The position numbers and the translations under genes were made by a program. This document shows, piece by piece, positions 1 through 64,000 of a stretch of DNA of 64,000 bases (positions within the stretch are counted from its first letter, which is position 1; each line of letters opens with the position of its first letter). Location of the stretch: assembly GCA_902561795.1 (NCBI GenBank), contig CACERG010000001.1:62001-126000 (forward strand). The letters are read 5' to 3'. The notes beneath the pieces were generated by a model. It worked only from the letters and a program-made list of their open reading frames with translations. It searched no databases and had not been told where the DNA came from. The DNA comes from an uncultured Bacteroidota bacterium. Lineage in GTDB: Bacteria; Bacteroidota; Bacteroidia; Flavobacteriales; Flavobacteriaceae.

Positions 1-646
1 TTGGTTTATTTTCAATATTTACGTAATGGCTTTTTGGAAAATAATTTTTTTCAATGTAAAGTAAATCTTCTTTGGCTAAACCTGCTTTACTCCCGTAGCC
101 TTGATCAAGAATACTTTTTATTGTTCTATCCTCATAAACTATTGCAAAATCTAATCCTACTTTTTCACACATTGCTATAACAGCGTTTGAAGCAATAAGT
201 AGTTGAGGATAATCGTTAAATTGAGATTGACCATAGAAATCAATTAAAATACCGTCGATACCTGACAACTTCATGCAGATCATAGCGTATTCAAGATAAT
301 GCTCATCACTACTATCATAGGGTCCTATTAAAGGGTAGTAGTGGGAGGCTATTGACCTTTGGCCATTTATAAATTCCTCTGGATTTTTATTTGCCATTGT
401 CCAATGGTTCCCCCAATATCCACTTAGCTCTGGTGTTTGAAACCAAGGCATGTAATGGGCATAGACTGGCGTTTTAATTGTTTTATTTACAGAAATAGGT
501 TCAAATTCAATAATATTAAATTCTACGTCCTCAGATTCGGCTAGACTTTTATCTTGACAAGAGTAGTTAAATATTATAATAGCTAGGAAGCTAAATAAGT
601 ATATGAGAAAAGTACATTTTGACAAATGAAATGGTCCACTTTTCAT
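1..646 (-). CDS. GH99/GH71-like glycoside hydrolase lipoprotein, partial (C-terminus outside window)
   Basis: The reading frame opens with ATG at 646 and runs off the left edge without a stop, giving the N-terminal 215 residues. A hydrophobic segment (about residues 12-27) ends at Cys30, so it is probably a lipoprotein, although the lipobox is weak. The sequence then shows AHYMPWF (63-69), GYWGNHW (76-82) and further on GIDGILIDFYG, a set typical of GH99/GH71-like TIM-barrel enzymes such as endo-alpha-mannosidases. The catalytic glutamates would lie in the missing part. Substrate is therefore inferred only: alpha-mannan-type polysaccharide is the family precedent in Bacteroidota. It ends an accessory block also holding a sulfatase, but the two genes are 15 kb apart. 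Confidence 0.72.
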   Translation of the reverse strand, partial: MKSGPFHLSKCTFLIYLFSFLAIIIFNYSCQDKSLAESEDVEFNIIEFEPISVNKTIKTPVYAHYMPWFQTPELSGYWGNHWTMANKNPEEFINGQRSIASHYYPLIGPYDSSDEHYLEYAMICMKLSGIDGILIDFYGQSQFNDYPQLLIASNAVIAMCEKVGLDFAIVYEDRTIKSILDQGYGSKAGLAKEDLLYIEKNYFPKSHYVNIENKP

Positions 647-695
647 AAGTTATTCTTTAAATTTTAGCTTTAAAACTTAATCAAAAAAATAGATA

Positions 696-1217
696 TTATT
701 GCATTAGTGCATACCCATTTAATTGATAGTTTAAAAGAACACTAGAACCAGAAAGAGCCTCTGGAATATTTTCATTTATGTCAGTTGATTTAATTTTCCT
801 GTAAGCAGTTGCTTGAGAACAAACAAATAGTTTTACTCCATATTGAGATAGAAGCTCTATAACCTTTGTATTTGGATTTTTTGTGCCAAATTTCTTTTCA
901 TATGCGTCATCGGATAAGACTATTGTAGTTGCTTGTCCTTGAATGGTTGCTACAATATCAACATTCTCTTTTTTGATATTTTTACATCCAAGCATGTTTA
1001 TAGCATGGGCAATTCCATTTAATCCCTTATTTATTCCTTCTCTTTTTTCGCTTGAGGTAATCTTGTAAACCGCTTTATAATGTAAGTTTTCGTCTGGTTG
1101 AACAGCAATATTTTCTGAATACTTTATTTTTCCATACCCTTTAATTACAGGAGTTACCCAATCTTGGGAGTAGAAAATTGATGGAATTAAAAAAATTAAG
1201 CAAATTGTTTTTTTCAT
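696..1217 (-). CDS. Exported DsrE/DsrF-like protein
   Basis: A 173-residue protein with an N-terminal signal peptide (about 1-17, cleavage near SQD). The body has the alternating beta/alpha pattern of the DsrE/DsrF-like fold: an ATIQGQATTIVLSD strand region, then GVKLFVCSQAT with a single Cys near residue 133, where DsrE proteins carry their functional cysteine. Exported single-domain DsrE proteins are common in Bacteroidota and their role is unknown; sulfur transfer is a family precedent, not a demonstrated function here. It lies 49 bp beyond the GH99-like gene start and may be cotranscribed with it. Confidence 0.7.
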   Translation of the reverse strand: MKKTICLIFLIPSIFYSQDWVTPVIKGYGKIKYSENIAVQPDENLHYKAVYKITSSEKREGINKGLNGIAHAINMLGCKNIKKENVDIVATIQGQATTIVLSDDAYEKKFGTKNPNTKVIELLSQYGVKLFVCSQATAYRKIKSTDINENIPEALSGSSVLLNYQLNGYALMQ

Positions 1218-1287
1218 GACTCTTTGTTTGATATTAATTTAAATATAGGTTAAAAGAATGGAGATCTTAAACATCTATATAAAAAAA

Positions 1288-1310
1288 CCCTCAAGTTTGA
1301 GGGGTTTTGA
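1288..1310 (-). terminator. Rho-independent terminator
   Basis: CCCTCAA/TTGAGGG hairpin, followed in the minus-strand direction by a run of seven T (A-run at 1281-1287 on the plus strand). It ends the transcript of the gene whose stop is at 1329. Confidence 0.8.
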
Positions 1311-1328
1311 TTGTTAAAGGACTCTTTT

Positions 1329-2006
1329 TTATTGGAATCTTTTTACTGTATTGGTAGTATAAGATTGAATATAATCTACTTTTCCTCTAGAGGAAATATA
1401 CTCTTGGAAAGCTTTTGTTTTTTGAATTTTACGTAAGGTCACTTGAACATCATTTGGGCTTTTACCATATATGACTAGGCCATGAGTAGCCCCAGGGGTA
1501 CCTCCAACTTCATAGCTTACTAGTCCTATTCTTCTATCGCCAAGAATTTTTTCAGCTGCTTTTGCATTTTTATCCCATGCTTTTTTGAATTTAGCAGGTT
1601 CATAAACTTTAACATCATAAACTCTTGCCGAAAGATTTTTTTTCCAATCTCCTTCTGTAAAAGCTAATATTGATCCCATTGCATTATCGACTGTATTTGG
1701 ATACGTATAATTACTCATTCTCTCTCCATAAAGGGCCCATTCCTCGTCTGACCTTTTTCTTTCTGTTCCCCAATTTTCAGGATCGCCAAAGACCACTATT
1801 CTGTGTGTTACTCCGTTTTTAAATCCAACTGATTGAAGCATAACACCTCCTGATTTCCATTTTTCACCACCAGCAAAGTCAGAAAATGTTTCCACTACAC
1901 TTGATTCATAACCCCTTTTAACATTAAGGTTATAAATACGAAGTGACCCTTGAGCAATAAGGCTGAAACTAAATAGTAAAGCCAATAAAAAAATAGTTTT
2001 TTTCAT
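1329..2006 (-). CDS. Exported paired ABM-like (dimeric alpha/beta-barrel) protein
   Basis: Start chosen at MKKTIFLL (2006), preceded by the leader ATAAATCAATTTAAA shared by many genes here; the longer frame to 2099 would overlap the next gene and bury the signal peptide. The 225-residue product has a signal peptide (about 1-18) and two halves, each beginning with a strand like LRIYNLNVKRGYESSV or ARVYDVKVYEPAKFKK and containing a conserved GLVIYG/IVVFGD strand. This is the pattern of tandem antibiotic-biosynthesis-monooxygenase-like domains. It belongs to the local family with members at 6737, 13974, 18412, 21210, 22663, 26367, 29471 and 30320. No catalytic residue or cofactor site is recognisable, so function is unknown. 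Confidence 0.7.
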   Translation of the reverse strand: MKKTIFLLALLFSFSLIAQGSLRIYNLNVKRGYESSVVETFSDFAGGEKWKSGGVMLQSVGFKNGVTHRIVVFGDPENWGTERKRSDEEWALYGERMSNYTYPNTVDNAMGSILAFTEGDWKKNLSARVYDVKVYEPAKFKKAWDKNAKAAEKILGDRRIGLVSYEVGGTPGATHGLVIYGKSPNDVQVTLRKIQKTKAFQEYISSRGKVDYIQSYTTNTVKRFQ

Positions 2007-2073
2007 TTTAAATTGATTTATGATTAATAATAGTTCTAATATAGATAAAGTTTTTAAAATTAGTTTTGAAATT

Positions 2074-2508
2074 TTAAGCCCTGTAAGTTTCTGATCCAAA
2101 AGCTTCCCCTATTCCGGTTTGACAGAATTGTCTTAAACTTTCCAAATATTTCCCTGAGCTATAATTCATATTCGCATATGCATCATCCATTTCTTCAAAT
2201 CCTTCATAGGAATATCTGACACGGGTTTTGCCATTATTCTCATCCAAGTCATATTTCATTACATGGCCTATGTTTTCCCACTCGGAGTCAACACATTCTA
2301 TATGAACTGATTTGTTTTGCTCAAAATGTATAACCTTAAATTTAAATGTAGCTAGATTAACAAATTCAAAAGTTACAACCTCGTCTTTTTCAAAAAGACC
2401 CTCGATTTTGGTTGTATACCACTTTTTCATTTTTTCTACGCTTGATAATGCACTAAAAACATCTTCAACAGAAGAATTAATATGCATTAAATGTTTAATT
2501 GGAATCAT
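2074..2508 (-). CDS. SRPBCC (AHSA1/START-like) domain protein
   Basis: A 144-residue cytoplasmic protein without signal peptide. It has the SRPBCC order: N-terminal strand plus helix (INSSVEDVFSALSSVEKMKKWY), a WYTTKIEG turn, a run of antiparallel strands and a long C-terminal helix (SSGKYLESLRQFCQTG). AHSA1-like members bind hydrophobic ligands or act as chaperone cofactors; the ligand cannot be read here. The gene stands alone, with its start 60 bp from the stop of the neighbouring porin-like gene. One of the few non-exported products in this block. Confidence 0.75.
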   Translation of the reverse strand: MIPIKHLMHINSSVEDVFSALSSVEKMKKWYTTKIEGLFEKDEVVTFEFVNLATFKFKVIHFEQNKSVHIECVDSEWENIGHVMKYDLDENNGKTRVRYSYEGFEEMDDAYANMNYSSGKYLESLRQFCQTGIGEAFGSETYRA

Positions 2509-2567
2509 CTAATATCGTTTTAGAGTTAATAATATGTAATATAGTAATGTATATAATAAAGGTATAC

Positions 2568-3338
2568 TTATTTTGCTTTTACAAGTTTTAATTCAAAGGA
2601 ATAATTTAGTCCAATATTCCAATCAAATTTTTTCCCTGTTAAATCACCAAAATCAATAGGTTTATTCATCACTGTGCTTATAGAGAATGGGAAGTTAACA
2701 ATACCAAAATTTATTGTTTGAGCTGAAAAAAACCCAGTTTCAGTATCTTCAATTTGTGCAGCATAAAGAAGAGGCTCCCACCTAATATAGACAGAATTTT
2801 TAATTGTAAAGGTCTTTATAAGTGGTGATAAAATAATCACTCTCCCTGATTCTATTTGATTTGCATTTACAAGTTTTAATGATATTACTTCAAAGTAAGA
2901 AAGGTTTAATCCAAAGTTTTTATTAAAATAATAGGAAATACTTGGCTTTAGTATAGCAGAAGTCCAAGGTTGAAGAATGGTAGTTGGTAAATTGTCGTCT
3001 TGAACCGTTATTTTCTGGTTTACTATTCCAGGAAAAACACCTCCGATAGAAAAATTGAATTTCCCTGACTTTTTTATTTTATAATCCCACCATATGTCAA
3101 AACCCCATGGTTGAAAACCATCTAATTCATGTCTAATGAGTGGGCTTATTGAGAGTCTATCTCCACCAAAAGAAAAATTTGAAATAAGTGAAGGCTTATC
3201 TCTAGAAAAAAGGGGAACCCAATCAATACCATTATTGTTGATATTTAAATTCCCTCTTATAAAAAAAGTTTTATCTGATTGAGAAAAAATTAAACCATAG
3301 TTGAGTAGAATAAACAGATAAATAAAAGATGTTTTCAT
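2568..3338 (-). CDS. Outer-membrane beta-barrel protein, unknown
   Basis: ATG at 3338 is preferred over the upstream TTG at 3347 because it starts directly at the signal peptide (MKTSFIYLFILLNYGLIFSQ). The 256-residue mature part is rich in alternating aromatic/polar strands (FNFSIGGVFPG, KPSISYYFNKNFGLNLSYF, WNIGLNYSFELKLV), ending in a strand, as outer-membrane barrels do. It follows the large InlB/LRR lipoprotein gene with only about ten bases between stop and start, so the two are probably one transcript and may work together at the surface. No family-specific motif was recognised. Confidence 0.6.
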   Translation of the reverse strand: MKTSFIYLFILLNYGLIFSQSDKTFFIRGNLNINNNGIDWVPLFSRDKPSLISNFSFGGDRLSISPLIRHELDGFQPWGFDIWWDYKIKKSGKFNFSIGGVFPGIVNQKITVQDDNLPTTILQPWTSAILKPSISYYFNKNFGLNLSYFEVISLKLVNANQIESGRVIILSPLIKTFTIKNSVYIRWEPLLYAAQIEDTETGFFSAQTINFGIVNFPFSISTVMNKPIDFGDLTGKKFDWNIGLNYSFELKLVKAK

Positions 3339-3347
3339 TGATTCCAA

Positions 3348-6182
3348 TTAATTTACTGTTATTGTTCCATACATTCCGTTGTGAAGCGAACATTGATAGT
3401 AATAAGTTCCCGCAGCGTTAGGAGTCCAAGAAACTGTCCCGCTTTCACTACCATTTCTTGATACACTATTTGCTAAGTTATTTGTTCCCGTACCCTGACT
3501 TGTTTTAATATAAAAAGGATGTCCAGAAACACTCAAATTAAAGTTTATTGTATCTCCAACTTTTACAGTTATAGAAGCGTCGTTCCCTGACACTGTTCCA
3601 TTTCTGTCTCTTCCACTAAGACTATAATCACTAAAACTAGCAGCACTCACATCTATTGAAAAAGTTTCAGCTGAACTCGAAGGATTATTTGTTGAAGAAG
3701 AATAGTTTAAACTAACTGGAAAACTCATTCCAGTATTATTATTTATATAAATATCGATCCTTCCAATTCCTAGACTTTCACAAGTAATTCCTGGGTTTTC
3801 ACATCCTCCAAAATTAGTTGAAATGTATTGCTGTTCGATTAGAGTTGAAACTTGTTGTATAGTATATTGTTGTCCTACTGTTAAAATTCCGTCCCATCCG
3901 CTTTCCCAAATAAATGGTCCACTTAAATTATATAAAGTAGAGTTATTGTCCCCGCATAGTTCTGATGATAATTGAGAACCTTTCATAATACCAGCCAATG
4001 TTGAACCTGAATTAGCGACAAATCTTAATGTAAAGTCATTAAGAGTCAAATTATTTCTATTATCATTAAATATAAATGTTTGTAAATTATTTGCAGTTGA
4101 AATATTGCAACTAACTCCTGATGAATCACTGGTATTGTTAGTGTTCCCACTATTATCAGTGCCTCCTGTATTTGTGACAGGTACAGGATTAACGGTAATT
4201 ACAATATCTTGAACCACTTCAGGACAGCCCCCATCACTTATTGTTGTTATTGTCCCACTGTAGGTTCCAGCAACTGTGAAAGATGCATTAATAGTGTAAT
4301 TAGTTCCAGATTGTGATATCTCACCTTCATCATCAGGGCCAACAATATTTAATCCGGTTGCTGCTCCAGAATATGTCACAACAATAGGTTGAATGACATC
4401 TAAAACGTTTATTGTCTGATTAAATGATCCTGAAATAAGAGTAATACCTGAAGAGTTTTCATTTTTGGTTAACGAAATCGTCTGTGAAGCTTGACTAAAA
4501 TTTGAACTACCACTAGATGTATAAACAGAAAAAGTATAATTCTCATCTGTAAAGATGGGTGTTCCTGATATTGTTAATTCATCATTAACAATATTAGATT
4601 CCAACCCTGAGGGTAATGTCTCTGTATTAACACTTACCCCTTCCCCACCATACTCAAACACAATTGGAACTATGGGCTGACCATTACAAATTACTTGACT
4701 TTTTTCACCAGAGATAAGTAATAATTTTGGACAATCCTCAAGTCCAAAACTTGTACTTCCATCATAAAGCCAACCTGAAGGTATTTGTTGAAATATCTGA
4801 GAACTGACCTTAACACAACTTAAGTTGGGATTGTTTGTTATATCTAAAGCAATAATACTATTATTTTGAGAGAGATCAATCTGAGTAAGTCCCGTATTAC
4901 CTAAATTAAGTGAAGTAAGTTTATTTAAATTTACAAGAGGTACGTCAGAGATATTATTACCAGATAAATTTAGAGTAACAAGGTTTATAAATTCTTCTAA
5001 TCCTGAAAAATCTGTAATCTGTCTATTACTTAAATCAAGATCGTTTATAGCTATCATTTCAGAATCGTTAATGAAACCGTCAATAAGATCATCATAGCCT
5101 AAATCAATTAGTGCTTGCTCAAAATTTTGATCTGCTATTGCTGTTCTGTTTGGTTGGTAATCCTCATCTTTTGTTCCGGTCACCTCAAATTGAAATAGTG
5201 AAGTCACATTTAAATTAAAATTAATTTGATTATCAATCACAACAATATTAGAAAGTGATCCTCTATCGTTAAGTGTGATGGCACTGTTAGAATCAACAGA
5301 AAATGTTCCGCTTATTTGTCCTGCAGAGTAATTTAACTTAAAAGTTTTATCTTGATTAAAGACAACACTTTTAACATCAAAAATCCTTGATTTTTGTTGC
5401 TGCTGTTGTCTTTTCTTTTTTATTTTCCATTTGCCTACAACCTCGCTAAAAAGTTCATATTCAAAAAAAGCTTTAATAAATTTAGGCTCAGAAATGACTA
5501 CATCTAGTGGGTTGTCTGTGGATAGAACTTCTTCATCCTCCCAACCATAAAAGTCAGATCCTTCTTCAGGGGTTGCTGTTAACCTTACGGTAGTGCCATA
5601 AAGATAATCTGTAGATTTACCGGTATTAATAATTTCTTCGGTTATTGTACCTTCTCCAACAGTTTGAACTCGAAGTTCGTAAGATAATTTTTCAAAAGTT
5701 GCTGTTACATTTTTGGCACTGTTTATTGTTAGTTCAGCAGGATTTGTGTCTCCCTGTAAATCTCCCGACCACTCTTTAAAATAATACCCTTGCGCTGGAA
5801 CAGCTTCAAGCCTCACTTTAGTACCTGAATCATAATCTGTTTTTCCTGTGTTTATAATTGTTTCTGTAATACTTCCTTGTCCAGTTACACTTGTAGTTAA
5901 TTCGTATTGAACTAATCTAAAATTTGCAACTACACTTTTATTATCATCTACGGTCACTTGAACAGAGGTGTTGTTGCCAATTGCATCACCTGACCAACCT
6001 GTAAAAACATACTCACTGTTTGGTGTGGCATTAAGTGTTACTGAAGTCCCATTTTTAAATGTCCCATTTGAAGGAAAAACATTGCCCCCTTCAGGCGGAT
6101 TTACTCTTATATCTAACACAAATTCTTTAGTACAACTTAATATTGCAAACAAAAAAACTAAAGAAAGTAACGCTCTTTTCAA
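3348..6182 (-). CDS. Large surface lipoprotein: InlB B-repeats, LRR, Ig-like, C-terminal cupredoxin
   Basis: A 944-residue mosaic. The lipoprotein signal ends at Cys17 (ILSC). Three InlB B-type repeats follow (about 24-240; GWSGDA, EWSGDL and GWEDEE near their ends). Next come a lipocalin-like beta segment after WKIKKKR with a five-glutamine run, and LRR units (about 345-460; LDLSNRQI, LNLSGNNIS). Putative-Ig/PKD-like regions fill about 480-680. The C-terminus is a plastocyanin-like domain with all type-1 copper ligands visible: His near 888, then Cys931, His934 and Met937 in QCSLHNGMYG. The middle WKIKKK-to-LRR module recurs in the lipoprotein at 31148. A role in surface binding or copper electron transfer is inference. 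Confidence 0.72.
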   Translation of the reverse strand: MKRALLSLVFLFAILSCTKEFVLDIRVNPPEGGNVFPSNGTFKNGTSVTLNATPNSEYVFTGWSGDAIGNNTSVQVTVDDNKSVVANFRLVQYELTTSVTGQGSITETIINTGKTDYDSGTKVRLEAVPAQGYYFKEWSGDLQGDTNPAELTINSAKNVTATFEKLSYELRVQTVGEGTITEEIINTGKSTDYLYGTTVRLTATPEEGSDFYGWEDEEVLSTDNPLDVVISEPKFIKAFFEYELFSEVVGKWKIKKKRQQQQQKSRIFDVKSVVFNQDKTFKLNYSAGQISGTFSVDSNSAITLNDRGSLSNIVVIDNQINFNLNVTSLFQFEVTGTKDEDYQPNRTAIADQNFEQALIDLGYDDLIDGFINDSEMIAINDLDLSNRQITDFSGLEEFINLVTLNLSGNNISDVPLVNLNKLTSLNLGNTGLTQIDLSQNNSIIALDITNNPNLSCVKVSSQIFQQIPSGWLYDGSTSFGLEDCPKLLLISGEKSQVICNGQPIVPIVFEYGGEGVSVNTETLPSGLESNIVNDELTISGTPIFTDENYTFSVYTSSGSSNFSQASQTISLTKNENSSGITLISGSFNQTINVLDVIQPIVVTYSGAATGLNIVGPDDEGEISQSGTNYTINASFTVAGTYSGTITTISDGGCPEVVQDIVITVNPVPVTNTGGTDNSGNTNNTSDSSGVSCNISTANNLQTFIFNDNRNNLTLNDFTLRFVANSGSTLAGIMKGSQLSSELCGDNNSTLYNLSGPFIWESGWDGILTVGQQYTIQQVSTLIEQQYISTNFGGCENPGITCESLGIGRIDIYINNNTGMSFPVSLNYSSSTNNPSSSAETFSIDVSAASFSDYSLSGRDRNGTVSGNDASITVKVGDTINFNLSVSGHPFYIKTSQGTGTNNLANSVSRNGSESGTVSWTPNAAGTYYYQCSLHNGMYGTITVN

Positions 6183-6192
6183 CTCTTTGCTT

Positions 6193-6642
6193 TTATGGTA
6201 AAAGAATAACTCCTTTTGCAGTCAAAGAATATACTTCTTTCGGTTCAACAATTAAACTGATAGCTGACTCATTTTCTCCTCTATCACGTGCATAATGTTT
6301 TAATTCATCGACAGATATGTTTCTTTTAAAAGCCTCGCCACTTACTATGACTTCTTTTCCAATTATATTTTTGGGAATAAAAAATGAGTAATCCTTAAAA
6401 TTGACCATAATATCTTTTTCGTCTCCGATTTCAAGTTTCATCCAACACCCTTTCATTTGGCAAACATCAGTTACTTTAGCTTTCAGTTTTGCATTAAACT
6501 TTTCTTTAGCCAAAAATAAATTTTGGATTTTAGAATTTTCAATTATACTTCCCTCTTCTATTTTTTCACCGAAGCTTCTTGTTTGTCCACTTAAGGAAGC
6601 AGAAATAATAAACAGGCCTAATAATACTTTGATTTTTTTCAT
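6193..6642 (-). CDS. Exported DUF4920-like protein
   Basis: The start is placed at MKKIKVLL (6642); the longer frame to 6684 runs into the neighbouring terminator. The 149-residue product has a signal peptide (about 1-19), a central VTDVCQMKGCWMKLEIGD segment with two cysteines and KEVIVSGEAFKR, the hallmarks of DUF4920 proteins. The cysteine pair and methionines suggest metal or redox handling, but no function is established. Its stop is 11 bp from the start of the copper-site lipoprotein gene, so the two could be cotranscribed, which fits a shared metal theme (inference). Confidence 0.68.
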   Translation of the reverse strand: MKKIKVLLGLFIISASLSGQTRSFGEKIEEGSIIENSKIQNLFLAKEKFNAKLKAKVTDVCQMKGCWMKLEIGDEKDIMVNFKDYSFFIPKNIIGKEVIVSGEAFKRNISVDELKHYARDRGENESAISLIVEPKEVYSLTAKGVILLP

Positions 6643-6672
6643 TTTAATTTTATTGAGATGCAATAAAATTAC

Positions 6673-6703
6673 AAAAACCCCCATAGAAATAACTACGAGG
6701 GTA
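6673..6703 (-). terminator. Rho-independent terminator
   Basis: Nine-pair stem (CCCTCGTAG with CTATGGGGG, two G-U pairs) and six-base loop, with a T-run on the minus-strand side (6673-6677). It serves the gene ending at 6737. Confidence 0.75.
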
Positions 6704-6736
6704 TTTATAATATTAATTTAATAAGTGATTATAAGT

Positions 6737-7468
6737 TTATTCTCTAGGAGAACTTAATTCTGGCATAAATGTATGATGCCTTGTAAGGCCCCAATCGTCT
6801 ACAAGAGATTCCCTAAATTTTTTATAGTCTACATCCCAAGCTCCAAACAATTCATTGTAAGCAGCAATTAGTTTTGGAACACTGTTTTTTCTCCAATTTT
6901 CTTCATCCTCAAAGTTTTTAAATATCCATCGGATCATAACAACATTTCGTCGAGAGGCTCCAGAGATTTGATTTAAGATGCTTTTATTATATGGATGACC
7001 AATTTTTTCATAGGCTTTTTTTGCCCTCATTTGGAAAGTCCAAAAATCATCTTTTTTGTCCTCTTTATAACTTAAAAAAGCAATTCTCCTATGATCATTT
7101 CCCTCATAATTACCAGTTCTATAACTTGCCTCTTTATTAACGGCCCAGAGACTTACCCTACCAGATGTGTGAGGAACATTTTTGAACCAGTAACTATTCC
7201 CTTTGCTATTTTGATAATCTAATTCGCCTAAATTTCTAACTACTCTGACCCTAGCATAATTTTGGGCATTGGGACCTGTTAAAATTTTGAAGGTAAAATA
7301 CTTTTCTTTGGCTCCTTTCCCATTATACATTTGAGTTTTTTTTGCAACTGCCGATTCAAATTCTGCGATATCCTGATTTTCAACAGTTAACACTCTCATC
7401 TGTAGAATCTGAGAATTTAAATTACTAAAGAATGTAAAAAGTAGTATTGTAATTAATAGTTTTTTCAT
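6737..7468 (-). CDS. Exported paired ABM-like protein
   Basis: A 243-residue member of the local exported family, closest in the window to the protein at 21210. They share the opening strand after the signal peptide (QILQMRVLTVEN / QIIQARVLDIEP), AVAKKTQMYN / AVAEKTKLYN, a FTFKILTGPNAQN / FSTFEILSGPNTNN segment, NHRR-like residues opening the second half, and the C-terminus PELSS. Signal peptide about 1-19. The two-half organisation suggests a pseudo-dimeric alpha/beta barrel. It has its own leader and terminator, i.e. is monocistronic. Function unknown. Confidence 0.7.
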   Translation of the reverse strand: MKKLLITILLFTFFSNLNSQILQMRVLTVENQDIAEFESAVAKKTQMYNGKGAKEKYFTFKILTGPNAQNYARVRVVRNLGELDYQNSKGNSYWFKNVPHTSGRVSLWAVNKEASYRTGNYEGNDHRRIAFLSYKEDKKDDFWTFQMRAKKAYEKIGHPYNKSILNQISGASRRNVVMIRWIFKNFEDEENWRKNSVPKLIAAYNELFGAWDVDYKKFRESLVDDWGLTRHHTFMPELSSPRE

Positions 7469-7500
7469 TTTTAATTGATTTATGGTTAATAAAGATACAA

Positions 7501-7531
7501 TATAAAAAAACCCTCCATATTTTGGAGGGTT
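7501..7531 (-). terminator. Rho-independent terminator (CCCTCCA/TGGAGGG)
   Basis: Perfect seven-pair stem at 7511-7529 with a T-run in the minus direction. It lies between the stop at 7538 and the promoter region of the gene starting at 7468. Confidence 0.85.
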
Positions 7532-7537
7532 ATCTAT

Positions 7538-8437
7538 TTATTTGGCAAATTGTTCCATGGAGGAAATTTTACCTTCTAAATCGAAATAATAAATTTCCAT
7601 GAGATCTTTTTCCCATTTTCTCCCATTTTTAAAAACTCTTGACTCTGTACCTCGTACAATTACACCACTTGCAGCATCGGTATTTGCAATTTTAATTGGA
7701 ATTATTGCATTGAGTTTCCAGTTTACAGATCTAAAAGGTTTGAAAAAATTTGCTAGATCTGATTTTTTATACGTTGCCTTTTGACCCCTATAATCATTAA
7801 AAACAAATTCATCTGCAAAAGCCATCTTCATACCTTCTGTATCCATTTTATTATAATTTTCAACCATTTGCTCAATAATCTTTGTTTCATTTCTATTAGA
7901 AAAAACAAAAGGTCTTCCTGTATACTCACTTTCTTTTCTACCAAAAAATTTACCTCCGTAAGGGAATCCGTAATTTGCAGAGTCTATTGCTACCCATTGT
8001 TTAAATCCTTTGACTTTCCCAGCGTTGTCAAGAACAAATTGTTCCATTAAATCTAATTTCTGGTAAGATCCATTTTTAAAAATTCTTTCTTCTTTAGACC
8101 AAGCCAAAACCTGCTTAAAATCACCATCTTTCTGATGTAAAGGAATTATTTTATATGGAACCATGGATAAGCTCTCCATTGCATCCGCCCATTTGGCTTG
8201 ATTTTCTTTAAACTTATCAGTTAAAAATTCATCAGCATAGTATGGAAATGATTTTTCAAGATCTAAATCTGAGTATGCTTTCGCTAAATCCTGTAGGTTG
8301 TCAATTTCAGCTTGCGTTCCAAATGTGTATGATTTTCCGTAACTATCCCCTTCACCAAGCCAAACTCCCCCATCATTTTGACAAGAAAAAAAGGATATGG
8401 CTATAAGTGTAGAGAAAATAAAAATATATTTTTTCAT
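7538..8437 (-). CDS. Lipoprotein with two NTF2/SnoaL-like domains
   Basis: A 299-residue protein with a lipobox ending at Cys19 (FFSC). Two cone-shaped NTF2-like domains are visible in series: about 45-160 (DLAKAYSDLDLEKSFPYYADEF ... WSKEERIFKNGSYQKLDLMEQFVLDNAGKVKGF) and 185-299 (MVENYNKMDTEGMKMAFADEFVFNDYRG ... VFKNGRKWEKDLMEIYYFDLEGKISS). The domain duplication is evident from the repeated helix plus FKNG...DLME pattern. Such domains bind small molecules or catalyse isomerisations, but no acid/base residue set can be assigned. It is the largest of about eight NTF2-like genes in the region. Confidence 0.72.
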   Translation of the reverse strand: MKKYIFIFSTLIAISFFSCQNDGGVWLGEGDSYGKSYTFGTQAEIDNLQDLAKAYSDLDLEKSFPYYADEFLTDKFKENQAKWADAMESLSMVPYKIIPLHQKDGDFKQVLAWSKEERIFKNGSYQKLDLMEQFVLDNAGKVKGFKQWVAIDSANYGFPYGGKFFGRKESEYTGRPFVFSNRNETKIIEQMVENYNKMDTEGMKMAFADEFVFNDYRGQKATYKKSDLANFFKPFRSVNWKLNAIIPIKIANTDAASGVIVRGTESRVFKNGRKWEKDLMEIYYFDLEGKISSMEQFAK

Positions 8438-8465
8438 TATAATTGATTTATGTTTTTAAAAAAAC

Positions 8466-8475
8466 AATATACAAA
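8466..8475 (-). promoter_or_regulatory. Promoter core TTTGTATATT
   Basis: The minus strand reads CTTTGTATATTG with the TTTG exactly 35 nt upstream of the ATG at 8437, the same spacing as in the cassette array. TTTG fits the Bacteroidota -7 box. Confidence 0.6.
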
Positions 8476-8513
8476 GAAGTAATAAAATTTAAGAAGAAGA
8501 TATTTTGAAAATT

Positions 8514-8538
8514 AAAAACCCCCATTTAAGAGGGTTTT
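8514..8538 (-). terminator. Rho-independent terminator
   Basis: AAAACCCTC/GGGGGTTTTT stem (one G-U pair) in the minus direction, just past the stop at 8545. Confidence 0.75.
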
Positions 8539-8544
8539 GATAAA

Positions 8545-9186
8545 TTATTTTTGAGGTTGATAATCATAATAACCCTCTACAGGAATCATAAGATGATCTA
8601 ATCCTGTGCCCTCGAACATAATATATGGTCCCCCTGAATTAAAGTCTGTTGTCATACCTTTTAAAGATGAAGGGTCTTTAGGCATTAGCATTAAGTGGGG
8701 GCCTGATTCAATCCATTGACCTTCAGCTGAATCTTCTTTATTAAAGACCATTGGTGTGGTATTGTCTTCACCCATATCACCGTGAAGCATCCATGCCCAA
8801 CCATCGTGATCGAGTTTTGGCGATGTCCCTGCCATGAAAGCTTCCATCACCTTCATTGCTTGAGCATCACCAACCATCGGCATCGCTTCATGTGGATCTT
8901 TCCATCCATTTTCAGGATCTGCCATTCCCCTTGGGTTTGCAGCCATAGCAGTCCAGCCATTTGTACCTTGTCTTAATATAGTTCCGTCAACATCAACTAC
9001 GGTACATTTAGAGGCTATAAAAGAGGGAGCCGCAGTACTATATGCCCAAATTTTCCATTCAGCTGAAGTATGGGGTAAGTCTGGTTCCCCATTATCTTTT
9101 ATCATTTCTTTCTCAACTGTTGCTGGAGCATTATTACAAGCTAATAGTCCAAAAAAAAGAAGATTAATAATAAATAGTTTTTTCAT
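8545..9186 (-). CDS. Lipoprotein of unknown function, Met/Trp/Gly-rich
   Basis: A 213-residue lipoprotein (lipobox LLAC, Cys17). After an acidic linker it has an unusually Met-, Trp- and Gly-rich body: HTSAEWKIWAYSTAAPSF, TNGWTAMAANPRGM, WKDPHEAMPMVGDAQAM, HDGWAWMLHGDMG and GPHLMLMPKD. Repeated H/M-rich loops could suggest ligand or metal binding, but no named domain was recognised. Base composition is less AT-rich than its neighbours, in keeping with the amino-acid content. It has its own terminator and an MKK-type leader. Confidence 0.6.
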   Translation of the reverse strand: MKKLFIINLLFFGLLACNNAPATVEKEMIKDNGEPDLPHTSAEWKIWAYSTAAPSFIASKCTVVDVDGTILRQGTNGWTAMAANPRGMADPENGWKDPHEAMPMVGDAQAMKVMEAFMAGTSPKLDHDGWAWMLHGDMGEDNTTPMVFNKEDSAEGQWIESGPHLMLMPKDPSSLKGMTTDFNSGGPYIMFEGTGLDHLMIPVEGYYDYQPQK

Positions 9187-9304
9187 TTTAAATTAATTTA
9201 TATTCATAACAATATACATAAATGGATTATATCTTACCCGATGGTATGTCCTTTATATTTTTAGAGAGATTTCATTAAAAGCTTTTAAAAAAAGTAATTT
9301 ACTT

Positions 9305-9808
9305 TTAAAACTCTTTTTGAAATAAACAAACGTCATCCTGTTTATAGTGCTCTGGCAAATTCGTTGTGTCTTTTAGTTTTTTTATACCCAGAAAATCAAA
9401 GCCAAAACTTCCGTAGTGTTTTATTAGTCCTTTATTTAACCCTACGGTATCCATCCTTACAAATTTAAGTTTGTTTTCGATACAATATTTTTTGCTCCAG
9501 TCTAAAATTTTCCCAACTAATCTCTGCCCCCTAAATGAAGGATTCGATGCAATACGATGAATATAAAGTGAAGGCTCGTTGTCATCTCCCCAAATCAATT
9601 CATCTTTTAAAGTAGTTGCCCAAACGCAAGCAACTTGTCCATCAATCTCTAATTTCCATTGTGATTTATTTTTTATCTCAGCTATCACCATTTTTTTTTC
9701 AAATTTTGGCCAAGCTACTTGGGCTTTTGATTTCATATAGGCTGTCGCTATTTCATACAATTTGAAAATGGTATCCAAGTCCTCTAACTTGCTATTTTTT
9801 ATTTTCAT
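9305..9808 (-). CDS. GNAT family N-acetyltransferase
   Basis: A 167-residue cytoplasmic protein with the GNAT fold. Acetyl-CoA binding motif A is visible as IASNPSFRGQRLVGKILDWS (R-G-Q-R-L-V-G, the Q/RxxGxG/A-type loop), followed by motif B-like FVRMDTVGLNKGLIKHYGSFGFDFLG. The N-terminal part has the usual helix pair (TIFKLYEIATAYMKSK). The acceptor cannot be told from sequence. It lies 20 bp downstream of the peptidase-like gene at 9828 and is probably cotranscribed with it. Confidence 0.8.
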   Translation of the reverse strand: MKIKNSKLEDLDTIFKLYEIATAYMKSKAQVAWPKFEKKMVIAEIKNKSQWKLEIDGQVACVWATTLKDELIWGDDNEPSLYIHRIASNPSFRGQRLVGKILDWSKKYCIENKLKFVRMDTVGLNKGLIKHYGSFGFDFLGIKKLKDTTNLPEHYKQDDVCLFQKEF

Positions 9809-9827
9809 TGATCTAAAATATTTTTAA

Positions 9828-10868
9828 TTAGTTAGGACTTATGCTAAATACGGTATCCCCAATATTCACAGGAGGGGTACCCTTCATATACAAAATAGTC
9901 CCTGATTTGGTGGCAAAGTATCTCTCAATAATTTTACCAAACTCATCTGTAATAAAACCCAACTCTCTATTTTTAAGTACTTTCTCTCCTGCCTTGTACT
10001 CTGAATATAAAATACCTTGAAATTTAGACTTTATATAATAGGGGCTATTCAACCTTTTGAATTTTATTTCCCCCAAAGGATCATTGTATTTATACATTTT
10101 TAATTTATCAAATATTCTAAAATATCCTCTTAAAATTCTATCAACTGCTTTTGGTTGAAGATATCCTAGTTTACCACTTTCAAAACTTAAAGCAATTTTC
10201 CCAACTTGAGTAGCTTGTTTAAATGCATAGAGTGCAGGCTCGGTAATTTTAATTGTATATGGATAAGATATTACATTTTCAAAGCCGCTATATTCAGACA
10301 ACTCTTTTGCCATTTTAGTTTGAAAAGGATAATTTTTATTATCATAATAACATACAAAAGGTAGAAGGTCTTCATTGGCATCACCGCTATGAGCGTCAAG
10401 AAAAACATCACTTACAGGAATAATCTTTGTTGCAATGAAGTGTGCTATTTTTTCTGAAACACTTCCATTTTCATTACCAGGGAAAATTCTATTTATATTT
10501 AAATTATCAATCGGGTTAACATATGGTGTACTCGAATAAAACGCTCCTATATTTGTTATGGGAAGTATTATTATAGTCCCTGATAACTTATTTACTACTA
10601 ATTTTTTAATTAATTTTTGAGTTGCAATAATGGGAGCATATTCTGCTCCGTGAACACCAGCTAAGATGGTAAACACGATTCCCTCTTCTCTTCCTTTTAT
10701 AACAGTTAAGGGTAAAAAGGTTTTATTACTATAGTCATCATTGAATTCTATTTTTATTTTATTTATGCTCTCTCTTGGTGAGTTTACAAATAAACTATCG
10801 AATTCACTTTGACAATTAGCTGCTTGATGAATTAATAAGATGAAAAGAAAAGTAAATTGTCTTTTCAA
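9828..10868 (-). CDS. Exported succinylglutamate desuccinylase/aspartoacylase-family (M14) hydrolase
   Basis: A 346-residue protein with a signal peptide (about 1-19). The zinc-site HxxE occurs in LAGVHGAEYAPI, the second ligand region in VFLDAHSGDANED, and the distal glutamate in ALSFESGKLG; INRIFPGN is the conserved substrate loop. These define the AstE/AspA-like M14 carboxypeptidase clan. A beta-rich C-terminal domain (about 265-346) matches the family. It probably cleaves an amide-linked amino acid derivative in the periplasm; the substrate is unknown. The GNAT gene follows 20 bp downstream. Confidence 0.8.
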   Translation of the reverse strand: MKRQFTFLFILLIHQAANCQSEFDSLFVNSPRESINKIKIEFNDDYSNKTFLPLTVIKGREEGIVFTILAGVHGAEYAPIIATQKLIKKLVVNKLSGTIIILPITNIGAFYSSTPYVNPIDNLNINRIFPGNENGSVSEKIAHFIATKIIPVSDVFLDAHSGDANEDLLPFVCYYDNKNYPFQTKMAKELSEYSGFENVISYPYTIKITEPALYAFKQATQVGKIALSFESGKLGYLQPKAVDRILRGYFRIFDKLKMYKYNDPLGEIKFKRLNSPYYIKSKFQGILYSEYKAGEKVLKNRELGFITDEFGKIIERYFATKSGTILYMKGTPPVNIGDTVFSISPN

Positions 10869-10883
10869 TTTTTAAAAGTTATG

Positions 10884-10931
10884 CTTTTTGGGGGTTTTGA
10901 AAAATATTTATCATACTTTACCCCCAAAAAG
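10884..10931. terminator. Perfect 11-bp inverted repeat, possible terminator
   Basis: CTTTTTGGGGG (10884-10894) pairs with CCCCCAAAAAG (10921-10931) across a 26-base AT-rich loop. It sits between the stop of the gene at 10945 and the start at 10868, so it may end one transcript or lie in the leader of the next. There is no long T-run beyond the stem. Confidence 0.5.
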
Positions 10932-10944
10932 TAATTAAATAAAA

Positions 10945-11475
10945 TTATTTTTTATTCGCTTCCATGAACAATGCAACTTCTTTGTTAAAAGCCTCATCTG
11001 GAAAAATAGCATTTATCACCACAACCTTGTCATTCTCCCATTTGTAACCAAAAAAGCAGGGATTGGATATTGTATCGCCTGAGATTTTTGATACAGCTGT
11101 CCAATCACTCCAATGACTTGTCCAAGTGCTTCCATAATCTTCAGCATAGTTACCTCCTGCATTTTTTACATCAGCACCTTTATAATTTACCGTCTCCATC
11201 CAACCTTCTGGAAAACTAATCTCACTAAACATGGCATGATGAGTATTTACCAAATTTTCAAAATCAGATTTAGTCATTTCAAGCTGGTTAAATTTAATTT
11301 TAGCATCATCAGAAATAATACTGGAATCTAAGTTATTACTAACGTAACTCTTCATCATTTCAGAAATTTTCTGAACTTTTTCATCTTTTATTTTGATTGT
11401 AGAAACCTGCTCTGTCTTATTATTAGCACAGCTAAGAATTCCAATAGATAGCATTAAGATTAAAAACTTTTTCAT
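10945..11475 (-). CDS. NTF2-like lipoprotein
   Basis: A 176-residue lipoprotein (lipobox ILSC, Cys16). The body has a helix (ISEMMKSYVSNNLDSSIISDDAKIKFN) followed by strands ending in DWTAVSKISGDTISNPCFFGYKWENDKVVVINAIF, the curved sheet pattern of NTF2/SnoaL-like proteins. The phrase YKWENDKVVVINAIFPDE resembles LKWENGKVVIFQVYRDPS in the protein at 27286, which places them in one subfamily. Ligand unknown. Confidence 0.68.
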   Translation of the reverse strand: MKKFLILMLSIGILSCANNKTEQVSTIKIKDEKVQKISEMMKSYVSNNLDSSIISDDAKIKFNQLEMTKSDFENLVNTHHAMFSEISFPEGWMETVNYKGADVKNAGGNYAEDYGSTWTSHWSDWTAVSKISGDTISNPCFFGYKWENDKVVVINAIFPDEAFNKEVALFMEANKK

Positions 11476-11503
11476 TTTAAATTGATTTATATATTAATGT
11501 TTT

Positions 11504-11513
11504 AATATACAAA
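11504..11513 (-). promoter_or_regulatory. Promoter core TTTGTATATT
   Basis: Same ten bases as upstream of the array genes; the TTTG lies 35 nt from the ATG at 11475. Confidence 0.6.
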
Positions 11514-11561
11514 GATTTACAAACTTACTTTGTGTTAATTTAAATGATGTCTAAAATGAAT

Positions 11562-11963
11562 CTAAGACTTTTTTAGAAGGTCTCTAATCTCTGTCAACAA
11601 AATAATTTGTTTTGGTGTCTCAACAGATTTATCTGAAATATCTTCAGATTTTTTCCTCAATGAATTAAATAATTTAATTACCAAAAATATTGTAAAGCCT
11701 ACAATAGTAAAATCAACCATATTATTTATAAATAAGCCATATTCAATCGACACTTCACTATAGCTTTCAGTTGCTTTTCTTAGAATTAATTTTTTTTCTT
11801 GAAAATTTATGCCTTGAGATAACATTGACAGTGGTGGCAATAAAATATTTTTAACTAGTGAATCAACTACTGAGTTAAATGATGCTCCTATCACTATTCC
11901 CACCGCCATTTCAATCATATTACCTCTTAAGGCAAACTCTTTAAATTCATTAATAATTTTCAT
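11562..11963 (-). CDS. mscL: Large-conductance mechanosensitive channel MscL
   Basis: A 133-residue protein of typical MscL length. It begins with the conserved amphipathic FKEFALRGNMIEMAVGIVIGASFNSVVDSLVKNILLPP, which covers the N-terminal helix and pore-lining TM1. A periplasmic loop follows, then TM2 (NMVDFTIVGFTIFLVIKLFN) and a charged C-terminal helix. It is a homopentameric inner-membrane channel that releases solutes on hypo-osmotic shock. It is the only clear housekeeping gene inside the accessory block. Confidence 0.95.
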   Translation of the reverse strand: MKIINEFKEFALRGNMIEMAVGIVIGASFNSVVDSLVKNILLPPLSMLSQGINFQEKKLILRKATESYSEVSIEYGLFINNMVDFTIVGFTIFLVIKLFNSLRKKSEDISDKSVETPKQIILLTEIRDLLKKS

Positions 11964-12081
11964 AATCTTAAATTTTTTTCTTGGTTAATCTAATTTACAT
12001 TTTGTAGATCTATTGTCTAAAATTTTAACCATTTATTGCAAAATTTAATCATGAAATTTATATGATTATATTGTATAAAAA

Positions 12082-12105
12082 AAAGAGCTTTTGATAAAGC
12101 TCTTT
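12082..12105 (-). terminator. Hairpin AAAGAGCTTT/AAAGCTCTTT
   Basis: Ten-pair stem with a four-base loop and a T-run in the minus direction (A-run at 12077-12084). It ends the transcript of the small gene at 12137-12271. Confidence 0.75.
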
Positions 12106-12136
12106 AATAATTTATAATATTGTGTTATGTGTTAGG

Positions 12137-12271
12137 TTACGCGGAATCAGTTCTGAATTCTGCACAAGTATATTTTTCACTTACTTCAACTTCGTGAATA
12201 CCACATCTTTTAAGTTCGTGGTTTAAGTTGTCACAGTTTATGCAACTATTACTTATTTTTAGAATATCCAT
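12137..12271 (-). CDS. Small four-cysteine protein (44 aa)
   Basis: A 44-codon frame with ATG at 12271 and TAA at 12137, followed by a good terminator. Cysteines occur as C10-x2-C13, then C23 and C36 (SNSCINCDNL, KRCGI, YTCAEF), a spacing that could bind one zinc or iron. Short CxxC proteins of this type are frequent in flavobacteria and are usually left unannotated. The terminator and the non-random cysteine placement are the arguments that it is real. Function unknown. Confidence 0.6.
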   Translation of the reverse strand: MDILKISNSCINCDNLNHELKRCGIHEVEVSEKYTCAEFRTDSA

Positions 12272-12768
12272 ATCTTTTTATTTTCCACAAATATATATTA
12301 AGGTATCGCAAGTTTCCAAATTACTGGACTAATACATAATTAAACTAATTCTAAATAACAATGAACTATAATTAAAGTTTGAGTCTCTATAACGTAAATA
12401 ATAGTGTAAAATAAAAAAGGGCACCTAAGAAGAGATGCCCTTAAACCATAAACCAACTTATTCTAAAAAGAATATATTTCAAAATTACATTTGTTTTTAT
12501 TATCAAAAAATTAATCTTAATGAAAAATCTTATAGTATAATAGAGGTAGCTGATGGTAATATACTGTAATTCAAACAAGTAAAATTTTTATGTGTGATGG
12601 TACAAAATTAAATTCTGTTATACAATTTTATTTTGCAGATTAGTTTTAGAACGTTATTAATATTGATTTACATATACCCCTTCAAATATCCTTCAAAATT
12701 ATATGGCATATGGTTTATATTAAGCATTATGGTATATTGGTTACTGTTAATCGTAAATCTAAATAAAA
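12272..12768. other. Gene-poor 500-bp stretch
   Basis: No plausible coding frame is seen. The stretch is very AT-rich and contains one strong hairpin (12417-12442) that ends in a T-run on the minus strand, and near its right end a promoter-like GGTATATTGG (about 12730) for the OsmC gene. Confidence 0.6.
12417..12442 (-). terminator. Orphan terminator, possible small-RNA 3' end
   Basis: AAGGGCA/TGCCCTT stem with a T-rich tail in the minus direction (A-run 12411-12418). No minus-strand ORF lies upstream within 300 bp, so the transcript it ends may be a small non-coding RNA. Confidence 0.4.
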
Positions 12769-13188
12769 ATGAAAAGAGAAGTAAATGCAATATGGAAAGG
12801 TGGCGGTGCTGATGGAATTGGCCATTTAAATGTTCAAAGTGGTGCATTCAGTAATATGCCATATAGTTTCAAAACAAGGTTCGAAAATGAAAATGGTAAA
12901 CTGGGAACAAATCCAGAGGAGCTTATAGCCTCTGCACTTGCTGGTTGTTTTAATATGAAACTTGCCTTTGTTCTAAATGAAGCAGATTTTAATCCAAACG
13001 AACTAAATACTAAGGCACATTTAACTTTTCAAGACGGGGTAATAACATCTATAGAATTAATCTTAAATGGGAATGTGCCAAGTATTAATCAGGATAAATT
13101 TACTGAACTAGCTGAAGAAGCAAAAAATAATTGTCCCGTTTCAGGGGTCTTGAATTGTGAAATTAAGTTAAATGCAACTCTTTTTTAA
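12769..13188 (+). CDS. OsmC/Ohr-family peroxiredoxin
   Basis: A 139-residue cytoplasmic protein. The two redox cysteines of OsmC proteins are present: Cys60 in SALAGCFNMKL and Cys122 in NNCPVSGV. The N-terminal beta-sheet segment (AIWKGGGADGIGHLNVQSG) and the NPEELIASALAGC signature match the OsmC type rather than Ohr. It reduces organic hydroperoxides in the cytoplasm. The gene is monocistronic with a 500-bp AT-rich upstream region. Confidence 0.9.
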   Translation: MKREVNAIWKGGGADGIGHLNVQSGAFSNMPYSFKTRFENENGKLGTNPEELIASALAGCFNMKLAFVLNEADFNPNELNTKAHLTFQDGVITSIELILNGNVPSINQDKFTELAEEAKNNCPVSGVLNCEIKLNATLF

Positions 13189-13249
13189 TTACTTTAAAAA
13201 GAGTCTTGAAATTTATTTAAAGGTTTAAATTTTAGTTAATCTTTTATCG

Positions 13250-13930
13250 ATGAAGAAAATTGTTTTAAAATATGTAATTGAATTTTCTGTTATAGTGCTT
13301 GGTATATCTGTATCCTTTTGGTTTGACAAATATCAGACATCGCTTGATAATATTGACAGAGAAAAGGAAGTGCTTTCAGAATTGTCCACCGAGCTGGAAG
13401 TTATTGAAAATACAGTTAAAAATAGAGACAGTGTTTTTAGATTTGACACAGAAAATCTAATTAGAGTAATTAATGACAATATTTCCGATGTCACTTTTTC
13501 TTATTCAGAACTATTAATCGCTTCAATAGATTATCGTGGCTTTAGCCCAAGTGAAGAAATTTATACCTCACTTAAATATGATGGGGGTTTAAAATTTATA
13601 AGAAATAGTAAAATAAAAGTTGCAATAGAATCATTTTACAATGGAACTAAAACTTATGTTTTAGCTAATACAGAAGACGAAATTATTGTACAAAGGGACG
13701 TATTAAAATATATTCAGTTTAATTATCCTGAACTTTTAATCGAAATTGGTGATATGGAGATTTCTGAGCTTGATAAAATAAAGTTTTTTACTCGTATTGT
13801 TCAAAAAGATAGAACAATAAAGTCATTACTTATTTCAAAGCTTAGATTTATGAAAAATAAATTGATTTTTTTGAAGGACTATAGAAAGAGTCTGGAAGAA
13901 CTCAAAAATTTAATTGATTTGTCTAATTGA
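13250..13930 (+). CDS. DUF6090-like single-pass membrane protein
   Basis: A 226-residue protein with one N-terminal membrane helix (about 9-24; YVIEFSVIVLGISVSFWFDKY) followed by coiled-coil-forming helices (REKEVLSELSTELEVIENTV) and a YTSLKYDGGLKFIRNSKIK segment. The same architecture and equivalent phrases (GETILVVIGILLALQVNNL, LNEIVNSGKLSDLENN) occur in the protein at 20323, so the two are related. Members are widespread in flavobacteria with unknown role. It shares a bidirectional terminator with the next gene. Confidence 0.62.
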   Translation: MKKIVLKYVIEFSVIVLGISVSFWFDKYQTSLDNIDREKEVLSELSTELEVIENTVKNRDSVFRFDTENLIRVINDNISDVTFSYSELLIASIDYRGFSPSEEIYTSLKYDGGLKFIRNSKIKVAIESFYNGTKTYVLANTEDEIIVQRDVLKYIQFNYPELLIEIGDMEISELDKIKFFTRIVQKDRTIKSLLISKLRFMKNKLIFLKDYRKSLEELKNLIDLSN

Positions 13931-13934
13931 TTTT

Positions 13935-13968
13935 AAAACCCCTCTTAAAATTAATTAAGAGGGGTTTT
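13935..13968. terminator. Bidirectional terminator
   Basis: AACCCCTCTTAA/TTAAGAGGGGTT stem with A-run on the left and T-run on the right, lying between the convergent genes ending at 13930 and 13974. Confidence 0.88.
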
Positions 13969-13973
13969 TTTGA

Positions 13974-14756
13974 TTATTGTGGTAAAGAAGATCTGAAATT
14001 AACTAATTCCAACGTTGCATTTTCAATAAATTCTCTGGACGCACCACCGTGTTTCCACATCATTTGCTGTTCAAATGTTGGCTCGAAAGCTTCTCTTTGA
14101 GGTGCACTAGGATTGAACCTTTCAAAAATTACGTGTGTCATTGATTTATCAGCATTATCAGTTGATGAATCTACTTTGTTAAAATACCAGGCTAACCTTC
14201 TTCCTTCTATAATATCTTGGTTATGGCCATCTTTAAACCATTTCATTTCATAGTTTTCGTAATCATCATTTAAAGCTTTAACTCCATGATATGTTACTCT
14301 ATTTCCAATTGCGGGGCCACTACCCACTTCAATAGTAGCGTCTAAGACGCTCAAAGAATAACCTTTAACTTCTGATTTTATCTTGCCTCCTAAAGATGAA
14401 AGTCTTTTAACTTCTGAACTCTTAATTTTCCCGTAATTAGCTTTCTTCATAAGAGTTTGGAAATTTTTTACTCCCCAACCTGCTTTTTTAGCCTCAGCAT
14501 CTTTATAGAAATTTAAAATTACGTAATCGAACCCAGGCTTTGGTTGATTAGAGTTAGGTACTACCTTAAATAAAAACCAACCAATTTTATTTCCAATTTT
14601 GTGAATTTCTTCATGGGCGTTTGCCCACATTCCCTCAAATTTTTCATAATCCCCCATCATTGATGGGTTAACTTTTACCTGTTCAATATCAAAAACTTGT
14701 GAAAAAGTAAAAACAGGTACTAATAATAAAAATAATAATATTTTGAATTGTTTCAT
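13974..14756 (-). CDS. Exported paired ABM-like protein
   Basis: A 260-residue member of the local family with a signal peptide (about 1-19). The first half starts FDIEQVKVNPSMMGDYEKFEGMWANAHEEI and contains GWFLFKVVPNS and DYVILNFY; the second half starts YSLSVLDATIEVGSG and contains DGHNQDIIEGRRLAWYFNKV and MTHVIFERF. A long-helix-after-first-strand pattern repeated twice supports a pseudo-dimeric alpha/beta barrel. It is nearest in style to the pair at 26367/29471. No active-site residues could be assigned. Confidence 0.68.
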   Translation of the reverse strand: MKQFKILLFLLLVPVFTFSQVFDIEQVKVNPSMMGDYEKFEGMWANAHEEIHKIGNKIGWFLFKVVPNSNQPKPGFDYVILNFYKDAEAKKAGWGVKNFQTLMKKANYGKIKSSEVKRLSSLGGKIKSEVKGYSLSVLDATIEVGSGPAIGNRVTYHGVKALNDDYENYEMKWFKDGHNQDIIEGRRLAWYFNKVDSSTDNADKSMTHVIFERFNPSAPQREAFEPTFEQQMMWKHGGASREFIENATLELVNFRSSLPQ

Positions 14757-14784
14757 TTCAATTGATTTATGATTAATAAGATCA

Positions 14785-14794
14785 AATATACAAA
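14785..14794 (-). promoter_or_regulatory. Promoter core TTTGTATATT
   Basis: Minus strand reads TTATTTGTATATTTG, with the TTTG 35 nt before the ATG at 14756. Confidence 0.62.
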
Positions 14795-14827
14795 TAAGCC
14801 ACTTAAAAAAATCTGACTCAATATAAG

Positions 14828-15292
14828 TTACCTTCTTACATATCCACCAATTGATTTTCGGTATTCAATTGTAAAACCATTGTCTGAAGCAAATTGTTTA
14901 AATTCTTCGGTTGCATTACCTATTGTTATAAAGGATTCTATTTCGAATATTTCAAAAAATTTTGTGAAGTTAGGCCCGTTTATAAAATCTATCCCGTGTT
15001 GAATTCCATCTTGACTATTATTATATCTTTCAATAAGCGTAACTTTATTTCCATCATCAGATATAAAATATCCGTAAACAGTGGAAGGTTCTCTTTCAGC
15101 AATAAAATGAGACAGATATTGGGTGAATTCCTTTACATCTGATAACTGATTGCCTTTTGTGTTTAGCTCAATAATAAATGTTATTTCCTTGGAATCTGAA
15201 TTATCCAAAACTTTAAGTTCGTTGTTAGATTTGTTTGTATCACAATTTGCTATAATTATTAAAACTATCATAGCATATAATATATTTTTCAT
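14828..15292 (-). CDS. ABM-like (putative quinol monooxygenase-type) lipoprotein
   Basis: A 154-residue lipoprotein (Cys17 after IIIAN). A single ABM-like domain is visible: EITFIIELNTKGNQLSDVKEFTQYLSHFIAEREPSTVYGYFISDDGNKVTLIERYNNSQDGIQHG, with the strand-helix-strand order and the E-R-Y-x-x-x-x-x-x-x-x-H pattern seen in YgiN-type monooxygenases. It could act on quinone-like or other aromatic ligands, but the membrane-anchored location is not that of the characterised enzymes. Confidence 0.65.
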   Translation of the reverse strand: MKNILYAMIVLIIIANCDTNKSNNELKVLDNSDSKEITFIIELNTKGNQLSDVKEFTQYLSHFIAEREPSTVYGYFISDDGNKVTLIERYNNSQDGIQHGIDFINGPNFTKFFEIFEIESFITIGNATEEFKQFASDNGFTIEYRKSIGGYVRR

Positions 15293-15413
15293 TTAAAAGA
15301 ATTTTGATTTTAGAATTTACAATATTTAATATTGAACTCAACTCCTTTTCTAACCAGAAATTATTCTTGGGTTAAAAAAAAATTTTGTTTTTTTAAAATA
15401 TTCTTAATTAAAA

Positions 15414-15444
15414 CTGATTTTTATTTTAAAAAACTAAAAATCAG
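15414..15444. repeat. 10-bp perfect inverted repeat in intergenic region
   Basis: CTGATTTTTA and TAAAAATCAG are separated by 11 bases in the divergent intergenic region between genes at 15292 and 15542. It may be an operator or an AT-rich hairpin; nothing else marks its role. Confidence 0.4.
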
Positions 15445-15541
15445 CATAATTTATTTTTAAAATTTAATAATTTGAAAAAGGCTTTAAAGCATTGAGCGAT
15501 TAATATCAAAAAAAATTAATTTTGGCTAAACCATCAAACTA

Positions 15542-15826
15542 ATGAAAAAATTATTTGTCTTTATTTATATTGTGATTATATTTTCTTGTAGTTCTTCCAA
15601 CGAATCAAAAGAGTTAAAAGAAAATGAAATCCTTCTTAATAAGGATACCCCTTTCTACCTCATTGCAGACAGGGATTTCAAACCAACAAGAATTTTAAGG
15701 GAAGGAACAGTCATTGAGACAGAGAGATTAGAGATTTTCAATAACGAATTCTATAACATTTATTTGCCTTACGGAAATGCTGGTGAAATAAACATCGGAT
15801 TTATTACAAAAGACGCATTAAAATAG
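15542..15826 (+). CDS. Small lipoprotein, possible SH3b-like fold
   Basis: A 94-residue lipoprotein (lipobox IFSC, Cys16) whose mature part is one small beta-domain: NEILLNKDTPFYLIADRDFKPTRILREGTVIETERLEIFNNEFYNIYL ... IGFITKDALK. The opening and the ending with a GFI-x-K-D-A-L phrase are reminiscent of bacterial SH3 domains, but similarity is weak. It is divergent from 14828 and convergent with the sulfatase gene. Confidence 0.5.
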   Translation: MKKLFVFIYIVIIFSCSSSNESKELKENEILLNKDTPFYLIADRDFKPTRILREGTVIETERLEIFNNEFYNIYLPYGNAGEINIGFITKDALK

Positions 15827-15871
15827 TTCTTTTGATTTTATTTTGATGGTTTAAATATTTTATCACAATCC

Positions 15872-17383
15872 CTAAAAAGGCCCATGATTATTAATTCTAA
15901 TCGCATTATTTGAAGCTCCAGGTAATTCACCTCTTTTACCATGAAATTCTGTAACTAGACTGTTTGGTCCAATCAAGGTACTGTTTTTTAAGGATTTTCC
16001 TGCTTTAGGGCCAGGTCTTCTTTCATACCAATCTTTTGTAATTTCTCTTGGCTCTGAATCTCCTGTCTCAATTTTCCATTGATTCAATACTGATTTTAAT
16101 AACTCTATGTTGTTCTTGTATTGTTTTGAATTTATTAAGTTGTGTCTCTGGTATAAATCTGTCTTCATTTCGTAAAGTTCTTCTTTAAATCTTGGGCTTA
16201 TAAAAATTTCTTCCTGATTTTTTGTCAAAACACCTTTCTCATAAGCATCTAACAAACTTAAATATGAATCACTATTTATAACATCTAGAGGCCCTTTTTG
16301 AGGAAATTTATTTCTTCTATTTTCAATGTACATAAAGTCTTTACTTCTTACCATTCTTTCGTGAGCTTCAAAATCATGCCAATTATGTTCTGCAAAAACA
16401 AAATTTCTAAATGGCTCTGTTGGGTTTAACAAAAGTTTTTTGAAGCTTTTCCCTTGATAATTCTCCCCAATTTTCAATCCAGCTAATTCTAAAATTGTAG
16501 GAGCAATATCTATAGAACTAACCAAAGCCTCTGTTTCACCCATCACATTCTTATTTTTATAAACAAATACAAAAGGGGTTTTTACTCCTTGATCATTCAA
16601 GAGTGTTTTGCTATGTGGAAAGGGTCTACCATTATCAGACATAATCATAATCACAGTATTTTTATATATAGATTGTTTTTTTAAAGTTTTTATAACTTTT
16701 CCTATGTAATAATCTAATCTTGTTATTTCATCGTAATAGTTTGCTAAATCTTTTTTGGTAGCATAATCGTCTATTAAATATTCAGGGGGATTTATTTTTT
16801 GAGGATTGTGCGTTTTAGAAAATTGGTTTTCTCCCCAACTTCTGTGAGCATCTAGTGAAGCAAACCAAAAGAAAAAGGGTCTGTTTTTAGGTCTATTTTC
16901 TAAAGTTTCAACCCATTTTTTTTCTCCTCCATTTCCAATAACTTCAATTTTCTCATGGATCAAATCAAAACCATCTCTAGCATAATCTCCCATATGAAAT
17001 TTACCTGAGGACACTGTATAATAATTGTTTCTTTTTAAACCTTTAACAAAGGTTTTCATGCCCATGGGTGGTTCTGTATGGAGCTCAGGAGCACCAGTAT
17101 TGTGTGGATACCTACCTGTGATTATGGAATTTCTACTTGGGCTACAAGAACTAGTTGTCAGGTACATATTTTTAAATACTAGCCCTTCAGAAAATAGCTT
17201 ATCAATATTTGGTGTTTTAATTAGTTTATTCCCTAAATAACCTATGTCGTCCCAACTAATATCATCTGCAATAAAAATTATGAAGTTTGGTTTGGCTTCA
17301 GATTCTGTATTTACATCAGAATTAATGCAAGAACAGGCAAAAAAAATTGACAACAAACTAAATTTTATATGCTCCTTCATCAT
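15872..17383 (-). CDS. Sulfatase lipoprotein (S1 family, Cys-type)
   Basis: A 503-residue lipoprotein (lipobox FFAC, Cys17; either of two adjacent ATGs could be used). The alkaline-phosphatase-superfamily metal site begins with FIADDISWDD (40-46). The maturation signature CSPSR is at 80-84, so Cys80 would be converted to formylglycine by an anaerobic sulfatase-maturing enzyme. Further active-site segments are SGKFHMGDY, SLDAHRSW and MSDNGRPFPHSKT. It removes sulfate esters or N-sulfate from a polysaccharide; resemblance to heparan-N-sulfatase-like enzymes does not fix the substrate. No partner glycosidase or SusCD pair is adjacent. Confidence 0.88.
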   Translation of the reverse strand: MMKEHIKFSLLSIFFACSCINSDVNTESEAKPNFIIFIADDISWDDIGYLGNKLIKTPNIDKLFSEGLVFKNMYLTTSSCSPSRNSIITGRYPHNTGAPELHTEPPMGMKTFVKGLKRNNYYTVSSGKFHMGDYARDGFDLIHEKIEVIGNGGEKKWVETLENRPKNRPFFFWFASLDAHRSWGENQFSKTHNPQKINPPEYLIDDYATKKDLANYYDEITRLDYYIGKVIKTLKKQSIYKNTVIMIMSDNGRPFPHSKTLLNDQGVKTPFVFVYKNKNVMGETEALVSSIDIAPTILELAGLKIGENYQGKSFKKLLLNPTEPFRNFVFAEHNWHDFEAHERMVRSKDFMYIENRRNKFPQKGPLDVINSDSYLSLLDAYEKGVLTKNQEEIFISPRFKEELYEMKTDLYQRHNLINSKQYKNNIELLKSVLNQWKIETGDSEPREITKDWYERRPGPKAGKSLKNSTLIGPNSLVTEFHGKRGELPGASNNAIRINNHGPF

Positions 17384-17602
17384 CCTTTATTTAAAAATAA
17401 TGATTGAATTTAATCTCATATCAAATTATCCAAAATATTCATTTAGTAATGTGGCACATATCCCTAAGGTCAAAACAATAATTACAATTACCCACTTTTG
17501 TTTTTCGCCCTTATCCATCTTTAAATCTACAAAAAAGCTAGTGGTGATAAAAGTTAAATTTAATAGATTTGCCTCTGATGATTTATCTGATAAAAACAAT
17601 TA

Positions 17603-17635
17603 ATTAAAATTTGGGGATGTAGCTCAGCTGGCTAG
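17603..17635 (+). repeat. Left arm of a 33-bp inverted duplication covering the tRNA-Ala 5' half
   Basis: These 33 bases (10 upstream bases plus the first 23 of the tRNA) recur without mismatch, inverted, at 17733-17765. Confidence 0.9.
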
Positions 17636-17686
17636 AGCGTTTGACTGGCAGTCAAGAGGTCGTGGGTTCGAGTCCCATCTTCTCCA
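17613..17686 (+). tRNA. tRNA-Ala (anticodon GGC)
   Basis: The 74-nt sequence folds as a cloverleaf: acceptor GGGGATG with CTTCTCC, including the G3-U70 pair that marks alanine tRNAs; D-arm AGCTCAGCTGGCTAGAGC; anticodon stem TTTGA/TCAAG with loop CTGGCAG, anticodon GGC; T-arm with TTCGAGT loop. CCA is not encoded. It reads GCC/GCU alanine codons. It is flanked on the right by an inverted copy of its own 5' end. Confidence 0.95.
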
Positions 17687-17732
17687 CTTAAAATAAATCT
17701 AAGTTTCCTTTCAAAGGTCTTTTTTATTAAGG

Positions 17733-17765
17733 CTAGCCAGCTGAGCTACATCCCCAAATTTTAAT
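17733..17765 (-). repeat. Inverted 5'-fragment of the tRNA-Ala gene
   Basis: Exact 33-bp inverted copy of 17603-17635. It includes bases upstream of the tRNA, so it is not the usual 3'-end duplication left by integrases. It cannot encode a functional tRNA. A read-through transcript of the tRNA could pair with it. Confidence 0.9.
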
Positions 17766-17960
17766 CAAAATGATTGGCCTACAGGAATTTATTATGATTA
17801 TGACGACAAATTATTAATGGCAATATCTCAGGATTATGTAGTAATGAATTACATATACCAATTGAAAAATTATAATATTGGAATGTTATTTTAGGTCAAT
17901 ATTTATGAACAACAACTCCCCAAATTGAAAGAAAGCATTGAAAAAGAAATAAGTTCTTAG
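17763..17960 (+). pseudogene. Remnant of a cassette gene with internal stop
   Basis: One open frame (DWPTGIYYDYDDKLLMAISQ ... NYNIGMLF) meets TAG at 17892-17894 and continues in the same frame (VNIYEQQLPKLKESIEKEIS) to TAG at 17958-17960. The end lies 4 bp before the first array element, where intact genes of the array also end. It has no start codon of its own and merges on the left with the inverted tRNA fragment. I read it as the 3' end of a decayed cassette ORF; its family was not recognised. Confidence 0.5.
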
Positions 17961-17964
17961 ATTT

Positions 17965-18015
17965 AAATCATCGACATATCATCTTCATTAAGTTTAGTGA
18001 CTAATTTGTATATTG
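17965..18015 (+). repeat. Array element 1 (recombinase-tail repeat plus promoter)
   Basis: First copy. The minus strand encodes TKLNEDDMSMI-stop. The right end is the promoter core CTAATTTGTATATTG, whose TTTG is 35 nt from the ATG at 18043. Confidence 0.85.
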
Positions 18016-18042
18016 TTGAATAATAATTATAAATCATTTAAA

Positions 18043-18324
18043 ATGAAAGATATACTTGTTGTTGGAAAACTTAGAGAAGGAAAGTTTGATAAATTTATGG
18101 GCTTTATGAAATCTGAAGAGGGAATGAATGAAAGAAGAAAAATTGCAGATTTGACGAAAACTTTAGGTACAGTTTCCCCAGATAAAAGTGCAGTAATGTT
18201 CAAAATTGCTGTACACGATGAGGATGCTATGTATTCATTTTTGGATGGTTCAAATCCTGTGTCAAAACCAATTTTTGATGAGGTTATGGAGAGCTATGAG
18301 ATTTTTGAGTTAAACAAAATTTAA
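18043..18324 (+). CDS. Small ABM-like (dimeric alpha/beta-barrel) protein, cassette 1
   Basis: Start set at MKDILVVG (18043), after the leader ATAAATCATTTAAA, rather than at the upstream ATG (18013) that lies on the promoter. The 93-residue product has no signal peptide. It shows strand (DILVVGKLREGK), helix (FDKFMGFMKSEEGMNERRKIA), strands and a C-terminal SYEIFEL strand, as in ABM-like ferredoxin-fold dimers. The closest relative in the window is the 88-residue protein at 23641. Function unknown. Confidence 0.65.
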   Translation: MKDILVVGKLREGKFDKFMGFMKSEEGMNERRKIADLTKTLGTVSPDKSAVMFKIAVHDEDAMYSFLDGSNPVSKPIFDEVMESYEIFELNKI

Positions 18325-18333
18325 TCTTGCTTC

Positions 18334-18384
18334 AAATCATCGGCATATCCTCTTCATTGAGTTCAGGGACAAATTTGTATATTG
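18334..18384 (+). repeat. Array element 2
   Basis: The minus strand encodes PELNEEDMPMI-stop, the consensus tail. It differs from other copies at synonymous sites (CTC for Leu). The promoter core AAATTTGTATATTG lies 35 nt before the ATG at 18412. Confidence 0.9.
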
Positions 18385-18411
18385 ATACTCATTAACTATA
18401 AACCAATTAAA

Positions 18412-19143
18412 ATGAAAAAAATATTTCTAGTAGCAATTTCTTTATTCACGATATCAATATATGGTCAAACCAAATTATATGATAATGTTTTCATAAAAGC
18501 TGAAAATATTTATGAATATGATCAATTTGTAAAGGAACATTATGCCAAAATTCATAACGAAAGAGTCAAAAATGGAATGTTACTTCAATGGGATGTATGG
18601 AAAGTTGTTGATACCCCACAAGAGGACTTTACTCATATGGTGACTTACATTTATGACATTAAAAAATATCCAAATGAGGCCACACCTTATGAGATGGTTG
18701 GTATGACAAATCTCCAGTGGGGTACAATTCAAGAAAAGGTAAATCAAATGAGAGACCGAGTGGCACAAGTTAAATGGATTGATTTAGGGTCAGCTAGAAA
18801 AAAAGGAGTAGACTACCTTCCAGAAATTATGGTATTAAATATGATGAAAGTAGTAAATGGTAAAGCTGGTAGTTACGAAAAAGAAGAAATTAAAAGAACA
18901 AAATCTATCAGTAATAATTCAAACAAAGTTGGATGGAATTTCCATAGAAGAATTGGCGAATATGGGAGTGACGTTTATTTTACACACGCCACAATTGACT
19001 GGTATGATAGCTATAAAAATTATTTAAGCGGATGGTTTGGTGATTCATCTGATAGTAACGGACAAGGATTTAATTGGGATAGTTTAAGAGAACTTAAAAA
19101 AATGGTAGTTATGGAAAAACTAATTAGTTCAACTGATAAATAA
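18412..19143 (+). CDS. Exported paired ABM-like protein, cassette 2
   Basis: MKKIFLV at 18412 is used as start, fitting the shared leader; an upstream in-frame ATG (18382) overlaps the promoter. The 243-residue protein has a signal peptide (1-18, cleaved near GQT). It resembles the protein at 30320: both have QWDVWKVVDTPQEDFTHMV / GWHLWEVVANPQAPFTHMI in the first half, a VNMMKV / VNWMKV strand opening the second half, and GWNFHRRIGEYGSDVYF / GWSLAKRIDKVGVDVYW. It ends in a terminator that abuts the next element. Confidence 0.72.
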   Translation: MKKIFLVAISLFTISIYGQTKLYDNVFIKAENIYEYDQFVKEHYAKIHNERVKNGMLLQWDVWKVVDTPQEDFTHMVTYIYDIKKYPNEATPYEMVGMTNLQWGTIQEKVNQMRDRVAQVKWIDLGSARKKGVDYLPEIMVLNMMKVVNGKAGSYEKEEIKRTKSISNNSNKVGWNFHRRIGEYGSDVYFTHATIDWYDSYKNYLSGWFGDSSDSNGQGFNWDSLRELKKMVVMEKLISSTDK

Positions 19144-19151
19144 TTCTAATG

Positions 19152-19175
19152 CCCTCCCTAGTGGAGGGTTTTTTA
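19152..19175 (+). terminator. Cassette 2 terminator
   Basis: CCCTCC/GGAGGG stem, five-base loop and a seven-T run; ends about 2 bp before element 3. Confidence 0.9.
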
Positions 19176-19176
19176 T

Positions 19177-19220
19177 ACCATCGGCATATCCTCTTCATTA
19201 AGTTCAGAAGTAAAAATACG
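19177..19220 (+). repeat. Array element 3
   Basis: The recombinase-tail half is intact (SELNEEDMPMV on the minus strand, last residue changed). The usual TTTGTATATT half is replaced by a different sequence. Confidence 0.8.
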
Positions 19221-19264
19221 GAGTAGTGATATTTTAGATATCTTAACTAACTAATACCAACAAA

Positions 19265-19735
19265 ATGAAAAAGCTACTTCTTATTTTATTATTTGTTCCT
19301 ATAGTTGCTTTTGGGCAAACCAAGAAATTAAAAGAAACTCTAATTAAAAAAAGCATAAAATGGACTGAGGTTGCATCAACAGGCAGAAACTATGAAGAGG
19401 CAAAAAAATTTCTAATACCAAATATGGATTCCTCAACCTTTTCATCAAATGGAACTCAACTAAGGATATATGATGAGGAGTATTTTAATTCGCCAATAAA
19501 GTATAAATGGGTAAGTTTTGAAACAAATAACCACACAGTTCAAGTTTCCCCAAATGGTTATACCGCAGTTGTAACATTTAATGTTGATGGAAGTTACATT
19601 TTTGAAGGAAATAAAACACCTTATGCTGTAAGAGCCTCTTTTATTTGGACAAAAGTAGACGGTCTATGGAAAAAAATTCATTCACACTGGTCACCAAGAA
19701 AAGGTGCTGTTGGGATACCAACAAAGGACAGATAA
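19265..19735 (+). CDS. Exported NTF2-like protein, cassette 3
   Basis: A 156-residue protein with a signal peptide (about 1-18, FGQ). A helix (LIKKSIKWTEVASTGRNYEEAKKFLIPN) is followed by four long strands including HTVQVSPNGYTAVVTFNVDGSYIF, RASFIWTKVDGLWKKIHSHWSPR, the typical NTF2-like sheet ending in W-K-I-x-x-x-H. Such an ending is often ligand-facing, but the substrate is unknown. The promoter differs from other cassettes, since its element lacks TTTGTATATT. Confidence 0.7.
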   Translation: MKKLLLILLFVPIVAFGQTKKLKETLIKKSIKWTEVASTGRNYEEAKKFLIPNMDSSTFSSNGTQLRIYDEEYFNSPIKYKWVSFETNNHTVQVSPNGYTAVVTFNVDGSYIFEGNKTPYAVRASFIWTKVDGLWKKIHSHWSPRKGAVGIPTKDR

Positions 19736-19738
19736 ATA

Positions 19739-19764
19739 TTTTAGAGTTCCCTAAATTTGAATAC
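19739..19764 (+). repeat. Truncated array element
   Basis: TTAGAGTTCCCTAAATTTGAATA aligns with the right half (AAGTTCAGGGACTAATTTG) of the array element, while the recombinase-tail half is missing. It would mark the junction between the two genes of the E3-E4 interval. Confidence 0.4.
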
Positions 19765-19783
19765 TAATCATAAATCAATTAAA

Positions 19784-20236
19784 ATGAAAAAAATATTATT
19801 TATCCTGACTACAGTATTTTTCTCTGGATTTGTTTTTTCACAAGAAAACAAAGTTCTAGAAAGTCAAATTGTAAAACAATGGATGGATTACTCAAAAGGT
19901 TTTGAGTATAAGGATTACGAAAGAATTGCTAGTCATTTTACTTATCCTGCAATTTTTAACAATTCGACTCCAATAATAGTGAAGAACAAAAAAATGATGA
20001 TCGAAGCTTACAGATCTGTTAGGGAAAATGTTCAGAAAGATTATAAATATTCACTAATTGATAAGTGGAAATTAATAAATATTACAAACGAATTTCTAAT
20101 ATTAGATGCTCATTATTCTAGATACAATGCCGATTATAAGCAAATCTTATCTGGTAGGGGATTATACTTTTATAGGAAAGTAAATGGTAACTGGTTTATT
20201 AAAGAGGTCACTACTCTTTCACAAAATAAACTTTAA
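19784..20236 (+). CDS. Exported NTF2-like protein
   Basis: Start at MKKILFIL (19784) behind ATAAATCAATTAAA. The 150-residue protein has a signal peptide (about 1-19). The SnoaL-like order is helix QIVKQWMDYSKGFEYKDYERIASHFTYPAIFN, then helix KKMMIEAYRSVREN, and strands ending GLYFYRKVNGNWFIKEVTTLS. H/Y-F-T-Y-P-A in the first helix-strand corner is common in the family. It is the only array gene not preceded by a full element. Confidence 0.7.
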   Translation: MKKILFILTTVFFSGFVFSQENKVLESQIVKQWMDYSKGFEYKDYERIASHFTYPAIFNNSTPIIVKNKKMMIEAYRSVRENVQKDYKYSLIDKWKLINITNEFLILDAHYSRYNADYKQILSGRGLYFYRKVNGNWFIKEVTTLSQNKL

Positions 20237-20251
20237 ACACAATTTAAATCC

Positions 20252-20302
20252 AGATCGTTGGCATATCTTCTTCATTAACTTGAGGGACTAATTTGTATAT
20301 TT
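20252..20302 (+). repeat. Array element 4
   Basis: The most diverged complete copy: the minus strand encodes PQVNEEDMPTI-stop, with GAA for GAG and CCA for CCG. The promoter core CTAATTTGTATATT is intact. Confidence 0.88.
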
Positions 20303-20322
20303 AATTAACCATAAATCAAAAA

Positions 20323-21129
20323 ATGCGTTTTTTAAGATTTGAAAAAATAATCAATTTAGTTCGAGGTAAGTATCTACGCTATGCAGTTGGCGAAACAATT
20401 TTGGTTGTTATTGGGATTCTTTTAGCACTTCAAGTAAATAATTTAAACGAAAAAAGAAAATTAAGGGTTCAAGAAAAGAATGTTTTATTGTCTTTACATA
20501 ACGAAATATCTAGCAACCTAATAAGTCTTGAGACTTCACTAAATGAAAAAAAAACCATTCTTCAGGTAAATAAAAAGCTTTTAGAAAACACCTCACCTGA
20601 AGGAAAATGGAAATCAAAAGAAAAACTAGATAGCTTGATGTATTATTTTACAGTTTCTGGCTGGATTTATGTTCCAGACAACGGAGTATTAAATGAAATT
20701 GTAAACTCTGGTAAACTATCAGATTTAGAAAATAATTCAATTAAAAATTTAGTCGCATCTATTCCACAACAAGTGTCTCAAATCCTTGAAGAAGACAGAA
20801 TATATAGAGATGATTTACATCAGTATTTTCTACCATATTTAGGTAAAAAATTTGCATTAAAAAATATTGCTAAATACAGAGAATTATATAAATACAGTAA
20901 GTCAGCATTAGGGAAATCAAATTTTAATATTAACTATTCAATAATTTTAGGAGATTTAGAATTTGAGAATATTTTAACTATACAAGCAATATGGATAAAG
21001 TTTTCAATTGAAATGTGTGAAAACCTTAAATTAAAATACTTAAAACTTCAAAAATTAATTGAAGAAAAATATCCAAATGTCGATTATTCTAAATTAAAAG
21101 AAGATTTAGAAAATGGATTTTGGGGATGA
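20323..21129 (+). CDS. DUF6090-like membrane protein, cassette 4
   Basis: A 268-residue protein with one membrane helix at about 26-42 (YAVGETILVVIGILLALQVNN) preceded by a basic N-terminus and followed by long helices (EKNVLLSLHNEISSNLISLETSLNEKKTIL). The GILLALQVNNLNEKRK phrase is the recognisable DUF6090 signature. It is a longer relative of the protein at 13250. The bulk is predicted periplasmic or cytoplasmic coiled coil; role unknown. The stop is only about 6 bp from the next element. Confidence 0.7.
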   Translation: MRFLRFEKIINLVRGKYLRYAVGETILVVIGILLALQVNNLNEKRKLRVQEKNVLLSLHNEISSNLISLETSLNEKKTILQVNKKLLENTSPEGKWKSKEKLDSLMYYFTVSGWIYVPDNGVLNEIVNSGKLSDLENNSIKNLVASIPQQVSQILEEDRIYRDDLHQYFLPYLGKKFALKNIAKYRELYKYSKSALGKSNFNINYSIILGDLEFENILTIQAIWIKFSIEMCENLKLKYLKLQKLIEEKYPNVDYSKLKEDLENGFWG

Positions 21130-21132
21130 TTA

Positions 21133-21182
21133 TATCATCGGCATATCCTCTTCATTAAGTTTAATGACTAATTTGTATATTG
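21133..21182 (+). repeat. Array element 5
   Basis: The minus strand encodes IKLNEEDMPMI-stop. The promoter core CTAATTTGTATATTG is 35 nt before the ATG at 21210. Confidence 0.9.
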
Positions 21183-21209
21183 GTTATTATTAACCATAAA
21201 TCAATTTAA

Positions 21210-21941
21210 ATGAAAAAACTATTCTTATTAATTATTTTACTACTATTTTCTAATCTTGCTGGAGCTCAAATTATACAAGCTAGAGTTTTAGATATTGAGC
21301 CTATGAATTTAGATAAAATGAAATCAGCAGTTGCTGAAAAAACCAAATTATATAACTCAAAAGAAGGCTCTACAAGATTTTCAACATTTGAAATTTTATC
21401 TGGCCCAAATACAAACAATTTATGGAGAGTCCAACACGGAGAAGAAATAGGCGATTTTGACTCATCTGTGAGCAAACAAGAATTAGATTATTGGTGGAAA
21501 ACAACTGGAAAGTTACACACACCTCTTGCAAACCGCTTTTGGTATTTAAATAAAGATGCAACATATATTCCTGATGGTTATAAAAGACTAAATCACAGAA
21601 GGGTAATTATTTATAAGTTAATCCCAGGGAAAGAAAAAGACTTTTGGAGATATAGAACTAGACTATCAGATGCAATGAAAAAAGCAGGATGGAAAAACAG
21701 AGTAGGTGTTATGTCTTGTATGTCAGGATGTAATGGTAATTGGGTGATGGTTAGATATCATCATAAAGACTTAGCTTCAATGCAAGATGAAAACTCTAAT
21801 ATGTTTTCAAAAGTTGTAGATAAATACAACGAGCTTTATGGAAAAGATTCATATGAGGATGATTACTTAAATATCCAATTATCAGTATCTGAAAATATTT
21901 CACACTTTCAAAAACTATTACCAGAGCTAAGCTCAAGATAA
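21210..21941 (+). CDS. Exported paired ABM-like protein, cassette 5
   Basis: A 243-residue protein, same length as and closest to the one at 6737. Signal peptide about 1-19 (AGAQ). The second half opens with LNHRRVIIYKLIPGKEKDFWRYRTRLSDAMKKAGW, paralleling NDHRRIAFLSYKEDKKDDFWTFQMRAKKAYEKIG in the relative. A local CMSGCNGNW segment has two cysteines absent from the relative. The related gene sits in the non-array part on the other strand, so the family crosses the array boundary. Confidence 0.72.
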   Translation: MKKLFLLIILLLFSNLAGAQIIQARVLDIEPMNLDKMKSAVAEKTKLYNSKEGSTRFSTFEILSGPNTNNLWRVQHGEEIGDFDSSVSKQELDYWWKTTGKLHTPLANRFWYLNKDATYIPDGYKRLNHRRVIIYKLIPGKEKDFWRYRTRLSDAMKKAGWKNRVGVMSCMSGCNGNWVMVRYHHKDLASMQDENSNMFSKVVDKYNELYGKDSYEDDYLNIQLSVSENISHFQKLLPELSSR

Positions 21942-21951
21942 GAAATATTAA

Positions 21952-21976
21952 AACCCTCCCAAGCGGAGGGTTTTTT
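21952..21976 (+). terminator. Cassette 5 terminator
   Basis: AACCCTCC/GGAGGGTT stem followed by a T-run; element 6 starts right after it. Confidence 0.9.
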
Positions 21977-21977
21977 A

Positions 21978-22027
21978 TATCATCGGCATATCCTCTTCGT
22001 TAAGTTCTGGGAGTAATTCGTAAATTG
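21978..22027 (+). repeat. Array element 6
   Basis: The minus strand encodes LPELNEEDMPMI-stop, with AAC for Asn. The promoter half is changed to TAATTCGTAAATTG. Confidence 0.88.
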
Positions 22028-22054
22028 TTTCTTATTAACCATAAATAAATCAAT

Positions 22055-22582
22055 GTGAAAAATATTCTATTAATATTATTAACTACATCAATAATAGCTT
22101 CCTGTCAAAATCAAGCTCAAAAGAGTGAAAAGGAATTAAAAGCAGAAATATCTGAAAATATTGTTCTTAAAAATTTTGAGTATATCTCATCAGGAGATAT
22201 GGATTCTTTTCAAAAAACTATAAGTAGTGATTTTAAATTTATTTTATCAGGAACACTAAAATGGAATGATGGTAAACCACTTTCAAGAATATATGAAGGA
22301 TATGACTCGTTTATAAATGATTTCCTTACACCTGCTTTAGCAACAATACCAAATGGTCTAAAATTCAATTTTGATAAAATTATTGCTAACGATTCAGGGG
22401 CTGCAGTTATTTGGCACGGTGAAAGTGAGGCATTATATGATACTTACAATAATAAATATGTTTACATATATGAAGTAAATGATGAAGGGTTGGTATCTTC
22501 TATAACAGAGTACACTGATTTACTCTTGTCAGCATCATCTTTACTTGGACAAAAAATTAATACAAACTTTAAAGAGGAATAA
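22055..22582 (+). CDS. NTF2-like lipoprotein, cassette 6 (GTG start)
   Basis: The reading frame starts with GTG at 22055 (an ATG one base earlier is out of frame and meets a stop at once). The 175-residue lipoprotein has lipobox IASC (Cys17). Helix ISENIVLKNFEYISSGDMDSFQKTISSDFKFILSG then a SRIYEGYDSFINDFL segment and strands AAVIWHGESEALYDTYNNKYVYIYEVNDEG match SnoaL-like proteins. The E-x-x-x-x-x-D/N-x-K-Y pattern recurs in members of this group. Ligand unknown. Confidence 0.7.
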   Translation: MKNILLILLTTSIIASCQNQAQKSEKELKAEISENIVLKNFEYISSGDMDSFQKTISSDFKFILSGTLKWNDGKPLSRIYEGYDSFINDFLTPALATIPNGLKFNFDKIIANDSGAAVIWHGESEALYDTYNNKYVYIYEVNDEGLVSSITEYTDLLLSASSLLGQKINTNFKEE

Positions 22583-22584
22583 TC

Positions 22585-22634
22585 AAATCATCGGCATATC
22601 CTCTTCATTTAGTTCAGTGACTAATTTGTATATT
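22585..22634 (+). repeat. Array element 7
   Basis: The minus strand encodes TELNEEDMPMI-stop, with CTA for Leu. The promoter core CTAATTTGTATATT is 35 nt before the ATG at 22663. Confidence 0.9.
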
Positions 22635-22662
22635 TAAAATTATTAATCATAAATCAATTAAA

Positions 22663-23448
22663 ATGAAAAAAATAGTATTTGTACTTTATACTCTGTTTAT
22701 ATGCAGTTTTTCTTATGCCCAGGAAAACCAAATATTTTTAATGCGTTTTCACGAAATGGAAATCACAGGTGACCAAAATGAGTTTATTTCAGCGAATAAG
22801 AATTACTTTAAACCATTGGCTAAACAAGCCATTGAAGATAAAAAATGGGCCGGTTGGGATATGCTTCAATCAGTAACTGAATCAAATAAGTATATTTTCA
22901 TCCATTATTTTAGCAGCCCAAAACAATATGAAGAATTTAAAGGTGCATTTGACTCTGATGTTGTAGAAAAGTTAGGATTGAAATCTCCTAATTGGGATGC
23001 ATTTAAATGGAAGACTACGGCACCAATGGAGATTTATCAAATTGTTTCAGTTGCAAATGGTGATTCGAAATCAAACTATTGGGTTAAAAATGATTTTAAA
23101 TTTAACAATCGCCAAAAATTTATCGATAATAATAAATTATGGGGTGAACTAGTGGTAAAAAAGATGCAAAAAAGCGTTAAAGGTATGAATTGGGGTTTTG
23201 GTATTAACTTAACATCAGACAATTTTGAGAATGGAGAGGCAGTTTCATTTAATGGAATTTCTTTTGATGGGGCGTATTCTCTTCAAGAACTTTTGACTAA
23301 TAGAGCTCACAAGGAAAATCCTGAATCAAATGATTCCTTCAATAAAATATATCAAAAGTTCATAAATGAAATTCAGAAGAAAGAGTTAGGAAATTTCAGT
23401 ACTGCTAAAAAAACAACTATTTGGAAAGTTATTGATACCACTTGGTAG
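22663..23448 (+). CDS. Exported paired ABM-like protein, cassette 7
   Basis: A 261-residue protein with a signal peptide (1-19, cleaved near YAQ). The first domain has IFLMRFHEMEITGDQNEFISANKNYFKPLAKQ, WAGWDMLQSV and KYIFIHYF; the second has EIYQIVSVANGDSKSNYWVKNDF, then MNWGFGINL and AVSFNGISFD. The repeated strand-helix-strand layout matches the local family, but the sequence is more distant from the others. It has its own promoter and terminator inside the cassette. Confidence 0.68.
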   Translation: MKKIVFVLYTLFICSFSYAQENQIFLMRFHEMEITGDQNEFISANKNYFKPLAKQAIEDKKWAGWDMLQSVTESNKYIFIHYFSSPKQYEEFKGAFDSDVVEKLGLKSPNWDAFKWKTTAPMEIYQIVSVANGDSKSNYWVKNDFKFNNRQKFIDNNKLWGELVVKKMQKSVKGMNWGFGINLTSDNFENGEAVSFNGISFDGAYSLQELLTNRAHKENPESNDSFNKIYQKFINEIQKKELGNFSTAKKTTIWKVIDTTW

Positions 23449-23475
23449 TTTATATTAAAAATTATTTAAAAATCG

Positions 23476-23500
23476 ACCCTCCTTAGTGGAGGGTTTTTTT
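23476..23500 (+). terminator. Cassette 7 terminator
   Basis: ACCCTCC/GGAGGGT stem and a seven-T run; element 8 begins at the next base. Confidence 0.9.
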
Positions 23501-23591
23501 AAATCATCGGCATATCCTCTTCTTTAAGTTCAGGTATTTCTAATCCTCTTAAATAAGTTAAACTTACATTTATAGATGAGTGTCCCACAGC
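23501..23591 (-). pseudogene. Array element 8: tyrosine-recombinase 3'-end remnant
   Basis: This copy extends further than the others. The minus strand reads GHSSINVSLTYLRGLE and then IPELKEEDMPMI-stop in one frame. The GH-x-S-x(5)-T-Y-L pattern is box II of tyrosine recombinases (GH of the catalytic set, with the nucleophile Tyr in TYL). Upstream on the minus strand the frame is closed by TAG after a few codons, so only the C-terminus remains. It shows that the short tail in all copies derives from a recombinase gene. Confidence 0.75.
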
Positions 23592-23640
23592 CTATTGATA
23601 ATTTTATAACTTAGGTGATAAATAACTTAAATATAATTTT

Positions 23641-23907
23641 ATGAACTTAATGTTAACTGCAAGCTGTAATAATGCTGATGATTTTAAAATAAATGGCTAT
23701 GAAAAATTTAAGCATGAGTTTTCTGATTGGTGTGATTCTTCAAAATGTGTTTTTTGTAAAATTGATGATCAAAATGTTTTAGAACTATTTTTTGATGTAA
23801 AACCTCCCAAACTTCAAGAGTGGTTAGCTAAACCATCCACTCAACAAATGTTTAAAGAACATAATTTAGTTCCTAAAAGATATTCTTTTGAGCCACTATC
23901 AATATAA
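23641..23907 (+). CDS. Small ABM-like protein, cassette 8
   Basis: An 88-residue protein related in layout to the one at 18043: VLELFFDVKPPKLQEWLAKPSTQQMFKEHNLVPKRYSFEPL parallels AVMFKIAVHDEDAMYSFLDGSNPVSKPIFDEVMESYEIFEL. It has no signal peptide. The N-terminal cysteines (SCNN, DWCDSSKCVFC) are unusual for the family and could bind metal or form disulfides. The leader lacks the ATAAATCAATTAAA motif. A shortened N-terminus compared with a precursor is possible. Confidence 0.55.
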   Translation: MNLMLTASCNNADDFKINGYEKFKHEFSDWCDSSKCVFCKIDDQNVLELFFDVKPPKLQEWLAKPSTQQMFKEHNLVPKRYSFEPLSI

Positions 23908-23955
23908 TTTTCTACTTGAAGCAAAATATTAGAGACGCCAAAGTAAATTGCTATT

Positions 23956-24006
23956 AAATCATCGGCATATCCTCTTCATTAAGTTTAGGGAATAATTTGT
24001 AATTTT
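23956..24006 (+). repeat. Array element 9
   Basis: The minus strand encodes FPKLNEEDMPMI-stop. Promoter core AATAATTTGTAATT lies 39 nt before the ATG at 24038. Confidence 0.88.
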
Positions 24007-24037
24007 ATAATTATTAACCAAAAACCGTTTATCTATT

Positions 24038-24613
24038 ATGCGACGAATTGTTGTGTTTTTTTCATTGATACTTTTTATTACTTGTAACTCATCTGAAGAA
24101 TCATCTCCTGAAGAAAATAATGTGATTACTAATTCCATTGAGACTAAAGAAAAATTTCTTCAACGATATGATAATACAATTTGGAAAAAGCAAGTAGACG
24201 AAACCTTATATGAAGAAGAATTTTTACCTTACATAAGATTCTCAAATACTACAACTCCTATATGGATTATAGCAGCTCAGTGTATAAAAAGAGTTGAGGG
24301 AACAATCACTCAAACTTTAAACGGGGTAAGTTACAGCCAAAACAGGTATTTGGACGTTAATGAGGAGAATAGATTAATATATAAATCTGTTTGGGCTACA
24401 CCTGGTAATAATGGAGAACCTGTAGGATCTTTAGCAGCAAATATAAAATATGAGGTTTATGAAAGTCCAGAGGGACCGTATATGGAGATCAGAGATCTAG
24501 ATGAAGATGACAACATCACAGAATCATCAAGAGATTTTGCTAGCGGCAGGTGGTTTCTAACTGAAGGTAATGATTGGGACCAACTAGTCGAAATCAATGG
24601 CCTATGTAACTAA
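24038..24613 (+). CDS. Lipoprotein of unknown function, cassette 9
   Basis: A 191-residue lipoprotein (lipobox LFITC, Cys16) with an acidic linker (SSEESSPEENN). The mature part resembles small lipocalin-like domains: RYDNTIWKKQVDETLYEEEFLPYIRFS, IIAAQCIKRVEGTITQTLNGVSY, KYEVYESPEGPYMEIRDLDED and a C-terminal Cys (NGLCN) that may pair with the Cys of AAQC. No named family is certain. The stop codon overlaps the first bases of element 10. Confidence 0.58.
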   Translation: MRRIVVFFSLILFITCNSSEESSPEENNVITNSIETKEKFLQRYDNTIWKKQVDETLYEEEFLPYIRFSNTTTPIWIIAAQCIKRVEGTITQTLNGVSYSQNRYLDVNEENRLIYKSVWATPGNNGEPVGSLAANIKYEVYESPEGPYMEIRDLDEDDNITESSRDFASGRWFLTEGNDWDQLVEINGLCN

Positions 24614-24664
24614 ATCATCGGCATACCCTTTTCATTTAGTTTTAAGGGCTAATTTGTATTTTTA
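24612..24664 (+). repeat. Array element 10 (last, decayed)
   Basis: The minus strand reads KLNEKGMPMI-stop, but the frame is broken by one base upstream. It starts within the stop codon of the preceding gene. The promoter half is CTAATTTGTATTTT. Confidence 0.8.
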
Positions 24665-24688
24665 TTCATTAAATATTAATTGATTTTT

Positions 24689-25132
24689 ATGAAACCCTTT
24701 TGTCTTTCTTTAATAATTACCCTATTTATTAGTTGTGAACAACCAAAAAAGATTTCTGAAAAAGAAGTAATGGAAACATTTAATGATTTCTTTTACTTAT
24801 TAGATAATGATGTTGATAAAATTAGGGACTATTTAACAGATGACTTTATGATTTTTGAAGTAAGTAGAAAATGGAATACAGAAGAATTTATAGAATTTGT
24901 TAAAGGATTTGGGGAATTTCAGTCTAAAAGAAATTTTAAAAATATTAAGATTGATACAGATTTTAATTCGGCTCATATCAGTCTTGAACATACTGGTGAA
25001 TTTACTCTTGAAAAACCAATTCAAAATGGATCAAAAACTCTATCATATGAATGGCTTGAGAGTGCATACCTGATAAAAGTAAATGAAAAATTAAAATTTA
25101 AATTTTATTTTTCAGAACAAATTAATGATTGA
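24689..25132 (+). CDS. NTF2-like lipoprotein, cassette 10
   Basis: ATG at 24689 is preferred over the upstream TTG (24680). The 147-residue lipoprotein (lipobox LFISC, Cys16) has a helix (EVMETFNDFFYLLDNDVDKIRDYLTDDFMIFEVSRKW) and a helix (TEEFIEFVKGF), then strands HISLEHTGEFTL and YEWLESAYLIKVNEKLKFKFYFSEQ, the NTF2-like order. The gene overlaps the next frame by 8 bp. Confidence 0.68.
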   Translation: MKPFCLSLIITLFISCEQPKKISEKEVMETFNDFFYLLDNDVDKIRDYLTDDFMIFEVSRKWNTEEFIEFVKGFGEFQSKRNFKNIKIDTDFNSAHISLEHTGEFTLEKPIQNGSKTLSYEWLESAYLIKVNEKLKFKFYFSEQIND

Positions 25133-25559
25133 AAATTTATTCAAATCAACAGTATTTATTCTTCATAAAATTCGAGTAACTTTCTTTACATCTAAGATCA
25201 AAAAACATAAATCAATTAAAAAACTAATATCGTTATTAGCGGTTTTATTTATAAGCTGCTATGCATTAAAATCTGGGGTAACAATACCAGCAAATGAGAC
25301 ATTTATTCTTGGAGAATCTAATACTAAAAATTATAGAGCTGAAATTAAAAATACATCTAAATTTAAAATACTAATAAAAGGAGAAAAAAAACAAACTGGA
25401 GAATATACTCAAGGAGTTGAGTTGCCTCCAAAAGGAAACTTAAGATTGTATGTTGCTCCAGATGAAGTGATTAGGTTTATAAATGATAATAATATGTCTA
25501 TAAAGATAGATTTACAGTTAACAAGAGGAGTTGAAGGAATGAGATACATTAAAAATTGA
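25125..25559 (+). CDS. Small lipoprotein with damaged start
   Basis: The frame contains a lipoprotein signal (KKLISLLAVLFISC) and a ~90-residue beta domain (YRAEIKNTSKFKILIKGEKKQTG, PKGNLRLYVAPDEVIRFINDN). It would naturally start with MKKLIS, and the common leader CATAAATCAATTAAA is present at 25207-25221, but the ATG that should follow is missing. The only in-frame ATG (25125) overlaps the previous gene and adds about 30 odd residues before the signal. Translation may use that ATG or a non-ATG codon, or the gene may be dead. Confidence 0.5.
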   Translation: MIENLFKSTVFILHKIRVTFFTSKIKKHKSIKKLISLLAVLFISCYALKSGVTIPANETFILGESNTKNYRAEIKNTSKFKILIKGEKKQTGEYTQGVELPPKGNLRLYVAPDEVIRFINDNNMSIKIDLQLTRGVEGMRYIKN

Positions 25560-25594
25560 ATCCTCTGTATTTGTTCTCCGTTATGTCAATTACA

Positions 25595-25606
25595 TCTTTG
25601 TATATT
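25595..25606 (+). promoter_or_regulatory. Promoter core TTTGTATATT
   Basis: ATCTTTGTATATTG with TTTG 35 nt before the ATG at 25635; no recombinase tail is recognisable upstream, so the promoter exists independently of the array element. Confidence 0.6.
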
Positions 25607-25634
25607 GTAATCTGTAAACTATAAATCACTTAAA

Positions 25635-26279
25635 ATGAAAAATTTAACTGTTGTTTTAATTATAATTTTTTTAACCTCTTGTAAAAATTCAAATACTGAA
25701 AGTACAATGACTGAAAAAGAAAATGTAAGATATACAGTGTCTTGTAATTTAATTTACGACTATCAAAGAGCTCAACAATTTACATTTAAGTATTTAGATG
25801 CCATGCCTGAGGAAAATTATAGTTTTAGACCAACTCCAGAAATTTTATCTTTTAGAGAAGAAGCTATCCATCTAGGTCTTGTAAACTACAGATATGCAGC
25901 TATGATAGCTGGTAGCTATGATGCTAGTGACGAAAAAGAAATTATGAGTCGTCAAGAATTACAATCAAAAAAGCAAGTAATGGAGTTTGTTTCTAATAGC
26001 TATAATGTCATGATTAATCAAATAAATAGTGAAAAGGATCTTAATGCTAAAACTTATTACTATAGATGGAGCTGTAGTAAAGAATGCCTAGCACGAAAAG
26101 GGTTTGAGCATCAATCTCATCATAGAGGAAAATTTGCTATATATTTAAGATTAAAAGGTATTAAACCCCCATTCGAACAATTAATTTTTAAAGATGGAGA
26201 TACACCAAAAAGAGATATTGAAATTGAAGATTGGAAAGCAACTGAGAATTTTAATAAATATAAAAAGCTTGTTGATTAG
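25635..26279 (+). CDS. DinB-like lipoprotein
   Basis: A 214-residue protein with a lipobox (FLTSC, Cys16). The four-helix DinB layout is visible: AQQFTFKYLDAMPEENYSFRPTPEILSFREEAIHLGLVNYRYAAMIAG, then a middle helix (KKQVMEFVSNSYNVMINQI) and FEHQSHHRGKFAIYLRLKGIKPP, the diagnostic last helix. Histidines in AIHLG and QSHHRG would form the divalent-metal site. DinB proteins are thiol transferases or metal hydrolases; a secreted lipoprotein version is less usual. Substrate unknown. Confidence 0.8.
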   Translation: MKNLTVVLIIIFLTSCKNSNTESTMTEKENVRYTVSCNLIYDYQRAQQFTFKYLDAMPEENYSFRPTPEILSFREEAIHLGLVNYRYAAMIAGSYDASDEKEIMSRQELQSKKQVMEFVSNSYNVMINQINSEKDLNAKTYYYRWSCSKECLARKGFEHQSHHRGKFAIYLRLKGIKPPFEQLIFKDGDTPKRDIEIEDWKATENFNKYKKLVD

Positions 26280-26366
26280 AATGTAAATAAGGTGAAAAAA
26301 ACAAAAAATTTAACAGATTTGTAATCGAAGAGTTTTACATTTGAGTTTAACTATAAATCAATTACA

Positions 26367-27158
26367 ATGAAAAAACTAATATTTTTATTTCTACTACCAT
26401 TATCAATTACAGCTCAATATGCTGTAGCTGACTTTATTGTTATTAATGAAGGTATGGAAAAAGACTACGAAAAGTTAGAATTGGCTTGGTCTATTTTAAG
26501 ACAAAACCAAATTGACAAAGGCCAGAAAATGAATTGGGCTGTTTGGAAAAGAACTCCTAAAACAAATGATAATGAGAACGCAGCAGATTACGTAGTTTTC
26601 AATCAGTTTGAAACAAAGGAAGAAATGGATAAATATCTTAAGGGAAATCCTAATTTTTCTTTTTCTTCAGCCGCATCAATTATTAGAAGAGGTATGAAAG
26701 GAATGTCAAAAAGTTCGATTATAAATCTTATGACACCGAGTAAAAATAAAATCAAAAAAGAAGTAAGAACCTATCATATTCAAGCTATTGACGGAACTCC
26801 TTTTACAGGTGGCGACCTAAAAATTGGAGAAAAAATATTAATGGATCCTATGGTTCAGATAAGTGAAGAGTACGAACAAATGGAATCGAATATTTGGAAA
26901 CCTCATGTGCTTGAACAAGTCAAAAATGGCTTACATAGAGGATGGGCGTTAACAAAAATTATTAATAGAGGAGAAACTTCAAATAAGGAAGTAACTCATT
27001 TTACATTTAATATTCCTGTCGAAGGTGCTGAATGGCCACCTTATTTTGTGGAAAATGATTTCATAACAAAAAAACTATCTGGATTAATGACTAATTCCAG
27101 AAAAAGACCATACGGAAGTGCTGAACTTACCTTGATGATGCAAAAGCAAAGTAATTAA
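26367..27158 (+). CDS. Exported paired ABM-like protein
   Basis: A 263-residue protein with a signal peptide (1-16, TAQ). It is a close paralogue of the protein at 29471: they share the QYAVADFIV opening, WAVWKRT, NDNENAA-YVVFNQF, VRTYH-Q--D-TPFTGGDLKIG and NKEV/I-H. Since one is on the plus and the other on the minus strand about 3 kb apart, they form an inverted pair. Two halves of about 115 residues fit two ferredoxin-like domains. Confidence 0.72.
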   Translation: MKKLIFLFLLPLSITAQYAVADFIVINEGMEKDYEKLELAWSILRQNQIDKGQKMNWAVWKRTPKTNDNENAADYVVFNQFETKEEMDKYLKGNPNFSFSSAASIIRRGMKGMSKSSIINLMTPSKNKIKKEVRTYHIQAIDGTPFTGGDLKIGEKILMDPMVQISEEYEQMESNIWKPHVLEQVKNGLHRGWALTKIINRGETSNKEVTHFTFNIPVEGAEWPPYFVENDFITKKLSGLMTNSRKRPYGSAELTLMMQKQSN

Positions 27159-27183
27159 TTTTTATAATTAATTTATTTTAATT

Positions 27184-27208
27184 AAACCCTTCACATGGAG
27201 GGTTTTTT
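27184..27208 (+). terminator. Rho-independent terminator
   Basis: AAACCCT/AGGGTTT stem around CACATG, followed by a T-run. Confidence 0.8.
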
Positions 27209-27285
27209 ATTTGAGCTTAAATCTTTAATTCCATTTTAAATAGTTCTTCGTATATTTCTGCCTATCAACCATAAATTTTTAAAAA

Positions 27286-27777
27286 ATGAAAAAAATATTA
27301 TCAATCTTTTTAATGTCGGTTATTATCTGTTCTTGTTCTAACCAACAAACAGGCACGGCAGTTGTAAAAGATAGTGACGAATTATCCCTCAACTCAAAAA
27401 GCTTACTCAAAGCGTATATAGACGATGACTTTAGCCTTTGGGAAGAATTATTTTCAGACGATTGCGAAGTTTTTATCATCAATGATGCTATGGACAAAAA
27501 AGCCACTTTAGAGGCTTTAAAACAAGAACGTGCATTATTTAACTCATTTTCAGTATTGGAAAATTACTCCCATACAAATTACTTTAACAATGGGAATATT
27601 TGGACAAATCATTGGTTTATCGTCAACGCTACTGGAAAGTTTACTGGAGAAACTAACACTGTAAGGGTTCATACAGACCTGAAATGGGAAAATGGTAAAG
27701 TGGTCATTTTTCAAGTATATAGAGACCCAAGTGTGACAATTAAAGAAGCTACAGCAATGGCAGAAATGTCAAAGTAA
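27286..27777 (+). CDS. NTF2-like lipoprotein
   Basis: A 163-residue lipoprotein (lipobox ICSC, Cys17). Helix SLLKAYIDDDFSLWEELFSDDCEVFIINDAMDKKATLEALKQER and strands WTNHWFIVNATGKFTGETNTVRVHTDLKWENGKVVIFQVY give the SnoaL/NTF2-like pattern, with H-T-D-L-K-W-E-N-G-K shared with the 10945 protein family. It lies between two paired ABM-like genes, as NTF2-like genes often do here. Confidence 0.72.
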   Translation: MKKILSIFLMSVIICSCSNQQTGTAVVKDSDELSLNSKSLLKAYIDDDFSLWEELFSDDCEVFIINDAMDKKATLEALKQERALFNSFSVLENYSHTNYFNNGNIWTNHWFIVNATGKFTGETNTVRVHTDLKWENGKVVIFQVYRDPSVTIKEATAMAEMSK

Positions 27778-27799
27778 AAATTCATTAATAAAATTTTAA

Positions 27800-27820
27800 A
27801 TCCCTCCTTTATGGAGGGAT
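27800..27820. terminator. Bidirectional terminator
   Basis: ATCCCTCC/GGAGGGAT stem between the convergent genes ending at 27777 and 27822. Confidence 0.85.
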
Positions 27821-27821
27821 T

Positions 27822-28196
27822 TTATTTAAACTCTACGCTAGCGGAAGAAATTATTTTTACATCTCCTTTTTCTAAACCAATTTTAACTTTATAGTCCTTG
27901 TGATATTGAGTTTTAGGTATCGTGTCAAGGATAAATCTTAAGTGTTCTATATCTTTAGCCATAATTAAAGTATAATAGTTTGCATTCATAACTTCACCAT
28001 CATGAATTTTTGCAATTATCATTTCACCACCATCTAAAATCGGTTTTATTTGTTTTCTTAATTTAAGAAAAGCATTTTCATAAAGTTCTGGATATTTAAC
28101 ATCAAGAAAGAATTGCACTCCAATTTTATTTTGTGGTTTTTTAGAATCGCATCTAAAAAAAAGAAATAAAACTACTATCAGAAATATTTTTTTCAT
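27822..28196 (-). CDS. Small ABM-like lipoprotein
   Basis: A 124-residue lipoprotein (Cys16 in FFRCDSK). The body has strand IGVQFFLDVKYPELYENAFLKLRKQIKPIL, then EMIIAKIHDGEV, NYYTLIMAKDIEHLRFIL and a KVKIGLEKGDVKII strand, the split-beta-alpha-beta order of ABM-like domains. Similarity to named families is too low for a firm call. It begins 12 bp after the stop of the next gene, suggesting an operon with 28209. Confidence 0.52.
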   Translation of the reverse strand: MKKIFLIVVLFLFFRCDSKKPQNKIGVQFFLDVKYPELYENAFLKLRKQIKPILDGGEMIIAKIHDGEVMNANYYTLIMAKDIEHLRFILDTIPKTQYHKDYKVKIGLEKGDVKIISSASVEFK

Positions 28197-28208
28197 TTCA
28201 ATTGAATT

Positions 28209-28838
28209 TTAATTATATAGTTCATCATTACAGGAGTATTCTCTTACTTCATCAATAGTTGTTGTTCCATTTTCTAAAAAATAGTAGATCTCTGAATTAT
28301 TTTCATCGATAATATTATTCTCATCTGAAGTGTAAGATTTTATTATTTCCCTAGATTCAAAAACAAAAAGGCTGTCTATTTTTTCATCTGCTTCATTTTG
28401 TTGCAAATAAGTACAAATACTAAAACTGTTTTCATTGACTCTACAGAGTTTTCTATATCCATAGTCTTCTTCGTTGTCTATTTTATTAAAGTCAAAACTT
28501 AAATTATAAACTTGTTTTTGTATACATTCTCGCAAATTTTCATCTGCACACACTCTGTACTGATAACTAATTTGCTCTACAATGCCTCCTACACCAATAT
28601 AAAGAAGTACTTGATATCGATAATTACAAGACTGATCTTCATACTGATCATTATAATCAAGATCTAAAATGTAAGTAATGTCTTCATATAATTCTAAAGA
28701 TGTATTTTCAATTACACCCTCTAAGCCTTGATTTGACTGCGGAGCAGTAATTGTTACACCAATGCCTTGCTCAGAAGAGCTACAGTCGAGAAAGACAAAA
28801 AAGACTAAAAAAATTGATAACAATAATAGTCTTTTCAC
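28209..28838 (-). CDS. Lipoprotein of unknown function
   Basis: A 209-residue lipoprotein (lipobox FLDC, Cys19). The mature part contains six further cysteines: QSCNYRYQ, YRVCADENLRECIQK, KLCRVNENSFSICTY and SCNDELYN, suggesting several disulfides in the periplasm. Acidic, beta-rich; no domain was recognised. It probably forms a two-gene unit with the small lipoprotein downstream. Confidence 0.55.
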   Translation of the reverse strand: MKRLLLLSIFLVFFVFLDCSSSEQGIGVTITAPQSNQGLEGVIENTSLELYEDITYILDLDYNDQYEDQSCNYRYQVLLYIGVGGIVEQISYQYRVCADENLRECIQKQVYNLSFDFNKIDNEEDYGYRKLCRVNENSFSICTYLQQNEADEKIDSLFVFESREIIKSYTSDENNIIDENNSEIYYFLENGTTTIDEVREYSCNDELYN

Positions 28839-28889
28839 AAAAGGTGTTTTTGGATTTATTTTAAATAAAAGGGTTTATTTTTAATTTGT

Positions 28890-29399
28890 TCATTTTGGCA
28901 GAGTACTAGGATTAAAATAATAAGTTTCCCCAGTCATTTTATGGTTATCATCGAAAAAATGACCCAACATTAAATGAATTGGCCCTTGGCTTCCAGATAA
29001 TTTATTTCGCCACGTAAATTGCCACCATGAAATAACCAAGTCGTTCGCTTCTTTGTAATCAAAATGGTCCGGATAACCTAGCTCCTTGATACTTATTATT
29101 TCATGAGTACTAAAAATTTGACTCATATTTTCCATTTCTTGATCAAGATCCATATTCTTGCCGAGGGGATTTTTTTCATCCATGTCATTTAGTGCATCTC
29201 GAAATACAAGCTTATCCGCAGATATTTTCTCGTATGCTTTTTTAATTTTTTTAATACTATTGGTCTTGTAAACATTCATAAGGTTTCTTACAGCCTCAAC
29301 ATATGGCCCATTTTTATAAATAGTCCCATTATTTTCCTTTTCCTGAGAAAAAGATTTAATAGAAAATATTATAAGTAAAATAGTAACAAGTAGTCTCAT
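28890..29399 (-). CDS. Exported NTF2-like protein
   Basis: A 169-residue protein with a signal peptide (1-18, FSQ). Helix YVEAVRNLMNVYKTNSIKKIKKAYEKISADKLVFRDALND and strands DLVISWWQFTWRNKLSGSQGPIHLMLGHFFDDNHKMTGETYY form an NTF2-like domain. The promoter region reads TATATTTG, an exact TAnnTTTG -7 box. It sits directly beside the paired ABM-like gene at 29471. Confidence 0.68.
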   Translation of the reverse strand: MRLLVTILLIIFSIKSFSQEKENNGTIYKNGPYVEAVRNLMNVYKTNSIKKIKKAYEKISADKLVFRDALNDMDEKNPLGKNMDLDQEMENMSQIFSTHEIISIKELGYPDHFDYKEANDLVISWWQFTWRNKLSGSQGPIHLMLGHFFDDNHKMTGETYYFNPSTLPK

Positions 29400-29439
29400 C
29401 TAATTTAATTTATAGTTAACAAATATAAATCTACAAAAA

Positions 29440-29461
29440 AACCCTCCGAAATAGAGGGTTT
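29440..29461 (-). terminator. Rho-independent terminator
   Basis: AACCCTC/GAGGGTT stem with T-run on the minus side, just past the stop at 29471. Confidence 0.82.
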
Positions 29462-29470
29462 TAAAGATGT

Positions 29471-30250
29471 CTAATTACTTTGATAAACTAAGGTCAGCTC
29501 TTGTGCATTTCGCATTTCTCTAGAGCTACTAATTTTATCACTTAAAACCTTTTGAACAAATTCGTTTTCAACGACACGTTCATCAAATTCAGCATCCGGA
29601 ATAAAAATATTCCAAGCAATATGTGAAATTTCTTTATTTGCTTGATCGTTTCTATTTATAACCTTTGTAAATGCCCACCAACGGTGTTTACCATTCATAA
29701 CTTGCTGAAGAAAATATGGCTTAGCTATGTAAGATTCAACTTGTTCATAATCGTCAGATTTTTGAATCATAGGGGCAAAAGTCATCTTATCCCCAATTTT
29801 TAAATCCCCCCCCGTAAAAGGTGTTGCATCTAAAAGTTGTAGGTGATAAGTTCGTACCTGTTTTTTTATTTTTTGATCTGATTGAACAATTTTTCGAATA
29901 GTTCCTGTAGACATGCCCTTAAGGTTAGACTTCACAACAGATATCATGTTATTCATGGAAAAATTTCCTCCCCCATTAGTATAATTATCCATTTGCTCTT
30001 TAGAACTAAACTGATTGAAAACTACATAATGAGCGGCATTTTCATTATCATTATCTGTTACAGTTCTTTTCCACACAGCCCAACCACTCTTTTCTCCTTT
30101 TTTTATAGAATTTTTGTGCCAAGCTCCCCAAACTTTTTCAAGTTTATGATATTGAGAGTCCATGCCTTTGTTCAAAACAATAAAATCTGCTACCGCGTAC
30201 TGCGCCGATAGAGTTAAAGGCAAGAATAATAAGAATAATAGTTTTTTCAT
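29471..30250 (-). CDS. Exported paired ABM-like protein
   Basis: A 259-residue paralogue of the 26367 protein, with signal peptide 1-16. Conserved stretches between the two include QYAVADFIV, SGWAVWKRT, VVFNQF, PFTGGDLKIG and the C-terminal QELTLVYQ. The first half is KNSIKKGEKSGWAVWKR, the second VMNGKHRWWAFTKVINR, both placing a basic helix end before a W-x-x-x-K strand, which supports internal duplication. Function unknown. Confidence 0.72.
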   Translation of the reverse strand: MKKLLFLLFLPLTLSAQYAVADFIVLNKGMDSQYHKLEKVWGAWHKNSIKKGEKSGWAVWKRTVTDNDNENAAHYVVFNQFSSKEQMDNYTNGGGNFSMNNMISVVKSNLKGMSTGTIRKIVQSDQKIKKQVRTYHLQLLDATPFTGGDLKIGDKMTFAPMIQKSDDYEQVESYIAKPYFLQQVMNGKHRWWAFTKVINRNDQANKEISHIAWNIFIPDAEFDERVVENEFVQKVLSDKISSSREMRNAQELTLVYQSN

Positions 30251-30289
30251 TTTTGATTGTTTTATGATTAATAATTCATTAAAAATAAA

Positions 30290-30312
30290 AAAACCTCCAT
30301 TAAAGAGGTTTT
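30290..30312 (-). terminator. Rho-independent terminator
   Basis: AAAACCTC/GAGGTTTT stem, T-run on the minus side; belongs to the gene ending at 30320. Confidence 0.8.
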
Positions 30313-30319
30313 AAAATTT

Positions 30320-31084
30320 TTATTCAAGCATTGTTACTTTCCGTATAATTACACTTTCTCTTAAATCACGGATATTAAGCATGGTTTGATAGCTTTTATT
30401 GGCATCCCAACTAGATGTATTTGCTCTTGTTTTTATTACATCACTAAATTTTGAAAACCAATCAACAGTAAAATAATTCCAATAAACATCAACACCAACT
30501 TTATCGATTCTTTTGGCCAAAGACCAACCTGTTCTTAATCCTTTTTTATCAAGGCCATTAACATATAGGTCATTTTCCATTTTTTCATAAGTTTTAAACT
30601 TCCCTTCTTTAACTTTCATCCAATTAACTACTCCTATATCATCAGGCAAGTTTACATTTTCATCCCTTTTAATATCCTTTACTGGCATAAAAAAAGCCTC
30701 TGCAACAATTTCTCTTTTTTCTCTCACACCTTCCATAAACGCAGTCCAATCGGAGTCTGTCATTCCAGGAACTGCGTCATTTCGCATTTTAATCCATCCT
30801 TCTGAACTTCTTTCTTTCTCCATTTGACTAAGTAACATTGGTTCTACAATCATATGAGTAAAAGGAGCTTGAGGATTTGCTACGACTTCCCAAAGATGCC
30901 AACCTTGCTGGTATCCAGCATCAATTCTTTTTTGAGCCATTTTGCCAAATTTAGTTTTAAGATCTTCTGCATAATTGTTGCCGGGCTTAACTTTAATAAA
31001 TGTTTGTCTTAAGACAACTTTATCTTGTCCATTTAAAGAAATAGAAAAGAATAATATAAATATTAGTAAAACGTATTTTTTCAT
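30320..31084 (-). CDS. Exported paired ABM-like protein
   Basis: A 254-residue protein with a signal peptide (1-19, NGQ). First half: RQTFIKVKPGNNYAEDLKTKFGKMAQKRIDAGYQQGWHLWEVVANPQAPFTHMIVEPML; second half: VVNWMKVKEGKFKTYEKMENDL and GWSLAKRIDKVGVDVYWNYFTVDWF. It parallels the cassette-2 protein at 18412 almost domain for domain. This is the last clear member of the family on the right side of the block. Confidence 0.72.
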   Translation of the reverse strand: MKKYVLLIFILFFSISLNGQDKVVLRQTFIKVKPGNNYAEDLKTKFGKMAQKRIDAGYQQGWHLWEVVANPQAPFTHMIVEPMLLSQMEKERSSEGWIKMRNDAVPGMTDSDWTAFMEGVREKREIVAEAFFMPVKDIKRDENVNLPDDIGVVNWMKVKEGKFKTYEKMENDLYVNGLDKKGLRTGWSLAKRIDKVGVDVYWNYFTVDWFSKFSDVIKTRANTSSWDANKSYQTMLNIRDLRESVIIRKVTMLE

Positions 31085-31111
31085 AATTATTTGGTTTATT
31101 GTTTAAACTTA

Positions 31112-31121
31112 AATATACAAA
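31112..31121 (-). promoter_or_regulatory. Promoter core TTTGTATATT
   Basis: Minus strand CTTTGTATATTT, TTTG 33 nt before the ATG at 31084. Confidence 0.6.
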
Positions 31122-31147
31122 GAACGGTCTTAAGTTATTGTTTAAAC

Positions 31148-32554
31148 TCAATTACAACTTAATGAAAATATCACAGAGCGATCGTACATCCAAGAATCTG
31201 GATAGTTAGCAGCATCCTCGCTAAATGGAAAATCAACTACATTCCATGGATTATCACAGGAAAGATTAGGATTATCGTTATAGTTTAAAGGAATATTCGC
31301 TTCTTCGCAAGCAGGAGGTATATTATTTATAAGATTCGTGTGAACGCTTATACAATTTAAAAGATTTGATTCTGCTCTTAATATTCTTAAACTCGGATTT
31401 TTGCTTAAATCCAATTCTGTTAGTTCATTTCGATTTAATAAAAGGGCATACAAGGAGTTTGATTCTGGAAGAATAATTTCTCCTAACTCGCAATCTTGAC
31501 ATGATACTACCTTTAGATTTTGATTTTCACTCAAATCCAAAAAATCAATCTTATTTCCATCAAGCCAGATCATTTCTAAACTATCTGTATTTGGTAATAT
31601 TAATGATGGATTATTGTGATCAAAAATATTATATGCGTACAAATATTTTAATGAACTCTGATTCGATAAATCAAGCTCAGTTAATTTACCGTCCCAAATC
31701 CTTATATGTTCAATAATCGGACTATTTGACAAATCCAATTCTTTGAGTTTTGTGTCATGTACTGAGAGCTCTTTAAGATTGGGGGAATTTGATATTTCTA
31801 AGACTTCAAGTGTATTAGTTTCGTATATTAAGATTCTTTCAAGTGAAATATTATTTTTAAAATAGATCTCTTCCAGTGGGTTGAATGGTAAATCAACATA
31901 AGCTAATTGTTTATTAAACGAAAGATCCAAAACACCTGAAATATCATTGTTGCTGGCAACTAGTGAATTTAAATTTTCAAAATCTTCGATTCCAACTAAA
32001 GATTTAATCCCTCTTTCTCTAGCATCAATTTGCCCTAATGAATTTATATTTGATGTCATAACAAAACCATCTATTTCTTCATCTAAACCGAGCTCGATCA
32101 GATATTTTTCAAACTCAACATCAGCTATATATGTTTTATCTTCCTGATAACTTTCGTCTTTTTCTCCTTCCAAAACATCTTTACACACATCAGTTAAATC
32201 AATTTCAAAAGTGATGATTGAATTGGAAATTTGGATATTGTTCAAATTCCCAAAAACCGCCCCTTCCGTGTCATAAATTTCTAGACTGTCATCAGAGACT
32301 ACCTTATAAGTCCCAATTAAGACATTGTTATCACTAGTATAAATTTTAAATGTCAGATTGGAATTTAAAATTAAGTCTGTAACATTACAAAATTCTTTTT
32401 TTGACCCAGCTGAACCACCTTTTTTTCTAATTTTCCATTTCCCTACACCGTAAAAAGATTCCTGGTCAATATTAAAAGACTCTTCTTTAGTGGAACAGCT
32501 CATAGTTATTTGAAAAAAAATGATTATACAAAAAATTATACTCTTGGAATTCAT
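31148..32554 (-). CDS. LRR lipoprotein with lipocalin-like N-terminal module
   Basis: A 468-residue lipoprotein (lipobox MSC, Cys20). Residues about 37-150 form a beta module (GKWKIRKKGG, FCNVTDLILNSNLTFKIYTSDN, GTYKVVSDDSLEIYD) shared with the 944-residue protein at 3348. About 150-420 contains short leucine-rich repeats built on LDLS (LDLSFNKQL, LDLSNSPI, LDLSNQSSL, LDLSENQNL, LDLSKNPSL). LRR lipoproteins of Bacteroidota usually bind polymers or host/particle surfaces. No catalytic domain is present. Confidence 0.75.
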   Translation of the reverse strand: MNSKSIIFCIIIFFQITMSCSTKEESFNIDQESFYGVGKWKIRKKGGSAGSKKEFCNVTDLILNSNLTFKIYTSDNNVLIGTYKVVSDDSLEIYDTEGAVFGNLNNIQISNSIITFEIDLTDVCKDVLEGEKDESYQEDKTYIADVEFEKYLIELGLDEEIDGFVMTSNINSLGQIDARERGIKSLVGIEDFENLNSLVASNNDISGVLDLSFNKQLAYVDLPFNPLEEIYFKNNISLERILIYETNTLEVLEISNSPNLKELSVHDTKLKELDLSNSPIIEHIRIWDGKLTELDLSNQSSLKYLYAYNIFDHNNPSLILPNTDSLEMIWLDGNKIDFLDLSENQNLKVVSCQDCELGEIILPESNSLYALLLNRNELTELDLSKNPSLRILRAESNLLNCISVHTNLINNIPPACEEANIPLNYNDNPNLSCDNPWNVVDFPFSEDAANYPDSWMYDRSVIFSLSCN

Positions 32555-32654
32555 CCGATTTTTATTGTTGGTTTTTTAAATGTAAAAAATTTATCCCTAT
32601 TAAATTGTGCAATTTGAATATGTTGCCTTAAACTAATTATGCAAAATTATTGAA

Positions 32655-32706
32655 CTTTGAAACCGCTTTTCAAATCTTTAATTTATGCTACTAATTTGTA
32701 TATTTA
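32655..32706 (+). promoter_or_regulatory. Promoter, possibly a decayed array element
   Basis: ACTAATTTGTATATT (32690-32704) is identical over 15 bases to the right half of array elements, and the bases before it match the element at about half the positions. TTTG lies 34 nt before the ATG at 32732. The recombinase-tail half is not readable. Confidence 0.45.
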
Positions 32707-32731
32707 GATTGCAAACCAAAATTTTATTTAG

Positions 32732-32965
32732 ATGACCAATTATCTTTTCTTTATTGTTACGGGTATATCCTTTTTATTTTTATTTTTCTTGTGGAGCTCA
32801 AAAAAATCAGTTAAAACAGGGTTTGCCAAGGATGAGAATAATAATCAAATCCCAGATGCTTGGGAAAAGAGATTTAAATTCCTTTTCACTTTTGAAAATA
32901 TTATAATTCTTGTTTTAGGAATTTTAATTGGATATCTATTTGCTAAGTCAACCTTACTTTCTTAA
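32732..32965 (+). CDS. Small two-TM membrane protein with calcium-loop-like motif
   Basis: A 77-residue protein with membrane helices at about 4-20 and 55-72. Between them is KDENNNQIPDAWEKRF, which follows the D-x-N-x-N-x-I-x-D-x-W-E pattern of dockerin/TSP3-type calcium loops. Such a loop on the presumed cytoplasmic or periplasmic side of a tiny membrane protein is unusual. No family name is certain. A terminator follows 85 bp downstream. Confidence 0.55.
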   Translation: MTNYLFFIVTGISFLFLFFLWSSKKSVKTGFAKDENNNQIPDAWEKRFKFLFTFENIIILVLGILIGYLFAKSTLLS

Positions 32966-33050
32966 AATATTTACAATACAATTCTTAAATTAAATATTCT
33001 TTTTAAATTTAGATGGTGGATATTTTTCATAAACCAATTTGTTTTTTCTA

Positions 33051-33083
33051 AACCGCTGGAATAATTCTAGCGGTTTTTTTTAT
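33051..33083 (+). terminator. Rho-independent terminator
   Basis: AAACCGCTxGAAT/ATTCxAGCGGTTT stem followed by a long T-run; downstream of the 77-aa gene. Confidence 0.88.
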
Positions 33084-33113
33084 TTACTTTTAAAAACATT
33101 GTAATACAATATT

Positions 33114-33785
33114 ATGCATGTTGTAATTCGCTTACTTTCTATAAAAAATTTGATTATTTTTTATGCCTTTACCTCATTGTTGTCATTTGCACAAGGTGAA
33201 AATTTATTAATTCAACAATACAATAAAGGCCCTGTTCTAGATGATGTTTACTCTAGATGGACTATTTATTTAGGTAGTAGGCTAAATTATTTAAATACGG
33301 ATCTTGAAGGAACTAATCCTATACTCTCATTGGGCGGGTTAACAGAAGTCCAATTGAATATCTCAAAGACTTTCGGTTTCATAATTGGGTTTGGAAATAC
33401 AGCCATTTCATATAAGTATGATTATCAAAATTCATTTGCGAAAGACCGCCTTGATTACTTTGTTTTACCAATTGGAGTTCGATTAAATCCAACGAAAAAA
33501 GTTAGTTTTTCATTTGGTGCTATATATAACTTTTTTAACAAAGGTGAAAATAAGGTTAGTGAAAATGATGTTATAGTGAAAAAAGAATATGAAAAATTAG
33601 ATTTTGAGAACAGTTTTGGGGGGTTTACACAAATTGGTTTTTACTTTTTAAAAAATTTCTATGGTTTTATTAATTATAGGTGGGCAACAAAATATAACTC
33701 CCCTCTAGCTAAAAAAAGCAACAATAACAATGGTTTTCAATTAGGCTTAGCTTATAAAATTTGGTCCTCTAAATTAAAAAGGTAA
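33114..33785 (+). CDS. Outer-membrane beta-barrel protein (OmpA/porin-like)
   Basis: A 223-residue protein with a signal sequence ending near FAQG (about residue 29; the long N-terminus hints at a later start). The mature part is a series of amphipathic strands: RWTIYLGSRLNYLNTDLEG, LTEVQLNISKTFGFIIGFGN, VSFSFGAIYNFF, FGGFTQIGFYFLKNFYGFINYRW and GFQLGLAYKIW. This fits an eight-stranded outer-membrane barrel. No OmpA peptidoglycan-binding domain is present. Role unknown. Confidence 0.62.
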   Translation: MHVVIRLLSIKNLIIFYAFTSLLSFAQGENLLIQQYNKGPVLDDVYSRWTIYLGSRLNYLNTDLEGTNPILSLGGLTEVQLNISKTFGFIIGFGNTAISYKYDYQNSFAKDRLDYFVLPIGVRLNPTKKVSFSFGAIYNFFNKGENKVSENDVIVKKEYEKLDFENSFGGFTQIGFYFLKNFYGFINYRWATKYNSPLAKKSNNNNGFQLGLAYKIWSSKLKR

Positions 33786-33832
33786 ATGAATTATTCAAAA
33801 TACCCAATAAATACAATTAGAGAAATTTATCT

Positions 33833-34735
33833 TTAGATAAAAAAGTGCAATGAAATTTTCAAGTAAAAATGAGAGCTGTAATTTTGATTTTTGATGTAGT
33901 TAGAAGTTCTATTTAACACAATATTTGCTTTCCATGGCAATCTTTGATAAATAAACCCAACTTGGTATTTGTTACGAAATTTATTTGGAATTAAACTAAA
34001 CGGATTATTATCATTTAACCAACTGCCTGTTAATGAATAGTCATGAAGGCTGTACTCCAGTTCTGTACCAAAAAAAAACGAAATTCCGTTTTGTAAAACC
34101 TCTAATCTATTTCCAAAAAAAGGTAACCCTTGAATTGATCCTGTTTGAATACCTATCCGGGTCTTTAATGTGTTTCGAAAAGAGCCTAATTGAGCACTGT
34201 TATGATTTACCCATTTTAATTTTGTAGTTAAAAATCTTCCCCAGAAAAATGATCCGTTTATATTAATATGAAAAGCTTGAGGAATTGAAACAGCCCAAGT
34301 TAATGGCTCTAAATTTAAAATATTAACATGATAAGTATTTTGAAAAAACTTAGCTAATGATTCGCTAGCTCCAGTTGTACCAATTTTAAATCCCAAACCA
34401 TATCCAAAATCAGGATTCTGAAAAAATTCTTGTCGATACCCTAAATATAACCATCCATTGTAAGGATAATCCATTCTTGAAATAAGAGAAGTTGAGCCTA
34501 AAGAAGGTGTATTAATTTCTTGACCGATTGTCCAATGTTTTGAAATATAATTCCATTTATAAAGTGAGTCAGATGATTTTTTAGTCAGTTTTCCGTATTC
34601 TACAAAAATACCACTGGTATAATAACGGTCGCTTTTAAAATAAAGATCGTTATCTACATTTAAACCAATGTATTTTTGAGCACTACTAAAAGTTATTAAT
34701 CCTAAAAGATGAAATAACACCAAACATTTACGCAC
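33833..34735 (-). CDS. LpxR-like lipid A deacylase family outer-membrane protein
   Basis: No ATG is available at the 5' end; GTG at 34735 gives a good signal peptide (MRKCLVLFHLLGLITFSSAQ), and TTG at 34741 is an alternative. The ~300-residue barrel opens with GLNVDNDLYFKSDRYYTSGIFVEYG, where the N-x-D-x-D...D-x-Y-Y-T-x-G pattern is the conserved active-site/calcium region of LpxR 3'-O-deacylases. The C-terminus is a terminal strand ending in Phe-Ile. It may remodel lipid A in the outer membrane. Confidence 0.75.
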   Translation of the reverse strand: MRKCLVLFHLLGLITFSSAQKYIGLNVDNDLYFKSDRYYTSGIFVEYGKLTKKSSDSLYKWNYISKHWTIGQEINTPSLGSTSLISRMDYPYNGWLYLGYRQEFFQNPDFGYGLGFKIGTTGASESLAKFFQNTYHVNILNLEPLTWAVSIPQAFHININGSFFWGRFLTTKLKWVNHNSAQLGSFRNTLKTRIGIQTGSIQGLPFFGNRLEVLQNGISFFFGTELEYSLHDYSLTGSWLNDNNPFSLIPNKFRNKYQVGFIYQRLPWKANIVLNRTSNYIKNQNYSSHFYLKISLHFFI

Positions 34736-34892
34736 AAACAAAATCTTAACTCAATATTTTAGACCTGTGAATTAAGTTATTGATAATTATGTAATATTCA
34801 ATCAAATAGAAATATTTAAACAATAGTTGCTTTTTAAATTGAATAAATCAAAAATTTTTAAACCCTAAGAGATTCATTACTTTTACATCCAT

Positions 34893-35639
34893 ATGGAACC
34901 ATTTGTAAGACATCATATAAAAGGTAATTGCGGAATATTAGAATTTGGAAATGCATCTGGAAACTCATTAACATCTGATATGTTAAAAGAACTTAGCCAA
35001 AATCTAAAGTTATTAGATTCAAGTAAACTGGTAAAAGTGATTATTTTAAAAAGTTCAGGTTTAAAAGCCTTTAGTGGTGGTGCGTCTTTTACTGAATTAA
35101 AAACTTTAAAAAGCTTCGATGAGGCAAGAGAATTCTTTATTGGGTTTGCGAACTTATTAAATGTATTTAGAACTTTAAAAAAATTTTTAATCTTACAAGT
35201 CCAGGGTAGAGTTGTCGGAGGAGGCATAGGAATTGTAGCAGCATCCGATTATACCATAGCGTACGAAAAAGCAGAAATTAAACTTTCAGAATTATCAATT
35301 GGTTTAGGCCCATTTGTAATTGAGCCGGCTATAACTAGAAAAATTGGGGCAGCTGCTTTTGCACAACTATCTTTAGAAGCAGAAAATTGGAAAACAGCAA
35401 AATGGGCTAGAAAAAAAGGCTTATATAATTCTGTAGTAAATTCCCATAAAGAGTTAGAAATAACAGCTTGGGAACTTGCAGAAAAATTTGGAAATTATTC
35501 TGGTGATGCAATGGAAGAACTTAGGAAATTACATTGGAAAAATACTGAACATTGGGAAGGCACTCTTAAATCAAATGCAGAAATAACAGCTAAACTACTT
35601 TTAAAAGATGCTACTCAAAGTATTCTCGAAAAATTTTAA
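34893..35639 (+). CDS. Enoyl-CoA hydratase/isomerase family protein
   Basis: A 248-residue crotonase-fold protein. The two oxyanion-hole segments are visible as KAFSGGASFTELK and GRVVGGGIGIVAASDYTIA. The helix that usually holds a catalytic glutamate reads KLSELSIGLGPFVIEPAITRKIG. The N-terminal HHIKGNCGILEF strand and the C-terminal trimerisation helix are present. It acts on CoA thioesters, with substrate unknown. It is followed after 3 bp by queD. Confidence 0.85.
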   Translation: MEPFVRHHIKGNCGILEFGNASGNSLTSDMLKELSQNLKLLDSSKLVKVIILKSSGLKAFSGGASFTELKTLKSFDEAREFFIGFANLLNVFRTLKKFLILQVQGRVVGGGIGIVAASDYTIAYEKAEIKLSELSIGLGPFVIEPAITRKIGAAAFAQLSLEAENWKTAKWARKKGLYNSVVNSHKELEITAWELAEKFGNYSGDAMEELRKLHWKNTEHWEGTLKSNAEITAKLLLKDATQSILEKF

Positions 35640-35642
35640 TCT

Positions 35643-36098
35643 ATGGACAATATTATAAGAATCACCAAAGAATTTAAATTTGAAACAAGCCATGCTCTTT
35701 CAGGGCATGACGGTTTATGTAAAAATGTACACGGACATAGCTATAAACTATCTGTTACCATTATTGGAAAACCTATACAAGATCCCAATAATCCAAAATA
35801 TGGAATGGTTATGGATTTTAGCGATCTAAAAAAGATCATAAATAATATTATCGTTGAACCCTTTGATCATGCTGCAGTCCTAAATATGCATTCCAATAAA
35901 AAACTTATGAGTTTTATGGAAGATCAAGGGCATAAAATAGTCAAAGTAGATTACCAGCCAACGAGTGAAATGATGATTTTAGATTTTGCGGAAAGGATTA
36001 AATCTAATTTACCAAATAAGGTTAGATTACATCATTTGGTTTTGAGAGAAACTGAAACATGCTTTGCTGAGTGGCATTCATCAGATTACGAATCCTAA
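35643..36098 (+). CDS. queD: 6-pyruvoyltetrahydropterin synthase/QueD family protein
   Basis: A 151-residue protein with the PTPS/QueD zinc histidines in KFETSHALSG and VHGHSYKL, the catalytic cysteine in GLCKNVHGH, and the C-terminal RETETCFAEW glutamate. QueD makes 6-carboxytetrahydropterin from dihydroneopterin triphosphate in queuosine synthesis. A pterin-type role is the main alternative. It overlaps the 3' end of the convergent PBP1A gene by 4 bp. Confidence 0.85.
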   Translation: MDNIIRITKEFKFETSHALSGHDGLCKNVHGHSYKLSVTIIGKPIQDPNNPKYGMVMDFSDLKKIINNIIVEPFDHAAVLNMHSNKKLMSFMEDQGHKIVKVDYQPTSEMMILDFAERIKSNLPNKVRLHHLVLRETETCFAEWHSSDYES

Positions 36099-38419
36099 AA
36101 ACCAAGAGCATCTAAATCCTCTTTTGGACTCATTTTATAATTTAAATTGTTTAATGATATTTTTTCACATTCAACAGGGATGGACATTTCTTCTGGTGGC
36201 AGAAATTCATCTTTAGAAATTCCGAAATCTGGATTTTCATAGAGATATCTCATGTAATTTGCCCAAATTGGAAGAGCCATTGTTGCGCCCTGTCCAAATG
36301 CAATTTGTTTAAAATGAACTGATCTGTCCTCTCCTCCTACCCAGACACCAGTTGCCAAGTTTGGAACCATTCCCACAAACCATCCATCACTTTGGTTTTG
36401 AGTGGTACCGGTTTTACCTGCTATTGGATTTTCAAAAATATATGGGTAGCCTGTTACAATTTTTTCGTAAATATAATTTGTCTTTTCAAGACCTGCGTGT
36501 CTTAGTCTTGCTCCAGATCCAGCAGTTGTAACACCTTGCATCAAATTAACAGTTACATAGGCTGCCTCTTCACTTAAAACATCTTTGCTCTCTGGAACAA
36601 CCTCATACAAAGCACGACCATTTTTATCCTCAATTCTTGTAATCATAATTGGCTTTACATAGATACCTTGGTTTGCAAATGTGCTATACGCTCCAACCAT
36701 TTCAAACAAGCTTATATCGGGTGTCCCTAAAGCAATTGAAGGAACTGGTGGTAAATATGATGAAATCCCCATTTTTCTAGCTAAATTTATAACTGGCTGA
36801 GGACCAACTAGATCCATAATTCTAGCACTTATTGTATTAACTGAATTAGCCAATGCATTTTTTAAAGTACGGGTTTGACCATATCTATCTCCAGAGTTTT
36901 TAGGGCACCAAGCTAAAGTATTCCCGTGTTTTCTTGGTTCAATACAGTACAATGCATCTGGTAAAGAATCGCAGGGGGATAACTTTAGCTGATCTATAGC
37001 TGTTGCATATAAAAAAGGCTTAAATGTTGATCCTATTTGTCTTCTCCCTTGCTTTACTTGATCGTATTGAAAATGTTTATAATTAAATCCTCCTACCCAA
37101 GCTTTTACATGACCTGTTTGAGGCTCCATAGACATCAGAGATGCACGTAAAAAATGCTTATAATATCTTATAGAATCAATTGGAGTCATAATCGTGTCGA
37201 TTTCACCCTTCCAACTAAATACTTTCATTGGAACCTCTCTATTAAATGAGACAATGATATCTTCTTCTGGAATTCCTGCGATTTTCATTTTTCTCCACCT
37301 CTCGCTCCTAAGCATTGATCTCTCCAATAAGGTGTCTATTTCACCTTCTCTTAAATCTAAAAAAGGTGCTGTTGGATTTTCTTCTTCTGAATTTTGTATA
37401 AAGAATTCACGCTGTAGATTTTTCATGTGCTCTTCTACGGATTGCTCTGCGATTTGTTGCATGTTTGAATCTATTGTAGTATAAATTCTAAGACCATCTC
37501 TATATAAGTTGTGTTTAGTTCCATCGGGCTTAGGATTAGATTTTATCCAGCTGTCCATAAATTCTTTTAAATACGCTCTGAAATATGTTGCTAGTCCTTC
37601 CCTGTGAGATTCTGGGGTAAAGTTTATATTTAGCGGCAACTTTGATAATGAGTCTTGCTCTTCAGGTGTTATAAATTTGTTTCTATACATCTGGCGAAAA
37701 ACAATATTCCGTCTTCCTTTCACTCTTTCAGGTCGTCTAATTGGATTATAGAGTGAAGAGTTTTTTAACATCCCTACCAGAGTTGCAGATTCTTCTATTG
37801 TCAATTGCTGTGGTGTTTTATTAAAAAATATTTTGGCAGCTGATCTGATTCCATCAGCTTGATACCCAAAATCATACTTGTTTAGGTACATAGCAAGTAT
37901 TTCCTTCTTAGTATATCGTCTTTCAAGTTGAACAGCTATAACCCATTCTTGTGCTTTTTGAAGAATTGTTTTAAAAATATTTCTAGAACGTATTCCTACA
38001 AAAATTTGTCTTGCTAACTGTTGAGTGATTGTACTAGCGCCACCTCTTTTACCAAGATATATAAATGCTCTGAGTGTGCCGCGCCAATCTATCCCCGAAT
38101 GTTCATAAAAACGCTCATCTTCAGTCGCAATTAAAGCGTCCACCATATGAATAGGGATTTCATCAAAATCAATCGGAGTTCTATTATCATCAAAATAATA
38201 TTTCCCAAGTATTGCCCCGTCAGCTGAAATTATTTGGGTAGCTAAATTAGTTTTTGGATTTTCAAGTTCTTGAAGGTCTGGCATTGGTCCATAGATCCCT
38301 AATGCTGCCCCAAAAAATAATATAAATCCTCCTAAAATAAAAAAAATGAAAGATCCCCAGAAAAAACGAATGAATTTTCGATTATAATGCTTTTGTTTAT
38401 TTATATTCTTTTTAACCAT
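36095..38419 (-). CDS. Penicillin-binding protein 1A (transglycosylase/transpeptidase)
   Basis: ATG at 38419 is chosen; the frame extends to a TTG inside gldH. The 774-residue class A PBP has a membrane anchor (about 19-45), the GT51 glycosyltransferase domain with EDERFYEHSGIDWRG and AREQLARQIF-like motifs, and a transpeptidase domain with SxxK in IGSTFKPFLYATAID, SxN in NSVNTISAR and KTGTT near residue 660. It polymerises and cross-links peptidoglycan. The start follows the gldH stop by one base. Confidence 0.93.
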   Translation of the reverse strand: MVKKNINKQKHYNRKFIRFFWGSFIFFILGGFILFFGAALGIYGPMPDLQELENPKTNLATQIISADGAILGKYYFDDNRTPIDFDEIPIHMVDALIATEDERFYEHSGIDWRGTLRAFIYLGKRGGASTITQQLARQIFVGIRSRNIFKTILQKAQEWVIAVQLERRYTKKEILAMYLNKYDFGYQADGIRSAAKIFFNKTPQQLTIEESATLVGMLKNSSLYNPIRRPERVKGRRNIVFRQMYRNKFITPEEQDSLSKLPLNINFTPESHREGLATYFRAYLKEFMDSWIKSNPKPDGTKHNLYRDGLRIYTTIDSNMQQIAEQSVEEHMKNLQREFFIQNSEEENPTAPFLDLREGEIDTLLERSMLRSERWRKMKIAGIPEEDIIVSFNREVPMKVFSWKGEIDTIMTPIDSIRYYKHFLRASLMSMEPQTGHVKAWVGGFNYKHFQYDQVKQGRRQIGSTFKPFLYATAIDQLKLSPCDSLPDALYCIEPRKHGNTLAWCPKNSGDRYGQTRTLKNALANSVNTISARIMDLVGPQPVINLARKMGISSYLPPVPSIALGTPDISLFEMVGAYSTFANQGIYVKPIMITRIEDKNGRALYEVVPESKDVLSEEAAYVTVNLMQGVTTAGSGARLRHAGLEKTNYIYEKIVTGYPYIFENPIAGKTGTTQNQSDGWFVGMVPNLATGVWVGGEDRSVHFKQIAFGQGATMALPIWANYMRYLYENPDFGISKDEFLPPEEMSIPVECEKISLNNLNYKMSPKEDLDALGF

Positions 38420-38420
38420 T

Positions 38421-38909
38421 TTACTGATCCTCAATACTAATTCCTACAGATATAATTCCCTTTAGTTTACTTATACCTTTCTCCTCACCATTATTACGTA
38501 CAGCTTGAGAAACCTCTATAATCAGTGGCTCTTCATTGGGCAAAATTACTCCTCCTTTCCACCATAATTTGCTTTCTTTTATCTCACTAAAACCAGTACC
38601 TAACCAGCTGCCATCTGCCGATGCCATAGCATATTCAAGTGTGTCATGATAAATTTTATCTTCTCCAGATCTTAAAGATGCTAAAAGGAAAATATTTGAA
38701 TAAGGATAGTCATTATTATTTCTCAAACGTAGAAAAATATTTTTTTTTGATGAATTAACTATTCCTTCAGGTACTTTAAATATTAGAGGATTGACACCTA
38801 GTCCTTCATTTGAGACTGACTTATAAAATGTGTATTCTTTCTCTGGGCTACATCGAAAGTTTATAGTAATTAAATTTACAAGTAATATATATCTTATTAA
38901 TCTTTTCAA
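38421..38909 (-). CDS. gldH: Gliding motility lipoprotein GldH
   Basis: A 162-residue lipoprotein (Cys20 in INFRC) matching GldH in length and order: EYTFYKSVSNEG, PLIFKVPEG, IFLRLRNNNDYPYSNIFLLASL, DTLEYAMASADGSWLGTGFSEIKESKLWWKGG. GldH is needed for gliding and, with other Gld proteins, type IX secretion in flavobacteria. It is translationally tied to the PBP1A gene. Confidence 0.88.
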   Translation of the reverse strand: MKRLIRYILLVNLITINFRCSPEKEYTFYKSVSNEGLGVNPLIFKVPEGIVNSSKKNIFLRLRNNNDYPYSNIFLLASLRSGEDKIYHDTLEYAMASADGSWLGTGFSEIKESKLWWKGGVILPNEEPLIIEVSQAVRNNGEEKGISKLKGIISVGISIEDQ

Positions 38910-38929
38910 ATCACGTAAGTTGATTGTTA

Positions 38930-39961
38930 TTATAATTTAAATCTTAGAGCATCTGAGCGCCCTTTTTTGAAAATTTTATTACTATTATGCTTCCCTTTCC
39001 TAAAGATTTTTCTCTGTTCATATGGCAAATTGGTAACTTCTTTGCATTTTTTTGAGCAACAATTATCCATTTTTGATCTACAAGAATCGCATTGAATAAA
39101 AAGTAAATGACAAGCCTCATTAGCACAATTAATATGGCTGTCACATGGGGCTCCGCATTGGTGACAGTAAGCAATTATATCATTTGAAATACGTTCCGAT
39201 TTTCTTTCATCAAAAACAAAATTTTTGCCAATAAATTTATTTTCCAAATTTTTGTCTTTGACCTGTCGAGCATATTCAATGATCCCTCCCTCTAATTGAT
39301 AAACTTTTTTAAAACCCTTATGCTTGAAATAAGCTGAAGCTTTTTCACAACGTATACCACCTGTACAATACATCAGAAGCTTTTTGTTTTCCTTATATTC
39401 TGAAATATTTTTTTCAATTAGAGGCAAGGAATCTCTAAATGTGTCAACATCAGGAGTTATCGCTCCCCTAAAATGACCTATTTCACTTTCGTAATGGTTC
39501 CGCATATCAATACAAATTGTGTCATCATCATCTAGTAAATCATTGAACTTTTGTGCATCTAAATGGATGCCCTTTTTTGTTACATCAAAACTTTTGTCAT
39601 CTAGTCCGTCAGCTACAATTTTTTTACGGACTTTAATAGTTAATTTTAAAAATGATTTCTTATTGTGTTCTACGGCTACATTAATTCTAACATCTTTTAA
39701 AAAAGATATAGTGTTTAGGTGATCTTTAAAAGAAGAAAAGTTTTCTGAGGGTAAGCTAAGCTGTGCATTAATTCCTTCATAAGCAACATAAATTCTTCCC
39801 AAAACTTCTAAACTGTCCCACGACAAAAATAAATGATCTCTGAAAAGCTTTGGGTTTTTAACGTGCGCATATTTGTAGAAAGAAAGTGTAAGCCTATCTT
39901 TTGTTGACTGATCTAATATATCAGCCGTATCTTGCGCACTTAGTTTGTTGTACAGTTGCAT
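38930..39961 (-). CDS. trhO: tRNA uridine(34) hydroxylase TrhO (rhodanese family)
   Basis: A 343-residue protein of the YceA/TrhO family. The N-terminal ferredoxin-like domain (FYKYAHVKNPKLFRDHLFLSWDSLEVLGRIYVAYEGINAQLS) precedes a rhodanese domain with active-site Cys in LLMYCTGGIRCEKASAYF. The C-terminus is cysteine-rich (CHQCGAPCDSH, CDSCRSKMDNCCSKKC), typical of the longer Bacteroidota forms and likely zinc-binding. It hydroxylates U34 of tRNA to ho5U. Confidence 0.92.
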   Translation of the reverse strand: MQLYNKLSAQDTADILDQSTKDRLTLSFYKYAHVKNPKLFRDHLFLSWDSLEVLGRIYVAYEGINAQLSLPSENFSSFKDHLNTISFLKDVRINVAVEHNKKSFLKLTIKVRKKIVADGLDDKSFDVTKKGIHLDAQKFNDLLDDDDTICIDMRNHYESEIGHFRGAITPDVDTFRDSLPLIEKNISEYKENKKLLMYCTGGIRCEKASAYFKHKGFKKVYQLEGGIIEYARQVKDKNLENKFIGKNFVFDERKSERISNDIIAYCHQCGAPCDSHINCANEACHLLFIQCDSCRSKMDNCCSKKCKEVTNLPYEQRKIFRKGKHNSNKIFKKGRSDALRFKL

Positions 39962-40102
39962 GCTATAAACTTTTTAAGTGTAGTACAAAGTTAGACAAAA
40001 GGTTTATTCTCCAACTAAAAAATTTTATAACTAAATAAAATCTTAAACTTTAGTTGGTATTAATATTTTGGTATTAAATGTCCCATTTAAAATAGGAAGT
40101 GT

Positions 40103-40483
40103 TTATTCGCGATATAGTGTGAAAATGAGTTCCCTTTCGCTATCGTATAATTTTGCTAAGTTTTCGTCAATGTTAAAAATTAAAGTCGAATATTCTAGAA
40201 GTAAAATAAATTGCTCTTCAAGCTGCCTAAGCTGATCCGTGCATGCTATTTTGGTGGACGCAATCAAGTAGAAATTAATTGTTCCATCAGTAATTTTAAT
40301 TTCACCGAAAAAAGTATTACACCCCAAAGAAGCAGAAAAAGAATCCTTTTCAAAAATAAAATTTCCTCCTTTTTCAATATTCCAATCCCCCAATATTGTT
40401 TCCGCAAGGTTATTTTGAAAATCTTCATTTTGACAACAAAAAAATGTGACTAAAGCAAAAATTAGAAGGAATCTGTTTATCAT
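40103..40483 (-). CDS. META domain (HslJ-like) lipoprotein
   Basis: A 126-residue lipoprotein (FFCC, Cys16/17). The META signature is visible as FSASLGCNTFFGEIKITDGTINF, then STKIACTDQLRQLEEQFILLLEYSTLIFNIDENLAKLYDSERELIFTLY, with the conserved Cys pair of the family. META proteins such as HslJ are linked to stress and drug resistance; the role here is unknown. Confidence 0.8.
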   Translation of the reverse strand: MINRFLLIFALVTFFCCQNEDFQNNLAETILGDWNIEKGGNFIFEKDSFSASLGCNTFFGEIKITDGTINFYLIASTKIACTDQLRQLEEQFILLLEYSTLIFNIDENLAKLYDSERELIFTLYRE

Positions 40484-40512
40484 AGTTTAGCTCTACGGAA
40501 AATATTTAATAT

Positions 40513-41832
40513 TTAATCAAGGTATTTATTTTTATTGCCTATTAACAAAAACTCAGTCTGACGCCCATTTACATATCTAAATCCGTTTGGCCCAAAATAT
40601 CCAGCTTCCTCTAACATTACTCGAATGTCTTTCCCCCACTCTTTAATATAGACTTTTGCATTTAGTTCAATTGCATATACAGTGTTTTCATGCAAAGGAT
40701 GGTCCCCCGACCCTGGAACTCCATCTTGAGCGTCCCACATTCCAAATGTTGTTCCTGCTGAGTGACCATACAAACCAAGTGGATGTGTATATATTTGTGG
40801 CCTAAGACCCTTTGCTTTACTTGCTTGTATTGCCATTTTCAATGTTGTGTTACCCGTCCTTCCCTTTTTAAAATTGGAAGTTAAATCATCTTGAACGTCG
40901 TTCCCCCTTTTAAGAGCTTTCTTAAGATATTCAGGGGCTTCTGTTTCATTAGGTCTTAATACATATGCTAATTCTTGGCAATCCGTATTTAATGTTAAAT
41001 ATGTGATTCCAAAATCACAGTGAACTAAGTCCCCTGAATTTATAATATCAAACTTTGATTTTCCATCAAAACCATATAAATCACTTTGCCCAGTACGCTG
41101 TACGTCTACAGTGGGATGAAACCAGGTTTTTAATCCTAATCTAGAAACTTTTTCCCTCATCCACCAAACTACGTCATCAGTTGTTGTAACCCCTGGTGTT
41201 ATAACTTTCGAAGAAAAAGCTTCTTTTATAATGTTATGTGTGATTTCTACCAATATGTTATAAATAGTCATTTCTATTGGTGTTCTTGTTTCAATCCATC
41301 TTACTGCCAAGCTTTCTGCTGAAACAATCCGTTTTTGAAATTTAATTGGAAGAGAATTCATAATTCCATCAAAATCAGTTTTGGCCAAACCATCAGCTAT
41401 CCCATAGCTATCTGAAACATTAATTCCAATTTTATTTGGATTCTGGCTAATTATATAATCTGACAGTGCTTTCCATTGGTTTGGTTCTTTTTCTTTGTCC
41501 CAAATGGAACGAATATTTTCCCCAAAGTTATATCTAGTGATGGCAACAGCATCAACTTTATTTTTCATTTTGGAGAAAACCAAAATTGTTCTTCTTCTTG
41601 CATTAAGCCAAGTTGGGGGTAACAAAGTTTTTACTACAGGATCTTCATTATATTCACGTGTTATCAAAACCCAAAGATCTAAGTCTTGCTCCTCCATAAG
41701 TTTGGGGAGTAGATTTTGAATACGTTCTTTTTGGATTTTTTCTATTAAATCAGCTCTTTCTCTGAGAGATAAAATATTTTGGGAAAATAAAGGAGATGCT
41801 ATTATTACAAATAAAAAAAATAACTGTTTCAT
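40513..41832 (-). CDS. Exported M24 family metallopeptidase (Xaa-Pro aminopeptidase-like)
   Basis: A 439-residue protein with a signal peptide (1-17, FSQ). The creatinase/aminopeptidase-P N-terminal domain (about 20-180) precedes the pita-bread domain. Metal ligands are visible as D in VHCDFG, D in LNTDCQE, H in YGHSAGT, E in AIELNAK and E in MLEEAGY. It likely removes N-terminal residues before proline in periplasmic peptides. Divergent from recA. Confidence 0.9.
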   Translation of the reverse strand: MKQLFFLFVIIASPLFSQNILSLRERADLIEKIQKERIQNLLPKLMEEQDLDLWVLITREYNEDPVVKTLLPPTWLNARRRTILVFSKMKNKVDAVAITRYNFGENIRSIWDKEKEPNQWKALSDYIISQNPNKIGINVSDSYGIADGLAKTDFDGIMNSLPIKFQKRIVSAESLAVRWIETRTPIEMTIYNILVEITHNIIKEAFSSKVITPGVTTTDDVVWWMREKVSRLGLKTWFHPTVDVQRTGQSDLYGFDGKSKFDIINSGDLVHCDFGITYLTLNTDCQELAYVLRPNETEAPEYLKKALKRGNDVQDDLTSNFKKGRTGNTTLKMAIQASKAKGLRPQIYTHPLGLYGHSAGTTFGMWDAQDGVPGSGDHPLHENTVYAIELNAKVYIKEWGKDIRVMLEEAGYFGPNGFRYVNGRQTEFLLIGNKNKYLD

Positions 41833-41935
41833 GAAAAAAATTTTAATAAACCTACAAAAAAAAAATTGTTAATAATGCGATCTAAAGGTGCTTGGAAGCA
41901 GAAATAAGAAAATGTAATTTAGTAAAAAATTTATA

Positions 41936-42943
41936 ATGTCAGATCAAGAAAGTTCAAAGCTGAAAGCACTTAAGCTTACATTAGATAAATTAGATAAGAC
42001 CTATGGTAAGGGGGCCGTTATGAAACTAGGTGACGAAGCTATTGAAGAAGTGGAGTCTATACCCTCTGGTTCTTTAGGTCTAGATATTGCCTTAGGAGTG
42101 GGAGGATATCCACGTGGTAGAGTCATTGAAATTTATGGTCCCGAATCTTCGGGGAAGACAACGTTGACACTTCACGCAATAGCTGAATGCCAAAAGCAAG
42201 GTGGTATAGCAGCTTTTATTGATGCAGAGCATGCCTTTGATCGTTTTTATGCAGAGAAACTTGGAGTCGATGTGGGTGAATTAATAATTTCTCAGCCTGA
42301 CCATGGTGAACAAGCTCTTGAAATAGCAGATAACTTAATTCGCTCTGGTGCAATTGATATAGTAGCAGTCGATTCAGTAGCAGCCCTAACACCCAAAAGT
42401 GAGATCGAGGGAGAAATGGGAGACTCAAAAATGGGATTACATGCTCGTCTAATGTCACAGGCTTTAAGAAAGCTCACGGCCTCAATAAGTAAAACAAATT
42501 GTACTGTCTTTTTTATAAATCAACTTCGTGAAAAAATTGGAGTAATGTTCGGAAATCCTGAGACAACTACAGGTGGAAATGCACTTAAGTTTTATGCCTC
42601 TGTTCGCTTAGATATTCGAAGATCTACACAAATTAAAAGTGCCGAATCCGAAGTAATGGGAAACAAAACAAGAGTTAAAGTGGTCAAAAATAAAGTTGCT
42701 CCACCTTTTCGGACAACTGAGTTTGATATTATGTATGGGGAGGGTATCTCAAGAATTGGAGAAATTATTGATTTAGGTGTAAATTATGAGATTATAAAAA
42801 AAAGTGGCTCATGGTTTAGCTACGGGGACACCAAAATTGGTCAGGGTAGAGATTCTGTAAAAACACTTTTAGAAGATAATCCGGAGCTATTGGAAGAAAT
42901 TGAGAAAGAGATTGTTGATGCTCTAAAGAAAATAAATGAATAA
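41936..42943 (+). CDS. recA: Recombinase RecA
   Basis: A 335-residue RecA with Walker [11 protein letters not shown], the [15 protein letters not shown] Walker B region, the DNA-binding loops ([37 protein letters not shown]) and a C-terminal acidic tail. It forms filaments on single-stranded DNA for homologous recombination and SOS signalling. Monocistronic. Confidence 0.99.
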
Positions 42944-42950
42944 TTTATCA

Positions 42951-43724
42951 TTAGAATGCCAGCTTTTTCCAAACTTCTATAGCTTTTAGTGACTGCTTTT
43001 TTGGATCTTCTAATAAAGATTTTTCGATTTGCTGGTGAACTATAGTGGATAAAGACTTAATACTATCTTCCCCTAATGTTGAGGTCTCAATAACTTCTAA
43101 AGCTCTAACACGAAGAGAACCACAATATCCATGGGTAGTATACCAAGGGAACTTTCTTTTGCAGTCGTAAAAAACAAGAGGCAGTATTGGTAATTTGTGC
43201 TCTATTGCCATTTTAAAAGCACCTATTTTAAACTGATTCAAAAGTATTGTTTCATCTAAATATTCTCTTTCGGGAAAAACACAAATACTATATCCTTTAC
43301 GAATAAGTTCTTTTGCACGCTCATATACTTGAAAACGACTATTATAGCTACTTCTATCTACCGTTATGGCTGATCTTTTATATAAATATCCAAAAATTGG
43401 AATTTTTTCAATCTCTTTTTTTCCTACAAAAACAAATGGTTTTTTTCTCATACGAAACATCAACATAATATCTATATAACTAGCATGGTTGGCTACTAAA
43501 ATCATGCTTCTATCATCAGGTGGAAAATTGTTAAGTCTTTTAATTTTGAATCCCATTCCTATTAAAACAAAAGGAGACCATATATTTCTTGCTACCCAAT
43601 ATAGATAGCGATATCCGTTGGGGAGTAATAAAAAAATTGCTAGTGGAATAAAAAGTAATATTACAGGAAAGGCTGACAAAACATAGAACCAAATTCTCCA
43701 AAGTATCAAAAGGACTTTTCTCAT
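42951..43724 (-). CDS. plsC: 1-acyl-sn-glycerol-3-phosphate acyltransferase
   Basis: A 257-residue membrane protein with an N-terminal hydrophobic region (about 5-35) and the acyltransferase motif NHASYIDIM (HX4D). Block III reads FPEREYLDE rather than the usual FPEGT/G, keeping the essential Glu. FKIGAFKMAIEHKLPILPLVF is motif IV. It acylates lysophosphatidate in phospholipid synthesis at the inner membrane. Convergent with recA. Confidence 0.88.
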   Translation of the reverse strand: MRKVLLILWRIWFYVLSAFPVILLFIPLAIFLLLPNGYRYLYWVARNIWSPFVLIGMGFKIKRLNNFPPDDRSMILVANHASYIDIMLMFRMRKKPFVFVGKKEIEKIPIFGYLYKRSAITVDRSSYNSRFQVYERAKELIRKGYSICVFPEREYLDETILLNQFKIGAFKMAIEHKLPILPLVFYDCKRKFPWYTTHGYCGSLRVRALEVIETSTLGEDSIKSLSTIVHQQIEKSLLEDPKKQSLKAIEVWKKLAF

Positions 43725-43811
43725 GAATCAAATATATTCATTTCATAAAATTCTGGATAGGAGAGTTGCTCTCAAATTAGAGGAAATGTACCTTTGTTTA
43801 AAATTTTTATA

Positions 43812-44780
43812 ATGGCACGCATTTTAACTGGTGTTCAATCAACCGGTACACCTCACCTTGGAAATCTTCTTGGAGCTGTTCTTCCTGCAATAAAAATGGC
43901 TAAAGAAACGAGTGATGACTCTTTTTTATTCATTGCTGATTTGCACTCTCTTACACAGATAAAAAAAGGTGATATACTTCGAGATAATACCTTTTCTACT
44001 GCTGCTACATGGCTTGCTTGTGGACTTGACGTAGAAAAAACACATTTCTATAAACAAAGTGATGTGTGTGAAGTTGCAGAATTAACCTGGTATTTAAATT
44101 GTTTTTTCCCATACCAACGTCTCACCCTTGCCCATTCATTTAAAGATAAATCTGAAGACTTATCAGATGTAAATACTGGTTTATTTACTTATCCAATGTT
44201 AATGGCTGCAGATATACTTCTTTATGATGCAGAAATTGTACCTGTTGGAAAGGACCAGCTTCAGCATCTAGAGATTACAAGGGATGTAGCTTCTAGATTT
44301 AATCACCAAATGGGAGAAACATTTGTAATTCCTGAAGCAAAAATACAAGCAGCTACTCAATATGTACCTGGAACTGACGGACAAAAAATGAGTAAATCAA
44401 AAAAAAATACAATAGATGTTTTTTTACCAGAAAAGAATTTGAAAAAACAAATAATGAGTATTCAAACTGATAGTGTTCCTATTGATAATCCCAAAAATCC
44501 TGAAACTTGCAACGTTTTTGCACTTTATTCGATTTTAGCATCTAAATCTGAAACTGAAATTTTAAAAGATAAATATCTTTTAGGAGGTTTAGGATACGGA
44601 CAAGCTAAGCAAGAACTCTTCGGTTTAATATTAACTCGTTTTTCTAAAGAACGTGAGAGGTACAACTACTACCTCCAAAATCCTGGGGAAGTTAACTCCG
44701 CTCTTTCTAAAGGAGCTGAAAAAGCGAGAAAAGTTGCTAAAAAAGTTTTATTGAGAGTTCGCAACAAATTAGGTTATTAA
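43812..44780 (+). CDS. trpS: Tryptophan--tRNA ligase
   Basis: ATG at 43812 gives MARILTGVQSTGTPHLGN; the upstream TTG (43794) is not needed. The 322-residue class I synthetase has the HIGH-like TPHLGN motif and KMSKSKK at about 195, with YLNCFFPYQRLT and LLYDAEIVPVGKDQLQHLE between. Length fits bacterial TrpRS. Confidence 0.97.
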   Translation: MARILTGVQSTGTPHLGNLLGAVLPAIKMAKETSDDSFLFIADLHSLTQIKKGDILRDNTFSTAATWLACGLDVEKTHFYKQSDVCEVAELTWYLNCFFPYQRLTLAHSFKDKSEDLSDVNTGLFTYPMLMAADILLYDAEIVPVGKDQLQHLEITRDVASRFNHQMGETFVIPEAKIQAATQYVPGTDGQKMSKSKKNTIDVFLPEKNLKKQIMSIQTDSVPIDNPKNPETCNVFALYSILASKSETEILKDKYLLGGLGYGQAKQELFGLILTRFSKERERYNYYLQNPGEVNSALSKGAEKARKVAKKVLLRVRNKLGY

Positions 44781-44859
44781 TGATTATATAAGTAAAATTT
44801 AAATTAACCAGATAAATGAAGTTTCTACCTTTATTATAATATTTTATTATTTTTGATCA

Positions 44860-45825
44860 ATGCAAGTATCCCGCTTCATACAAGAACTTCTCTATCAGTA
44901 CGAATGTGTTACAATCCCAAACTTCGGTGCTTTTTTAACACGTTCATTCGGAGCAAAACTGGATGATAATGGAAACTTTTTCCCTCCTAGAAAGGAAGTG
45001 ACTTTTAATCAATTATTATCATCAAATGATGGAATATTAGGAAATTATGTTGCCAAAAGAAATAAAATTTCTTACGAAAATGCTATCAGAATTATTGAAA
45101 AAGAAGTAATTGTCTGGAAAAAGAGATTAAAAACCCAAACAGTTCTTTTCCCAGGTGTTGGTGAAATCAAGCTTAATCAGGAAAATAAATTTGAATTTTC
45201 TCCTTTAGGAAAAATAAATTTTGAATTGAGGTCTTATGGACTTCATTTCTTTGAAAGGAATAAAATTAAAGAACGTACATTTACATCAAAAACAATTAAT
45301 GTCATGGAAGACAACAACAAAGAAGACTTAGTTTTTACTCCAGATCAGGACGAAAACAATAAAAAATCGCCTATTTTAAAATATGCAGCTATAGGAATAA
45401 TTAGTGTAGCCATGCTAGGCGGAGGATATTTTTTTAGTGACAAATATGTCACCGAACAAAGAATCGTTGAACAAGAAAAAGCACAAAAGAAAATTGAAAA
45501 AAACGTTCAGGAAGCAACGTTTGAATTAGAAGATTTATCACAAATCAATTTAGTTGCTTCAACAAAATCTGAAAAAGAGGATATTATTCTAAAACAAGAT
45601 TATTACAGTGTAATCGCAGGCTCATTTCGCTCTATGGAAAATGCTACTAAAAGATTAGAACAATTAAAAAGTGAAGGATATCCTGCAGAACTTGCGGAAA
45701 TAAATCCAGAGGGAATTCACCGTGTGGCTTACGGAAGATATCTAACAAAAAAAGAAGCTATAAACATGCTTTATTTCATTAAGTATACACTTAAAGAAGA
45801 GGCTTGGTATTTAGAAGAGAAATAA
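44860..45825 (+). CDS. SPOR-domain membrane protein with N-terminal HU-like domain
   Basis: A 321-residue protein. Residues 1-75 (FIQELLYQYECVTIPNFGAFLTRSF ... KRNKISYENAIRIIEKEV) form an HU-like/CCDC81-type prokaryotic domain, 80-140 a second similar half. A membrane helix lies at about 166-183 (YAAIGIISVAMLGGGYFF), and a C-terminal SPOR domain (YYSVIAGSFRSMENATKRLEQL) binds denuded glycan strands at the septum. The fusion is typical of Bacteroidota division proteins. Confidence 0.82.
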   Translation: MQVSRFIQELLYQYECVTIPNFGAFLTRSFGAKLDDNGNFFPPRKEVTFNQLLSSNDGILGNYVAKRNKISYENAIRIIEKEVIVWKKRLKTQTVLFPGVGEIKLNQENKFEFSPLGKINFELRSYGLHFFERNKIKERTFTSKTINVMEDNNKEDLVFTPDQDENNKKSPILKYAAIGIISVAMLGGGYFFSDKYVTEQRIVEQEKAQKKIEKNVQEATFELEDLSQINLVASTKSEKEDIILKQDYYSVIAGSFRSMENATKRLEQLKSEGYPAELAEINPEGIHRVAYGRYLTKKEAINMLYFIKYTLKEEAWYLEEK

Positions 45826-45831
45826 AAATCT

Positions 45832-47049
45832 TTACATCTGATATACCCAGTCTTTCGGATTAAGAGCTTTAATATTATTGAATATTCCAAATTGAAGCTG
45901 TGTCCTACCTGTCTGCTGGTTTGTAAAAACCTCACCTATAATCTGTTTTGAAGAAACTTTTTCTCCCTTTTTGACATATAACTTGGAGAGATTTGTATAA
46001 AGAGTAATATAACTACCATGGCGTATTAAAACCGATGGGTTGCTGCCTTTAATTATAATAACAGACATTACCTCACCTTCAAAAACAGCTCGAACCTTTG
46101 CAAAAGGTTCTGTGGATATAGTTACACCGTTGCTTTGAATAATAGTGGTCTTTACTACTGGGTGTCTTTGTCTACCAAATCCCTGAGTAACCACACCTTT
46201 TTCTAGGGGCCAAGGAAGCCGTCCTTTATTTTCTTGAAAATTTTCAGCGATAAGTTTTGCTTCAGGAGTAAGTTGAAAAATTTCTCTTGATTTTTTCCCT
46301 GAAATTCGATTGGATTCAGCTATGGCCTCTCGGATAAGTCTATTAATTTCTTTATCTATTCTTTGACGTTGTTTTTGTTTTTTTTCGATTTGTATTCTCA
46401 ATGTATTTTGTTTGAGTCTCAAGGTATTGATTAATTCTTGTTGTTTTTTTTGTTCCTGAATCAGCTTTTTTCTAATCTCCCTATTGTCATTGATTAGTTT
46501 TGTTTTCATTTCATTTTCCTCAATTAAAACTTGATTTAAATTTTGTAACAATTTTGTTTTCTCGCTGATTTGAAGTCCTTGTTTTCTTCTATATCTAGCA
46601 TATTGTTTTAAATACTGAATCCGCCTATATGCCTGTAAAAAATTCTCAGAAGAAAATAAAAACATCAACCTATTTTGAAGAGATTTGCTAGCGTAAGATT
46701 TTTGAATCATTTTAGCATACTCTTTTTTTAATTCATCCAATTCTTTTCTTTGATTTTCAATGTTTCTTTGATTTATGTTTATTCTTCTTGTTAAAAGGTT
46801 TGCTTGCTGATTTGTTACCTTAATTAATTCTATCCTAACATTTAATCTTGTTTCAATATTCTCTACCTCATTTAATGCAATTTTTCTGATTTTTGTATTT
46901 GAAAAAAGGAGATTATTAATTTGTTTAATTTCCTTTTTTAGTTTTAAGCGTTGAACTTCAAGTCTTTTTTGTTCATTATTTTTAATCTGAGAAAATGATT
47001 GGTTTAATGAAATCGTAATAAATAGGCACAAAAAAAATAGCCTTTTCAT
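45832..47049 (-). CDS. EnvC-like murein hydrolase activator (M23 domain)
   Basis: A 405-residue exported protein (signal peptide 1-20). Residues about 22-260 are a continuous coiled coil (KNNEQKRLEVQRLKLKKEIKQI ... KKQKQRQRIDKEINRLIREA). The C-terminal LytM/M23 domain begins at LPWPLEKGVVTQGFGRQRHP, but the usual HxxxD/HxH zinc set is incomplete (RHGSYITLYTNLS), as in EnvC activators. It should activate amidases at the division site. It precedes the DUF4292 gene directly. Confidence 0.88.
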   Translation of the reverse strand: MKRLFFLCLFITISLNQSFSQIKNNEQKRLEVQRLKLKKEIKQINNLLFSNTKIRKIALNEVENIETRLNVRIELIKVTNQQANLLTRRININQRNIENQRKELDELKKEYAKMIQKSYASKSLQNRLMFLFSSENFLQAYRRIQYLKQYARYRRKQGLQISEKTKLLQNLNQVLIEENEMKTKLINDNREIRKKLIQEQKKQQELINTLRLKQNTLRIQIEKKQKQRQRIDKEINRLIREAIAESNRISGKKSREIFQLTPEAKLIAENFQENKGRLPWPLEKGVVTQGFGRQRHPVVKTTIIQSNGVTISTEPFAKVRAVFEGEVMSVIIIKGSNPSVLIRHGSYITLYTNLSKLYVKKGEKVSSKQIIGEVFTNQQTGRTQLQFGIFNNIKALNPKDWVYQM

Positions 47050-47829
47050 TTAGAACTTAATTTTGGAATAACCTTGAGGGATTTCGAATGGAAAAGTCAA
47101 TCCTTCAGTAAAATCAGTTCTGCTAAAATCTAAAACCAATTTTTTCGAATTATTTCCATCGAATAAAGTTATATCAATTAAAGTAGGCAAGGATTTCCCT
47201 TCAATTTTAATATGCCTTAAGTATTTTATTGTTAAACTATTTGTTGTTCCAGGAATAAGAAAGCGTTGCTCCTTCAGTAAAAAGCTTACAGGATCAAAAA
47301 AAAGAGTAGGTGTAAAAATTGAACGCTTCCCTTTTGGAGATAGTATATAATATTGAGGATTCATGATCTGTTTCCACTGCCCTTGAGCAGGATCAGAAAA
47401 TGGCTTACCTAAAAATAAATTTTCCAGATCACTAAAGCCAAGGCTTGTTCCAAAAGAAGTATTAATTAGATTAAAGTTACCTTGAAAATAGGTTTTTTGG
47501 AATTTTTCATAAAAGGAAATTTCATTGGGTGTAACTTTCAGTTTTGCAATAGGTATTAACATTGTAGCACTTAACCAAATTATTTTTTTTGTTTCCATTC
47601 TTAGCTGAACTATAATCTGCTGTTCTCTTTTCCCATCATCGTATACTGCTTTAATTCGTGAGCGGAGTTTATTTATTTTAGGGTAATTTGCTTTTATTTT
47701 TTGAGCTAGGGGCTCTAAATCCACGTTTTTTATAGGTGTTCTCGTAGGCAATACATTTACTGTTTTACATGAAATAATGAATATGAAATTCAGTATAAAT
47801 ATTGAACTCTGGATTAAGGTCTTTTTCAT
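47050..47829 (-). CDS. DUF4292 lipoprotein
   Basis: A 259-residue lipoprotein (IISC, Cys21). It carries the DUF4292 features: KLRSRIKAVYDDGKREQQIIVQLRMETKKIIWLSATMLIPIAKLKVTPNEISFYEKFQKTYFQG. The LolA/LolB-like beta-sheet fold is the likely structure, so it may carry or scaffold lipids or lipoproteins. The start codon overlaps the dUTPase stop region; an operon dut-DUF4292-envC is likely. Confidence 0.85.
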   Translation of the reverse strand: MKKTLIQSSIFILNFIFIISCKTVNVLPTRTPIKNVDLEPLAQKIKANYPKINKLRSRIKAVYDDGKREQQIIVQLRMETKKIIWLSATMLIPIAKLKVTPNEISFYEKFQKTYFQGNFNLINTSFGTSLGFSDLENLFLGKPFSDPAQGQWKQIMNPQYYILSPKGKRSIFTPTLFFDPVSFLLKEQRFLIPGTTNSLTIKYLRHIKIEGKSLPTLIDITLFDGNNSKKLVLDFSRTDFTEGLTFPFEIPQGYSKIKF

Positions 47830-47832
47830 TAT

Positions 47833-48270
47833 CTATTTTTCCCCTGTACTCCCAAATCCTCCAATTCCACGATTGGTCTCAGGAAGCTCTTTAATTATTT
47901 TCCAATTAATCTTTTCATATTTTGTTAATACCAATTGTGCTATTCGATCACCCCTATTAATAGTGAACACTTGGTTTGACAAATTTACTAGTATCACGCC
48001 AATTTCTCCTCGATAGTCAGAGTCTATGGTCCCAGGGGAATTTAGAATTGATATCCCATGTTTAGCAGCTAGCCCACTTCTAGGCCTTATTTGAGCTTCA
48101 TATCCTTCTGGTAAAGCTAGCTTTATTCCTGTAGCAATAATTTTTCTTTCTAATGGCTTTAAATCTATGGGGTTATCTAAAAATGCCTTTAAATCAACAC
48201 CTGCAGAAGAAATAGTTGCATAGGCTGGAAGTTCAAATGGGCTTTCATTTATTATATAAACTTCTGTCAT
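47833..48270 (-). CDS. dut: dUTP diphosphatase
   Basis: A 145-residue trimeric dUTPase with all motifs: SAGVDLKAF (I), RPRSGLA (II), [16 protein letters not shown] (III), [10 protein letters not shown] (IV) and [11 protein letters not shown] (V). It hydrolyses dUTP to dUMP. Confidence 0.97.
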
Positions 48271-48381
48271 TTCGCTGAATTGTTTTGTTTAAATTTACGA
48301 AAACAGGTTCCTTAAAAGTTTAATTAAAAAATTACTTTCCTCTTTTTTGTTAACGATTTAAATCAAAAAAGTTTTTAAAAG

Positions 48382-48990
48382 TTAATTGTCCGTACAATTA
48401 AAATAACGAACACCCTCCCAATCCCTTTTGAAAAAATCATTTTTATCTTTTATAAATTCTTTCAAAGTACTATTTTCCGGAACCATAGATAACCACATAA
48501 TTGGATAATTATCAGGAGCCGATGTTACCTCTGAACGTTCATAAGGATGGCGGTATTTATATCTAGCATGTCCAGCTTCATGATAAAATGTGTATAGCCT
48601 TTGAACAACAGAAAAATCTTCCCAAAATGATTTGATAATTTCAAAACTCACTGTCTCGTCATTACAAACGTCATAAGCTCTTCCAGCATGATCAGCTGTA
48701 ACTCCAGATGCAAAATCAGGCTCATTACCAAAAAAAAGATTCATTGTCCTACCATACCCTGGGTCAGGCTTACCTGAACGAATAGCATCAGCAACAAAAA
48801 GTTCCCAATATTCTTCTAGAGTACTGTTTTCATCTATAGCTGCATAAAAAGGGTCAACTTCTTCTTCTAATTCTTCTTGAGCAATTGCATCAGATTCGAT
48901 TGTTTCTTCTTCTTCTTCGTTACCGCAAGAAAATAAAGTAAATAAAAACAATGGTATGTATAATAAAGTCGTGTGTCGTACAATTTTCAT
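48382..48990 (-). CDS. Lipoprotein with HExxH motif (putative metallopeptidase)
   Basis: Start set at MKIVRHTT (48990); the longer frame starts with TTG. The 202-residue lipoprotein (FSC, Cys22) has a strongly acidic linker (EEEEETIESDAIAQEELEEEVD) and then LYTFYHEAGHARYKYRHPYERSEV, an HExxH zinc motif with a downstream glutamate. The rest shows no named peptidase family. Protease activity is an inference from the motif. Confidence 0.7.
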   Translation of the reverse strand: MKIVRHTTLLYIPLFLFTLFSCGNEEEEETIESDAIAQEELEEEVDPFYAAIDENSTLEEYWELFVADAIRSGKPDPGYGRTMNLFFGNEPDFASGVTADHAGRAYDVCNDETVSFEIIKSFWEDFSVVQRLYTFYHEAGHARYKYRHPYERSEVTSAPDNYPIMWLSMVPENSTLKEFIKDKNDFFKRDWEGVRYFNCTDN

Positions 48991-49146
48991 AATTCTTTTT
49001 AATAGCTTCTGCAATATAATTCTTTTTGTATTATCTAATTTTTTGGATAAAAAATTTTAAATAATGTTTAACTTATATCCTATAAAAATAAGTGTTTAAT
49101 ATTGACAGAGTTTTTTTGTTTTGGAGACTCTCATTATATATCTAAT

Positions 49147-50463
49147 ATGTCAAAAAAATCTTTAGTTGAAAAAGCTAAAAGAGTATTAATTGGAAACTTC
49201 CAGAAAAAAGGATTCACTATTCCAAGTAAAAATCTTTACCCTTTTCAGTGGAAATGGGATTCTGGATTTATAGCTATAGGTTTAGCACATTTTGATATAG
49301 AAAAAGCAAAAAAAGAAATAGATAGTCTTCTTAATGCTCAATGGGAGAATGGCTTTATACCGCACATTGTTTTTCATACTAAAAATGACTCATATTTTCC
49401 TGGAGCAGATTTTCATAAGTCTTCTTTAAGCCCAAAATCACCCAAACATATCAAAACTTCTGGAATTACTCAACCGCCAGTATTAGGCTTTGTTTTAGAA
49501 AAGCTTTATAATATGGCTTATAATAAAATAGAAATTTTAAAATTTATAAAAAGTCAGATTAACAAAGTCTACAAAAATCACCGTTATTTTTATTCAAAAA
49601 GAGATATAAACAATGAAGGATTAATTTATATATATCACAATTGGGAATCAGGAACAGATAACTCTCCTGTCTGGGACGACATATGGAAAACAATGAATCC
49701 TCCTAGATATAAATTTGAAAGAAAAGACACTACTCATGTTGATTCTTCCCAACGTCCAACAAATAGAGAATATGATCATTATATTGATATAATTGAACTT
49801 GCCAAAAGATCTAACTATGATGATAATAAAATTGCTAAACACTCCCCATTCCTTGTTCAAGACCCATTATTTAATTCAATTTTGATCAGATCTAATGAAT
49901 CTCTAATTCGGCTTTATAAAATTTTGGGTGGAAATGAAGAAAAAATTAAATACTTAAAATCCAAAAATGAAAAAAGCCTTACTAATATTAATAAAAAACT
50001 CTATAATTCATCAATCGGAGCTTACTCACACTTTAATCTGAGAAACGGAAAAAAGATTCCGCTTATTTGCTCCTCATCTTTTAGTCCTCTTTTTTGTGGA
50101 GCTCCTGATCTTGATTTGGCACGGAAACTGAAAAATACTTTGATGAAAAAGTTTGGAAAACATGATTATTATCTTTGTTCGTCCTTTGATCCTGAGGGAA
50201 AAAAACATGATCAAAAAAAATATTGGCGAGGTCCTGTTTGGATTAATTTGAATTGGATCCTTTACCATGGTCTTAAACGATACCGATATGAAGAAATAGC
50301 TAAAAGAATCAAAAATGATTCACTTGAATTAGTAGATAAATTCGGTTTTTACGAATATTTTAATCCATCAAAAAAAACTTCCAAAGAAAGTAATATAGGA
50401 TATGGGGGAGAAAACTTTTCTTGGACTGCTGCTTTAACAATTGATTTTTTGAGTGAAAAATGA
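49147..50463 (+). CDS. Glucosylglycerate hydrolase (GH63 family)
   Basis: ATG at 49147 is used; the upstream TTG (49102) adds an unrelated stretch. The 438-residue (alpha/alpha)6 enzyme has FQWKWDSGF near residue 30, QWENGFIPHIVF, NWESGTDNSPVWDD (general acid Asp) and GYGGENFSWTAAL near the C-terminus (general base Glu), as in GH63 glucosylglycerate/mannosylglycerate hydrolases. It releases glucose or mannose from glycerate glycosides in the cytoplasm. Neighbouring transporter and glycerate kinase support this substrate. Confidence 0.85.
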   Translation: MSKKSLVEKAKRVLIGNFQKKGFTIPSKNLYPFQWKWDSGFIAIGLAHFDIEKAKKEIDSLLNAQWENGFIPHIVFHTKNDSYFPGADFHKSSLSPKSPKHIKTSGITQPPVLGFVLEKLYNMAYNKIEILKFIKSQINKVYKNHRYFYSKRDINNEGLIYIYHNWESGTDNSPVWDDIWKTMNPPRYKFERKDTTHVDSSQRPTNREYDHYIDIIELAKRSNYDDNKIAKHSPFLVQDPLFNSILIRSNESLIRLYKILGGNEEKIKYLKSKNEKSLTNINKKLYNSSIGAYSHFNLRNGKKIPLICSSSFSPLFCGAPDLDLARKLKNTLMKKFGKHDYYLCSSFDPEGKKHDQKKYWRGPVWINLNWILYHGLKRYRYEEIAKRIKNDSLELVDKFGFYEYFNPSKKTSKESNIGYGGENFSWTAALTIDFLSEK

Positions 50464-50532
50464 CTTTTGAATTACGCTTTCTGTTAGATAAAACTAATTC
50501 CCCACGATAATGACAAAATTTTAAGAATTTAA

Positions 50533-52134
50533 ATGAACACACTAGATTACATAATTATCCTAATCTATTTAATATTTTTTCTGGGAATAGGATATTTTTT
50601 TAAAGAAAATAAGAGTTCACAAGATTATTTTCTTGGTGGTAGAAATATGGGTTGGTTACCACTAAGTTTATCAACTATGGCAACACAATTATCAGCGATT
50701 AGTTTTATCTCTGCTCCAGCTTTTGTAGGGTTGAAGGATGGTGGAGGACTTCAGTGGCTTACATATGAATTTGGCGTCCCTTTGGCAATGGGTTTTTTAA
50801 TGGTTGCTCTTATCCCTACTTTATACAAATCTGGAGTTGTTAGTGTATATGAATATCTAGAAAAACGCTTCGACTCTTCTTCTCGTCTTCTAATTAGCTT
50901 TGTTTTTCAAATAAGTCGATCAGTTGCCACAGGGGTTATGGTATATACTATGGCTCTAATCCTGCAAGCTACTATCCAAATAGAATTTTGGATCTCGATT
51001 TTAATTATTGGTGCAATCACACTTATTTACTCTTTTCAAGGTGGAATGAAAGCGGTCATATGGGGAGATGTTATTCAAATGATTGTTCTTTTTCTTGGTA
51101 TTTTAATTTGCTTAGGTTTTGGTTTAAATGAATTAGGAGGTATTGAAAGTTTTATATCAAAAGTTGATAAGAGTAGAATTGATGCAATAGATTTTTCAAA
51201 ATGGGGGTTTTCAAATTCTGATGGTGATGATGCCTTTGGATTTTGGCCAATGGTTATTGGTGGATTTTTTTTATACGCTTCTTATTATGGAACTGATCAA
51301 ACTCAGTCTCAACGTTTGCTTTCCTCAAAAAATTTAAAAACAATTAAGAAATTACTCTTTGCCAATGCCTTTTTTAGATTCCCAATAACACTTACTTATT
51401 GTATAATGGGACTCATATTGGGAACATTATTTAGTCAAGATTTTTCATTTCAAGAGAACCTAAATTTGGTTTATCAGAATAACATTGAGTATTTAGGGGG
51501 GAAAAATGCTGATCTTATGGTTCCTGTTTTCATAATCCATTATTTACCAAATGGTGTAATAGGAATTTTAATAGTATCTATTTTGTCTGCAGCAATGTCA
51601 TCTTTAAGTTCAACAATCAACTCTCTTTCTGCAGTATCCATGGAAGACTTTGTTAAAAGATTTTACCCAAAAATTTCGGATGAAAAATATGTTCTAAGTT
51701 CTCGTATTCTTTCGCTTTTTTGGGGTTTAACGTGTCTATTTTTAGCCTTTTTTGCAGGTAAAATTGAAGGGACTGTAATTGAAGTTATTAATAAAATAGG
51801 TTCTGTTTTCTTTGGTCCTATTCTAGGTGTTTTTATTTTGGCCATACTTACAAAAAAAACTCATGCGATTGGGGCAAATATTGGTCTCTTTTGTGGTGTT
51901 GGTCTAAATATTTTTTTATGGTTATATGTTCCCGAAATTTTTTGGTTTTGGTGGAATGCTATAGGGTGTCTAATTACATTTGGTATTGGAGTTCTTGTAA
52001 GTTTTTTAATTAAACCCGTTACAACTAGTGAAGAAATTATAACCTACTCAGCGGGAAAACGTGAAGTTATAATACTTTTTGTATACTTCCTTCTAATTGT
52101 AGTCATAAGTAGTTTGATAAGTAAGCTATTTTAA
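50533..52134 (+). CDS. Sodium:solute symporter (SSS family)
   Basis: A 533-residue membrane protein with about 13 membrane helices, from TLDYIIILIYLIFFLGIGYFF to REVIILFVYFLLIVVISSLIS. SSS signatures are DYFLGGRNMGWLPLSLSTMATQLSAISFISAPAFVG and the ISAAMSSLSSTINSLSAVS sodium-site helix. Placed between the hydrolase and the glycerate kinase, it is likely the importer for glucosylglycerate or a similar solute (inference). Confidence 0.9.
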   Translation: MNTLDYIIILIYLIFFLGIGYFFKENKSSQDYFLGGRNMGWLPLSLSTMATQLSAISFISAPAFVGLKDGGGLQWLTYEFGVPLAMGFLMVALIPTLYKSGVVSVYEYLEKRFDSSSRLLISFVFQISRSVATGVMVYTMALILQATIQIEFWISILIIGAITLIYSFQGGMKAVIWGDVIQMIVLFLGILICLGFGLNELGGIESFISKVDKSRIDAIDFSKWGFSNSDGDDAFGFWPMVIGGFFLYASYYGTDQTQSQRLLSSKNLKTIKKLLFANAFFRFPITLTYCIMGLILGTLFSQDFSFQENLNLVYQNNIEYLGGKNADLMVPVFIIHYLPNGVIGILIVSILSAAMSSLSSTINSLSAVSMEDFVKRFYPKISDEKYVLSSRILSLFWGLTCLFLAFFAGKIEGTVIEVINKIGSVFFGPILGVFILAILTKKTHAIGANIGLFCGVGLNIFLWLYVPEIFWFWWNAIGCLITFGIGVLVSFLIKPVTTSEEIITYSAGKREVIILFVYFLLIVVISSLISKLF

Positions 52135-52138
52135 AATC

Positions 52139-53263
52139 ATGAAAATTCTTATTATCCCAGACTCATTTAAAGGATGCTTATCTGCAAAACAAGTTGCTAA
52201 TGCAATTGAAAAAGGTATTCTAAATATATATCCGAATTTAGAAGTTGATAAATTTCCGTTTTCGGATGGTGGTGAAGGTGCCATAGATATTTTAGCTGCA
52301 AAGAATTTAGGCTCATTAATTACAGTTAAAACTGAAGATGCTTTAGGGAAAAAAATGAAAGCTAAATATTTACTATTCCATAATAAAAAAAGCGCTTGGA
52401 TTGAGCTTTCCCAGTCTTCAGGAATAATGCACATTAATGAAAATGAGCTTAATATTCTTAGAGCCTCAACATACGGAACAGGTGTTTTGATAAAACATGC
52501 TCTTGATTCAGGTTGTCAAGAAATTATTTTAGGTGTTGGGGGCAGTGCCACCAACGATGCTGCAGCAGGAATATTTCAGGCTTTAGGTGGAAGCTTACTA
52601 GACAAAAAGGGAAAACAGATCGAAAAGGGAGGGGCTGATCTATGCAGACTAGTTAGTATAAAAGATCCCAAAATAAATAAAAGTATAACATGGAAAATAG
52701 CTTGTGATGTTATAAATCCTTTAATTGGTAAAAATGGTGCTTCAACTATATATGGCCCTCAAAAGGGAGCTTCTGAGGATGAAATTAAAATTTTAGAAAA
52801 AAGTCTATTAAATTTTTCTAAAGTAATTAAAGAACATAATGGCAAATCAATATCTAAGATACAGAGCGGAGGGGCTGCAGGTGGAGTTGCTGCAGGAATG
52901 TTTGGGTTTTTTAATGCAAAACTATTTTCTGGATTTACAATTTTGTCAGAAATTTTTGATCTTGAATCTCAAATCCATAGTGCCGATTTAATATTTACAG
53001 GTGAGGGAAAAATTGATTCTCAATCTTTAAACGGTAAACTTATAGGGAGGTTAGGAGGGCTAGCTAAAGAGAATAAAATTCCATTAGTATGTCTAGTCGG
53101 TTCAAAAGAAAGAGGATTAGAGCAGAAATTTTTCGAAAATGGGTATATAAAAGTTTTTTCAATCCAAAAAGAATATATGACAGTTGAACAATCAAAATCA
53201 AATGCATCTCAATTATTATCTGAAACAGCGGGTAAGGTTTTAAGATATTATATTGAAAAGTAA
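52139..53263 (+). CDS. Glycerate kinase (GarK/GlxK type)
   Basis: A 374-residue class-I glycerate kinase with the family opening IIPDSFKGCLSAKQVANAIEKGI, PFSDGGEGAIDIL, GVGGSATNDAAAGIFQALGG, SGGAAGGVAAGMFGF and TGEGKIDSQSLNGKL. It phosphorylates glycerate to 2-phosphoglycerate, which enters glycolysis. It follows the SSS gene by 4 bp. Its 3' end converges on atpG. Confidence 0.95.
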   Translation: MKILIIPDSFKGCLSAKQVANAIEKGILNIYPNLEVDKFPFSDGGEGAIDILAAKNLGSLITVKTEDALGKKMKAKYLLFHNKKSAWIELSQSSGIMHINENELNILRASTYGTGVLIKHALDSGCQEIILGVGGSATNDAAAGIFQALGGSLLDKKGKQIEKGGADLCRLVSIKDPKINKSITWKIACDVINPLIGKNGASTIYGPQKGASEDEIKILEKSLLNFSKVIKEHNGKSISKIQSGGAAGGVAAGMFGFFNAKLFSGFTILSEIFDLESQIHSADLIFTGEGKIDSQSLNGKLIGRLGGLAKENKIPLVCLVGSKERGLEQKFFENGYIKVFSIQKEYMTVEQSKSNASQLLSETAGKVLRYYIEK

Positions 53264-53264
53264 A

Positions 53265-54128
53265 TTAACCTTCTAGAGCTTCTGCTCCACCAACTATTTC
53301 AAGAATTTCATTTGTAATAGCAGCCTGTCTAGCCTTATTATAAGTCAATTTAAGTTGATCTCTAAGTTCAGTAGCATTATCAGTTGCCTTGTGCATCGCA
53401 GTCATTCGTGCTCCGTGCTCACTTGCAAAGGAATCACGTAAAGCTTTAAAAAATTTTATGCCAAGGGCTTTCGGCAGGAGTTCGTCTACAATTTCAGATT
53501 GGTTAGGTTCAAATATATAATCTGGACTCTTGAGATTCTTTTCATCTAAATTCTCTTCTATGGGTAAAAATGTTTCTGTCTCTACAATTTGAGTAGCCGC
53601 ATTCTTAAACCTGTTATAAACTAAAACAACTTCATCATACAATTCTTTTATAAAACCGTCCATTATCTCTTTAGAAATTTCATCTGCCTTTTTATAATTT
53701 AAATCATCAAAAATATAATCATGAGTAGAAATGATTTTTTCCTTCTTTCCTAAAATTTCTGAACCCTTTTTCCCAATAGTAATTAATGAGACTTTTTTAT
53801 TGGTATATTCTTCAATAATAAGCTGCCGCGCTTTTTTTATAACATTAGAATTAAATGCACCACATAATCCGCGATTAGAAGTGATTGCTACTAATAAAAT
53901 TGAATTTTTTTCACGAACAGAAACAAAAGGACTGTTCGTGTCAGGCTCTGATGAGGAGCTTAGATTTTGAATTAAATTGTTTAATGTAGAGGCATAGGGT
54001 CGCATTGAAGTTATTGCGTCTTGCGCTTTTTTAAGTTTTGCTGCTGATACCATTTTCATTGCACTAGTTATTTGCATCGTTGAAGAAACTGATACAATTC
54101 TATTTCTTATTTCCTTAAGGTTTGCCAT
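53265..54128 (-). CDS. atpG: ATP synthase subunit gamma
   Basis: A 287-residue gamma subunit. The N-terminal helix MANLKEIRNRIVSVSSTMQITSAMKMVSAAKLKKAQ and the C-terminal helix MTAMHKATDNATELRDQLKLTYNKARQAAITNEILEIVGGAEAL are the paired coiled coil of the rotor shaft. It is the last gene of this ATP synthase cluster. Confidence 0.97.
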   Translation of the reverse strand: MANLKEIRNRIVSVSSTMQITSAMKMVSAAKLKKAQDAITSMRPYASTLNNLIQNLSSSSEPDTNSPFVSVREKNSILLVAITSNRGLCGAFNSNVIKKARQLIIEEYTNKKVSLITIGKKGSEILGKKEKIISTHDYIFDDLNYKKADEISKEIMDGFIKELYDEVVLVYNRFKNAATQIVETETFLPIEENLDEKNLKSPDYIFEPNQSEIVDELLPKALGIKFFKALRDSFASEHGARMTAMHKATDNATELRDQLKLTYNKARQAAITNEILEIVGGAEALEG

Positions 54129-54131
54129 AAT

Positions 54132-55709
54132 TTATTCAAATTCAGCAGCTGTTTCTTTTGCAACAGCATTTAGTGTATCAAGTGCTAGGTCCGAAAGTTT
54201 ACCCGCTTTTAGATCCTCTAAACATTTTTTATGTTTTGCCTTTAATTTATTCAAGAATGATATTTCAAAATCTTTAACTTTTTCAACCGGAACAGATCGT
54301 AAAAGATTTTTTGAACCAACATAAATTATTGCTATTTGTTCTTCAACTGTAAATGGATCGTTTTGAGCTTGCTTTAAAATTTCTACATTTCTTTTCCCTT
54401 TTTCAATAACGTTCAAGGTGGCTGAGTCAAGATCTGATCCAAATTTTGCAAATGCCTCTAATTCACGAAACTGTGCTTGATCAAGTTTAAGAGTCCCAGC
54501 GACTTTTTTCATTGATTTTATTTGAGCTGACCCACCTACCCTTGACACTGAGATTCCGACGTTTATGGCAGGACGTACTCCTGAGTTAAATAAATCAGAT
54601 TCCAAGAAGATTTGTCCATCTGTAATTGATATTACGTTTGTAGGAATGTAAGCAGAGACATCCCCTGCCTGGGTCTCAATAATTGGTAAAGCTGTAAGGG
54701 ATCCTCCTCCTTTTACTTTATTCTCTAAAGCTGAGGGTAAATCATTCATGCCTTTAGCTATTCCGTCATCTGAAATAATTTTTGCAGCTCTTTCCAATAA
54801 TCGAGAATGTAAGTAAAACACGTCTCCTGGGTAGGCTTCACGGCCGGGAGGTCTTCTCAGAAGTAACGATACTTCTCTATATGCTACTGCTTGTTTTGAT
54901 AGATCATCATAGATTATTAATGCTGGTCTACCTGTGTCTCTAAAATATTCTCCGATTGCAGCACCTGCGAAAGGAGCATATACTTGCATAGGCGAGGGAT
55001 CTGAGGCATTAGCAGCTACGATAGTTGTATAAGCCATTGCTCCCTTGTCTTCTAAAATTTTTGAAATTGCTGCAACAGTAGACGCTTTTTGACCAATAGC
55101 AACGTAAATACAATATACAGGATCGCCTGCATCAAAAAATTCTTTTTGATTTAAAATAGTATCAATACAAACTGTAGTTTTTCCGGTTTGTCGATCACCT
55201 ATTACCAATTCTCTTTGGCCTCTTCCTATTGGTATCATTGCGTCAATCGACTTTATTCCAGTTTGTAAAGGTTCATTTACAGGTTGTCTAAATACCACTC
55301 CGGGGGCTTTTCTCTCAAGTGGCATTTCAAATAGTTCTCCTTGTATAGGTCCTTTACCATCTATTGGTTTACCAAGGGTATTAAGCACCCTTCCTACGAC
55401 ATTTTCTCCGACATTAATAGAAGCAATACGTTGTGTTCTTTTAACTGTGTCACCTTCTTTTACCTCTTTAGATGAACCAAGTAAAACTACACCTACATTG
55501 TCTTCCTCAAGATTTAATACCATCCCCTCTAGTCCTGTTTGAAAAGAAACTAATTCACCGTATTGGGCATTAGATAACCCATATACTCGAGCAATTCCAT
55601 CACCAATGTTAAGAACTGTGCCAACTTCATCCATTTTGGAATTTAAACTTAGGTCTTCTAGTTGTTTTTTTAAAATTGCTGAAACTTCAGCTGGTTTAAT
55701 ATCTGACAT
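54132..55709 (-). CDS. atpA: ATP synthase subunit alpha
   Basis: ATG at 55709 ([10 protein letters not shown]) is used in place of the two-codon-longer ATA-like start. The 525-residue alpha subunit has Walker A GDRQTGKT, the [41 protein letters not shown] block and SVSRVGG (alpha/beta signature). Non-catalytic nucleotide-binding subunit of F1. Confidence 0.98.
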
Positions 55710-55724
55710 AATCAATTATCTTTA

Positions 55725-56267
55725 TTAAATACTATTTGAGGTCAATTTTGCCTTAAATGTTTTAAGCTTATAAGCTAAACTTGAATTAAACTCCATGTCA
55801 CCAATTTTTAAAATAAAACCCCCTAACAAACTTTTGTCAATTTTATTTAAAATATGTATTTTCTTACCTGAGAAATCCCCTAGCTTATTGTGAATTTGTT
55901 TTTCAAGATTTTGAGTTAGGGGAATTGCCGAAATAACTGTGGCGTTCAATTCTCCTTGCTGTTCTGTAAATAATTGTATATAACTTTTTGCTACTTCTTT
56001 CAATAAAAAAAGGCGGTTATTGGAAGTTAAAAGATTTAATAACTTTTTAGTTACATCAGAAGAATTTGGAACTATTGATCTAAGGATTGATTGTTTTTTT
56101 GTATTCGACAAAAATGGGTCACTAAGAAGCCTGTTTAGCTGTAAACTGCTTTCATACGATTCTATTAATCCTTGCATTTCCTTAGCTACTTTATCTGAAA
56201 ATTTATTTTCATTTGCATAAGCTAAGGTTGCCTTCGCATAACGGAATGCTGTTCTTGTTGGTTTCAT
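55725..56267 (-). CDS. atpH: ATP synthase subunit delta
   Basis: A 180-residue delta subunit (FRYAKATLAYANENK opening; long LLNLLTSNNRLFLLKEVAKSYIQLF helix; GGFILKIGDMEFNSSLAYKLKTFKAKL C-terminal signature). It links F1 to the peripheral stalk. Confidence 0.93.
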   Translation of the reverse strand: MKPTRTAFRYAKATLAYANENKFSDKVAKEMQGLIESYESSLQLNRLLSDPFLSNTKKQSILRSIVPNSSDVTKKLLNLLTSNNRLFLLKEVAKSYIQLFTEQQGELNATVISAIPLTQNLEKQIHNKLGDFSGKKIHILNKIDKSLLGGFILKIGDMEFNSSLAYKLKTFKAKLTSNSI

Positions 56268-56272
56268 TTCGT

Positions 56273-56773
56273 CTATTTAAAATCTGTTTCTTTCAACAAA
56301 TTATTTACTAAATTCATCTGTTTGTCCTTATTTTCTAGTTCTTTATTAATAACTTTTTCAGCTATATCAATGGCTATTGAACCAACTTGATTTTTAAGTT
56401 CTTTTAAAGCTGCTCTTTTTTCGCTTTGAATTGTATCTTGTGCTTGTGATAGAATTTTTTCAGTCTCATTTTGAGCTTCTTTTTTTGCGTCACTTATGAT
56501 CTGATTTTTTGTTTTTAGGGCTTCTTTTAAAAGGATTTCTTTTTCCTTACGTGCTTCTTTCAATAAACGTTGATTTTCACTTTGGATATTTTCCAGCTGA
56601 GTACGAGCTTTCTCGGCTGAATCTAAGGCATTTATTATTGAAGCCTCACGCTCATTTACAGCATTCAAAATAGGTTTCCAGGCAAATTTTCTCAGTAGAA
56701 ATAACAGCCCTATAAAAATGGCCGATTGCCAAAAAAATAGCCCTAATGAAAATTCACTAATTAATTTCTCCAT
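56273..56773 (-). CDS. atpF: ATP synthase subunit b
   Basis: A 166-residue b subunit with one N-terminal membrane helix (about 9-25, LGLFFWQSAIFIGLLFLL) and a long charged coiled coil from residue 40 (NEREASIINALDSAEKARTQLENI onward). Peripheral stalk of F0. Confidence 0.95.
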   Translation of the reverse strand: MEKLISEFSLGLFFWQSAIFIGLLFLLRKFAWKPILNAVNEREASIINALDSAEKARTQLENIQSENQRLLKEARKEKEILLKEALKTKNQIISDAKKEAQNETEKILSQAQDTIQSEKRAALKELKNQVGSIAIDIAEKVINKELENKDKQMNLVNNLLKETDFK

Positions 56774-56795
56774 TATTTGGTATTTTTACTTCCCT

Positions 56796-56987
56796 TTATA
56801 CAGCAAATATTGCTGCGAAACCGAAGCCTTCAACTAATGCAGCAGCAATAAGCATAGCAGTTTGTATCTTGCCATATGCGTCTGGTTGACGACCAATAGC
56901 TTCCATTGCAGAACCTCCGATTCTACCAATTCCGATTCCAACTCCTATTACTGCTAATCCAGCTCCAACTATTACAGGTATTTCCAT
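56796..56987 (-). CDS. atpE: ATP synthase subunit c
   Basis: A 63-residue hairpin of two membrane helices with the polar RQPDAYG loop (33-39). The ion-binding carboxylate is Glu53 in ALVEGFGF; the residue after it is Gly instead of Ser/Thr, which suggests proton rather than sodium coupling. Confidence 0.95.
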   Translation of the reverse strand: MEIPVIVGAGLAVIGVGIGIGRIGGSAMEAIGRQPDAYGKIQTAMLIAAALVEGFGFAAIFAV

Positions 56988-57038
56988 TTTTTAAAATTTA
57001 AATTAAACATTCTCTCTATATACTTATTTTAATATTTT

Positions 57039-58142
57039 TTAGTGGCTCTTCTCATGTTCTTCAGAAGCAAACCCAAAATAAAGGGCCGATAACATTGTAA
57101 ATATATATGCTTGAAGAAAAGCTACCAACAATTCTATTATTGCTATTGCAAATGCTAAACCAAATGATAATGGGCTTCCTATCCAACTTTTAAAAATAAA
57201 CATTAAACCAATTATACTCATTATTACAATATGCCCGGCTTGCATATTGGCATAAAGGCGAATCAAAAGCGAAAATGGCTTAATTATTAGACCTAATAAC
57301 TCAATTGGGATTAAGACTATGTACAACAAAATTTTTGAAAACCACTTCATTGAGGATCCTAATGGATCGAAAATATGTAACCAATAGTCTCTCGTCCCAG
57401 TAAAATTTGTAATTAAAAAGGTAAGCAATGCCAAACCAAAGGTTACTGCAATATTTCCGGTTACATTTACCCCTAGAGGTGTTAGACCGAGTAGATTTAA
57501 AAACCAAATAAAGAAAAATACTGTTAATAGAAAACTCATATATGAGGCGTATTTTTTTTCACCTATGTTAGGCTTCGCTATATCATCTCTCAAATAAATA
57601 ATGATCGGCTCTAAAAATCTTCCTATTCCTTTGGGTAATCCTCCCGTTTCTCTGTAAGATTTTGCAAGATTTCTAAATAAGGAAAACATTAAAAATGCAA
57701 TTAAAAGCATGCTTACAACCCCTTTTGTAATTGAGAAATCAATTGGTGCATAATTAGTTACGTGATGTTTATCATCATAAAAAATAGTGCCTTCTGAATC
57801 AGTTTTATAAATTTTTCCATGCTCTAATTTGTAGTAATTTGATCCAACTTTTGCAACATCTTCTCCGTGCTTGAGTTTAGAAGAAGAAAAGAATTTAATC
57901 CCATTGTCCCAAATAATTACAGGAAGTGGAATTCCAATATAGACATGATCCCCTGATTTTTTAGTATAAGAGAAAAAGCTAAAATCGTAGGAATCCTTTA
58001 AATGATGGGAAATATATTCTTTTATTTCAACTCTAATATCTTTTGAATCCTCTTTATCTTTTGCCTTTAGTGGTGGTGAGCAAAAAAGTACAATCACAAC
58101 TATGTAAAAAAGGTTATTAGATTTAAATAAAAATTTACGCAT
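57039..58142 (-). CDS. atpB: ATP synthase subunit a
   Basis: ATG at 58142 gives a signal-like N-terminus (MRKFLFKSNNLFYIVVIVLFCSPP), preferred over TTG at 58178. The 367-residue protein has a periplasmic extension of about 130 residues typical of Bacteroidota, then the five-helix a-subunit core. The essential arginine is in FSLLIRLYANMQAGHIV. It forms the proton path with the c ring. Confidence 0.95.
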   Translation of the reverse strand: MRKFLFKSNNLFYIVVIVLFCSPPLKAKDKEDSKDIRVEIKEYISHHLKDSYDFSFFSYTKKSGDHVYIGIPLPVIIWDNGIKFFSSSKLKHGEDVAKVGSNYYKLEHGKIYKTDSEGTIFYDDKHHVTNYAPIDFSITKGVVSMLLIAFLMFSLFRNLAKSYRETGGLPKGIGRFLEPIIIYLRDDIAKPNIGEKKYASYMSFLLTVFFFIWFLNLLGLTPLGVNVTGNIAVTFGLALLTFLITNFTGTRDYWLHIFDPLGSSMKWFSKILLYIVLIPIELLGLIIKPFSLLIRLYANMQAGHIVIMSIIGLMFIFKSWIGSPLSFGLAFAIAIIELLVAFLQAYIFTMLSALYFGFASEEHEKSH

Positions 58143-58238
58143 AAAGCGGTTTATTCGTGTTGTAATTTTTCGTTGCAAATGTAAAGCTTAAAAAAAAATA
58201 ATAAAACATTTAATTGCATTTTTTGAATTATTTGAGCC

Positions 58239-58598
58239 TTATGAAAATCTTCTTGATAACAAAAATATTTCTGCTGAAAGACATAACAAATAAGGAATAA
58301 AAAACATAAAAAATTCTTCCTTAGTTACAATCCCGTCTAATCTAAATTTTGGGTCAAAATATATGAAATAAACAAAGACTTTCAATACAACTGTTAGTAA
58401 ATACAAGCTTGTTAAATTATATTTTCTCTTTTGTATCCCAATACCTAATAATATTAACGAAATCATGGCAATTAATATGTTCATAAAATAGCTTCTAACC
58501 AAAAACTCTTTTTGAGTTGGAATAAATTGCAAATGAACAAAGTAAACGAGATACATAGAAATAAATAAAATACATGTAAGAAGTATATTTTTCTTCAT
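58239..58598 (-). CDS. Four-TM membrane protein (DUF6168-like), atp cluster
   Basis: MKKNILL at 58598 is taken as start. The 119-residue protein has four membrane helices (about 5-22, 40-57, 66-85, 99-113) with a conserved FIYFDPKFRLDGIVTKEEFFMFFIPYLLCLSAEIFLL ending. It always sits between AtpZ and AtpB in flavobacterial clusters as far as I know, suggesting a role in F0 assembly (inference). Confidence 0.7.
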   Translation of the reverse strand: MKKNILLTCILFISMYLVYFVHLQFIPTQKEFLVRSYFMNILIAMISLILLGIGIQKRKYNLTSLYLLTVVLKVFVYFIYFDPKFRLDGIVTKEEFFMFFIPYLLCLSAEIFLLSRRFS

Positions 58599-58603
58599 CT
58601 TAA

Positions 58604-58816
58604 TTACCAAAAACGTCGACTTTGTTTATATGTACTCCAAAGAGTTATAAACATCCCAACAACTGTTAAGATGAGTTTGAAATTAATTTTATATGAAGAA
58701 AATCTGTTGTCGAGGAACTCACCAAAACTTATGGATCCCCACATTATTAAACCAATTTGTATAGCTAAACTAGAGAACGTTAGCCATTGGTTCTTCGGCT
58801 TTCTTCTCTTGTTCAT
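58604..58816 (-). CDS. AtpZ/AtpI-like F0F1 ATPase assembly protein
   Basis: A 70-residue protein with two membrane helices (about 12-28, 44-62) and the AtpZ pattern WLTFSSLAIQIGLIMWGSISFGEFLDNRF ... GMFITLWSTYKQSR. Such proteins assist c-ring assembly or magnesium supply. The 5' end overlaps the bactofilin gene by 47 bp. Confidence 0.85.
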   Translation of the reverse strand: MNKRRKPKNQWLTFSSLAIQIGLIMWGSISFGEFLDNRFSSYKINFKLILTVVGMFITLWSTYKQSRRFW

Positions 58817-59183
58817 TTAAGCTACTCAATTTTTTAACCCCATCTTCAGCGGAATGCATGGAACAATTAGCATTGAAAATTGACCCTGATTCAACAATCA
58901 ATTTTTGGATTTTTACTTTTCCCTTCACATTTGAACCTGTTTTTAAATTCAATGTTCCGGAGACTATCAATTCTCCATCAAATTTTCCTTCAACATCAGC
59001 ATTACCACAAAGTATTTTTCCAATAACATCAGATTCTTTTCCTAAAATAACTTTACCTGTAGTAACTACTTCGCCTTCTACATTCCCATCTATTCTTATG
59101 TCAGTCTTTGACTTTATATTACCCTTAAGTGTGGTACTTTTTTCAATTTTACTGTATTGTCCGTTATTTTCAATTCCTTTCAT
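58770..59183 (-). CDS. Bactofilin (polymer-forming cytoskeletal protein)
   Basis: A 137-residue bactofilin whose beta-helix is made of short repeats: STTLKGNIKSKTDIRIDGNVEGEVVTTGKVILGKESDVIGKILCGNADVEGKFDGELIVSGTLNLKTGSNVKGKVKIQKLIVESGSIF. The C-terminal tail is charged and overlaps atpZ. It forms membrane-associated filaments in the cytoplasm. Confidence 0.92.
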   Translation of the reverse strand: MKGIENNGQYSKIEKSTTLKGNIKSKTDIRIDGNVEGEVVTTGKVILGKESDVIGKILCGNADVEGKFDGELIVSGTLNLKTGSNVKGKVKIQKLIVESGSIFNANCSMHSAEDGVKKLSSLNEQEKKAEEPMANVL

Positions 59184-59184
59184 T

Positions 59185-61647
59185 TTAATTAGTTTTCCAG
59201 GTTTTATTTTTAATATATTCTCTGTATTGGGATGCCAAAGTTACAAAATTATCGAAGTTTACAAGTTTTTCTTGATCAAACTCAATTCTATTTTTCAAAA
59301 CTTCAATTTCGTTAAGATCTCTTATTCCATGAATTACTATAAATACGTAATCTTCATTGTAATTGTCTTTACTTACACTTAAAGATTTATTGTAAATAGA
59401 AGTTTCTCGTTTAATTTGAGAATAAAACGTATCAATAGCTTTATTGTTTGAACTTTCGAAAGGAAAAATCCATTTGTAATTTTTGTAAATAACACTATTA
59501 TCATCAAGATTTTGTAAAGATTCAATTTTATCAATAAGATTCTTTGCTTCAATTCCTTCCTCAAAAGCACTATAGTCAGAAGCAACTGAGTTTAGTGCTT
59601 TTTTCCAGGATGAAATACCTTCTAAGCGACCAATGGTATGGGCCTTAAGTAAGTTAATTTTTGGTTCAATTCTGCTACCACTGCTTATAACTGTTAAAAG
59701 TTCTATTTCTTTTAAAGTTTCTGAAAATTTTTGATCTTCAAATAATTTTAAAACTTTTTCGTAAAGTAATTCTGGTGTTTTAATTTTAGAAAGATCATAG
59801 TTTTTGGGATCCGTCAATAAAATAGCAAAAGGAGTGTCAGGATAATTATTTAATAAATTAATTCTGTAAGTTTCTGCAATTAGAATAGAATCTTTTTCAG
59901 CCATTCTATAAAGATGGTATAAAGCTTGAGAGGCAATTCCCTTTGGAGGGTTTAAATTCAATGCTTTTTTTAATCGATTCTGAGCTAAATCGAAATCATT
60001 AAACTTTTCTTTGTAAATCATTCCTAATTGTAAATAAGACTGTTGATTTAAAAGAATTAGACTATCAATTTCTTCTTTTTTACTTGGTACAAGAGAAACA
60101 TAACTTTCGGGTGTCTCTTGTATTACAAAAAAATTATCAGATTTTTTTTTGTCTTGGATTGCAAATTCTTTTGGAGCTAAAATTGCTTCTGAGCTCCTCC
60201 AATTGTCTAAATTAGGCCTATCTCCCCAAACAGTAAGAAAAGTCTGTCTCCCTTTCAATAATTGATTTGGATTATAAAAATAAAAGGCTGTTTTTAATCG
60301 ATTAATGCTTTGAGAATTTACACTTTCCTCAGCCTCCTTAAGTTTTTGAATTTCTTTTTGCCTTTTTAAATTAATGTAATTTTCAAAATGCGTAAATTGT
60401 TCATCTTTATCTAATAATGCTAGCTTTATAATGCTGTCTGTATTCTGAGCCGTTTTTTCATACAAGATAACCTCATTAAGATTTTCTCTTTTTCTTTTGG
60501 CTCGTTTATATTGAGTAGAGCTTTTTTCGTAAATAGATAGCAGTTTGTCAAGAAATCCTCCACTAACCACATAGTTGCCTTTTTTTAAATGATGGTCGGC
60601 TAAAAATTTAAGGTTTTCGATTTTAGTGTATGAATCTAAAGAGACTGATTCAAGAGACTTTTCTAAATACCTTAAACCAATACTATCTTTTTTTTGTTTA
60701 AAATAAAGTTCTGCCAAAGCACGATATACAAAATGTTCATATGGATCATTTTCATAATTTTTTAACATCTTTTCTAATGACTCAATATGATAGCTGTAAG
60801 CTAAGCTTGTATCCAATAAATTTTGCTTTAACAGAGCTTGTACAAAAAATTTTCTTGGTGCTTTACGGTTTAGATCGATTATTTGTTTGTATGCCCATTG
60901 AGCTGAGTCTTTTTCTTTAATACTTTCAAAAAGTTGTCCAGTTAAAAATAGGTATCGAGCTTTAAGCATTTTCTTGGATTCATTCTTTGCCGCCCTTTTT
61001 ATATAATATAAAGTAGAATCCTCTTTTTTTAATTTCATAAACGCATCAGCAACTGTTGCATTCGCAATTGAAAAATATTTGTTTTTTGAAATTAGTTTAC
61101 GAGCTAAAGGACGAAGATTTTCAATTGCTAATTCGTAGTTTTTTAGACGAATATTTGTTTTTTCTCGCCAGATCTTAGCATCTAGAAAATTTGACCAGCT
61201 AGCACCAGTCTCTAATAAAAAATTAAATGCTTCTAAAGCTGGAAAAAATCGACGATCGAAGTATCTTGCTTTACCAAGTAATAAGTATGCTTTTTCAATT
61301 TCCCTATTGTACTGAATATTTTTAATATTTATAGAATGTTTTTGAATCGCTTTTACAGCTTTTTCTTCTGCTCGATCAAAACCTGGAACAATCGTTGTCT
61401 GATCGATATCTTCCCCTCTTAAACTAATTGGTTCGACCGGAATATAGTCGTAAAAATTCTCCTCAAAAGCTTCCAATAATATCTCCTCTCCAACTGAAAA
61501 TGCCTCCTTTCCATTGAATATCACATTGTATTTTGATGTTAAGGCGTGATACTCCTTATTTAAAATACCTTTTTTAGACGTACTACAAGATAGTATTATG
61601 ACAATTAAAAATAAGGATAACCAAAAAAAAGTTTTTCTGTAAAACAT
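59185..61647 (-). CDS. Type IX secretion/gliding lipoprotein PorW/SprE
   Basis: An 820-residue lipoprotein (IILSC, Cys21). TPR-like helices run from about 130 to 640 (AYLLLGKARYFDRRFFPALEAFNFLL, AIENLRPLARKL, QWAYKQIIDLNRKAPRKFF). The N-terminal LNKEYHALTSKYNVIFNGKEAF and the C-terminal region match PorW/SprE. It is an essential periplasmic component of the type IX secretion system. Confidence 0.9.
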   Translation of the reverse strand: MFYRKTFFWLSLFLIVIILSCSTSKKGILNKEYHALTSKYNVIFNGKEAFSVGEEILLEAFEENFYDYIPVEPISLRGEDIDQTTIVPGFDRAEEKAVKAIQKHSINIKNIQYNREIEKAYLLLGKARYFDRRFFPALEAFNFLLETGASWSNFLDAKIWREKTNIRLKNYELAIENLRPLARKLISKNKYFSIANATVADAFMKLKKEDSTLYYIKRAAKNESKKMLKARYLFLTGQLFESIKEKDSAQWAYKQIIDLNRKAPRKFFVQALLKQNLLDTSLAYSYHIESLEKMLKNYENDPYEHFVYRALAELYFKQKKDSIGLRYLEKSLESVSLDSYTKIENLKFLADHHLKKGNYVVSGGFLDKLLSIYEKSSTQYKRAKRKRENLNEVILYEKTAQNTDSIIKLALLDKDEQFTHFENYINLKRQKEIQKLKEAEESVNSQSINRLKTAFYFYNPNQLLKGRQTFLTVWGDRPNLDNWRSSEAILAPKEFAIQDKKKSDNFFVIQETPESYVSLVPSKKEEIDSLILLNQQSYLQLGMIYKEKFNDFDLAQNRLKKALNLNPPKGIASQALYHLYRMAEKDSILIAETYRINLLNNYPDTPFAILLTDPKNYDLSKIKTPELLYEKVLKLFEDQKFSETLKEIELLTVISSGSRIEPKINLLKAHTIGRLEGISSWKKALNSVASDYSAFEEGIEAKNLIDKIESLQNLDDNSVIYKNYKWIFPFESSNNKAIDTFYSQIKRETSIYNKSLSVSKDNYNEDYVFIVIHGIRDLNEIEVLKNRIEFDQEKLVNFDNFVTLASQYREYIKNKTWKTN

Positions 61648-61814
61648 TGAATCGATCTAATTAATTATAACTTCAATTTCTAACAATTATTATCTATTTG
61701 AATTACATATTTTAATCAATCATGGTATATATTGTTTTTTTACTTAGCTGAGATAAACTATTTATCTTTATAAAGTCATAGTTTTTCGATTTTTGTAAAT
61801 TTGAAAAAAAAGCT

Positions 61815-62858
61815 ATGCCCAGTCTTAACACACTAAAAGTTGGTGCTGTTGATAGATTAACCTCCCAGTCTGTAGTCATCTCAATTGATGTTCCCAATCA
61901 TTTGAGTTCTTCCTATGTTTACCTCCCTGGTCAATATATTACTTTAGAATTAGAAATAAATGGTAATACAGTTCGCAGATCTTATTCTATTTGTTCATCC
62001 CCATATAGCGGCTTACTTCAAGTAGGAATTAAAGAAGTGCCCAATGGTATTTTCTCAACTTATGTAAATCGAAAAATTAAAAAAGGTGACGAAATTAAAG
62101 CTGGAAAACCTGAAGGGCGTTTTACATTTAATTCTAAAAATGAATCCATTCCAATTATGGCTGTTGCAGCTGGAAGTGGAATTACTCCAATAATGTCTAT
62201 TGTAAGGTCTTTTCTTGACAGCTCACCAAATATACCTTTTACTCTTATATATGGAAACAAAACGCTTGAAAAAACAATGTTTTATAATGAGTTAAAAAAT
62301 CTTGAGGATAGATTTGAAACATTAAAAATTTATTGGTTTTTTAGTGAAGAAAAAATTGATGGTGCTGAATTTGGAAGGATTGATTCTGTGTTTTTTGATA
62401 ATATTCTAAAAAATAATTCTAATTCTTATCCTAAGTTACTCTACTTGTGCGGTCCTGAAAAATTGATCGGCTATAGCAAGCAATTCTTTTTAGAAAAAGG
62501 TTTTGATGAGGATAATATTCTTTTTGAGCTATTTACCTCATCTATTCAAGGCTCCCATGAAAACAATGATATAAAAGAAAAGGGTTTACTAAATATTAAG
62601 TACGATGATTTAACACATGAATTAATGCTTAATCAAAATAAAACATTACTTGAAATTGCACTAAATGCTAAAATTGACGTCCCTTATTCATGCCAGGGGG
62701 GTGTTTGCAGCAGTTGCATTGCTAGACTCACTGAAGGTAAGGTTGATATGACAAATAATCAGATTCTAACAGATAATGAAATCCAAGAAGGTTTAATTCT
62801 TACCTGCCAAGCGATCCCAAAATCTAATAAAATTAAAATTGATTTTGATGATGTATAA
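61815..62858 (+). CDS. FAD/2Fe-2S NADPH oxidoreductase (ferredoxin-NADP reductase / PaaE-like)
   Basis: A 347-residue three-domain reductase: FAD-binding barrel with RRSYSICSSP (about 56), NAD(P)-binding domain with AVAAGSGITPIMSIVRSFL and LYLCGPEKLIG, and a C-terminal plant-type 2Fe-2S domain with cysteines in SCQGGVCSSC and LTCQA. This order is that of PaaE/HmpX-like reductases. The electron acceptor is unknown. Confidence 0.9.
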   Translation: MPSLNTLKVGAVDRLTSQSVVISIDVPNHLSSSYVYLPGQYITLELEINGNTVRRSYSICSSPYSGLLQVGIKEVPNGIFSTYVNRKIKKGDEIKAGKPEGRFTFNSKNESIPIMAVAAGSGITPIMSIVRSFLDSSPNIPFTLIYGNKTLEKTMFYNELKNLEDRFETLKIYWFFSEEKIDGAEFGRIDSVFFDNILKNNSNSYPKLLYLCGPEKLIGYSKQFFLEKGFDEDNILFELFTSSIQGSHENNDIKEKGLLNIKYDDLTHELMLNQNKTLLEIALNAKIDVPYSCQGGVCSSCIARLTEGKVDMTNNQILTDNEIQEGLILTCQAIPKSNKIKIDFDDV

Positions 62859-62954
62859 TTATCTTAATTCAAATTTTTCAGAATAAAATATGTAATAGTA
62901 AAGCTTTTAAATATCTTTGTTTAAAGAATTTAGATGTTGATTTAATTTTTTATT

Positions 62955-63182
62955 ATGAAAAATTTTTTTGAAGGCATAGCTTGGGTATTTGAAGAAGTAT
63001 TTTTTTTACCTTTTACAATATTAAGAGAGCTGGAGAATACCAGTTGGACTTTAGCTAGTTCAGTTAATTGGATATTTCTTATAATTGGTTTTCTAGCAAT
63101 GATTTATTGGGTGCTGAAACTTAATCTTTTCCATAAAAATGGAGAGGAGAACAAAGATCCTTCAGCTCATTCATTTTTATAA
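62955..63182 (+). CDS. Small membrane protein (DUF6341-like)
   Basis: A 75-residue protein with one hydrophobic segment at about 38-54 (VNWIFLIIGFLAMIYWVLKLN) preceded by an amphipathic FEGIAWVFEEVFFLPFTILREL. The signature and length match DUF6341 proteins of Flavobacteriia. The 3' end overlaps purD by 6 bp (convergent). Function unknown. Confidence 0.75.
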   Translation: MKNFFEGIAWVFEEVFFLPFTILRELENTSWTLASSVNWIFLIIGFLAMIYWVLKLNLFHKNGEENKDPSAHSFL

Positions 63183-64000
63183 ATCAAATCCAATATCCTT
63201 GCGGTAATACTTTCCATCGTATTCGATTTTCTCTACAATTTTATATGACTCTTTCAATGCTGTTTTAAAATTATCTCCAAATGAGGTAATAGCCATAACT
63301 CTTCCTCCTGAGGTTTTAAGGGAACCTCTATCAATGCTTGTCCCAGCCTGGAATACCATTTTATTTTTTGGCAATCCAAAAATATTTTTACCTTTTTGAT
63401 AAGCTTCAGGGTATCCCTTAGAAACAAGCATAACTGTTGCTGCGCTTTTGGGTGTTATTTGTAATTTTATTTTATCAAGGGTCCCCTCATTTGCTGCTTT
63501 AAAAACCTCTACTAAATCATTTTCAATCCTTGGGATGACTACTTCAGTTTCGGGATCTCCCAATCTTACATTGTATTCGATTACAAAAGGGTTATCCCCT
63601 GCTTTAATAAGTCCAATAAAAATAAATCCTTTATAATTTATGCCATCTTTTTTAAGTCCTTCTATTGTAGGCTTAATAATTTGGTTATCTATTTTTTCAT
63701 CAAAGATTCTATCAACAAATGGGACCGGTGATATTGCACCCATTCCACCAGTATTTAAGCCCTTATCACCATGCCCAATTCGTTTATAGTCTTTTGCCAT
63801 TGGCAGTTTGACATAGTTATCTCCATCAAATAATACAAAACATGAAAGTTCAATGCCTGACAAGAATTCCTCAATTACAACTTTTTTTGAAGCTTCGCCA
63901 TATTTACTTTCTAAGAGCATTTGGCCTAGCTCAAATTTAGCCTCTTTTAGGTCTTCAATTATCAAAACTCCTTTACCAGCGGCAAGACCATCAGCTTTTA
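63177..64000 (-). CDS. purD: Phosphoribosylamine--glycine ligase, partial
   Basis: The C-terminal ~274 residues of PurD; the start lies beyond the right edge. ATP-grasp segments are ADGLAAGKGV, EEFLSGIELSCFVLFDG, NTGGMGAISPVPF, KGFIFIGLIKAGDNPFVIEYNVRLGDPETE and the C-terminal GRVMAITSFGDNFKTAL domain. It makes glycinamide ribonucleotide in purine synthesis. Confidence 0.97.
   Translation of the reverse strand, partial: KADGLAAGKGVLIIEDLKEAKFELGQMLLESKYGEASKKVVIEEFLSGIELSCFVLFDGDNYVKLPMAKDYKRIGHGDKGLNTGGMGAISPVPFVDRIFDEKIDNQIIKPTIEGLKKDGINYKGFIFIGLIKAGDNPFVIEYNVRLGDPETEVVIPRIENDLVEVFKAANEGTLDKIKLQITPKSAATVMLVSKGYPEAYQKGKNIFGLPKNKMVFQAGTSIDRGSLKTSGGRVMAITSFGDNFKTALKESYKIVEKIEYDGKYYRKDIGFDL

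Follow-up and report, generated by a model that had tools for sequence, protein, structure and literature searches.

A candidate gene-cassette system of Flavobacteriales in which the 3′ end of a phage-type tyrosine recombinase gene matches the site repeated between cassettes

The DNA analysed here, referred to as the window, is a 64,000 nt stretch from an uncultured member of the Flavobacteriaceae (contig CACERG010000001.1, positions 62,001–126,000). Using a 40-position DNA profile together with the ORF map, we identified a cassette array at 17963–24649 on the plus strand, consisting of ten co-oriented elements (23.7 to 51.0 bits) with genes between them, all likewise on the plus strand. The recombination-site-like core of element 1 (17963–18002, 39.3 bits) is followed by a cassette 1 gene of 103 aa without a Pfam match (18013–18324), and element 2 (18332–18371, 48.2 bits) by a gene of 253 aa (18382–19143), the family of which is also found in another genome, G030 (locus L113), with other neighbours. 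Downstream of element 3 (19173–19212, 43.9 bits), cassette 3 contains two genes of 156 and 159 aa (19265–20236) with weak DUF4440/SnoaL-like matches below the cut-off, whilst element 4 (20250–20289, 23.7 bits) precedes a 268 aa gene with a DUF6090 domain (2e-9; 20323–21129). Element 5 (21130–21169, 43.2 bits) is followed by a 243 aa gene (21210–21941), element 6 (21975–22014, 44.9 bits) by a 175 aa gene with a weak SnoaL-like match below the cut-off (22055–22582), and element 7 (22583–22622, 45.9 bits) by a 261 aa gene with no Pfam match (22663–23448). Between element 8 (23499–23538, 45.5 bits), which continues into a recombinase remnant, and element 9 (23954–23993, 51.0 bits) there is an 88 aa ORF (23641–23907), and a similar unit exists in G030 (L113). 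The cassette 9 gene (191 aa, no Pfam match; 24038–24613) has its stop codon in element 10 (24610–24649, 31.1 bits), after which a 150 aa gene (24680–25132) is closed by no profile-detected element. Further on, at 25134–26403, cassette-like leaders are visible at 25187, 25592 and 26347 with no core detected by the profile, and the genes in this region are possibly decayed cassettes. Additional elements were found on contigs C3, C18 and C25 of the same genome.

An earlier note on this DNA had described the minus strand of element 8 as the remains of a tyrosine recombinase gene, and translation confirmed both the frame AVGHSSINVSLTYLRGLEIPELKEEDMPMI, ending in a stop codon at 23499–23501, and the in-frame TAG that closes it just upstream, inside 23499–23598. 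When these 100 bp of the minus strand (accurate to a few bases) were compared with the 3′ end of an intact recombinase gene (L106), 93 bases were identical (E = 2e-39), a match that extends through the stop codon and lies far above chance. The feature is thus a recombinase 3′-end remnant comprising box II, the Tyr, the tail and the stop. Its assignment as a tyrosine recombinase C-terminus is supported by the intact homologues from the genus, four of which match PF00589 (7e-13 to 1e-10), and the GH and Tyr of the peptide do occupy catalytic positions, H321 and Y330, which are invariant in 44 relatives. A profile check of the 28-residue peptide itself against Pfam returned no match, probably as a result of too few residues. 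The same note had held that the tail recurs in the nine other elements and that element 8 reveals where they came from. The core is indeed present in exactly nine others, but only the last ∼39 bp are common, the box-II extension being readable in element 8 only; element 8 does explain the other nine, although these need not be decayed copies of the gene. What the nine have in common is only ∼39 bp behaving as a recombination site, and it is in this site that the recombinase gene ends. In the window's own genome (80.8 % complete, 41 contigs) the remnant was the only trace of this recombinase by profile search; one Xer-like protein is also encoded, and its end differs from the recombinase tail.

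The parent of the remnant is a phage-type tyrosine recombinase of ∼350 aa. With the 28-residue tail as query, 21 of the 38 genomes of the genus gave a match at E 0.01, and profile searches revealed full-length open recombinase genes in five of them (G017, G025, G026, where the gene sits at a contig edge, G030 and G036). The five recombinases of a first alignment were 347–364 aa long, with 48–51 % identity to the first, and three matched the phage integrase family phrog_1 (6e-21 to 9e-29). In a profile alignment the Tyr of the peptide coincides with the Tyr ending the matched stretch of the archaeal Xer structure 4a8e, which we take to be the nucleophile. Alongside H321 and Y330, residues R208, K236, R298 and H299 are invariant in the 44 relatives, and Tyr295 stands at the position of the first His of HxxR, the usual tyrosine recombinase pattern having His first. 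A structure model built from 44 sequences reached a mean pLDDT of 89.6; a first model from five sequences was poor (mean pLDDT 57.9) and was discarded. In a fold search, lambda integrase matched residues 3–343 of the model, nearly its full length, at an rmsd of 15.7, meaning that the domains are placed differently, and integron, Tn1549, Xer and Cre recombinases were also returned with tied scores (top Z 16.7). Both catalytic residues and fold are consequently those of tyrosine recombinases: the modelled fold is generic for the group, with an additional N-terminal portion like that of lambda integrase, and by descent the enzyme groups with phage-type integrases.

The intact gene ends in ELNEEDMPMI-stop, and its last 39 bp (the last 12 codons plus the stop) are the same site that is repeated between cassettes. 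Ten copies lie in the window, and the whole collection came to 191 distinct copies (elements of at least 20 bits, distinct in context). For the 102 copies with no more than four mismatches, information was high over ∼38 positions, with a sharp start at the recombinase stop codon and continuing into the last codons, and a weaker promoter-like stretch adjoins this high-information part. The gene end is also frozen at the codon level, as identical degenerate residues used the same codon in 37–50 % of comparisons over residues 1–290, 56 % over 291–320, 72 % over 321–336 and 82 % over 337–347 (36 pairs of 10 sequences, in the residue numbering of that analysis). Because freezing starts before the 39 bp, either a longer stretch may be exchanged or a further binding site may lie there. 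Across all lineages (48 sequences, 1106 pairs) the effect was weaker, at 40–46 % rising to 55 %, and the tail Asp was GAT in all 1059 comparisons. When 78 elements, each taken as 70 nt, were compared with simple shuffles, neither strand tended to form a hairpin (mean z +0.52 and +0.38), nor was an inverted repeat apparent in the site, where the best 12 nt arms had seven matches, equalled in 156 of 300 shuffles; the conserved feature of the site is its sequence, not a fold. Inside cassette sites, the nonsynonymous/synonymous ratio was 0.38–0.47 in the recombinase frame versus 0.51–1.55 in the five other frames, and the stop codon was kept in 153 of 191 sites versus 74 % expected from independent columns, a coding signal that is suggestive only, the copies being related rather than independent. 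A frame open for 11 codons and ending in a stop was present in 130 of the 191 sites.

In order to survey the genus we searched all 38 genomes for the core, which was found within three mismatches in 28, whilst a reversed control pattern had no match in any. From part of the genus loci (selected stretches and 16 short loci) we collected 220 element matches and 145 distinct cassettes in 105 families. Median spacing was 862 bp for the first 120 cassettes, and in this first set the longest ORF was co-directional with the element in 107 of 119 cases. A sense ORF of at least 60 aa was found in 131 of the 145 cassettes; it began 60–110 nt after the element start in 97 of these. In 112 its end lay at most 120 nt short of the next element or reached 4 nt into it, and in 37 the stop codon coincided with element positions 1–3. 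As such, these are tandem, co-oriented, mainly single-gene cassettes with one site each, as in an integron. Most of the 96 cassette proteins searched were unmatched among the best 25 of 33 Pfam families, which included Beta-lactamase-fold (4), InlB-type repeat (4), esterase (2) and SnoaL-like (2) proteins, single matches to GH92, PALP, YceI and rhodanese, and no phage or transfer genes. The idea that cassettes carry defence genes was dropped, as none of the 96 proteins matched PADLOC at 1e-5, and a crude signal-peptide count gave no separation between cassette genes (77 of 96) and other window genes (16 of 20).

Most elements also carry a repeated promoter-like and leader stretch to the right of the core (TAATTTGTATATT ... 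ATAAATCAATTTAAATG; for example, 21162–21210 on the plus strand, from repeats and alignment), bringing the whole repeat to about 85–110 bp. The Bacteroidota −7 box is TANNTTTG; this sequence is present in 8 of the 220 elements, and TAATTTG starts at position 39 in 56. Of 33 other window genes, 12 are preceded by the pattern TA-N(1-2)-TTTG, compared with 16.5 % of random stretches, and the stretch beyond the core presumably functions as a promoter. A terminator-like motif preceded the element in only 15 of 215 cases. In L141 and L137 a further conserved stretch flanks the core of the elements (around CCTACAAAAGGGGTTAGAA); it is similar to the recombinase codons at the corresponding place and perhaps represents a promoter that arose from the antisense strand of the recombinase gene.

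With respect to the position of the recombinase, the clearest cases have an intact gene at the end of an array. In G025 (L107) the gene has another gene on one side and the array on the other; the first site of that array is the 3′ end of the recombinase gene, towards which the next cassettes are directed. L119 and L124, from other flavobacterial bins, show this arrangement in the genes immediately adjoining the recombinase, with two genes in the opposite direction further on in L124. A downstream neighbour within 1.5 kb was present for 38 of 45 distinct recombinases; it was convergent in 25 of the 38, with 17 ending no more than 60 bp from the recombinase stop, and nine neighbours overlapped the recombinase by exactly four bases. 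Full-length frames stand beside occupied sites in L104, L107, L108 and L119. Of 55 full-length recombinases, 16 had the gene's own 39 bp end repeated downstream, in 28 copies; upstream there were 8 copies, and the opposite strand had 5. The remaining 39 lacked a downstream copy, in some cases because too little flanking sequence was available. As a control, a 39-mer taken from within the gene was repeated in only one of the 55 loci (615 copies, in L180). An extra element was found by profile in 27 of the 55 loci, several of them weak. Elements occur upstream of the recombinase or its remnant as well in L125, L138, L141, L152 and L187, and on the other strand in L137. Arrays without a recombinase are also found: the one in the window's genome (L016) is bounded by a gene like that beside the L107 recombinase (in length, with near-identical ends), the neighbour of the G036 recombinase similarly bounds an array in G028 (L111), both matches being judged from the ends without alignment, and G037, an assembly of four contigs, has 15 sites and no intact recombinase.

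Individual cassettes were found in different company in different places, as neighbours differed in 47 of 51 comparable cases among 56 homologous cassette pairs. One orthologous array, shared by G036 (L112) and G030 (L108), differs in content. The two match at 87 % until shortly after an element, and a match of 91 % resumes where a later gene begins. Between these flanks the cassettes are different: one array has ∼2.3 kb of them, the other 1.1 kb that includes a PALP gene, and the right-hand element of this difference is weak in L108 and undetected in L112. Three loci, L164, L185 and L187, encode proteins 83–98 % identical to cassette proteins of the genus, although the recombinases of these loci have different tails, which hints at possible cassette transfer between lineages. 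The array of L170 looks freshly duplicated: the profile detects about a dozen elements there, several recombinase ends are broken, and cassettes recur, with near-copies of one 133 aa gene. The best surviving alternative to cassette movement is that an element with its att site in its own integrase gene was inserted repeatedly, leaving decayed tandem copies whose leftover cargo we see as cassettes, with no capture of single genes. That element 8 is a true gene remnant, that several broken recombinase ends lie inside the arrays of L170, L185, L187 and L152, and that most genomes of the genus have no intact recombinase gene are all in keeping with it. Nevertheless, most elements share the core only and are not gene remnants, the units are single genes at regular spacing and individual cassettes change neighbours, and as such we regard repeated insertion as unlikely.

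To locate the point of exchange we aligned homologous pairs, picked by flank identity and not all independent, on their sites. On the left, pairs were no more alike than unrelated elements from about position 11 on (25 pairs), and on the right identity rose at about position 38, reaching 0.87–1.00 over positions 39–52 (15 pairs). A stricter set of 23 left and 11 right pairs agreed, confining the crossover to no less than about positions 4–36; data for a minor-allele test within the core were too sparse to narrow this interval. Homology thus breaks inside the site and not in the equally repeated promoter-like stretch beside it. This favours exchange in the core over plain homologous recombination, in which the repeated promoter and leader would take part too. 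Shuffling of genes by homologous recombination between dispersed promoter-bearing repeats, with no site-specific enzyme, would find in the repeat enough length for some pairing. However, its breakpoints should spread over the whole repeat, whereas the promoter-like stretch stays with its downstream gene and left homology has ended well before it; moreover, a recombinase gene ends in this core, and we hold this explanation to be quite improbable.

A different integrase, with a Phage_int_SAM_5 domain, adjoins the same 39 bp site by its stop codon in G020 (C23, L078), where it is a 393 aa open frame, and in G026 (C3, L077), where the frame is broken, as if it had taken over a platform end. It might accordingly be the working enzyme on this site, with the recombinase studied here merely one user; yet it stands beside a site in just 2 of 30 loci fetched in its family search, and the studied recombinase carries the site as its own codons in many lineages, so that we give this suggestion very little credence. 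Finally, an ordinary but divergent integron with an unrecognized IntI, which would share the same cassette-array logic and for which an integron integrase is listed first among many equally scoring matches of the fold comparison, is largely refuted, given that no IntI scores above the cut-off in any of the 38 genus genomes, the site does not fold and the recombinases ending in it reach only 17–28 bits against TIGR02249 (four proteins), where the cut-off is 265.

The anatomy of gene, site and array, the differing cassette neighbours and the breakpoints within the site can all be read from the sequences, and they point to site-specific, mostly single-gene mobile cassettes served by this recombinase family, a reading to which we assign a probability of roughly three in four. 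Exchange would take place at the ∼39 bp element between cassettes, with the gene's 3′ end serving as the platform site; recombination of the platform with a cassette site, or between two cassette sites, would insert, remove or reorder cassettes. Catalysis would be by this enzyme, with circles as putative intermediates. Were a cassette circle to recombine with the platform, the last codons and stop of the gene would come from the cassette's site, and each exchange would hand the enzyme a fresh copy of its own end. Since most sites can encode the enzyme tail, the gene should usually stay open when a cassette lands beside it, and as each cassette has its promoter-like stretch beyond the crossover, no common array promoter would be needed. 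The assembly of the window's genome has only a broken recombinase, and element 8 would be the leftover platform end, leaving the array stranded unless a recombinase acts in trans. Speaking against this reading are the scarcity of intact recombinases in the genus (with none in G037 despite its 15 sites), the 39 of 55 recombinases that have no downstream copy of their end, the weaker codon freezing across all lineages, the upstream elements in five loci and the different integrase that adjoins the site in two genomes. We are less sure that cassettes still move at present in some members, as no circle or empty site was seen.

A scan of 84,980 species genomes yielded at least 80 recombinase loci. 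Among those listed, hosts are Bacteroidota, mostly Flavobacteriales bins or single cells, the exception being three loci from a single bin labelled Euryarchaeota; loci from named cultured organisms are those of Flavobacterium ammonificans GENT11 and distant proteins of Pedobacter and Mucilaginibacter. In a family sample, 18 of 397 genomes matched the recombinase at 1e-30. Arrays thus appear rich in the host genus and patchy elsewhere, and many relatives of the recombinase may be solitary. No recombinase match was found at E 1e-5 in 50,697 phage and 72,556 plasmid records, and in IMG/VR the exact core was absent, with none of 72 candidate stretches confirmed for the recombinase. We found no description of this cassette system in the open-access literature.

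On balance we favour, with somewhat less assurance than the cassettes themselves, the broader view that this is a second gene-capture platform beside the integron, independently evolved, in which a lambda-type recombinase has its own last codons as platform site, each capture renews the end of the frame, and cassettes with promoters of their own are passed around among Flavobacteriales. If true, a recombinase outside the IntI family performs cassette capture, which would mean that cassette capture arose more than once, and part of the flexible gene pool in these small flavobacterial genomes would be explained. The system would also offer a conventional site, defined by its sequence, in a role for which a folded attC is the usual assumption, and the overlap of site and reading frame would restrict exchange partners to those encoding the tail of the enzyme.

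The textbook example of gene capture is the integron, and the arrays described here resemble integrons in several respects. As set out in passages of PMC8618304, integrons too have a recombinase gene at one end of tandem, co-directional, mostly single-gene units with one site each, their units change neighbours, and arrays without an integrase occur. In those passages only some integron cassettes carry promoters, whereas a promoter-like stretch is present in most of the flavobacterial ones. Furthermore, the enzyme is not IntI by sequence and the site has no attC-like hairpin. Where integrons have attI beside intI and cassettes pointing away, the platform site here is part of the gene's 3′ end, and the cassette that follows is directed towards the gene, in line with the predominance of convergent neighbours noted above. 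A recombination site inside the integrase gene is also known from archaeal suicidal (SSV-type) integrases, where, according to parts of PMC8371274, integration splits the gene; in contrast, the site here is the extreme 3′ end, its partner sites code for that tail as well, occupied sites are found next to full-length frames and the hosts are Bacteroidota. With the integrases of phages and conjugative elements (lambda Int, Tn1549 Int, phrog_1) the enzyme shares sequence family and fold; unlike the contents of such elements, however, the cargo in the mapped arrays resembles single genes (among the best 25 of 33 Pfam families). We infer that the flavobacterial system would work like an integron without being an integron by descent.
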